Shown one piece after another: positions 1 through 35,051 of a DNA stretch of 35,051 nucleotides. The translations under genes and the position numbers were made by a program. The DNA is taken from NCBI GenBank assembly GCA_003249095.1, contig QBMS01000031.1, forward strand, positions 1 through 35,051, given 5' to 3'. This DNA is from Snowella sp. (GTDB lineage Bacteria; Cyanobacteriota; Cyanobacteriia; Cyanobacteriales; Microcystaceae). A model generated the notes under the pieces. That model was given only the letters and a program-made list of their open reading frames with translations. It did not search any database and was not told the DNA's origin. Position 1 is the stretch's first letter. Each line of letters starts with the position of its first letter.

Positions 1-169
1 GTTAAGTCCTTGTCTTGTAAGGATTTCATTCTAATAATTAGACTGAACCAGTGCCCAACTTTACCGTAACAAAATAAAAAATGCGATCGCCCCATAAATC
101 CATTAATAATTGACAAAAATAACGGTAATCATCAATAATACGGTCATAGAAAGATGTAAAAATTAGCAA

Positions 170-2800
170 ATGTCCTATTCTCCTGAATCGGTTCGTAATG
201 TCGGTGTTAGTGACCAAGCGACTGGTGTTGATTCCCTTGGATTCAAACCCTATGTCACCGCGATCGCGCATTTTTTGTTAAATAAAGAGACTCAGCCGCC
301 GTTAACCCTTTCTATTGAAGGAAAGTGGGGCAGTGGCAAGTCTTCGTTTATGAAGCAGTTGGAGAAATATCTACGAGAAAACAAGCAACAACGCACGGTT
401 TGGTTTAATGCCTGGCGACATGATAAAGCGGAAGCAGTTTGGACGGCCTTTGCCTTGTCGTTTATTAAACAAATTTCTACTCCTCCAGTTCAGACTAGAC
501 AGGCTTATTATCAAATATTTTTAGAATGTTTAAAGTTAGCAAAATCTCATTTTGATCTCAAAAAAGGTTGGTTAGATTTACTCAAAACAGTCGCGATCGC
601 ACTCTTTATAATTTGGATTGCGTTTTTCGTCATTTGTGCCACCTTAGCAATCCCTTTCATTCTTTTAATTGATGGAATAGAGAGATTTAAGTTATTTTTG
701 CAGGCATTTAAACATCCCGATCAATTATTGCAAGCGTTTTTATATTTATTGGGTATTGCAGGTAGTGGTACTTTATCGTTGACAGGCTTATTGATTTTAT
801 TTAAAAAGTTACCCACTATTATTGGCAATCCTAAAATCAATTTAATTAAACATTTCAATTTTATTAAATATCTCAAATCTCTTGATTACCAGAAACAATC
901 TGCTTTTATTGAAGAATTTCATGAAGATTTTGCTAAGATTGTCAAAGCTTATATTGGCGATGATCGGGTCTTTGTTTTTATTGACGATTTAGATCGTTGT
1001 GAGAATTCTAAATCTGCTGATCTGATGCAGGCAATCAATTTGATGATCGCCGATGATCCACCAGTAGTTTTTATTTTAGGAATGGATCGGCAAAAAATTG
1101 CGGCCAGTTTAGCGGTGAAATATGAAAATATTGTAGCCTATTTACCCTCAGAAACTCTAGAAATTGATCCTGATATTTTAGCTCGTAGTTCTGCGAGTAA
1201 AGGGTTAGCCTATGGTTATACTTTTATCGAAAAATTTGTCCAGTTACCATTTCAAGTTCCCCAACCTTCCCAAGCAGATTTTGAACGCTTTTTTGATAAA
1301 CTTGGGACTTCCTCCTCCTCAAATGCCTCACTCTCAAAATCGTTACCACCTCCACCCAAATTTCGTTCTTTTCATCTGAGCTTATCTGATCCGAAGACCT
1401 CAAGAAAAACTTCACCTACGAATCAAAAAAAGATGCTTATTGTCAAAAATAAAAAAATGATGAGTCAAGCTAAAAAAGAAGAAGTAGATAAAATTGAAAA
1501 GCCCAAAAATCAATTATCAGAAAGAATTAAATTAACTTTTGAAGGTGATTCTTCAACGGTACGAGATATTGTGATGATGGTGGCTCCTGCTTTGGATTAC
1601 AATCCCCGACGCATCAAACAATTTATCAATGTCTTTCGGCTCAAAGTTTGCATTGCCGATATGACGGGTTTATTTTTTGAAGAAAAGAACAACGAACAAG
1701 AGATTATTAATCATCATTTAACCCTCCAACAATTGGGCAAATTTACCGCTATTAGTCTGCGTTGGCCGTTGTTGTTATTGGATTTGGAAATCGATAGCCA
1801 ACTTTTACGCAAATTACAGGATTTTGTCCTATATCCCCATTCAACGGTTTCATCTCCAGAAGAATTAGAAGAACTAGAAAGAGATAAAAATGTTCGCTAT
1901 TGGAACAGTTATCATAAGCTAAAAGAATTAATAACGTATGGTTGTCTAGAGACATCTGAAGAGGATCAGACACTACAAATTAATCCAAATTTTAGTTTGG
2001 CGACCCTGAAGATAGGGCGATTATTGCAAGTTTCACCTCCTATTGTTCAAGCGACCGTTGAACCAATCATTGAAACCCAAACTGCCCCAGTTAAAATTAC
2101 CTCATTAATTACTTCATTACCTACGAATTTTAAGTTAGAAATGGTCGAGATTCCTGGGGGTAAATTTATAATGGGGTCGGATGAATATAACAGCGAAAAA
2201 CCGATTCATAAAGTAACGGTAAATGCTTTTAAGATAGGGAAATATCCCGTGACTCAAGCCCAGTATGAAGCGGTCATGGGAACCAATCCTTCTCATTTTG
2301 CGGGCAATCCTCAACGTCCTGTAGAAAATGTTTCTTGGTTTGATTCCCAAACTTTTTGTGAAAAACTGAGTGAGTTAACAGGTCAAAAATATCGTTTACC
2401 GACGGAAGCGGAATGGGAATATGCTTGTCGTGCAGGAACCCAAACTCGATTTAGTTTTGGCGATGATGATAGTCAACTGGGAGATTATGCTTGGTTTAAG
2501 GATAATTCAGGTAATAGAACCCATCCTGTCGGAGAAAAAAAGGCGAATCCTTGGGGATTGTATGATATGCACGGCAATGTGTGGGAATGGTGTGAAGATA
2601 GTTGGCATGAAAACTATAAAAATGCACCAAATAATGGAAGTAGTTGGAATGAGAACCATTCTCAAACAAGTGCTAAAATTCTACGCGGCGGTTCTTGGTT
2701 CGATGTTCCGTGGAGTTGTCGCTCGGCCTATCGAGACAGGTACTATGCTGTTTACTGGTTTAATCTTATTGGTTTTCGGGTTGCTCTGTTTCTTTTCTAG
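170..2800 (+). CDS. KAP family P-loop NTPase fused to a C-terminal FGE-sulfatase/C-type-lectin-like domain
   Basis: 876 aa from an ATG. The N-terminal KAP NTPase has Walker A GKWGSGKSS (51-59) and Walker B VFVFIDDLDRC (267-277). Between them are hydrophobic segments at about 139-168 and 187-211, the membrane hairpin insert typical of KAP NTPases, so the protein is probably anchored to the inner membrane. A Ser/Pro/Lys-rich linker covers about 378-450. Residues ~653-872 form an FGE-sulfatase-like domain (MVEIPGGKFIMGS, RLPTEAEWEYACRAGT, GNVWEWCEDSW, RGGSW, GFRV). The first of the two copper-site cysteines of true formylglycine-generating enzymes appears absent, so a binding role is more likely than catalysis. 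The last ~25 codons are rich in Phe, Tyr, Trp, Asp and Val where relatives carry mostly Asn, like a retroelement-diversified tail. The likely role is a membrane signalling NTPase with a ligand-sensing tail; this is inferred. Confidence 0.9.
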   Translation: MSYSPESVRNVGVSDQATGVDSLGFKPYVTAIAHFLLNKETQPPLTLSIEGKWGSGKSSFMKQLEKYLRENKQQRTVWFNAWRHDKAEAVWTAFALSFIKQISTPPVQTRQAYYQIFLECLKLAKSHFDLKKGWLDLLKTVAIALFIIWIAFFVICATLAIPFILLIDGIERFKLFLQAFKHPDQLLQAFLYLLGIAGSGTLSLTGLLILFKKLPTIIGNPKINLIKHFNFIKYLKSLDYQKQSAFIEEFHEDFAKIVKAYIGDDRVFVFIDDLDRCENSKSADLMQAINLMIADDPPVVFILGMDRQKIAASLAVKYENIVAYLPSETLEIDPDILARSSASKGLAYGYTFIEKFVQLPFQVPQPSQADFERFFDKLGTSSSSNASLSKSLPPPPKFRSFHLSLSDPKTSRKTSPTNQKKMLIVKNKKMMSQAKKEEVDKIEKPKNQLSERIKLTFEGDSSTVRDIVMMVAPALDYNPRRIKQFINVFRLKVCIADMTGLFFEEKNNEQEIINHHLTLQQLGKFTAISLRWPLLLLDLEIDSQLLRKLQDFVLYPHSTVSSPEELEELERDKNVRYWNSYHKLKELITYGCLETSEEDQTLQINPNFSLATLKIGRLLQVSPPIVQATVEPIIETQTAPVKITSLITSLPTNFKLEMVEIPGGKFIMGSDEYNSEKPIHKVTVNAFKIGKYPVTQAQYEAVMGTNPSHFAGNPQRPVENVSWFDSQTFCEKLSELTGQKYRLPTEAEWEYACRAGTQTRFSFGDDDSQLGDYAWFKDNSGNRTHPVGEKKANPWGLYDMHGNVWEWCEDSWHENYKNAPNNGSSWNENHSQTSAKILRGGSWFDVPWSCRSAYRDRYYAVYWFNLIGFRVALFLF
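2699..2770 (+). other. Candidate diversity-generating-retroelement variable region
   Basis: This is the 3' part of the FGE-like domain, between the conserved RGGSW and GFRV blocks. Codons at the positions that vary in the family (TTC, GAT, GTT, AGT, TAT, GAC, TAC, TAT, GCT, GTT, TAC, TTT, AAT, CTT) all end in T or C, and two more are TGG. That is what adenine-directed mutagenesis of AAY and AGG template codons would give, while the intervening Pro, Cys, Arg, Ser and Ala codons are retained. Cyanobacterial retroelement targets often end in this fold. No template repeat or reverse transcriptase (YxDD motif) was found in the window, so the call rests on codon pattern and position alone. Confidence 0.55.
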
Positions 2801-2854
2801 GATTTGTTGCCTTTTGCTTTTTACTTTTTACTTTTTACTTACCCAATACTGCCG

Positions 2855-2903
2855 TAAGACGGATCGATTTTTCTGTAGGTTTTTGGCCTGCAAATCCGTC
2901 TTA
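2855..2903 (+). terminator. Two-tier hairpin after the KAP-FGE gene
   Basis: TAAGACGGAT (2855-2864) pairs perfectly with ATCCGTCTTA (2894-2903). Inside, TGTAGG (2874-2879) pairs with CCTGCA (2887-2892) with one G-U pair. A T-rich stretch follows around 2923-2931. It may be a terminator; a hairpin downstream of a variable region is also a feature of some diversity-generating retroelements. Confidence 0.5.
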
Positions 2904-3062
2904 TTCCTTACGATCTTCCCATCCTTTTTTTAATCATCATAATTTCCATACATTTTTTATATTAAAATTCATGATTATTGATTTTAATTCCCTAGAAACG
3001 ATTACTTTTTTTTTGTTATTATCTTTTATATCTCATATATCCCAGCAAGTCCATTATCATCT

Positions 3063-3815
3063 ATGTTTAAAAAATTATTAATTGGTGTCATTCTCTTGGG
3101 AACAGGGGGAGCAGGTATCGCCTATTACTTTTGGACACAGGCAACCGCTTTGCCCAGTTGGTTTCAGGGGCAATCCTCCGATCCCCAAAGCTTTGCACAA
3201 CCGCCCCAACTAACTCTGCCTTCAACCGATGTAACCCCTGCGATCGCGTCCACGAAGCAAAAAATTCAGCAAAAAGTACAAACTGCGATCCAAGATCAGG
3301 GAATAAGTCAAATCCCAGGGGACATTGCGGTGAGTTTAAATGCCCAGGACTTTAATCAGTTACTCCAAGCAGAAATTTCTAATCAATTACAGTCTCGCAA
3401 AATTGACCCTGTGCTACCCCGTATCCAAACGAATCTGGAAAACAATAATCTAGAACTGGGAACGGTGATTAATCCTGCTAAATTAAAAACTCTAGATTTA
3501 CCCCGTCGGCAACAGGCAATGGTCGCAAGAGTGGTCAGCAAATTTCCCCAATTAAAGGATCAGGATATTTATATTGGCATTGAAGGAAAACCCAAATTAG
3601 AAAATGGTCAGTTGACTCTGCCGAATAATAGTCAAGTGAGAATTGGCAACCTGACCTTCAGCCTATCAGAAGTTGCCCAAAAATTAGGCGTTCCCCGCGA
3701 TCGCCTCCAGCAGAGTTTGAACCTCAATATTGACGAATTAAACCTACAGGATCTTCAATTTAAAGATAATGAAGTTATTCTCAAAGTAAATCCCTCCGAT
3801 TATGTCCCTCAATAA
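3063..3815 (+). CDS. Membrane-anchored conserved hypothetical protein
   Basis: 250 aa from an ATG. A single N-terminal hydrophobic segment (about 4-24) with Lys-Lys before it suggests a signal anchor, so the remainder is probably periplasmic or lumenal. A Gln/Pro/Ser-rich linker (about 35-70) leads into an alpha/beta region without catalytic motifs that I recognise. Its last 14 bases overlap the start of the Ap4A phosphorylase gene in another frame, so the two are probably translated from one message. I do not recognise the family; it resembles cyanobacterium-specific anchored proteins of unknown role. Confidence 0.8.
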   Translation: MFKKLLIGVILLGTGGAGIAYYFWTQATALPSWFQGQSSDPQSFAQPPQLTLPSTDVTPAIASTKQKIQQKVQTAIQDQGISQIPGDIAVSLNAQDFNQLLQAEISNQLQSRKIDPVLPRIQTNLENNNLELGTVINPAKLKTLDLPRRQQAMVARVVSKFPQLKDQDIYIGIEGKPKLENGQLTLPNNSQVRIGNLTFSLSEVAQKLGVPRDRLQQSLNLNIDELNLQDLQFKDNEVILKVNPSDYVPQ

Positions 3816-4734
3816 AATTCTTCTCGAACCTGGTACTCTCTGGCAACGACTGATTGATCAAACTGAGTTTGCCCTCGACTGCGGCGCATTAGAATCTATT
3901 GCCACCAATTACGAATTGCTGGAGGTAGGAGATATCCAATTTTTAGTGCGTATTTTAGTGAATTTACAACGTAAGAACGAGGCTAAAAAAGAACAAAAAA
4001 AACGAGAAAAATCCTCTGGAAAAAACTTTAATCCTTTTCTGCCCTACGAAGAAGATTTATTTGTGAGTGATCTAACGGATACCCATCTTTGTTTATTGAA
4101 TAAATTTAATGCGGTGGATCACCATTTATTAATGATTACCCGTGACTTTGAAGAACAAGAAAATCAGTTAAATTTAGCAGATTTTCTAGCGGTTACCCTG
4201 ACCTTAAGGGAAATTGAGGGTCTCGTTTTTTATAATAGTGGCAAATTAGCAGGAGCGAGCCAACGCCATAAGCATCTACAGTTAGTTCCCCTGCCTTTAG
4301 TTCCCCAGGGTTTATCTCTGCCTATTTCACCTTGGATGACCGATGTTTTTTTAAAACAAGAAATCCATACTATTCCCCAGTTTCCCTTTGTCCAGGCGAT
4401 CGCGGCTTGTCCCGATATTAGCTCCATCAATCCCTTGGAGATTGCCCCCATTTTATTAGAGAAATATCAACAATTACTGGACAAAACTGACCTAGATCCC
4501 CAAAAATCGGGTAAACCAGCCCCCTATAACCTGCTGATGACCCGTGAATGGATGATGGTCATTCCCCGCTCAAAAGAAAGTTATAAAAATATTTCAATCA
4601 ATTCCCTCGGTTTTGCAGGAGCCTTATTAGTCCGTAATGCAGAGCAGATGGAACAATTAAAACAAATTGGCCCTCTCACCTTTTTACAAAAAGTGGGTAT
4701 CAAAAAGACTCGCTCAGAAGCCCGCAATACCTGA
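3802..4734 (+). CDS. ATP adenylyltransferase (Ap4A phosphorylase), HIT superfamily
   Basis: 310 aa. Residues ~147-162 read SGKLAGASQRHKHLQ, with the His-x-His-x-Gln active site at H156, H158 and Q160; the middle His is the expected nucleotidylated residue in this family. The flanking text matches the Ap4A phosphorylase group rather than small HIT hydrolases, as does the length. The enzyme splits diadenosine tetraphosphate with phosphate into ATP and ADP, clearing a stress nucleotide in the cytoplasm. Start ATG overlaps the upstream gene by 14 bases, which suggests translational coupling. The chlM gene follows after about 50 bases. Confidence 0.9.
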   Translation: MSLNKILLEPGTLWQRLIDQTEFALDCGALESIATNYELLEVGDIQFLVRILVNLQRKNEAKKEQKKREKSSGKNFNPFLPYEEDLFVSDLTDTHLCLLNKFNAVDHHLLMITRDFEEQENQLNLADFLAVTLTLREIEGLVFYNSGKLAGASQRHKHLQLVPLPLVPQGLSLPISPWMTDVFLKQEIHTIPQFPFVQAIAACPDISSINPLEIAPILLEKYQQLLDKTDLDPQKSGKPAPYNLLMTREWMMVIPRSKESYKNISINSLGFAGALLVRNAEQMEQLKQIGPLTFLQKVGIKKTRSEARNT

Positions 4735-4783
4735 TAAAGTAGGTAATGTTTTGAAATTTTCTCGACCCATTCTTTTCCCTACT

Positions 4784-5473
4784 ATGGCTAATGCAATTGA
4801 CGATAAAACGATTGTTAAAGATTATTTTAATGCGACGGGATTCGACCGTTGGCGAAGGATTTACGGGGATGGAGAAGTTAATAAAGTCCAAAAAGATATT
4901 CGGATTGGCCATCAGCAGACCATTGATACCGTCGTGGATTGGCTAAAAGCGGATGATAATTTGTCAGGACTTTCGATTTGTGATGCGGGCTGTGGAGTAG
5001 GTAGCCTCAGTATTCCCCTAGCTCTGGAAGGTGCATTGATGTATGGCAGTGACATTTCCGAAAAAATGGTAGGAGAAGCCCAAAAAAGATCCGAAGAATC
5101 CCTCAAATTTAATAATTTACCCCGATTTATGGTGCAGGATCTGGAAGGATTGGGGGGAAAATATCACACGGTCATTTGTTTAGATGTTTTGATCCACTAT
5201 CCCAGTGAGGAAGCGGTGACAATGATCAGTCATCTGGCTTCTTTGGCGGAATCTCGTTTAATTCTGAGCTTTGCGCCGAAGACTCTTTATTTAACGATAT
5301 TAAAGAAAATTGGTAGTTTATTTCCTGGCCCCAGTAAAACCACCCGTGCCTACCAACACAAGGAAGAAGATATCATCCAAATTCTGCAAAATAATGGTTT
5401 TACCGTGCAACGCCAAGCCATGACCAGTACGAGTTTTTATTATTCTCGTATTTTGGAAGCAATCCGTAATTAA
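4784..5473 (+). CDS. chlM: Magnesium-protoporphyrin IX O-methyltransferase
   Basis: 229 aa from the ATG at 4784 (MANAIDDK). The frame is open further upstream, to an ATG at 4667, but that would overlap the previous gene by 68 bases and add a tail not seen in the family; the shorter form matches usual ChlM length. S-adenosylmethionine motif I is DAGCGVG (67-73), with VICLDVLIHYP and the C-terminal SFYYSRILEAIRN typical of ChlM. It methylates the 13-propionate of Mg-protoporphyrin IX in chlorophyll synthesis, downstream of the HemB step also encoded in this window. Confidence 0.95.
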   Translation: MANAIDDKTIVKDYFNATGFDRWRRIYGDGEVNKVQKDIRIGHQQTIDTVVDWLKADDNLSGLSICDAGCGVGSLSIPLALEGALMYGSDISEKMVGEAQKRSEESLKFNNLPRFMVQDLEGLGGKYHTVICLDVLIHYPSEEAVTMISHLASLAESRLILSFAPKTLYLTILKKIGSLFPGPSKTTRAYQHKEEDIIQILQNNGFTVQRQAMTSTSFYYSRILEAIRN

Positions 5474-5539
5474 GGAAATCCCTCCTACGCCCATCCCCCT
5501 AACCCTTTCAATTTCCCCATTTTAGGGGACTTGCTTTGA

Positions 5540-6325
5540 ATGCCGATTACTCCCCAACAATTAATCGATTGGAAACATCAACACCGTCCCATTGTTGTTC
5601 TGACTGCCTGGGACTACGCGATCGCCAATCTAGTTGATGAAGCGGGGGTTGATGTGATCTTGGTGGGGGATTCTTTGGCAATGGTCGCTTTGGGCCATAG
5701 CACGACCTTACCGATTACTCTCGACGAAATGATTCATCATACGAAAGCCGTTTGTCGAGGGGCCGATAAAGCGTTAGTGGTGGCTGATTTACCGTTTCTC
5801 AGTTATCAGGAAAGTATTCCCCAGGCCATTCATTCCGCAGGGAGAATGCTGAAAGAAACAGGAGTTCAGGCGGTCAAACTAGAGGGTGGCCATCCCCGCA
5901 TGGTGGAAACCGTCGCCCGTTTAGTGGAAATCGGTATTCCCGTTCTGGGTCATGTGGGTCTAACGCCGCAGTCGGTGCATCAATTGGGCTACCGTCAACA
6001 GGGAAAAACCGCCGATACGGCCGAAAGAATCCTCCAAGAGGCGATCGCCTTAACGGAAGCAGGGATTTTTGCCCTGGTATTGGAACATATTCCCGCAGAC
6101 TTAGCGGCAACGATTACTCAACGTTTATCTATTCCCACGATTGGGATCGGAGCAGGGGCGGGTTGTGATGGTCAAGTATTAGTAACGGCGGATCTCCTGG
6201 GATTATCCAAAAAAACGCCGCCCTTTGCAAAAACTTACTTAAACTTGCGCTCAGAGATTAATGGGGCAATTGAGCAATTTTCAGCAGATGTTCGAGAAAA
6301 ACGCTTTCCCGAAGACAAACTTTGA
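5540..6325 (+). CDS. panB: 3-methyl-2-oxobutanoate hydroxymethyltransferase
   Basis: 261 aa, full length for PanB. Conserved blocks include [32 protein letters not shown] with metal ligand D44, [11 protein letters not shown] with D83, [16 protein letters not shown] and the LEHIP catalytic region. It adds a hydroxymethyl group from methylene-tetrahydrofolate to 3-methyl-2-oxobutanoate to give ketopantoate, the first committed step to pantothenate and CoA. It lies 66 bases after chlM on the same strand and may share its transcript. No clear Shine-Dalgarno sequence precedes the ATG. Confidence 0.96.
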
Positions 6326-6423
6326 ATGAATTAGCAATGATTAGCCCAAAAATAGCTAAAAAAATTTAATAAACCCAAAATATCTGAGACTATTCCAAAA
6401 ATCAGATGGAGAATAGAAAAATC

Positions 6424-6636
6424 CTATCGAAGCGAAAGACTATAAACACGCTCAATGACGAAGGGAATGGCGACTAGGGTTAACTTAAGAGACCAGGGCG
6501 CACAGATAAGAGTTAGGAAAATGGCGAAAACCGCAGTACAAGCTAGGGCGACTTTTACGACTTCTTCTTGCACACTTAGGCTAAAGAAAGCAGAAACAGA
6601 CGCGATCGCAAGGGAGACGACGGAGAGTAGGAACAT
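6424..6636 (-). CDS. Small two-helix membrane protein, conserved type
   Basis: 70 aa. Two hydrophobic segments (about 3-20 and 28-56) are separated by a short polar stretch (SLSVQEEVVK), with a basic C-terminus (ERVYSLSLR). The pattern, including APWSLKL, recalls small membrane proteins common in cyanobacteria. It is convergent with panB. The plus-strand reading of the same bases is a charged low-complexity product and was judged a shadow. Function unknown. Confidence 0.65.
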   Translation of the reverse strand: MFLLSVVSLAIASVSAFFSLSVQEEVVKVALACTAVFAIFLTLICAPWSLKLTLVAIPFVIERVYSLSLR

Positions 6637-6961
6637 TTAGGCAACCAGTCCTGATATTCAAGGTGAGATGAGGAGTAGGGGGATTTAGTCTTACGGTTCT
6701 AGGCTAAATTCTGTTAAGAAAAAGATCATCATTTCTTTAACATCTGTTAATCTATCATAATTTTTATCTCTTATGAATCTTTTTGGGATTTTTTTAGTCA
6801 GGGTTTGCTCATAGATGGCGTTGATTTTTTATTGAAATGGATGGAAGCGATCGCCGATAAATTATTAGTCGGGAATAATTATCTATTGTCAATTGTTCTT
6901 TAAAAATGCGATCGCTCTTGAAAACAGGATTGGAAATTGCGATCGCGGGGATAAAGTGCGG
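6637..6961. other. Intergenic region without a recognised gene
   Basis: This AT-rich stretch separates the small membrane protein from the hicAB promoter. It holds GCGATCGC palindromes near 6907 and 6939 and no open frame with coding character. I see no RNA gene or convincing hairpin. Confidence 0.5.
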
Positions 6962-6990
6962 TTGACTAGTATCAATAATGACACTACAAT
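6962..6990 (+). promoter_or_regulatory. hicAB promoter with operator-like palindrome in the spacer
   Basis: TTGACT (6962-6967) and TACAAT (6985-6990) are separated by exactly 17 bases, a near-consensus sigma-70 promoter. Within it, TAGTATCAATAATGACACTA (6967-6986) is an imperfect palindrome, 8 of 10 positions matching between arms. A HicB antitoxin bound there would block polymerase, giving autorepression. The predicted start of transcription lies only about 8-10 bases before the hicA ATG. Confidence 0.65.
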
Positions 6991-7005
6991 TGAGATAAAT
7001 TTTCT

Positions 7006-7260
7006 ATGACTTCTATCTCGAAACTCGTCGCCCAGTTCCGACAGAACTCCCAAAATGTCCGTTTTGCAGACCTGGTTAAAGTCTGTAATCATTACTTTGG
7101 TGAACCCAGACAATCAGGAAGTAGTCACTGTGTTTATAAAACGCCCTGGGCTGGCGATCCTCGCGTTAATATCCAAAATAAAAACGGCAAAGCGAAACCC
7201 TATCAAGTCAAGCAAATTTTATCTGCGATAGAAAAATTAGAGGCACAGAGCAATGATTAA
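7006..7260 (+). CDS. hicA: HicA-type toxin (mRNA interferase)
   Basis: 84 aa. GSSHCVYKTP carries the single catalytic His of the HicA double-stranded-RNA-binding fold, and VNIQNKNGKAKPYQVKQIL is the family's C-terminal strand and helix. Free HicA cleaves mRNA; HicB neutralises it. This protein is somewhat longer than the ~60 aa minimum, with an extra N-terminal helix. The stop overlaps the antitoxin start by 8 bases, the usual toxin-first arrangement. Confidence 0.85.
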   Translation: MTSISKLVAQFRQNSQNVRFADLVKVCNHYFGEPRQSGSSHCVYKTPWAGDPRVNIQNKNGKAKPYQVKQILSAIEKLEAQSND

Positions 7261-7579
7261 TCCCGATCACTACGTCTATAAGGTTATTTGGTCAGTCGAA
7301 GACCAAGAATATGTGGGACTTTGTGCTGAATATCCCAGTTTGTCCTATCTCCATGAGGATCGGTTACAAGCTCTTGAAGGTATTACTGAGTTAGTGCGTT
7401 CTGTTGTAGAAGATATGAAAGCGAATGGGGAATCTTTGCCTGAACCGATTTCAGAAAGACAGTACAGTGGCAAGTTTCAAGTTAGATTGACACCAGAATT
7501 ACACCGTCGTTTAGTGATTGAAGCGGCTGAAGAAAATGTGAGTCTTAATCGTTATATTAGTTATAAGTTAGCTTCTTAA
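7253..7579 (+). CDS. hicB: HicB-type antitoxin with a C-terminal ribbon-helix-helix domain
   Basis: 108 aa. The N-terminal half (YKVIWSVEDQEYVGLCAEYPSLS) is the degraded RNase-H-like HicB domain that covers the toxin active site. The C-terminal ~45 residues (GKFQVRLTPELHRRLVIEAAEENVSLNRYISYKL) form a ribbon-helix-helix DNA-binding domain. Together they neutralise HicA and probably repress the operon through the palindrome at 6967-6986. It overlaps hicA by 8 bases, so the pair is translationally coupled. Confidence 0.88.
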   Translation: MINPDHYVYKVIWSVEDQEYVGLCAEYPSLSYLHEDRLQALEGITELVRSVVEDMKANGESLPEPISERQYSGKFQVRLTPELHRRLVIEAAEENVSLNRYISYKLAS

Positions 7580-7680
7580 AAGAATCTTCAATTCAATTAA
7601 CAAAGTTGACTGAATCTTTAGGGCAGTTTGATGTCGAGAATTATACTGAAATTCACGGTGAAAATAAAATGTGATCGTCT

Positions 7681-7710
7681 TTGTTTTTTTGTACTGAAAG
7701 TGTTTATGAT
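7681..7710 (+). promoter_or_regulatory. Possible promoter for the small helical protein/NB-ARC operon
   Basis: TTGTTT (7681-7686) and TATGAT (7705-7710) are 18 bases apart, 31 bases before the ATG at 7741. The -10 is good and the -35 is weak. Confidence 0.35.
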
Positions 7711-7740
7711 AGAGAAAAATAGATCGAGAATTAACTAACA

Positions 7741-8145
7741 ATGGAACCTGTAACTTTAACCGCCAGTGCGATCGCTGTTTTAATTGCCACCAAAGCCTTT
7801 GAGAAAACGGGAGAAAAGCTCACGGAAAGCGTTTGGAACTCCGTCGAGAAATTTTTAGCCCATTTGCAACGAAAAGACCCGAAAACGGCTGAAGCGATCG
7901 CTGTTGTTGCCAAACAACCCGAATTAGCCCAACAGCAACCGACTGCTTACGGTCAGCAAGCTTTGATTGAAAAAGTTGAAAATTTGATACAGAATGATAG
8001 GGAATTGCGAAAATTAACCGAAGCAATCCAGACGGCTGTACAAGCTCAACCTGGGGCAGTGGTTAACATGACGAAATTGGCTGAAAAAATTGGTGTGGTT
8101 AATCAAGGAACGATTATCGGTCAAACCAACAATTTCAGTCTCTAA
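7741..8145 (+). CDS. Small helical (Bell-like) protein with a C-terminal amyloid-signalling-like motif
   Basis: 134 aa. The N-terminus (MEPVTLTASAIAVLIATKAF) is a hydrophobic helix typical of cyanobacterial proteins encoded beside NB-ARC genes. Amphipathic helices follow to about 105, then a short tail, AEKIGVVNQGTIIGQTNN (about 114-131). The NB-ARC protein encoded 23 bases downstream carries nearly the same motif at its own N-terminus (13 of 18 identical). In known bacterial NLR systems, such matched motifs seed amyloid-like contact between the sensor and a membrane-active Bell domain effector. By analogy this would be the cell-death effector; the function is inferred from layout and motif, with no biochemical residue to confirm it. 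Confidence 0.75.
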   Translation: MEPVTLTASAIAVLIATKAFEKTGEKLTESVWNSVEKFLAHLQRKDPKTAEAIAVVAKQPELAQQQPTAYGQQALIEKVENLIQNDRELRKLTEAIQTAVQAQPGAVVNMTKLAEKIGVVNQGTIIGQTNNFSL

Positions 8146-8168
8146 TTCTCCCCCTTTCCCCCTCTCCC

Positions 8169-10511
8169 ATGACTGAACCATTAGCCGAAAAAATCGGGGT
8201 CTTGAACCAGGCTCCTGTTTATGGACAGACCAATAACATCACGATTAATGGTCAACAAACTTCTCTGATTTACAGTGATCCTTTACCCGATCGCCGTTTT
8301 TTTCAGGGTAGGACGGAGCAACAGGCGGAATTACGAGTTTGGATGGCTGATCGCCATGTTTCTTTGATTGGATTGCGGGGGGAAGGCGGGATCGGGAAGT
8401 CAACGTTGATGGCGCAGGTTTTTGCCGATTCTCCCGATTTTAAAGGCAAATTTTGGGCAGATGTGCGATCGCAGACTTCGATGACGGTGTTGGCGGCGAG
8501 GGCCTTACAGGAATTTGGGGTTTTGCCCGAACAGGTAGAAAATATCGAGGAAAAAGACCTCATTCCCCGTTTATTGCGATTGCTTCAGCAGGGGCGTTAT
8601 TTGTTGGCCATTGATAATTTGGAGTCGGTGTTAACGCCAGAGGGAGCCTGGCTGAGTGGTTATGAGCAGTTTTGGCAGGGTTTTCAGGATATTGGCAGTG
8701 AAAGTGTGCTGTTGTTGGCCAGTCGGGAATATCCGCCCCGTTATTTTGGTTTTGGGCGATCGCATTGGCCACTGCTCGATCAAGGTTTAACGACGGTGGA
8801 AGGTGCGGCGTTATTGGCGGCGTTGGAAGTGGAGGATAGCCAGCAAAATCGGGAACGGGCATCGGAGCAGGTACAGGGCAATCCCTTGGCGTTGTCGTTG
8901 ATAGCGGGTTGGTTGCGGGTGTCTTTTCGGTCAGGTGAGCGTTTTTTACGGTCTTTGGACAGTTGGCCGCAGTTGGTGGGTTCCCATCGCGGCGAAAAGT
9001 TAACGGTTGAGCAGGTTTTGCAGTGGAGTTTAGACCGTCTAACGGAGACGCAACGGTTGTTATTGGCGCAATTGTCGGTTTTGCGCGGGGCGTTTGGGCT
9101 GGAGCTTGCCCAGGCGTTGTTTCCTGATGCGCTGGTGACGATGGAAATTTTGGAGGATTTAGAGCGGCGGTCTATTCTGCAATATTTGAGTCCAGGGGAG
9201 TTTCGGTTTCAGCCCCGTTTGCGGGAATTTGTGAAAGAAAGATCGGCGGATTTAACGACAGCCCATGAACGAGCGATTGTTTATTTTTGGGAGCATCGTC
9301 AAGAAGAATTTGCTAAAGATGATCCTTTATCGGTGGTTGCGGAGTATGAGGAAACTTTTTATCACCAGTGCCAATTAGGGCGTTATCGAGACGCTTATCG
9401 TACTGTATTCGTCTGTGATAATTTTTTAAGATTAAGAGGTCATTACACAATCTTAGTTGATCTTTATAGTCAACTTCATCGAGATTGGCAGCCAACGACC
9501 GAAGAACGACAAGGATATGGAGATGTTTGTAACAATCTGGGGAATGTGTATCGGTCGTTAGGACAATACCAAGAGGCTCTCAATTTTCATCAGCAATCCT
9601 TAGAGATTAAACGTGAGATCGGTAATCGCAAGGGAGAAGCAGCTTCTTTAGGTAATCTAGGGAATGTGTATCGGTTGTTAGGACAGTACCAAGAGGCTCT
9701 CAATTTTTATCAACAATCTTTAGAGATTTTTTGTGAGATCGGTGATCGCAATGGAGGTGATCGCAATGGAGAAGCAGCTTCTTTAGGTAATCTGGGGAGT
9801 CTGTATGAATCGTTAGGACAGTACCAAGAAGCTCTTGATTTTCATCAGCAATCCTTAAAGATTTTTTGTGAGATCGGCGATCGCAATGGAGAAGCAAGTT
9901 CTTTACTCTGTCTGGGAAATGTGCATAATTCACTAGGACAGTACCAAGAAGCTCTCAACTTTTATCAGCAATCCTTAGAAATTGAACGTGAGATTGGTGA
10001 TCGCAATGGAGAAGCACGTTCTTTAATCGGTCTAGGAAATGTGCATAATTCACTAGGACAGCACCAAGAAGCTCTCAATTTTTATCAGCAATCCTTAGAA
10101 ATTGAACGTGAGATTGGTGATAGCAATGGAGAAGCAAATTCTTTAAACAATCTGGGGCTTGTGTATGGGTTGTTAGGAAAGTATCAAGAGGCTCTCGATT
10201 TTTTTCAGCAATCCTTAGAGATTTTTCGTGAGATTGGTACTACGAATGAAGAAGGGGCTTCATTATTCAATCTAGGTCTTGCTTTACTGCATCTTAATCA
10301 AAATGACAATGCCTTAAAACACTTTCAGCAAGCTCTTACTATTTATGAAAACCTTAAGCTTGATGATGAAATTGAAGAATGCAAGCAAGCGATCAGTGAA
10401 CTAAATCAGAGAAAAGAAAAATCTTTAGCTCGAAAACGTTTACAAAAATATGGACTCTGGTTCGTCACTGGCCTAGCCTTAACTATCCTTATCTGGTATC
10501 TCAAAAAATAA
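8169..10511 (+). CDS. NB-ARC/STAND ATPase with TPR repeats and C-terminal membrane anchor (NLR-like)
   Basis: 780 aa. Order: motif AEKIGVLNQAPVYGQTNN (6-23); NB-ARC domain with Walker A GEGGIGKST (71-79), Walker B-like LLAIDNLE (about 145-152), sensor-like LLLASREYP, and QGNPLALSLIAGW (GxP motif); a winged-helix region to about 365; a linker; then at about 455-739 six near-identical 40-residue TPR units (LGQYQEALNFYQQSLEI) and a seventh divergent one; and a hydrophobic helix close to the C-terminus (about 762-777). Such proteins oligomerise on sensing a ligand. The N-terminal motif would then template the matching tail of the upstream protein. The whole 23-base gap before the ATG is pyrimidine, with no Shine-Dalgarno sequence. 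Confidence 0.88.
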   Translation: MTEPLAEKIGVLNQAPVYGQTNNITINGQQTSLIYSDPLPDRRFFQGRTEQQAELRVWMADRHVSLIGLRGEGGIGKSTLMAQVFADSPDFKGKFWADVRSQTSMTVLAARALQEFGVLPEQVENIEEKDLIPRLLRLLQQGRYLLAIDNLESVLTPEGAWLSGYEQFWQGFQDIGSESVLLLASREYPPRYFGFGRSHWPLLDQGLTTVEGAALLAALEVEDSQQNRERASEQVQGNPLALSLIAGWLRVSFRSGERFLRSLDSWPQLVGSHRGEKLTVEQVLQWSLDRLTETQRLLLAQLSVLRGAFGLELAQALFPDALVTMEILEDLERRSILQYLSPGEFRFQPRLREFVKERSADLTTAHERAIVYFWEHRQEEFAKDDPLSVVAEYEETFYHQCQLGRYRDAYRTVFVCDNFLRLRGHYTILVDLYSQLHRDWQPTTEERQGYGDVCNNLGNVYRSLGQYQEALNFHQQSLEIKREIGNRKGEAASLGNLGNVYRLLGQYQEALNFYQQSLEIFCEIGDRNGGDRNGEAASLGNLGSLYESLGQYQEALDFHQQSLKIFCEIGDRNGEASSLLCLGNVHNSLGQYQEALNFYQQSLEIEREIGDRNGEARSLIGLGNVHNSLGQHQEALNFYQQSLEIEREIGDSNGEANSLNNLGLVYGLLGKYQEALDFFQQSLEIFREIGTTNEEGASLFNLGLALLHLNQNDNALKHFQQALTIYENLKLDDEIEECKQAISELNQRKEKSLARKRLQKYGLWFVTGLALTILIWYLKK
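9531..10385 (+). repeat. Tandem 120-bp repeats encoding TPR units
   Basis: Units start at 9531, 9651, 9786, 9906, 10026 and 10146, with a diverged seventh at 10266-10385. Units 4 and 5 are almost identical at DNA level, pointing to recent duplication or gene conversion. Unit 2 is 15 bases longer because GGTGATCGCAATGGA is duplicated in tandem (9741-9755 and 9756-9770), adding GDRNG in frame. Confidence 0.9.
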
Positions 10512-10565
10512 CCCCTAAACCCAATTGACAATTATCAATTCTTCACTATCAATTAATCAGCGATC

Positions 10566-10641
10566 TGTAGGGACTTAATACCATTAAGTCCTTTTACTTA
10601 ACTTACAGAAACAAAGGATTTAACAGTGTTAAATCCCTACA
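10566..10641. repeat. Compound palindromic element after the NLR-like gene
   Basis: Two perfect hairpins with 3-base loops, GGACTTAAT/ATTAAGTCC (10571-10591) and GGATTTAAC/GTTAAATCC (10616-10636), are enclosed by TGTAGGGA (10566-10573) and its complement TCCCTACA (10634-10641). It could act as a terminator, or be a mobile dispersed palindrome of the kind common in cyanobacteria. Confidence 0.6.
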
Positions 10642-10768
10642 AAATTGGATTGCGATCATTTCAAATTAACAACCATCAATTAATCGGCGATCAAGTTTTT
10701 ATTTAGATTAGGGTTTAGGGGTAATCGTTTTAAAATTTTTTCTGTAAACTTCTCAACAAAAATTAGAA

Positions 10769-11137
10769 TTATAACGTTTCAATTTTGACAAGACCCCCTT
10801 CAATCGTATCAATTTGTAATCTATATCCATAAAGCAAAGCCATACCGATTAGAGGTTCTGTTTCCGATTCAGCAACATCAACCTCACGATATTGTCCATC
10901 CCAAATAACATTGCACGCATACAAATCAAAAATTGTCTCACTACCATCTCCTAAAGTGACAATATCAGAAGCTGTCCAAGATAAATTTAAAGTCGTAATG
11001 ATAATAGAAGGTAAAGTCAAAAAGCCATTAAATCCCGTATCAATAACAGCCTCAACAACTTGCTTTTTCCTATTTGCATTGCTAACAACTAAGGGGAGAA
11101 TTGCTTCACGACGTACATTAACAAATCCGTGAATCAT
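10769..11137 (-). CDS. Retropepsin-like aspartic protease fold protein (clan AA)
   Basis: 122 aa. VIDTGFNGFLTLP holds the D-T-G triad of single-domain aspartic proteases, with PLIGMALLYGYRLQID matching the later hydrophobic-hydrophobic-Gly block. Such proteins act as homodimers, each chain giving one catalytic Asp; their substrates in cyanobacteria are unknown. Its ATG overlaps the stop of the upstream gene (ATGA), so it is the second gene of a coupled pair. Confidence 0.8.
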   Translation of the reverse strand: MIHGFVNVRREAILPLVVSNANRKKQVVEAVIDTGFNGFLTLPSIIITTLNLSWTASDIVTLGDGSETIFDLYACNVIWDGQYREVDVAESETEPLIGMALLYGYRLQIDTIEGGLVKIETL

Positions 11138-11409
11138 TTTTGTTTTGCCAAACTCCCTGCTCCAAAATGATAGACAGCACGATGTCCAATGCGAATAACC
11201 CAGGGTTGAGCATTCGGATATTTTTCAAATAATCTGTTAGTTGCAGGTAAGACATTATCGGCAATTTCAAAAGCACCTGTTTCTATATCAATCGCCACAA
11301 TTCGACCCTCATTTTCCGTTTCAACTTGTTGTCTAATGTGATCGTTATACAGGGCTTGACCTCGTTCAGCTAATTCTTCTTTGCTGTAGCGTCGCTGGCG
11401 AATTACCAT
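11134..11409 (-). CDS. Hypothetical protein paired with the retropepsin-like protein
   Basis: 91 aa from the ATG at 11409 (MVIRQRRYSKEEL). The frame is open 6 codons upstream to an ATG at 11427, but an AGAGG Shine-Dalgarno sequence sits about 8 bases before 11409, which decides the start. The protein has a charged N-terminal helix and a small beta-rich part (GRIVAIDIETGAFEIADN, PWVIRIGHRAVYHFG). I do not recognise a catalytic motif. The ATGA overlap with the protease-like gene suggests they act as a unit; a toxin-antitoxin-like role is possible but unsupported. Confidence 0.75.
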   Translation of the reverse strand: MVIRQRRYSKEELAERGQALYNDHIRQQVETENEGRIVAIDIETGAFEIADNVLPATNRLFEKYPNAQPWVIRIGHRAVYHFGAGSLAKQK

Positions 11410-11568
11410 TGATTTGACCTCTTGCAACTTTATTTTTGTATTTTAGCCTATAGACGCGATCGCCTCTTTACCGATGAGATAAAAAAGCGATCGCATTTGA
11501 TCTTTACCGTAATCTTTTACTGGTTTCACATTAATTTTTAAGCTGTAAACGTTGTACTAACTCTTCAA

Positions 11569-11710
11569 GCGATCGCCACCTATTCACCATCAACACGGAT
11601 TGAATAGATTACGCCAATTTCACAGATTTTTAGAGTTACATTTTTACAATAAAACTAAAATCCGTGCAATCCCTAAATCCTTCATAATCCGTGTTCCAAC
11701 AAGAAGAATT
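11569..11710. repeat. Gene-end repeat, copy A (104-bp core with 10-bp inverted ends)
   Basis: The core 11592-11695 begins AACACGGATT and ends with its exact complement AATCCGTGTT, is 104 bases long, and is preceded by GCGATCGCCACCTATT. A second copy (15477-15618) matches over the same 142 bases. It lies 69 bases past the stop of the minus-strand DUF29 gene. The other bases between 11410 and 11778 hold GCGATCGC sites and no gene. Confidence 0.85.
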
Positions 11711-11778
11711 AAAATAAAGTTAAAGCATTCTCCTCTGATAGAGAAAAAAACTGTTTTTTCAGCAGAAATTAGTATTTT

Positions 11779-12258
11779 TTATAATCCCATGAAATCTTCA
11801 TCTAATACTTCTTCCAATGTAAAAGGACAGGTTATGGGATAAACTACTTCAGACGGAATAGGAACCCCAAGCTTTGCCAGTTTTCCCTCCTTGATCGCTA
11901 CCTTTCTGGCATCAGGATAAGCCGATTGAATAGCAGTTTCCAAATAATTTTTTAAAGAGGGGGTATCTCGTAAATTTTTATAAACCCGTTGACGATGCTC
12001 AACTACTGAATCATACCAACTGCCTTTCATTTGTTCGGGAACATTGTTCTGAATTTTTAACTTTAACAAATGGGCCATCAGAATCATTAAATTACTTTCT
12101 AATTCCTTTCTATCTGAACGTCCCAAATCCGTTAACTCCTCAATTAAATGTTGAATATCTAAACGATTGAATTGTTGTTTCTCTAAACAGTCAATCGTCT
12201 TTTCAATCCAAACTTGAAAATCACTATCATAAAGGGTTTGTAATGTCTGGTTATTCAT
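11779..12258 (-). CDS. DUF29 family protein
   Basis: 159 aa. The pattern of LYDSDFQVWIEKTIDCL, FNRLDIQHLIEELTDLGRSDRKELESNLMILMAHLLK and WYDSVVEHRQRVYKNLRDTPSLK is the helical DUF29 family, abundant in cyanobacterial accessory regions and of unknown function. It is full length for the family. It lies in a run of minus-strand small genes separated by repeats, and seems to be a single-gene unit. Confidence 0.88.
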   Translation of the reverse strand: MNNQTLQTLYDSDFQVWIEKTIDCLEKQQFNRLDIQHLIEELTDLGRSDRKELESNLMILMAHLLKLKIQNNVPEQMKGSWYDSVVEHRQRVYKNLRDTPSLKNYLETAIQSAYPDARKVAIKEGKLAKLGVPIPSEVVYPITCPFTLEEVLDEDFMGL

Positions 12259-12308
12259 AAAAACTCCTAAATTACTTAACTAATTTGCAAATAATTACTT
12301 AATTCACT

Positions 12309-12398
12309 AGGGACATACATTAAACAGATTATGCTAATTTTATCGATTTTGTATAACGCAAAATAATAACTTAATTGGGTATAAAATTAATCTGTTAC
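12309..12398. repeat. Gene-end repeat, degenerate copy E
   Basis: ATTAAACAGATTATGCTAAT near 12318 and TTAATCTGTTA near 12388 resemble the two ends of the repeat at 11592-11695. The element ends against the stop codon (12399) of the minus-strand coiled-coil gene. Weakly conserved. Confidence 0.35.
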
Positions 12399-12707
12399 TT
12401 AAGTTCCGCGAATTAAAAATCTAACCTCTTCTAATAAAACATTAAACCGTTGATCCGTTTCCGCTTGCCGTTGCCGTAACTCGGCTTGTTGTTGCTCAAA
12501 TTCCACATGACGCTGTTCCAATTCTGTTTGCCGTTCCTTCATTACTTCCATATCTCGTTGACTTTGTGCCGCCACCTGTAACAGAGCCTGGGAGGTAATC
12601 CGCAGACCATCAATACTATCTTTGACATCCGTAATACCTTCTCGCAATTCTGTTACACTGGACGCGAGTTCATCAAGCATTTCATCTGTCCAACGTTTTA
12701 TTACCAT
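12399..12707 (-). CDS. Small coiled-coil protein
   Basis: 102 aa. After MVIKRWTDEMLDELASSV, the chain is an almost continuous heptad-rich helix rich in Glu and Gln (TELEQRHVEFEQQQAELRQRQAETDQRF). An AGGAG Shine-Dalgarno sequence lies 10 bases before the ATG. The same layout, a short basic N-terminus then coiled coil, is common in multi-copy cyanobacterial proteins of unknown function. No partner gene is evident. Confidence 0.7.
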   Translation of the reverse strand: MVIKRWTDEMLDELASSVTELREGITDVKDSIDGLRITSQALLQVAAQSQRDMEVMKERQTELEQRHVEFEQQQAELRQRQAETDQRFNVLLEEVRFLIRGT

Positions 12708-12903
12708 TATGAAATTCTCCTGAATAAGACTAGAAAAAAGAAGGTATCAAGCTCTTTGACCATTTTAGCAAATGAATCAATTCATTGTACCGATGTTGAT
12801 GTTTTAAGCGATCGCCGTGAAGTATTTACTTTATTTGCAATCATGGTTTGGGGCTGGGTAAAAGCTTATCACCCGATTTTAGGATCGCAGCCTATCTACC
12901 TGG

Positions 12904-13011
12904 AACACGGATTAAATCGATTACGCTGATTTTTCGGTTTTTTTTGATTGTGTTGACTGAAACAATGCAACTGCAATTTATGTAATCTTAAAATCGGTCT
13001 TAATCTGCATT
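12904..13011. repeat. Gene-end repeat, copy C
   Basis: It starts with AACACGGATT and ATTACGCTGATTTTTCGG like the intact copies, and ends with the decayed end AATCTGCATT (13002-13011) directly against the stop codon of the minus-strand GxxExxY gene. The intergenic stretch 12708-12903 before it holds one HIP1-like site and no gene. Confidence 0.65.
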
Positions 13012-13392
13012 CTAGCTTCTAATTAATCGTTTAAAGGTTAGACTTTTACTACCAAAGTTGATCAATAATCCGACTTCTAATTTATATACTTTTAGGTAGT
13101 TTAAGGCTTGGGCGAGATGGACATCTTCTAACTGGATGACGGCTTTTAGTTCGACTAACACTTTATCTTCTACGACGAAATCTGCTCGACGAGTGCCAAT
13201 GGGTTGGGGTAAGTCTTTATAATAAATAGGTTGTTCTATTTCACGCTGAAAAGTTAAGCCTGCTTGGTGCATTTCATACTGTAGGGCGCGTTGATAGATG
13301 ACTTCTTGGAAGCCGTTACCGAGAAATTTATGAACTTCAAAGGAGGCTCCAATGATTTTTTGGGTGATGTCGGCGTGTTTTAGATCGCTCAT
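13012..13392 (-). CDS. GxxExxY family protein (PD-(D/E)XK nuclease-like)
   Basis: 126 aa from the ATG at 13392. The frame is open upstream only to a TTG at 13449, adding 19 residues unlike the family. The signature is GNGFQEVIYQRAL, with the nuclease-fold residues in RRADFVVEDKVLVELKA (Asp, then Glu-x-Lys). Related proteins have a restriction-endonuclease-like fold; no activity is established. The C-terminal VGLLINFGSKSLTFKRLI is also typical. Confidence 0.85.
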   Translation of the reverse strand: MSDLKHADITQKIIGASFEVHKFLGNGFQEVIYQRALQYEMHQAGLTFQREIEQPIYYKDLPQPIGTRRADFVVEDKVLVELKAVIQLEDVHLAQALNYLKVYKLEVGLLINFGSKSLTFKRLIRS

Positions 13393-13622
13393 TGGTACGG
13401 ATGATGTTTCGATATTATGGAAAGGGGAAATGATAGCTGTCTTAGTCAATCTAACAAAATTTAAGGATGTTTTTATAATTTTAAGGTGTGTGAAAGGATA
13501 GGATGACAGAGGAAGTATACGAATTTTGTGTGATTTTCAGCATATAAATTTTTGTGTAACAATGTCGTCTGACGAAGACGAAGTAGTGCATCAAAACATT
13601 AAAAATATTTAACCTCTTACTT

Positions 13623-14432
13623 ATGTCAAAATCAAAAGTTTTTCTCAGTCATACACATAGTGAACAAGAACTTGCAACCAAAATCAAGGATGAACTATTA
13701 GATCCACATCTTCTTGGTGCTCTCGATATTTTTGTCTCTTCAGACAGTACGACAAACTTACCTGGCACGTCTTGGTTACATAACATTGAAGACTCATTAA
13801 CTACGGCAAATGTTATCCTCATTCTTGCAAGTCCATTTTCAATACAAAAACCTTGGATTAATATTGAGGCTGGAGCAGGTTGGATTCGCTATTTACAAGC
13901 AAGAGATCATGGCGGAACCCCAGTTTATGTAATGCCTCTATGTCATAGCGGACTTTATCCAGGTAAGCTTCCACTTCCGTGGTCAACCTTTAATTCTGTT
14001 GAGCTTCGTACTCAAGGCGGACTACATAATATTCTTGACACCTGTGCCAGAGCGGCAGATTTGCGTAGAAGTCCAAAGCCCGATCTTTCTGATCTTTTGG
14101 AAAATATTATTAATCTTGAGGCTTTTTACTCAAAATACAGAGAAATAGCCCAGAAAATTAACAATGTGGTTAAAATACTGAGTATTTTACCAAGTGATTT
14201 CTTGCAACCTCTTCCCGCAAACCATGTGAGGTCTTTAAAAAGAGTTCGACAAGCTGTTCTAAATCAAGCAGAGGCTGATCTCTTATGGCTACAAGAAAAA
14301 GGGTATATTGACTACAGTCAAGAAAGTGTCATGGTAGACGCAGGAGCAGGTACATTTATTGATGTAATTTTTCGCCCAAAGGAAGATTTTCTACAAAATG
14401 TTGCACCTAATATTCAACATTACATCGAATAA
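13623..14432 (+). CDS. TIR-domain protein, predicted NAD-consuming
   Basis: 269 aa from an ATG. The N-terminal TIR-like domain opens with KVFLSHTHSEQELATKIKDEL; beta strands ALDIFVSSD and NVILILASP follow. PWINIEAGAGW contains W-x-x-x-E (W78, E82), the motif that supplies the catalytic Glu of TIR NADases. The C-terminal ~120 residues are helical with a small beta end and are not recognised; they may sense or regulate. Bacterial TIR proteins often deplete NAD or make a cyclic nucleotide signal when phage is detected. A coiled-coil/zinc gene follows on the same strand, 96 bases on. The defence role is inferred. Confidence 0.75.
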   Translation: MSKSKVFLSHTHSEQELATKIKDELLDPHLLGALDIFVSSDSTTNLPGTSWLHNIEDSLTTANVILILASPFSIQKPWINIEAGAGWIRYLQARDHGGTPVYVMPLCHSGLYPGKLPLPWSTFNSVELRTQGGLHNILDTCARAADLRRSPKPDLSDLLENIINLEAFYSKYREIAQKINNVVKILSILPSDFLQPLPANHVRSLKRVRQAVLNQAEADLLWLQEKGYIDYSQESVMVDAGAGTFIDVIFRPKEDFLQNVAPNIQHYIE

Positions 14433-14528
14433 ATGAATAAAACCCTGAAAAACAAATTAGAATTAAATAATTTATACTAATTTCACGTTTTTTAGATTGA
14501 TGTTTTTAAATTTAGCTTGGTTAATTTT

Positions 14529-15143
14529 ATGGAAACCACACAAGATTTACACAATGCGATTTTTCTTATTACGAAAGCTAACAATTTGTTAGCACAAGCC
14601 AGAGATTTATTAGAACAGTCTCAAAATTCTAATTTGAAATGCATTATTCTTGATTTACAAGCTGCATTTCTTGAAATTAAGGACTTACTAATTAATTCAA
14701 AAGAGTCTTTAATTGACTTGCAAGCTGAGGTAATGAATTTTAAACAGGAAAATGATTTTTTGAAAAAAGAGTTAACTACTCTAAAATCTGAGATTATTTC
14801 CCTTCAGCTAGAGAATGTGAATATCCAAGAAGAAAACTACTCTTTAACAGAAGAAAGTAATGCTTTAAAGAAAAGAATTAAACAGTTGCAACAACCTAAA
14901 CCAAATAAATCTGATAAACACTCACCAAAATCTGTTTTGCAGCCCAAAAAACAACTTCATATGTATGCGGGACTGTATTTTGATAAGAATGGCGATGGTC
15001 CTATGTGTAATATCTGTTACCAAAATCGAGGAAAAATTGTTGAGTGTTTGGTAGATCGTACAAAACCTCGTTTTTGGGGCTCCGATAGTTTCTTTAAGTG
15101 TCCTGAATGTAACACCCTCTATGAAAAAGATCTTAGACTTTAA
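14529..15143 (+). CDS. Coiled-coil protein with C-terminal zinc-ribbon-like domain
   Basis: 204 aa from the ATG at 14529; a TTG four codons upstream is less likely. Residues ~5-125 are helical with a long coiled coil (FLKKELTTLKSEIISLQLEN). A basic Pro/Lys/Ser linker leads to a C-terminal module with CNIC and CPECNTLY, two Cys-x2-Cys knuckles that probably bind one zinc ion. MYAGLYFDKNGDGPMCNIC is a recurring form in bacterial proteins of unknown role. It may work with the TIR protein before it, but adjacency is the only support. Confidence 0.7.
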   Translation: METTQDLHNAIFLITKANNLLAQARDLLEQSQNSNLKCIILDLQAAFLEIKDLLINSKESLIDLQAEVMNFKQENDFLKKELTTLKSEIISLQLENVNIQEENYSLTEESNALKKRIKQLQQPKPNKSDKHSPKSVLQPKKQLHMYAGLYFDKNGDGPMCNICYQNRGKIVECLVDRTKPRFWGSDSFFKCPECNTLYEKDLRL

Positions 15144-15197
15144 GTGGTCAGTAGTTACGCATTTTTGTAATAGTGCGATCGCCGTTCATTCACTTGG

Positions 15198-15245
15198 AAC
15201 ACGGATTAAATAAATTACACTTAACCAGACTTCATCACCCGTGTT
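15198..15245. repeat. Gene-end repeat, short copy D
   Basis: AACACGGATT (15198-15207) and a decayed right end ACCCGTGTT (15237-15245) enclose only ~48 bases. It is preceded by GCGATCGCCGTTCATTCAC as in the other copies. It overlaps the last codons and stop of the minus-strand gene 15221-15430. Confidence 0.6.
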
Positions 15246-15430
15246 GAACGTAAACTAAACAGCGATAAAAACTCAGCTAACTCGACCAATCCTTCCGCTT
15301 CCTGACGCTCTGACAAAGATAATGTATCACCTTGATCTTGGCGATCCAACAGCAAATTTAAACGGTTTTGAACCGCTTGAGGTAACTGAAATTGGGTAAG
15401 TTCAATCGGAATTTCAATAACTTCAGGCAT
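15221..15430 (-). CDS. Small hypothetical protein, tail supplied by a repeat
   Basis: 69 aa (MPEVIEIPIELTQFQLPQAVQNRL...). The Leu/Glu-rich helical pattern with SLSERQEAEGLVELAEFLSL belongs to a family of small cyanobacterial proteins often found beside nuclease or toxin-like genes. The last ~9 residues (STRVMKSG) are encoded by repeat copy D, so the original end has been replaced. No nuclease gene sits next to it here. Function unknown. Confidence 0.7.
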   Translation of the reverse strand: MPEVIEIPIELTQFQLPQAVQNRLNLLLDRQDQGDTLSLSERQEAEGLVELAEFLSLFSLRSTRVMKSG

Positions 15431-15476
15431 TGCTTAATTCTCTTTTTGAAGTAATTGTCTATTATTTTATGATAAT

Positions 15477-15618
15477 GCGATCGTCACCTATTAGCCATCA
15501 ACACGGATTAAATAGATTACGCCAATTTCACAAATTTTTAGAGTTACATTTTGAAAATAAAACTAACATCCGTGTAATCCCTAAATCCATCCTAATCCGT
15601 GTTCCAACTAGGAGAATT
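15477..15618. repeat. Gene-end repeat, copy B (near-identical to copy A)
   Basis: The core 15500-15603 is 104 bases with the same 10-base inverted ends AACACGGATT and AATCCGTGTT as copy A, and the similarity extends to the flanks (GCGATCGTCACCTATTAGCC before, GTTCCAACTAGGAGAATT after). It ends 10 bases from the stop of the minus-strand DUF6887 gene. A plus-strand frame through it also exists in copy A, and is not a gene. Confidence 0.85.
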
Positions 15619-15628
15619 ATCAATTTAG

Positions 15629-15832
15629 CTAAGAATTATTCCGAAAACGACTTACAAACTCAGGATGATTGTCCATATCCTCTACAGAGCTTAAAGGAGG
15701 CATCTCAATCCAATTAGCCTCTGCATTTAACTTATCAACATAAGCATAAAAAGCGGTTTGATCCTCTCGATGGGAAAGAACATAACGCTGTAATTCCTTT
15801 TGGCTCATTGCTTGAAAATCAGGTTGGTTCAT
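15629..15832 (-). CDS. DUF6887-type small protein
   Basis: 67 aa from the ATG at 15832 (MNQPDFQAMSQKELQRYVL). The frame is open 5 codons further to 15847, but the ATG at 15832 shares ATGA with the stop of the upstream gene, and the family begins there. SHREDQTAFYAYVDKL and the acidic C-terminal half are typical. These small proteins occur in pairs with DUF6888 in cyanobacteria, with unknown function. Confidence 0.8.
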   Translation of the reverse strand: MNQPDFQAMSQKELQRYVLSHREDQTAFYAYVDKLNAEANWIEMPPLSSVEDMDNHPEFVSRFRNNS

Positions 15833-16005
15833 CCGATGTATCTCCACTTTCCATTAGGATAGATTTCAACGATATTTTCCTCACCTGCAAGGAGAAAAAT
15901 GTTGCCTGTCCGTTCATCAAGGCGAACAATATTAATAGACAGGTAAAGTTTGGTAAACCAGCAGCATAAGAGATAACACTGGGTTTTCTGCTCTGATGTG
16001 GGGAT
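15829..16005 (-). pseudogene. DUF6888-type small gene without a standard start codon
   Basis: A frame of 58 sense codons then TGA, reading IPTSEQKTQCYLL, then LYLSINIVRLDERTGNIF and ending PNGKWRYIG. This matches the DUF6888 pattern (PT.EQ, VRxDERTGNIFxLAGEE, G.WR). Its stop overlaps the DUF6887 start as ATGA. The expected Met position is ATC (16005-16003), and no ATG, GTG or TTG lies in frame between there and the upstream stop at 16018-16020. An AGGAG sequence sits 9 bases before the ATC, just where a start would be served. Either ATG mutated to ATC and the gene is silenced, or ATC is used weakly. Confidence 0.7.
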
Positions 16006-16100
16006 AACGCAAGACTCCTAAAAACTCTTTTTTTATTTTAACCCAAGTTAGCATTGGGTAAATTGAGGACAAGAATAAAACTGCGATCGCTGTTTATTCA

Positions 16101-16364
16101 TCAAACTTTTTTTCGTTTCTCCATCCATTGTTGAAAAGAAGCCTGACTCTCCATTGATTTTTTCCCTAACAAAATCCCCTCAACACCAATATCTTCATCC
16201 AAGTCTGGCCAATGAATGCCGGAACCTGCTCCGCTAATCTGAAAACGTTGTCGCTCCTGATGACTGCTGTAACATAAACGCGGATACCAACTTAAAGGCA
16301 CTGACACAACGCGCCCATCCTCCAGCGATAAGGTGAGTTGTTCATCATCAAGGCTAACGTTCAT
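16101..16364 (-). CDS. DUF2442 domain protein
   Basis: 87 aa from the ATG at 16364 (MNVSLDDEQLTLSLEDGR). An ATG at 16406 with a GAGG sequence upstream would add 14 residues and overlap the previous gene by 53 bases; I prefer the shorter form. The family pattern is LEDGRVVSVPLSWYPRL with ISGAGSGIHWPDLDEDIGVEGLL-like text, in which Trp-Pro and Asp-Glu-Asp-Ile are conserved. It is usually paired with a DUF4160 gene, as here, and the pair is thought to resemble a toxin-antitoxin unit; not proven. Confidence 0.85.
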   Translation of the reverse strand: MNVSLDDEQLTLSLEDGRVVSVPLSWYPRLCYSSHQERQRFQISGAGSGIHWPDLDEDIGVEGILLGKKSMESQASFQQWMEKRKKV

Positions 16365-16617
16365 AATCCTTGGAACTGATATTCCCGCAGAAGTTGTCCC
16401 AACCATTAATCAATACCTCACGATTATCATTAATAATTTGCTCAATTTTTCTTAGCTCTTTGGCGTTAAAACCATGATTATCGCTTAAACGAACTACTGG
16501 CTCTAGCCAAAACTTAGCCATCTTGTCATCCCGATCCACATGAGTATGTTTAGGTTCATAACAATCATAGGAATAGAAATAAAAGCGGTAAGCTCCTGTT
16601 CTTAGCGTTGTCGGCAT
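16354..16617 (-). CDS. DUF4160 domain protein
   Basis: 87 aa. GAYRFYFYSYDCYEPKHTHVDRDD carries the signature of DUF4160 (F-Y-S-x-(D/E), then EPxHxHV). FNAKELRKIEQIINDNREVLINGWDNF closes the domain. The final ~11 residues extend past the usual end and overlap the DUF2442 gene by about 11 bases. It is first in the pair; function unknown. Confidence 0.85.
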   Translation of the reverse strand: MPTTLRTGAYRFYFYSYDCYEPKHTHVDRDDKMAKFWLEPVVRLSDNHGFNAKELRKIEQIINDNREVLINGWDNFCGNISSKDYER

Positions 16618-16729
16618 AGTGTTGGAAATATTCTATTATCATCCTTGTAACAACGACGATCCGCCATTGATTCAGTAAGAAGGAAGAAACTGATGCGTCC
16701 CTTCCAATAGTAACCAAAATAAAGCTCCG

Positions 16730-19700
16730 TTAAACCGAAGTTAACGCTTTCTCTGTTAAACTAATATCCCCATTCGCTTCAGGAGAATCAGCTTCTGAAG
16801 GGGGAACCGCTTGCCAGAACTTCCCTAAATAGTCAGTCCAATTCGCTAAAATATGTTTCCCTTTAGGACTGCCAGTATGTTCAACATGAGACACAATTAA
16901 CGACTTCAATTGTTCCTCACCCGCGATCGCAGTAACCCGTTGGAGCTTGATGATTTCAGGGTTAATTTTTTCGGGCAAACTGTTATCTTCATCCAGAAAA
17001 TAAGCCAATCCCCCCGTCATTCCTGCTCCCACATTTCGCCCAACTTTACCCAGAACAACGACGACACCACCTGTCATATATTCACAACAGTGATCGCCTG
17101 CACCCTCAATGACCGCTTGACCGAGGGAATTTCGCACCGCAAACCGTTCTCCCGCTTGACCATTGGCAAACAGTTTACCGCCCGTTGCTCCATAGAGACA
17201 GGTATTACCAATAATCACGTTATCTTCAGGGTCATATCCCGCCTCTTTGGGGGGAAGAATCACAATTTCGCCGCCGTTCATGCCTTTACCCACATAATCA
17301 TTGGCTTCTCCTTGCAAATGGAGGGTGACACCGTTGATATTGAAGGCTCCAAAACTTTGACCCGCCGCACCTTGGAAATTGAGGGTAATTTCTCCTTCAA
17401 AACCATTATTGCCGTAGCGTTTGGCAATTTCTCCTGCTAGACGAGTTCCCACCGAGCGATCGGTATTCACCAACTTATAGGTTTTGAAAACCTGGGTTTG
17501 ATGGGTCAAGGCTTCTTGAATGTCCATATCGGCTAGAATTTCATCATCTAAAACGGGGCCATTGCTGTGGACTTTTTCATGGGTTAGCCATGCTCGATGT
17601 TCTTTGACGTTTGGCAGATTCAGCAGACAATCTAGGTTCAAAGCGTGGGTTTTGGTCAAATTGATACCCGATCGCACTTTTAATAAATCAGCACGACCGA
17701 TCACTTCATTTAAACTGCGATAACCGAGATGGGCGAGGAGCGATCGCAATTCCTGGGCGATGAAATAGAAGAAATTGACCACATTTTCGGGAACACCACT
17801 AAACCGAGCGCGTAACCGTTCTTGCTGGGTCGCCACCCCGACGGGACAATTATTGGTATGACAAACCCGCGCCATAATGCAACCTTCGGCGATCATGGCA
17901 ACGGAACCAAAGCCAAATTCCTCGGCTCCCATTAAGGCCGCCATCAACACATCCCAACCCGTTTTCAGACCGCCATCAGCCCGTAATAAAACGCGATCGC
18001 GGAGTTGATTTTCCACCAGAACTCGATGGACTTCGGTAACGCCCAATTCCCAGGGAGATCCCGCGTGTTTGATGGAACTCAAGGGTGAAGCTCCTGTTCC
18101 GCCGTCATGACCTGAAATTTGGATGATGTCTGCGTTGGCCTTGGCCACACCTGCTGCGATCGTGCCGATGCCGATTTCAGCCACGAGTTTGACGGAAACT
18201 TGAGCAACGGGATTTATTTGGTGTAAATCAAAGATTAATTGCGCTAAATCTTCAATAGAGTAGATATCATGGTGAGGAGGAGGAGAAATGAGCGTTACTC
18301 CTGCTTTAGAACGGCGTAACATGGCAATATAGGAACTCACTTTCGGGCCTGGCAATTGTCCCCCTTCCCCAGGTTTTGCGCCTTGGGCCATCTTAATTTC
18401 TAACTGCTGTCCACTCATCAAATATTCAGGCGTGACTCCGAACCGTCCTGATGCGATTTGTTTAATGGCAGAGTTGGCGGTGTCTCCATTGCGTAATCCT
18501 TTTAAATGGGGCAATGTGGCAGAATTTCCTTCGCTATCCACATCGTCCAGCGTTAAATAACGAACAGGATCTTCTCCCCCTTCCCCTGAGTTGGATTTAG
18601 CTCCCAACCGATTCATGGCGATCGCGAGGGTTTCATGGGCCTCACGGGACAAGGCACCGAGGGACATTCCACCTGTACAAAAGCGTTTGACAATACTTTC
18701 GACGGATTCGACTTCTTCCAGGGGAATGGATTCACGGTCAGAATTCAGATCCAATAAATCTCGCAATGCCGTGACAGGCCGCTCTTCTAGATGCTTGCGA
18801 TAGACTTCATAAAGATCATAGGACTCAATTGGGTTTTCCCCATGATCAAGGGGCGATCGAAAAGCTTGAACTGCCTTATGCAACGCTTTAGACATTGCGG
18901 GAGAATTCATGTGATATTCCCCACTGGGACGGTAATTTACAAAACCGTAGTTTTCCAACTTTTTACTCGTCAAACTGGGGAACGCTTTGGCATGGAAGGT
19001 CATCACTTCCTGGGCAACTTCTGCTAGATTTAATCCACCGACTCGACTGGTGGTTCCGGCAAAGGCCAATTCCACTAATTCAGCCCCCAAACCGATCGCC
19101 TCAAAAATTTGCGCCCCGTGATAGGAAGCTAAGAGAGAAATGCCCATTTTGGACAAGATTTTCAGCAAACCCGCTTCCACTGATTTACGGTAATTCACCA
19201 GGGCTTTCGGTAGGGCAATTTTATCAATTTTGCCATTTTCCATCAAGTTCTGCGTTCTGGGATCATGCCACCACTGACGCACCGATTCCAACGCCAAATA
19301 GGGACAAATCGCTGATGCACCGTAGCCAATCAGACAAGCAAAATGATGGGTACTCCAACACTGGGCGGTATCGACAACTAAAGAAGCTTGTAACCGTAAT
19401 CCTTCCCGAATCAGGTGATGATGGACGGCTCCTACTGCTAAAAGAGGCGGAATAAAACTAGAATTTTCGCTTAGGGTTTGATTATGGGGGCGATCGCTTA
19501 AAATCAAAATCTTTGCACCAGAATTAACCGCATCTGTGGCCATTTGAACTAAATTTGCTAGGGCTTTCTCTAATCCATCGGGGCCAGCCGTAATATCAAA
19601 TAACGTTGAAAGCTCGGTGCAGTCTAACCCAGAAGCTTTAACTTCCGCTAACTCTAATTCATTGAGAAAAGGACTCTCTAAGCGTAATAACTTGGCTGAT

Positions 19701-21376
19701 TCAGGCTTGGGTTCTAATAATTTTCCCCGTTCTCCCAAGGACATATTGAGAGACATCACCAGACTTTCCCGTAAAGGATCAATGGGAGGATTCGTTACCT
19801 GGGCAAAGCGTTGTTTAAAGTAGTCGTAGAGCAATCGCGGTTTAGTGGAAAGGATCGCCAGAGGTGTGTCATCCCCCATACAGAAAGTCGGCTCTTTTCC
19901 CTGGGTCGCCATCGAAATAATTACCATTTCCAGATCTTCTGCGGTGCAACCAAAGGCCGTTTGTTGTTGTAAAACTGTCTCTGGATTCTCAAACAACGTT
20001 TCTTCAGAAAAAAGTTCCGAACGAATCCCCTGACGATAATTCGCAATCCATTCGCCATAGGGATATTTTTTAGCAATCCGCTCTTTGATTTCCCAATTTT
20101 TGAGAATTTCTTGATTTTGTAAATCTACGGCGATCATTTGACCTGGAGCCAAACGTCCTTTTTCAATGATTTCTGCTTCGGGTAAATCTACTACTCCTGC
20201 TTCCGAGGAAACGACGACATAACCCTCTTTGGTAATGCTATAACGAGCGGGACGGAGACCATTACGATCTAATCCTGCGCCAACAGTTTTTCCATCACTA
20301 AAGACTAATAAGGCGGGGCCGTCCCAGGGTTCTTGGAAACCACTGTAATATTCATAAAAGTCAACAATTTCGGGATGATCTTTGAGGTCGGGTTGATTTT
20401 GGTAGGCTTCTGGCACCAGGATCATCGCCGCTTCTAGGGGACTGCGACCCGTTCTGACCAATAATTCCATTACACTGTCGAGGTTGTAGGAATCGCTATT
20501 GGCCGCATTGACAATCGGGGTTAATGACTGCAATTCTTCGGTTGTCCAGCCTTGGGCTTGTAAATTTCTTTCCCTGGCCGTCATCCAATTGATGTTGCCT
20601 AGAAGAGTATTAATTTCCCCGTTATGACCCAATAAACGCATGGGTTGGGCAAGGGGCCATTTGGGCATGGTGTTGGTGCTAAAACGGCGGTGATATACGG
20701 CAAAATTACTCTGATAAGCAGGATTTTGGAGATCTAAATAAAATTCTCCCAAAACTACACTGCGAACCATGCCTTTATAGACAATGGTGCGACAGGAAAA
20801 GGAACAAATATAAAAATCATCGGCTAATTTTTTTCCCACCGTTGAACGGGCGATATATAAACGGCGATCCAATTCATCCCCAGAGCAACCCGTTGGACAA
20901 GTTACCAAAATTTGTTCCATGTGGGGTTGATTATTGCGGGCTTGGATGCCCAATACTTCGGGTTTAACGGGGACTTCTCGCCAGCCCAATACCGTTAACT
21001 GCTCGGCTCTGATCACTTCTTCGACATAACCTTTGGCCACTTCCCTGGCACTGGGTTCCTGGGGTAAAAAGACCATGCCTACCCCCAATTGTTCTACTGC
21101 TGGCATGGTTAGATCCCGTTGAGTAAACCAGCGTTCCAAAAGCTCCCTGGGAATCCCTGTCATGATCCCCGCTCCATCGCCCGAATCGCTGTCTGCACTA
21201 CAACCGCCCCGATGTTCTAAGCATCCCAAGGCTTTGAGGGCTTGTTGAACGAGCTTGTGACTGGTTTGACCTTTGACATCAGCAATAAAACCAACCCCGC
21301 AGGCATCGCGTTCTTCGACGAGCCAGGGTTGACCAGGGAAGGGACTAAGAGAAAGCTGAGAATGGTTGGCTGTCAT
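16730..21376 (-). CDS. glsF: Ferredoxin-dependent glutamate synthase (Fd-GOGAT)
   Basis: 1548 aa, full length for the plant/cyanobacterial type. After a 25-residue leader, ERDACGVGF places C26 as the nucleophile of the class-II amidotransferase domain (to about 430). A central domain follows, then the FMN synthase domain with [23 protein letters not shown] and ELGVTEVH. The 3Fe-4S cysteines are in [12 protein letters not shown] (about 1165, 1171, 1176). The C-terminal beta-helix has [10 protein letters not shown] and [21 protein letters not shown]. It makes two glutamates from glutamine and 2-oxoglutarate using reduced ferredoxin, the main ammonium assimilation route. No gltD small subunit is near, as expected for this type. 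Confidence 0.97.
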
Positions 21377-21561
21377 GGTTACGGATGTATAGAGTGTAAA
21401 AATTTTAGTAGTTTTTGGCGATCGCGAGTTGTAATCTAGGTAACTTTTGCTATGAGGCGATCGCGCCTACTAATATTGTGGAGTATTTGGCTAAATTTTG
21501 CTGGAGTGGTTGTTCCAATAAAGATAAAGATGATGATTGTCCGTCATATCCTAAAATAAAG

Positions 21562-21582
21562 CGAGAATGATTATCAATCTCG
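21562..21582. promoter_or_regulatory. Probable Zur (or Fur-family) operator before znuA
   Basis: A 21-base near-palindrome: CGAGA at 21562-21566 and TCTCG at 21578-21582 flank ATGATTATCAA, so 18 of 21 positions are symmetric. The ATGATTATCA centre matches the Fur/Zur family. It lies 16 bases before the znuA ATG and far from glsF, fitting zinc-dependent repression of znuA-znuC. Confidence 0.7.
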
Positions 21583-21598
21583 TTTTGTAGCGTCCTCT

Positions 21599-22510
21599 AT
21601 GTCAACCCTTTTACGAGTAACCCTCATCGCTTTGATGCTGGGGACTTCTTCCCTTACGGCTTGCCGTTCCGTTCCTGTCAGCGAACAAACCCAGGCAACG
21701 GAGAAAATTCCTGTTACAGTCAGCATCGAACCCCAAAAATATTTTGTCGAACGTATCGGTGGCGATCGCGTTAAAGTTAATGTGATGGTCGAAAATGGCG
21801 TTGATCCCCATACCTACGAACCCAAACCCGACCAAATGCGCTTTTTAGCCAATGCAAAAGCCTATTTCAGCATCGGAGGAGATTTAGAAAAAGCCTGGCT
21901 ACCCCGATTATTAGGAGCAAATAATCAGTTAAAGGTAGTAGATACGAGTCAGGGAATTGAAAAATTACCGAATTTAGGCCACGATCATAATCATCATCAT
22001 GAAAATCCTTCAGGAGAAAGCGAAAATCTCGATCCCCATATCTGGCTGTCACCGTCACGGGTCAAACAACAAGCCAAAACCATTTATCAGTCTTTAGTGA
22101 AACTTGATCCTAAGCATCAAGCCGAATATCAAGCAAACTTAAACCAATTTATTCAAGAAATTGACAGTCTAGATCAAGCAATTCGTCAACAATTAACCCC
22201 TGTAAAAAATCGCCCTTTCATGGTTTTTCATCCCGAATGGGGCTATTTTGCGAAGGATTACCATTTAAAAATGATTCCCATAGAAGTAGAAGGGAATGAA
22301 CCCAGTGCGGCGGAGTTAGCAGAAATTATTCAACAGGCAAAAGCAAACAATATCAAAGTGATTTTTACTCAACCCGAATTTAGCCCTAAAATTGCCCAGG
22401 CGATCGCCCAACAAATCAATGCCAAAGTCATCACTATCAGTGCTTTTAGTCCCGACTGGTTAAATAATTTACGCCAAGTGAGTCAAACTTTAGCGGCGGA
22501 ACTTAAATAG
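21599..22510 (+). CDS. znuA: Zinc ABC transporter substrate-binding lipoprotein
   Basis: 303 aa. A signal peptide with lipobox SLTAC gives lipidation at C22. Cluster A-1 zinc-binding family features: VENGVDPHTYEPKPDQ (H71), a His-rich loop HDHNHHHE (about 128-135), DPHIWLSP (H147) and FHPEWGYF (H211). It captures zinc in the periplasm and delivers it to the membrane permease. A Zur-like operator precedes it and znuC follows after 6 bases. The His-rich loop is short compared with those of some cyanobacterial ZnuA proteins. Confidence 0.93.
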   Translation: MSTLLRVTLIALMLGTSSLTACRSVPVSEQTQATEKIPVTVSIEPQKYFVERIGGDRVKVNVMVENGVDPHTYEPKPDQMRFLANAKAYFSIGGDLEKAWLPRLLGANNQLKVVDTSQGIEKLPNLGHDHNHHHENPSGESENLDPHIWLSPSRVKQQAKTIYQSLVKLDPKHQAEYQANLNQFIQEIDSLDQAIRQQLTPVKNRPFMVFHPEWGYFAKDYHLKMIPIEVEGNEPSAAELAEIIQQAKANNIKVIFTQPEFSPKIAQAIAQQINAKVITISAFSPDWLNNLRQVSQTLAAELK

Positions 22511-22516
22511 GTTAAC

Positions 22517-23341
22517 ATGAAAAGTATGAATATTCTTCCCCAGCCAGACCCAGTACCTTTATCTCTTCAGGAAATTGACCCATTAGAAATCATTTCTATT
22601 CGTCATCTATGGGCTGGCTATGGAAATGAGATGGTGTTAGAGGATATTAATTTATCGGTCAAAGAATTAGATTTTATTGGTATTATTGGCCCCAATGGGG
22701 GCGGCAAAACAACCCTTTTAAAAGTTCTATTGGGACTTCATAAACCTGCAAAAGGAGAGATCAAAGTTTTAGGGAAATCCATTGAACAAGGCCGAAAATA
22801 TATTGGTTATGTTCCCCAATTTGTCAATAGCGATCAGTCTTTTCCCATTAATGTTTGGGACGTGGTGAAAATGGGACGTTTAGGGAAACGGGGTTTATTT
22901 CAGCCCTATCAACGTCAAGATGAAGAAAAGGTAGCAGAAGTCTTAAATCTGGTGGATCTTTATCCCCTACGTCATCGGGCGATCGGGGAATTGTCGGGGG
23001 GACAACGGCAACGGGTCTATATTGCTAGAGCCTTAGCGACGGAACCCAGGATTTTGATTTTGGATGAACCAACTGCGAGCGTCGATCCCCAAATTAGAAC
23101 GAGTATTTACACGTTGTTGGAAGAACTGAATCAGTGGATCACGATTTTGATGATTTCCCATGACGTGGGGGCGATTGCCCGTTATGTTAAAACTGTGGGT
23201 TGTTTGAATCGCCGTTTGCATTATCACGGAGAAAAATTACTCACTCAAACGATGTTAGAAGAAGCCTATCAATGCCCTGTGGATTTAATTAGTCATGGTT
23301 TACCCCATCGAGTTTTCTCTGATCATTGTGATGGGCATTAA
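22517..23341 (+). CDS. znuC: Zinc ABC transporter ATP-binding protein
   Basis: 274 aa. Walker A GPNGGGKTT, Q-loop VPQFVN, signature LSGGQRQR, Walker B ILILDEPTASVD and H-loop ISHDVG are all intact. The sequence fits the metal (zinc/manganese) transporter ATPase group. It powers transport of the zinc delivered by ZnuA. It starts 6 bases after znuA. A permease gene (znuB) would be expected next but is absent: a palindrome and the opposite-strand pixD follow, so the permease must come from elsewhere. Confidence 0.92.
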   Translation: MKSMNILPQPDPVPLSLQEIDPLEIISIRHLWAGYGNEMVLEDINLSVKELDFIGIIGPNGGGKTTLLKVLLGLHKPAKGEIKVLGKSIEQGRKYIGYVPQFVNSDQSFPINVWDVVKMGRLGKRGLFQPYQRQDEEKVAEVLNLVDLYPLRHRAIGELSGGQRQRVYIARALATEPRILILDEPTASVDPQIRTSIYTLLEELNQWITILMISHDVGAIARYVKTVGCLNRRLHYHGEKLLTQTMLEEAYQCPVDLISHGLPHRVFSDHCDGH

Positions 23342-23349
23342 ATTTCTGC

Positions 23350-23377
23350 GTAAGGGCAATTCATGAATTGCCCCTAC
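23350..23377. terminator. Perfect 20-bp palindrome between convergent znuC and pixD
   Basis: GGGCAATTCATGAATTGCCC (23354-23373) is a perfect palindrome, extended by GTA (23350-23352) and TAC (23375-23377). Between two converging genes it may act as a bidirectional terminator. Similar palindromes are common dispersed repeats in cyanobacteria. Confidence 0.6.
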
Positions 23378-23394
23378 CAAGGTTCCAATCTTAT

Positions 23395-23823
23395 TTATTT
23401 CTTCTTAAGTTCGGATAATTTGTAGATGAATTTAAGACATTGTTGGGCAGTCATTAAATCAGGTTGAAAAGTAGTGGTATCCGAATATTGCAAAATTAAT
23501 TGCCTAACCTCTTCTGCATTTAAGTCCACTAATCTGACGGCTTGCATTGACCAACTTTGAAATAAACGACTTTGAGTCGCAACACATTCGATTAGGGCGG
23601 GAGTGTGGTGCCGCTTGTCGGTAGCAATACGGTGGTAGGTTTTGCTAACAATTTTGCGATTTCCTTCTAAAACTTGTAAAAACATTGAATCTCCGTAACA
23701 AAGTACTCCCGTAACTCCATCCCGTCGATTATTTCGTTCAGATTTTTCCATAATGTCTTTTAAGTCTTCATAGCCAGTATCAGGACTAGCATAGCTACTA
23801 TAAATCAGACGACATAAATTCAT
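23395..23823 (-). CDS. pixD: BLUF-domain blue-light photoreceptor, PixD-like
   Basis: 142 aa, the length of cyanobacterial PixD. Key residues sit at the same numbers as in the Synechocystis protein: Y8 (LIYSS), N31/N32 (ERNN), Q50 (MFLQVLEG), W91 and M93 (SWSMQA). It binds FAD, and blue light shifts hydrogen bonding around Tyr8 and Gln50. In Synechocystis PixD pairs with the response-regulator-like PixE to control phototaxis. No pixE is seen nearby, so the partner is unknown here. The C-terminal helices (TAQQCLKFIYKLSELKKK) match the cap that contacts the partner. Confidence 0.92.
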   Translation of the reverse strand: MNLCRLIYSSYASPDTGYEDLKDIMEKSERNNRRDGVTGVLCYGDSMFLQVLEGNRKIVSKTYHRIATDKRHHTPALIECVATQSRLFQSWSMQAVRLVDLNAEEVRQLILQYSDTTTFQPDLMTAQQCLKFIYKLSELKKK

Positions 23824-24082
23824 AGGGTTTGCGATCGCGTGGTTTAAGTTTGGAGTTGATTAAAAAAAATGAAGGAAAAATACAGATTAATCTGATTTAA
23901 TCTTATCAAGTATATCGTAAAACTTTATGGAAAATCAAGGATTTTTGGGTAATTAGAGGTTATTTTCATTCTTTTAGATACGCAATTTTAGATTACAAAA
24001 GGTTAAGTAAGTCGCAACAGTAAGCCGCGATCGCCCTAGAATGGGGATTTTAGTCAACAAACATTAATAACACCAAAAGACC

Positions 24083-25075
24083 ATGTTTCCGATTACTCGC
24101 CCCCGTCGCCTCCGCCAATCTGTTCCGCTACGTCGTATGGTGCGGGAAACAGTCTTGACTGCTAGTGATCTGATTTATCCCCTGTTTGCTGTCCCTGGGG
24201 AAAGTGTCGCCAAGGAAGTTAAATCCATGCCAGGGGTTTATCAGTTGTCGGTGGACAAAATCGTGGAAGAAGCCAAACAAGTTTATGATCTCGGCATTCC
24301 CGCGATTATTTTATTTGGCATTCCCGAAGACAAGGATACGGAGGCAACGGGGGCTTGGCATGATTGTGGGATTGTCCAAAAAGCGGCCACGGCGGTCAAA
24401 AATGCGGTTCCTGATTTAGTGGTGATTGCGGATACTTGTTTGTGTGAATATACGAGTCATGGCCATTGTGGTTATTTGCAAACGGGAGATCTGACGGGAC
24501 GGGTATTGAATGATCCTACCTTAGAATTATTGAAAAAAACGGCGGTTTCTCAGGCTAAAGCAGGGGTTGATATTATCGCGCCGTCGGGAATGATGGACGG
24601 TTTTGTGACGACGATCCGAGAAGGTTTGGATGAAGCAGGTTTTGAAGATATTCCCATTCTTTCCTATGCTGCGAAATATGCCTCGGCGTACTATGGCCCG
24701 TTCCGAGATGCGGCGGATTCTTCTCCCCAATTTGGCGATCGCCGTACTTACCAAATGGATCCAGGCAATGGTCGAGAAGCCCTCAAAGAAGTGGAACTCG
24801 ATATGCTCGAAGGGGCGGATATGTTGATGGTTAAACCTGCTTTGGCCTATATGGATATTATTTGGCGCGTCAAAGAAATGACGAATTTACCCGTTGCGGC
24901 CTACAATGTTTCGGGGGAATATTCGATGGTTAAAGCCGCCGCCCTGAATGGTTGGATTGATGAAAAACGGGTAACCCTAGAAACCTTAACGGGCTTTAAG
25001 CGATCGGGAGCCGATTTAATTTTGACCTACCATGCCAAGGATGCGGTGCGTTGGTTAAATGAGGGTGGATTATAG
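24083..25075 (+). CDS. hemB: Delta-aminolevulinic acid dehydratase (porphobilinogen synthase)
   Basis: 330 aa, full length. [14 protein letters not shown] carries the three cysteines of the zinc-type active site. Schiff-base lysine regions [27 protein letters not shown] and [13 protein letters not shown] are intact. It condenses two 5-aminolevulinates into porphobilinogen, feeding heme, chlorophyll and bilins. It is a single gene; a short AT-rich gap and the phosphorothioation-type gene follow. Confidence 0.97.
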
Positions 25076-25137
25076 TCTAATTTCTCTAATTGACTAACTC
25101 AATAGGAAAATCCGTTTTAACTGAAAAATAGAGATTG

Positions 25138-27222
25138 ATGATAAAAGGGAGCTTAATTGATTTAATGTCCCTCAAAAACGATGATTTTCCAGCGATCGCC
25201 GAACTCTGTCAAAAAAGTGATTTTGGCAAACGCTTGCCCAATGCGCTTTATATCCATATTTCAGCCTTGGAACGTTTAGATCCGTTACTCCAATCCTATG
25301 AGGGTATTGCGAGAAAACTTCTTAGCAAAATTGATGCTGTTACCCTCATTAAATTCAGTACGGATACGCCGAAACTTTCCTATCTTTTTTATCCTGATTT
25401 TGATATCGATCCCCATCCTGCTTTGGTTTCCAGTATGGTGGTGAATTTGGAAACGAATCAAGTCAGCGATCGCGACTATAGCAACTCCTTGAATCCTCCC
25501 ATTCTCCACCGCAAGGAAACTTTTGTTAGCTCTGATTATCCCTATTATTCAGATTTTGTTCATTTAACCAACCTAGAAGTGGCTTTGGGTTTGTTGGAGA
25601 ACTCCCGTTCCATCGGCACTCGTCAGCAATGGGAAAAACGTCTTGCCCAAAAGCAAATTTCCTTTGAGGGGCATTATTTAGTTTGTTCTCTCCGTCAGCA
25701 AAATGTCCAATCGATTCAGGTTGATCGGCATCGGGCGGCGATTCCTCGAAAAACGCTGTCTCGTCCTGTTCGTTTGGCCCTAGAAGCAGGTATTTTTCAA
25801 TCAGGGATGACCTTTTTTGACTATGGCTGTGGTTACGGGCGGGATATCACAGAAATTGCTCAATTGGGTCATGAGAGCAGGGGTTGGGATCCCTTTTATG
25901 CTCCCCGCACTGATTTGATAGAGGCGGATATTGTCAATCTGGGTTATGTGATTAATGTGATTGAGGATGTGAAGGAGCGTAGGGAAGCTTTAGTGAATGC
26001 TTGGGGTTTGACTCAGCAGATTTTAATTGTGTCGGCTCAGGTCTTGATTGATGATCCGAATCGGGGGGTGATGGCCTATGGGGATGGCATTATTACCCGT
26101 CGCAATACGTTTCAGAAATATTTTGAGCAAGAGGAACTGAAGGCCTATATTGACCAAGTTTTGGAAGCCGATGCGGTTCCCATTGGTTTAGGGATTTATT
26201 TGGTTTTTCGAGATAGGGAGCAAGCACAAACTTTTCAAGCTTCTCGTTTTCGTTCCCGTGCTAAAACCCCAACGATTCGCATTCCTCTCAAACGTTTTGA
26301 GGATTATGAACGGATTTTAAAGCCGTTGATGGATTTTTATGCCCAGCGAGGACGTTTACCGATTAAGGGGGAATTGGAGTCAGAAAATGAAGCGGAGATT
26401 AGACGGGTTTTTGGGAATCTTTCACGGGCGTTTCAGGTGGTTTTGCAAGTCACTCAGCAGGAAGAGTGGGATGAAATACGGGAACAGCGTCGTCAGGAGT
26501 TGTTGTTATATTTGGCGTTGAGTCGTTTTGGTAATCGTCCGACGGCAAGGCAATTATCGGCAGAAATGCGTCAGGATATTAAGGATATTTTTGCGGGGTA
26601 TGAGCAAGCCTGTATTTTGGCGGATATGATGCTCTACAGTTTGAGAGATTTGGATAAAGTGGGGGAAGCTTGTCGGATTAGTGAGATTGGTAAGAAATTT
26701 AAGGGATCTTTTCTAGTTCATTTGGATTATGTGGAAAAATTACCTGCTTTGTTGCGGTTATACGAGGGCTGTGCCAGTCGGACGGTGGGGCGTTTGGAGG
26801 GGGTAAATGTAGTAAAGTTTTCGTTGCAGGAGGCGAAGATTTCCTATCTGGTTTATGCCAATTTTGATGCGATCGCCCATCCGTTATTACAGGAAAGGTT
26901 GGATGTCTATTTAGGTCGATTGCGGGTTAGTCATCGGGATTATCGGGAAGAAAGCAATCCTCCTATTTTGCATGAGAAGGATGTATTAGTCGGGAAAGAT
27001 TATCCTCTTTATGAAAAGTTTGCCCAGTTGTCCGAGAAGGAACGCGATCGCGGTTTATTGGATGACTATGGCCCGATTCGGACGTTACGGGGTTGGGAAA
27101 AGTGTTTAGGGGAGAATTGCAGTCTAATTAAGGGGCATCAGTTATTTTGGGAAAAGAATGGAGATGTTTATCGGTTGAAGTTTTTACAGTCCCAGGCGAA
27201 GGCACGACGGAAACGGGTTTAG
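25138..27222 (+). CDS. DNA phosphorothioation-associated putative methyltransferase with duplicated flanking domain
   Basis: 694 aa from the ATG at 25138 (a TTG sits one codon before). A Rossmann methyltransferase core has motif I FFDYGCGYG (about 226-234) and VINVIED, matching the phosphorothioation-associated methyltransferase family. The N-terminal part (about 34-176) and the C-terminal part (about 520-680) are copies of one another: both hold YEG, a KFS..SYL.Y..FD block, DY....NPPILH, DYP.Y and W-E-K. A helical segment (about 380-515) lies between. Such proteins are found with dnd/ssp genes and may modify DNA alongside sulfur modification; the reaction is not established. It starts the phosphorothioation island. 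Confidence 0.85.
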   Translation: MIKGSLIDLMSLKNDDFPAIAELCQKSDFGKRLPNALYIHISALERLDPLLQSYEGIARKLLSKIDAVTLIKFSTDTPKLSYLFYPDFDIDPHPALVSSMVVNLETNQVSDRDYSNSLNPPILHRKETFVSSDYPYYSDFVHLTNLEVALGLLENSRSIGTRQQWEKRLAQKQISFEGHYLVCSLRQQNVQSIQVDRHRAAIPRKTLSRPVRLALEAGIFQSGMTFFDYGCGYGRDITEIAQLGHESRGWDPFYAPRTDLIEADIVNLGYVINVIEDVKERREALVNAWGLTQQILIVSAQVLIDDPNRGVMAYGDGIITRRNTFQKYFEQEELKAYIDQVLEADAVPIGLGIYLVFRDREQAQTFQASRFRSRAKTPTIRIPLKRFEDYERILKPLMDFYAQRGRLPIKGELESENEAEIRRVFGNLSRAFQVVLQVTQQEEWDEIREQRRQELLLYLALSRFGNRPTARQLSAEMRQDIKDIFAGYEQACILADMMLYSLRDLDKVGEACRISEIGKKFKGSFLVHLDYVEKLPALLRLYEGCASRTVGRLEGVNVVKFSLQEAKISYLVYANFDAIAHPLLQERLDVYLGRLRVSHRDYREESNPPILHEKDVLVGKDYPLYEKFAQLSEKERDRGLLDDYGPIRTLRGWEKCLGENCSLIKGHQLFWEKNGDVYRLKFLQSQAKARRKRV

Positions 27223-27231
27223 TCTATTGTT

Positions 27232-27804
27232 TTAAGATTGAGTTCTGGCGATCGCGATCCATTTTTCGAGACCTTTGCGGCTGGGTTGGCCTGTGGGCGT
27301 GAATGTCCAGATGTCGCGTTTCTGTTCGGGGCCGTAGCTGATGTGGATCGGGCGATCGCTACCGTAGAAATAAAGGGAATCAAAGGGAAGCTGGGTTTGG
27401 AGTATCCAATCTATGATGCGATCGCTTTCTTGCCCGTTAATGCGAAAGTCACAGGCGGCTCCTAGTCTTGGGCAGTGATATTTTCCATTACGGTTGAGTT
27501 CGTGGCCCATGTGTTGGTCTCGACTGGGATCGATACGTCCGTTTTTAATGCCCGTGATGTCATCTTTTTGGTTGAGATAACGTTTGAGATCCGATGAGCA
27601 AAATCCGTAGGTTAATTGGAAGGAGTCTAGCCCAAAGCGATCGATGAGGGGGTCTAGGATAAACTGGTTGAGGGCTTTTAGGGCAGAAATGGTTGCTGGA
27701 TTTTTAGGATGGGGATTGATGGAAGCAGAATATTTTTGATAGGTTTGGGTGCAGGTACAAAAATCTTCTAAGGTGAGATATTTACCCAGTTTGATGGTAT
27801 TCAT
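27232..27804 (-). CDS. Peptidase M15-like protein in the phosphorothioation island
   Basis: 190 aa. LTYGFCSSDLKRYL, DQHMGHE (H98 or H101), ACDF (D119) and RPIHIS (H154) follow the metal-ligand order of the M15 D-Ala-D-Ala peptidase fold (H...D...H). It lacks a signal peptide, so a cell-wall role is not obvious. It lies 9 bases from the end of the methyltransferase gene, converging with it, and divergent from sspB. Its role is unknown; it could be a DNA-island accessory or an unrelated enzyme. Confidence 0.65.
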   Translation of the reverse strand: MNTIKLGKYLTLEDFCTCTQTYQKYSASINPHPKNPATISALKALNQFILDPLIDRFGLDSFQLTYGFCSSDLKRYLNQKDDITGIKNGRIDPSRDQHMGHELNRNGKYHCPRLGAACDFRINGQESDRIIDWILQTQLPFDSLYFYGSDRPIHISYGPEQKRDIWTFTPTGQPSRKGLEKWIAIARTQS

Positions 27805-27973
27805 CGCTAAATATTGCCAAAATTTCCGAAATATAAATATTATGATTTATGATACAATGTAAACATAAAAATAATCAATTAATAACATGAAATAATTGTT
27901 AATCAAAGATAAAATATAGATTGTGATAACGCATTCAGAAAAAAATCTTAAAGTAATCTAATAATTTTGAAGA

Positions 27974-28927
27974 ATGAAACAAACGTCTCTTTTAATAGAA
28001 TATAAACCAAGTCCTTGTAATCCAGTTTTTGCTCGTCATGAAACTTTTCACCCACGTTTTGGGTGGCTAAAAAAAGGGTTTGATTTGGCTCAAAAAAATC
28101 CTAGCATTTTTCTTCAGGATGATGCGCTAATTCAGTTAGGTGTCGGAAAAAATATGGTGAATTCTATTCGCTATTGGTGTCATGCTTTTAAAATTTTAGA
28201 AGAAGATACAGATATTTCTGGGAAAGGACGTTCAAGTTTTCCGACAGAGTTTGGAAGTAAATTATTATCTGAAAACGGATGGGATTCATTTTTAGAAGAT
28301 CCTGCTTCCTTATGGTTATTACATTGGAACCTCCTTAAACCAACCTGTGAAGCGGCCTCTTGGTATTATATTTTTAATCTTTTCCGAGAGAATGATTTTA
28401 CAAATGATGATTTAATAGAAGCTTTAACAGATTATGCAAAAGGATTGAAAAATTCCATCGCTGATAATTCTTTAAAAAAAGATATTACCTGTCTTTTAAG
28501 AATGTATGTAAATAATCGTAATAAAAAAGGCTTTGTTGAAGATTCTATTGATTGTCCTTTTAATGAATTAGGCTTGATTCATTTAACAGAAGATTCAAGA
28601 TATTTTGCCTTTCGATTTGGCCCAAAATTCAATTTGCCTCCTGAGATTTTAGTGGCAACTTGTTTAGAATATGCTAGTCTTGAAAATGACGGAGCAAAAA
28701 CTATTGCTATTTCCCGTTTACTTTATAATTTAGGCAGTCCAGGAATGGTATTTAAGTTAACTGAAAGTGCTATTTGTGATGCGATTGAGAAGGTAGCCAA
28801 GTATGATCGTTCAATCTCTCTTTCAGATTCATCGGGTTTGATTCAGCTTTCTTTTAATGAAGATCCAGCAAAACTCAGTGTTAACATTTTAGAACGGTAT
28901 TACCAAGGAGATAGACGGTGGAGATAA
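27974..28927 (+). CDS. sspB: DUF4007 family protein, SspB-like
   Basis: 317 aa. RHETFHPRFGWLKKGFDLA and IQLGVGKNMVNSIRYWCHAF are the conserved start of DUF4007, the family found in single-strand phosphorothioation (Ssp) systems, where it is reported to nick DNA. The middle is helical; no well-known nuclease motif is obvious. Its stop overlaps the sspC start by 10 bases. In the Ssp pathway it works with SspC and SspD to insert sulfur into the DNA backbone. Assignment rests on family resemblance and the B-C-D order. Confidence 0.82.
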   Translation: MKQTSLLIEYKPSPCNPVFARHETFHPRFGWLKKGFDLAQKNPSIFLQDDALIQLGVGKNMVNSIRYWCHAFKILEEDTDISGKGRSSFPTEFGSKLLSENGWDSFLEDPASLWLLHWNLLKPTCEAASWYYIFNLFRENDFTNDDLIEALTDYAKGLKNSIADNSLKKDITCLLRMYVNNRNKKGFVEDSIDCPFNELGLIHLTEDSRYFAFRFGPKFNLPPEILVATCLEYASLENDGAKTIAISRLLYNLGSPGMVFKLTESAICDAIEKVAKYDRSISLSDSSGLIQLSFNEDPAKLSVNILERYYQGDRRWR

Positions 28928-31900
28928 ACAAAATGGATAAAACTTTAGCTCAATATTTTACACTTCATCGTCGTTATTCACGATCAATAAATCTGGAAAG
29001 AGACTTAGAAAGGGTTGATTCATTAGCAGGCTACATCCTAACGCAACGCGCTCAAGAGGCACTGTATCGTATTGGCGATAAGCTTGGAAGTTCCCCAAAT
29101 GCTGCATGGACACTAACGAGTGTTTACGGAACGGGAAAATCATCATTTGCCCATTTTTTAGCCGCCTTGTGCGCTCCTGTTGGGCATCCTATGCGAGAAA
29201 AGGCATTAGCGATTCTTTTAGAGAGTTCTGTGTCTAAGGATGTTCAATTGTTGCCATTTCAAGAAAACTTCCCTGCTCGTGGCTATGTTAGGGCGATCGC
29301 AACGGGAACGAGAGAACCGATCAGTCATACCATTATTCGTGCTTTAAATCGCGGTGTCGAAGCTTTTTGGAATGTCAAAGAACGAAACAAAATAAATATC
29401 ACTGCTCGACTAGTTGATTTGGAAAATGAAATTATTTCTGGTAATAGAATTGAGAGTAGAAAAATTGCTCGATTAGTGTTGGAAGTAGCGAAAGAGTCAA
29501 AAACAGGTGTTTTTTTAATACTAGATGAACTCGGAAAAAATCTAGAGTTTACTATTTATAATTCCAGTGAAGAAGATTTATATTTATTGCAAGAGCTTTC
29601 TGAATTATCAAATGATCATAAAACTCCTGTTTATATTTTAGGAGTTCTTCATCAAGCTTTCGCAGACTATGGACAGAGATTAGGAAATTTACAAAGAAAC
29701 GAATGGTCAAAAATTCAGGGTCGTTTTGAGGATATCCCTTTTACGGAATCTTCTGGTGAAATGATGCGTTTGATTGGACAAGCTATTGATTCGTCACAAG
29801 CGGAAGCTATCGAAATGGCTACTCATCAACACTCTCAAGAATGGTTTGATAATTTAGCTCATCTGTTTAAAAACGAAGAGTTATCTTTTGAAATTTTTAA
29901 AAAAGTTTATCCGCTTCATCCTTTAACTGCTTTAATTTTACCAATTTTGTGCAATCGCTATGCTCAAAATGATCGGTCTTTATTTACTTTTTTAACAAGT
30001 AGTGAACCATTCTCCTTTAAAAATTTTTTGGACGAGACAACAATTGAAGAAGGACATCTTTTCACCTTAAAGCTAGATCGAGTCTATGATTATTTTATTG
30101 AAACCGCAGGAATGGGTTTGGCTTCACGTCCCAATCTTCAGCGTTGGGTAGAAATTCAAGATTTAATTGCTGATGCTAAACATTTAGAAGTCGAAAGTTT
30201 AAGAGTTTTAAAAATTATTGGAGTTCTGAATCTTGTAACTACAACAGGGAATACGAAAGCAACGCGAGAATTAGTTAAATTAGCGATGTCTGATATTCCT
30301 GCTGATTCTGAAAAATGGGCTATTGTTGTTGATGACTTACTCAAAAAGGGTTTGGTTACTCATTTCCGTCAATTAGACGAATTGCGTCTATGGCAAGGAT
30401 CAGATTTTAATGTAGATCTAGCTCTAAACACTGAATTAGAACGACAACGAGATTCTTTAGTTTTTCTTTTGTCCAATATTCATTCTTTAGTTCCCTTAGT
30501 CGCGCAACGCCATAGTTATCAAACAGGAACATTACGTTATTTTGAAAGAATCTATTTAGATAGTTCAATTTCTCTGAAAGAATTAAAGTGTGTTTCCCCT
30601 AATGTGGATGGACTTATTGGTTATTGGTTAGATGACCAGGCTCTTGTCGATGTTCCTGAAACAACAATTGATGGTAAACCGTTAATTATAATATCTATTA
30701 CTAATCTGAGTATTCTTCATTCCCAAGTACGAGAATTTTCTGCACTTAAGAAAATTAAGCAAAATGCGCCTGAATTACAGACAGATAGTGTTGCTAAAAA
30801 AGAAATAAATTATCGCTTAAATAAAGGAAGAGAGTTATTAGATGAGACGCTCAATCAGTCTTTTAATTTGTCAAGTGGAAAGAATATTTGTTGGATTTTA
30901 GGAAAGAAAGTTACACTCAATCACATTAGGGATTTTAATCTAAAATTATCTGAGGTTTGTGATCGGATTTATCATAAAACCCCACGTCTTTGGAATGAAT
31001 TGATTAATCGACGTGAATTGACTTCTCAAGGAACTAAAGCTCGACGAGAGTTAATTCAAGCAATGGTTGAACACCCAAACGAAGAACGTCTAGCATTAGA
31101 AGGCTATGGGCCAGAAGTGAGTATGTATTTCTCTTTGCTAAAAGAAACAAAAATTCATAGACAAGAAGATGGCTATTGGGATATTTATCCTCCTTCTAAA
31201 GAATCTCCTGTTTGGACGTTATGGGAGGCAATTGAAACATTTTGCTTAGATGCTAAAGAAAAGCCAGAAACTCTAGATAAACTTTATCAATTATTAAATG
31301 CTCCTCCTTACGGAATGAAGGAAGGGGCTATTCCTGTAATATTAGCAGCCATTCTTTTGCATTATATGGATGATATCGGTATTTATAAGGATGGAACTTT
31401 TATTCCCGTACTAGGAGTTGAACATTTTGAATTATTAGTAAAAGATCCTTCTCGATTTGCAGTCAAAAATTTTGAAGTAATTGGTTTACGTTCCCAAGTA
31501 TTTAAGGAGCTTGAGGCAATTTTACGACATCCTAATTGGAAAAAGCCTGGGCAACTTCGTAATGCGACTTTGCTAACTGTTGTGTCTCCTCTTTATCAGT
31601 TCGTGAAAAAATTACCTGCTTATACTAAGCAAACTCAACGAATCGGAATAGATGCTCAGGCTGTCTTAAAGTCTTTACAAGAAACAGTTGAACCAGATGA
31701 ATTGTTATTTATTAAATTGCCAATTGCTTGTAATTTACCATTAATTAAAGTTGATGAAGAACAAAATGAGGAAGTTGCCAAGAATTTAAAGCTTAAATTA
31801 ATACAGGTTCTTCGCGAAATTAATACTGCCTATGGAAGTCTATTACATGATTGTCAAGGGCTTTTGTATGATGCTTTTGGGGTACGCAGTGACGAACAGA

Positions 31901-32427
31901 AGCTAAGGGAAGATCTACGAGTTAGGGCAAAGTATTTAGTCGATAAATGCGTGGAGCGTAGTCTGAGAAGTTTTACCCAAGCGGCGATCGCGGAAAATAA
32001 AACGGATGAGGAGTGGTTAGAAGCTTTAGTAATGATTATTGCAGATAAGCCTGCTTTATCATGGAAAGATGAAGATTTTCTTGTATTTGAAGTTAAATTG
32101 TCAGAATTAGCCCGAAAATTCAAAAATTTAGAGGCTCTGCAAAAAGATACTGCTATCCAAGGAGATGGATTTGATGCTCGGCGGATCACGGTCACTCGTC
32201 CTGATGGTCAGGAGACTCATCGTTTGGTCTGGGTCGATCACGAGCAAGAAGATCATGTAGATCAGCTAGTGGAACAGATTTTGGAAAAATTACCTGATAA
32301 TCTTCAGCTTCGACAAATGGTTTTGGCTAAACTGACAGAAAAGCTATTAGGTACTTCTTTGCAGAAAGAAGCCACTCCTTTTCAAAGAAAACGACAATCA
32401 AAAAAAAGAATAAGTAATAACAACTAA
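28918..32427 (+). CDS. sspC: Large P-loop ATPase, SspC-like
   Basis: 1169 aa from the GTG at 28918, which has AAGGAG 7 bases upstream; an ATG at 28933, also with GGAG, is the alternative and gives 1164 aa. Walker A SVYGTGKSS is at about 69-76 and Walker B GVFLILDELGK at about 196-206. The remaining ~900 residues are mostly helical, without other motifs I recognise. The size and position, overlapping sspB and followed by sspD, fit SspC, the ATPase of the phosphorothioation complex. Energy from ATP would drive DNA handling during sulfur insertion. Two GCGATCGC sites lie in it. Confidence 0.8.
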   Translation: MEINKMDKTLAQYFTLHRRYSRSINLERDLERVDSLAGYILTQRAQEALYRIGDKLGSSPNAAWTLTSVYGTGKSSFAHFLAALCAPVGHPMREKALAILLESSVSKDVQLLPFQENFPARGYVRAIATGTREPISHTIIRALNRGVEAFWNVKERNKINITARLVDLENEIISGNRIESRKIARLVLEVAKESKTGVFLILDELGKNLEFTIYNSSEEDLYLLQELSELSNDHKTPVYILGVLHQAFADYGQRLGNLQRNEWSKIQGRFEDIPFTESSGEMMRLIGQAIDSSQAEAIEMATHQHSQEWFDNLAHLFKNEELSFEIFKKVYPLHPLTALILPILCNRYAQNDRSLFTFLTSSEPFSFKNFLDETTIEEGHLFTLKLDRVYDYFIETAGMGLASRPNLQRWVEIQDLIADAKHLEVESLRVLKIIGVLNLVTTTGNTKATRELVKLAMSDIPADSEKWAIVVDDLLKKGLVTHFRQLDELRLWQGSDFNVDLALNTELERQRDSLVFLLSNIHSLVPLVAQRHSYQTGTLRYFERIYLDSSISLKELKCVSPNVDGLIGYWLDDQALVDVPETTIDGKPLIIISITNLSILHSQVREFSALKKIKQNAPELQTDSVAKKEINYRLNKGRELLDETLNQSFNLSSGKNICWILGKKVTLNHIRDFNLKLSEVCDRIYHKTPRLWNELINRRELTSQGTKARRELIQAMVEHPNEERLALEGYGPEVSMYFSLLKETKIHRQEDGYWDIYPPSKESPVWTLWEAIETFCLDAKEKPETLDKLYQLLNAPPYGMKEGAIPVILAAILLHYMDDIGIYKDGTFIPVLGVEHFELLVKDPSRFAVKNFEVIGLRSQVFKELEAILRHPNWKKPGQLRNATLLTVVSPLYQFVKKLPAYTKQTQRIGIDAQAVLKSLQETVEPDELLFIKLPIACNLPLIKVDEEQNEEVAKNLKLKLIQVLREINTAYGSLLHDCQGLLYDAFGVRSDEQKLREDLRVRAKYLVDKCVERSLRSFTQAAIAENKTDEEWLEALVMIIADKPALSWKDEDFLVFEVKLSELARKFKNLEALQKDTAIQGDGFDARRITVTRPDGQETHRLVWVDHEQEDHVDQLVEQILEKLPDNLQLRQMVLAKLTEKLLGTSLQKEATPFQRKRQSKKRISNNN

Positions 32428-32547
32428 GTGTTTTTTTGAATAAAATGCTCTATCTTCTTTGATTTAACTTTACTTTCAGAAGTATTTGTGATACGGTAAA
32501 AACTGATAAGCTCAAATCAGCTAAGCATCAAATTTATTAGATTAACA

Positions 32548-33348
32548 ATGGGACATCAAAACGTCAGACATATTTTAGGCTTGTCTGGGGGGAAAGATAG
32601 TACGGCTCTGGCTATTTTGCTACATCAAGAGATTCCAGAGATGGAATATTTTTTCTGTGATACTCATAAGGAATTACCTGAAACTTATGAATATCTTGAT
32701 CGTATAAAGGCTCGGCTCGGCATTAAAATTTCCTACTTAAGTGAAAAGAGAGGCTTTGATCATTGGTTAGCCATGCACGATGGGCTATTGCCTTCCCCAC
32801 AAATGCGCTGGTGTACGGTGAAGATGAAAATTAAACCGTTAGAAGAGTTTGTTGGAGAGGATGAAACGATTAGCTACGTTGGTATCCGCGCAGATGAAAA
32901 TCGAGATGGTTATATTTCCACGAAACCTAACATAAAGCCTGTTTTTCCATTTAAAGAACGTGGATTGGTTAAGGAGGATATTATCCGTATTCTTGAAGAT
33001 AGTGGAATTGGTCTTCCTGATTATTATCGTTGGCGAAGTCGTTCTGGCTGTTTTTTCTGTTTTTTCCAGCGTAAATATGAGTGGGTAATGTTGGCACAGG
33101 AACATCCTGCTTTGTTTGCTAAGGCAGTAGATTATGAATCTAACCACAAAGATGGTCGTACTTATACATGGACAGATGGGGAAACATTGCTAGAGCTTTT
33201 GACCAGAAAGCAAGATATTATTTCCAAGCATGAAAAGGCAATTCAACGAGAGCAAAAAGCAGCTCCAAATAGACCTTTAGCAGAATCTTTAGAGGCTGTA
33301 TTAGAGGAAGAAGATATGGGATTACCTTGTTTAGCTTGTCATCTTTAA
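32548..33348 (+). CDS. sspD: PAPS-reductase-family ATP pyrophosphatase, SspD-like
   Basis: 266 aa. The PP-loop SGGKDS is at 13-18; YFFCDTHKELPETY and MRWCTVKMKIKP follow the family. Cysteines in MRWCT, SGCFFCF and the C-terminal CLAC could bind a 4Fe-4S cluster. Ssp and Dnd systems use such an enzyme to activate and transfer sulfur to DNA. No cysteine desulfurase (SspA) is in the window, so sulfur may come from a housekeeping desulfurase or one to the right. Confidence 0.85.
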   Translation: MGHQNVRHILGLSGGKDSTALAILLHQEIPEMEYFFCDTHKELPETYEYLDRIKARLGIKISYLSEKRGFDHWLAMHDGLLPSPQMRWCTVKMKIKPLEEFVGEDETISYVGIRADENRDGYISTKPNIKPVFPFKERGLVKEDIIRILEDSGIGLPDYYRWRSRSGCFFCFFQRKYEWVMLAQEHPALFAKAVDYESNHKDGRTYTWTDGETLLELLTRKQDIISKHEKAIQREQKAAPNRPLAESLEAVLEEEDMGLPCLACHL

Positions 33349-33350
33349 AT

Positions 33351-34064
33351 ATGAATATTCAAGATTATTATAGGCAAATAGCTCAGAAAACTAAAGAAGC
33401 AATTGAGAAATCTATTCCTTTTGAAAGTGATTTAGCAAAAATTTATACTTTCACAGAAGAGCTTTTGCTGTGGCATGAGATTTTAAAAGATAGAGAAGAA
33501 TCGTCAATTATAAAAAATATTGCTAGTGAATTACAATTTTCTTCCGTGTCCTTAACTTCTGGTTTGTATAGAAATGCGTTTGTCTCTCTAAGAATTGTTC
33601 TAGAATTATCTATAGCTACTGTTTTTTTCTCTGCAAATGAGTTAGAATTCAGGGAATGGAAAAGCTGCAAATATGATATTAAGTGGGGAAAATTAGTACG
33701 ACGCAAAGACGAACAAAGCGATAGTGAAGGAAGAGATATTTTGTCAAAAAGATGGGCAGAAGCTTTTTTTCCAGAATTAGAAATATATATAGATTTATAT
33801 AGAGGTAAAGCCATAGAAACGTATAGAGATCTTTCTCAGTTTGTTCATGGCAATTCTCAGACTTGGAGTTCAGAAATTGAGATTTCTTTTAGCGAAGAAC
33901 AATTCAAAAAATGGATGAAAAACTTCGACCAAATTGTAGAAATAGTTTCTTTTTGTTTCTGCTTAAGATTTTTGAAATGTATTGAGAGTTCTCAACGTGA
34001 AAAACTACGAAGCTCTCTTACTGAGTTTTCAAGAAAAATACCAGAAATCCAGAATCTTTTCTAA
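33351..34064 (+). CDS. HEPN-like helical protein, unknown, in the Ssp island
   Basis: 237 aa from the ATG at 33351, 2 bases after the sspD stop; a TTG at 33327 in frame is less likely. The chain is nearly all helical. YRDLSQFVHGN contains R-x6-H (R159, H166), the RNase motif of HEPN domains, and LTSGLYRNAFVSLRIVLEL resembles the helix before it in large HEPN-like families. HEPN proteins often serve as toxic RNases in defence loci. It has AT-rich codon use like its neighbours. Tight spacing to sspD suggests co-transcription. The HEPN call is tentative. Confidence 0.6.
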   Translation: MNIQDYYRQIAQKTKEAIEKSIPFESDLAKIYTFTEELLLWHEILKDREESSIIKNIASELQFSSVSLTSGLYRNAFVSLRIVLELSIATVFFSANELEFREWKSCKYDIKWGKLVRRKDEQSDSEGRDILSKRWAEAFFPELEIYIDLYRGKAIETYRDLSQFVHGNSQTWSSEIEISFSEEQFKKWMKNFDQIVEIVSFCFCLRFLKCIESSQREKLRSSLTEFSRKIPEIQNLF

Positions 34065-34085
34065 TTAATTTTGAGATGATAGACA

Positions 34086-35018
34086 ATGAATGATTTTCGT
34101 TTTAGAACTGAAGATATTGCATCTGATGAACTTCAATCTCTTTTTGTAGAAACGCAATTAGATAGAAAAATTATAGATTCATTAAAATTGCGTAATCCAA
34201 TTATCCTTGAAGGTAGCCGAGGGACAGGAAAGTCTTTTCTATTAAGGATGGCAGAAAAAGAACTCAATGATGAATTTTCAACAAATAGAGTACTACCTGT
34301 TTACATAACGTTTACAGGAGGTGCATTGATCTCTATCGAAGATGACCCATATAAATTCTCTAAGTGGATGATTGCTAATATTTGTCATTACTTTTTAAGA
34401 GCTTTAAAAAAGAAGGGTCTACACATTGGGCATAGTGAAGTGACCAATTTGCTATCTGGAAATCAAGAAAATTCGGAAATACTAGAAAAAAAGTTTGAGT
34501 CAATTCATAAGGCATATGATAACTTTTATGCAAGCGACTCTGTTATTGATTCATCAGAAGTTCCAACTATAAACAACTTTAAAGATGCAGTTGAAGAGAT
34601 TTGTCAAGAACTACAAATCAAGAGAGTTTGTTTCTTTTTTGATGAAGCAGCTCATATTCTTATACAAGAATTACAAAGACAATTTTTTAGTTTATTTCGA
34701 GATTTAAGATCACCTTATATAAATTGTAAGGCTGCTGTTTATCCAGGCGTAACATTTTACGGCGATTCATTTGAAATGACTCATGATGCTACATTGCTAA
34801 GAATAGAGAGAGAAATAACTAATTCTGAAGATTATTTGTCGAGTATGAAAGAGTTAGTTTTCAAGCAGATAGATGAACCACTTAAAAACAAAATTAATGC
34901 TCGGATGAAAGAATTTAATATACTTGCTTACTCAGCCTCTGGCAATCCTCGTATTCTATTAAATACAATAGAAAAATGTGGTAATTTTAAAAGCAAGGCT
35001 CTCCTGAATAAAAAGTGA
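34086..35018 (+). CDS. AAA-type ATPase in the Ssp island, possibly truncated by a frameshift
   Basis: 310 aa. Walker A GSRGTGKS is at about 43-50 and Walker B RVCFFFDEAAH at about 195-205; YPGVTFYGDSF and SASGNPRILLNT follow. It resembles the STAND/ORC-like ATPases found in defence islands. The frame ends TGA TAA right after an A5 run. The -1 frame after that run stays open to the window end, so the full protein may be longer. It is the last gene here, 21 bases after the HEPN-like gene, and may be part of the effector side of the island. Confidence 0.7.
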   Translation: MNDFRFRTEDIASDELQSLFVETQLDRKIIDSLKLRNPIILEGSRGTGKSFLLRMAEKELNDEFSTNRVLPVYITFTGGALISIEDDPYKFSKWMIANICHYFLRALKKKGLHIGHSEVTNLLSGNQENSEILEKKFESIHKAYDNFYASDSVIDSSEVPTINNFKDAVEEICQELQIKRVCFFFDEAAHILIQELQRQFFSLFRDLRSPYINCKAAVYPGVTFYGDSFEMTHDATLLRIEREITNSEDYLSSMKELVFKQIDEPLKNKINARMKEFNILAYSASGNPRILLNTIEKCGNFKSKALLNKK

Positions 35019-35051
35019 TAATCAAAACTTATCATGAAAAGCAAGCTAAAA

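Follow-up and report, generated by a model that had tools for sequence, protein, structure and literature searches.

The C-terminal tail of the KAP NTPase encoded at positions 170–2800 (forward strand) is probably an orphan DGR-type variable region (VR), one that was diversified in the past and is now either frozen or changing by ordinary mutation. The window, i.e. the whole stretch of 35,051 nucleotides that was analyzed, corresponds to the entire contig C162 in the draft assembly of a cyanobacterium (G000; 4.6 Mb, 237 contigs, 99.98% complete). A DGR fingerprint appears to have outlived its machinery in as many as four paralogous sensors of this genome, which bears on the counting of DGR targets by codon pattern alone and on the question of why diversified receptors are retained, and for how long, once the writer is gone.

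Domain make-up and anatomy of the tail

The 876-aa product of the gene carries a KAP P-loop NTPase domain (PF07693, E 4.9e-36) and a C-terminal FGE-sulfatase/C-type lectin (CLec) domain (PF03781, E 6.3e-55) as defined by Pfam, and with both on one chain it has the KAP NTPase-FGS architecture. A Walker A motif (GKWGSGKS) is located at aa 51 and a Walker-B-like motif (VFVFIDDLD) at aa 267. Between the two motifs, a Kyte-Doolittle scan shows that the NTPase domain contains inserted segments of hydrophobic, TM-like character (aa 143–161, 159–177, and 193–211; positions 596–802, forward strand), and insertions of this kind are typical of KAP NTPases. The FGE/CLec domain spans positions 2138–2785 (forward strand), and its best relative among solved structures is variable protein 1 of a Treponema denticola DGR (TvpA, 2y3c; phmmer, E 6.7e-37). 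The same structure was ranked first by Foldseek (1.8e-16) for the AlphaFold model, which has a mean pLDDT of 74 with only 51–77 over the last 80 residues; its reliability is lowest in the variable tail, and no residues were placed from it. The FGE-type CLec fold is common to both proteins, whereas the solved chain of TvpA has no NTPase fusion and the FGE domain of the window is fused to an NTPase. That the domain is a true formylglycine-generating enzyme, with incidental tail variation, is very improbable; the Pfam FGE-sulfatase match (6e-55) is in its favor, but the top match in both sequence and structure is a DGR variable protein, and the domain is fused to a signaling NTPase and has several divergent paralogs.

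The variable tail lies where the sequence-only reading had placed it. The conserved framework LRGGSW (2681–2698, forward strand), which ends with the framework Trp of RGGSW at 2696–2698, precedes the variable region at 2699–2770 (forward strand), and the conserved 3' framework GFRV follows with the stop codon at 2771–2800 (forward strand). Translation of 2681–2785 gives LRGGSW-FDV-P-WS-CRSA-Y-R-DRYYAVYWFNLI-GFRV. The framework served to define the variable-type columns: three follow RGGSW, two follow P, one follows CRSA, and the rest are all those between R and GFR, giving 18 variable-type codons between the framework elements P, CRSA, and R. As in DGR variable proteins, the VR is 3'-terminal and is held in a CLec/FGE domain with a conserved framework. 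The segment at 2771–2800 corresponds in position to the end of DGR VRs that carries the IMH, and may have acted as one; GGTTTTCGGGTTGC, found downstream of the VR, also occurs in the template repeat (TR) of the related genome G005. The only notable hairpin is a perfect 10-bp inverted repeat with a 29-nt spacer at 2855–2903, about 55 nt past the stop codon. Its interpretation as a DGR cruciform or a MITE was rejected, since the repeat is present in a single copy and is probably a terminator.

Codon imprint and related templates

A codon was counted as a misfit when it could not be derived from an AAY or AGG template codon by adenine changes, i.e. when it was neither NNY nor NGG. The pattern of adenine-directed mutagenesis that the sequence-only reading had described was borne out: 15 of the 18 variable-type codons end in T or C, which leaves TGG (2711), AGG (2738), and TGG (2756). 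The tail therefore contains 0/18 misfits compared with 42% in the 200 codons upstream (binomial P 4.7e-5, which is nominal because the feature had been picked in that reading on the same sequence). The imprint is present to some degree in four of the seven FGE tails of this genome. The tail of a Ser/Thr kinase-FGE protein (assigned by reading) on contig C133 has 0/18 misfits and is an independent confirmation of the imprint seen on the window tail, and there are 1/18 in the full-length KAP-FGE protein on C1 and 2/18 in a KAP-FGE protein (assigned by similarity) on C111. Imprint-free FGE tails of the same genome have 4/16 (C184), 5/18 (C204), and 7/18 (C153) misfits, and tails in real DGR cassettes have 0–1 when codons fixed in their template are set aside. 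With this simple codon test, tails written by a DGR can be told apart from ordinary FGE tails.

Restricting the test to synonymous choice, at residues for which both kinds of codon exist, resulted in P values of 0.026 for the window VR alone and 6e-6 for the four own VRs pooled. The synonymous-only evidence is weaker because most of the VR residues (F, D, Y, and N) are encoded by NNY whatever their history. Much of the imprint lies in the choice of these residues (F, Y, D, and N), a choice that could arise without a DGR if a lectin-like loop were under strong selection.

Elsewhere in the same taxonomic family and order, adenine-directed DGRs do rewrite tails belonging to this FGE family. A DGR RT profile (A1), built from RTs adjoining FGE loci, identified full DGR RTs in 7 of 50 same-family genomes, the matches in these relatives having E<1e-160. 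TR/VR pairs were found in G067, G058, G029 (two loci), G005, and one Scytonema locus by an adenine-directed repeat scan, which recovered the pairs in several related DGR loci, not all, and the mismatches between TR and VR were almost exclusively at template A. Of 391 genomes of the order, 13 have TRs that match a degenerate TR pattern, with a DGR RT adjoining most of those that were checked, and in G205 a TR is adjoined by a kinase-FGE gene. The TR/VR pairs, the TRs with RTs, and the kinase-FGE gene next to a TR together identify the FGE tails of related genomes as DGR targets. The related templates read RGGSWNNNPRNCRSANRNRNNPDNRNNNIGFRV or near it; codon 10 is AGG, as is codon 19 or 24 in some of them, and AAY and AGG stand in true TRs of the order at the same columns as the variable codons of the window tail. 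The TGG at 2711–2713 (forward strand) occupies a column with AGG in the templates L146, L148, L149, L151, L155, L156, L157, and L160, and the TGG at 2756–2758 (forward strand) a column with AGG in L151 and L160. The earlier suggestion that both Trp codons derive from AGG is thus supported at the level of columns, as both stand where the L151 and L160 templates have AGG (codons 10 and 24). At the three template-AGG columns the window has TGG, AGG, and TGG, and C111, C133, and G004 have AGG, GGG, TGG, or CGT. Taken with these homologous templates, the imprint suggests that the lineage of the tail was rewritten in the past.

A separate locus in G022 (C84, 108739–108930; L109/L140) holds a DGR RT fragment in an 86-aa open frame (E 1.7e-17), adjoining a caspase-FGE gene whose VR imprint is perfect, and looks like a decayed DGR cassette.

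Variation among relatives and the search for a writer

Comparison of the window protein with its C1 paralog resulted in an identity of 1/18 (6%) at the variable columns and 14/14 (100%) in the intervening framework, with 75% identity in the rest of the FGE domain and 68% in the KAP part (Fisher, 7.6e-9), so that relative to the rest of the protein the variation is confined to the VR codons. In the nearest orthologs, from G014, G022, and G064 (L012, L013, and L184), the KAP part is 97–98% identical and the variable columns are 39–71% identical. The tails of these orthologs have NNR codons (TTG, AAA/AGA) in common and altered framework residues, and G064 has a DGR as well as a KAP-FGE ortholog, yet its TR fails to match that tail. 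Because of these NNR codons, framework changes, and the TR mismatch, the fast tail change in the three genomes does not look DGR-like, and in this lineage non-DGR change suffices for fast tail variation. It is worth weighing whether the window tail was never DGR-written and is simply a ligand loop of the ordinary FGE/CLec type, shaped by diversifying selection or by recombination between paralogs, with other members of the family being DGR targets. The hypervariable orthologs, with their NNR codons, intermediate states, and lack of a TR match, are in line with such a history, as are the imprint-free tails of C204 and C184, which have the same framework. We nevertheless regard it as unlikely, given the perfect NNY/NGG imprint in both the window and C133, the TGG/AGG/GGG alternatives at template-AGG columns, and the pooled synonymous test (6e-6).

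The sequence-only reading had proposed to search the genome for a reverse transcriptase and a template repeat, and lack of the repeat was to count against it; neither a DGR RT nor such a repeat was found. Profile A1 gave 0 matches to a DGR-clade RT (motif GLPIGNLTSQ) in the 237-contig assembly. All DGR RTs used here match PF00078, so a DGR RT in this genome should have shown with that family as well; the one RT it detects (L144:111–1277 on contig C235) has the motif GLPISQQNIVS, is an AbiA-like defense RT (PADLOC, 1.4e-30), and was rejected as a DGR RT. No TR matching the VR was found in the genome by DNA similarity search, by two A-tolerant patterns of the window VR, or by a degenerate TR consensus pattern. 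A six-frame search of the genome for TR-like peptides returned only the six known FGE tails, and no TR/VR pairs resulted from self-scans of the own loci on C1, C111, C133, and C235. The proposal of a tunable sensor holds for the DGR-VR anatomy and the codon imprint, but a sensor that is tunable now is not supported, because the template repeat and the DGR RT are both absent from the assembly.

A functional DGR could still act on the VR in trans if its RT and TR were in an assembly gap or on a lost plasmid. The draft consists of 237 contigs, and 169 bp lie between a contig end and the start of the window gene, with about 330 bp between the end of the C1 paralog's tail and a further contig end, placing both full-length KAP-FGE genes at contig edges. 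Trans-acting DGRs have been proposed (PMC10907252), cyanobacteria often have remote targets (PMC7517822), and the imprint on the window VR and on C133 is perfect. The assembly is 99.98% complete, however, with no DGR RT or TR fragment anywhere, and a single recent template common to all four imprinted tails is incompatible with the differences among them, which makes present action in trans quite improbable. These tails differ from each other at 6–9 of 18 third positions and at 4–10 of 42 framework bases, whereas within one DGR the differences between tails and templates amount to 0–1 third positions and 0–2 framework bases, indicating that the four were not recently written from one common template.

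Proposed function and relation to known systems

According to the explanation that we prefer, an orphan VR, the ancestor of the FGE tail would have been rewritten by a DGR RT from an adenine-rich template, for which we infer NNN-P/S-RN-CRSA-N-R-NRNNADNRNNN-IGFRV. The RT and the template would since have been lost from the genome, leaving the gene with a single binding surface that was selected and is now fixed. A ligand may be bound by the variable loop of the CLec fold, and this would probably be either an invader inside the cell or a self-derived signal, because the FGE domain lies C-terminal to the KAP P-loop domain, on the presumed cytosolic side. Ligand binding could shift the nucleotide state or the oligomerization of the membrane-associated KAP NTPase and in this way lead to a downstream response. 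By analogy with published NTPase-FGS systems, the protein may have a counter-invader role, in which a membrane-associated KAP switch bears the CLec sensor, probably facing the cytosol. A broader idea, to which we give little credence, is that cyanobacterial lineages keep DGR-written receptors after loss of the writer as a frozen KAP- and kinase-fused repertoire (here C162, C1, C111, and C133), which could be rediversified in trans if a DGR were to re-enter by horizontal transfer.

The KAP fusion had been put forward as a possible new carrier of a variable tail, and in this respect the proposal was anticipated in print: an association of KAP ATPase-FGS conflict proteins with DGRs has been published (PMC8195603), and KAP NTPases are named among DGR targets, with clade 5D having STAND/KAP NTPases (PMC10907252). 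The targets in the DGR cassettes fetched here are NB-ARC/NACHT/CHAT, GUN4, GT4, kinase, or unannotated fusions, with no KAP-FGE among them, and the link between KAP and DGRs therefore rests on the literature. The window protein resembles the NTPase-FGS conflict systems, including those with a KAP ATPase, in combining a KAP-type NTPase with a C-terminal FGS (PF03781) sensor, but unlike them it has no DGR and no EAD or effector partner identified beside its gene (PMC8195603). It shares an NTPase center and a diversified CLec end with the clade 5D targets, which are sited in DGR loci, whereas the window gene is an orphan (PMC10907252). The closest parallels are the cyanobacterial DGR variable proteins and the remote variable proteins and their homologs (PMC7517822), which likewise have a C-terminal CLec/FGE domain with the framework RGGSW...CRSA.R...GFRV, AAY/AGG-type variable codons, and dispersed paralogs fused to signaling domains, kinase fusions among them. 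They differ in that G000 has no DGR RT or TR and that the carrier is a KAP NTPase; that study stresses kinases, and "KAP" is absent from its text. It also describes a cyanobacterial paralog with remnant VR-TR homology and no RT nearby (PMC7517822).

Upstream of the window gene the sequence ends at the contig edge, and the genes downstream of it are of non-conflict type by reading. Farther along the contig, positions 8169–10511 encode an NB-ARC/TPR STAND-like protein with near-identical tandem TPR units and a C-terminal hydrophobic segment, and positions 13623–14432 encode a TIR-domain protein (PF13676, 3.7e-10). The latter lies upstream of a single-strand phosphorothioation defense cluster at 27974–33348, comprised of SspB, SspC, and SspD homologs (PADLOC E 4e-124, 0, and 2e-113, respectively), and a further ATPase gene is located at 34086–35018, between this cluster and the contig end.
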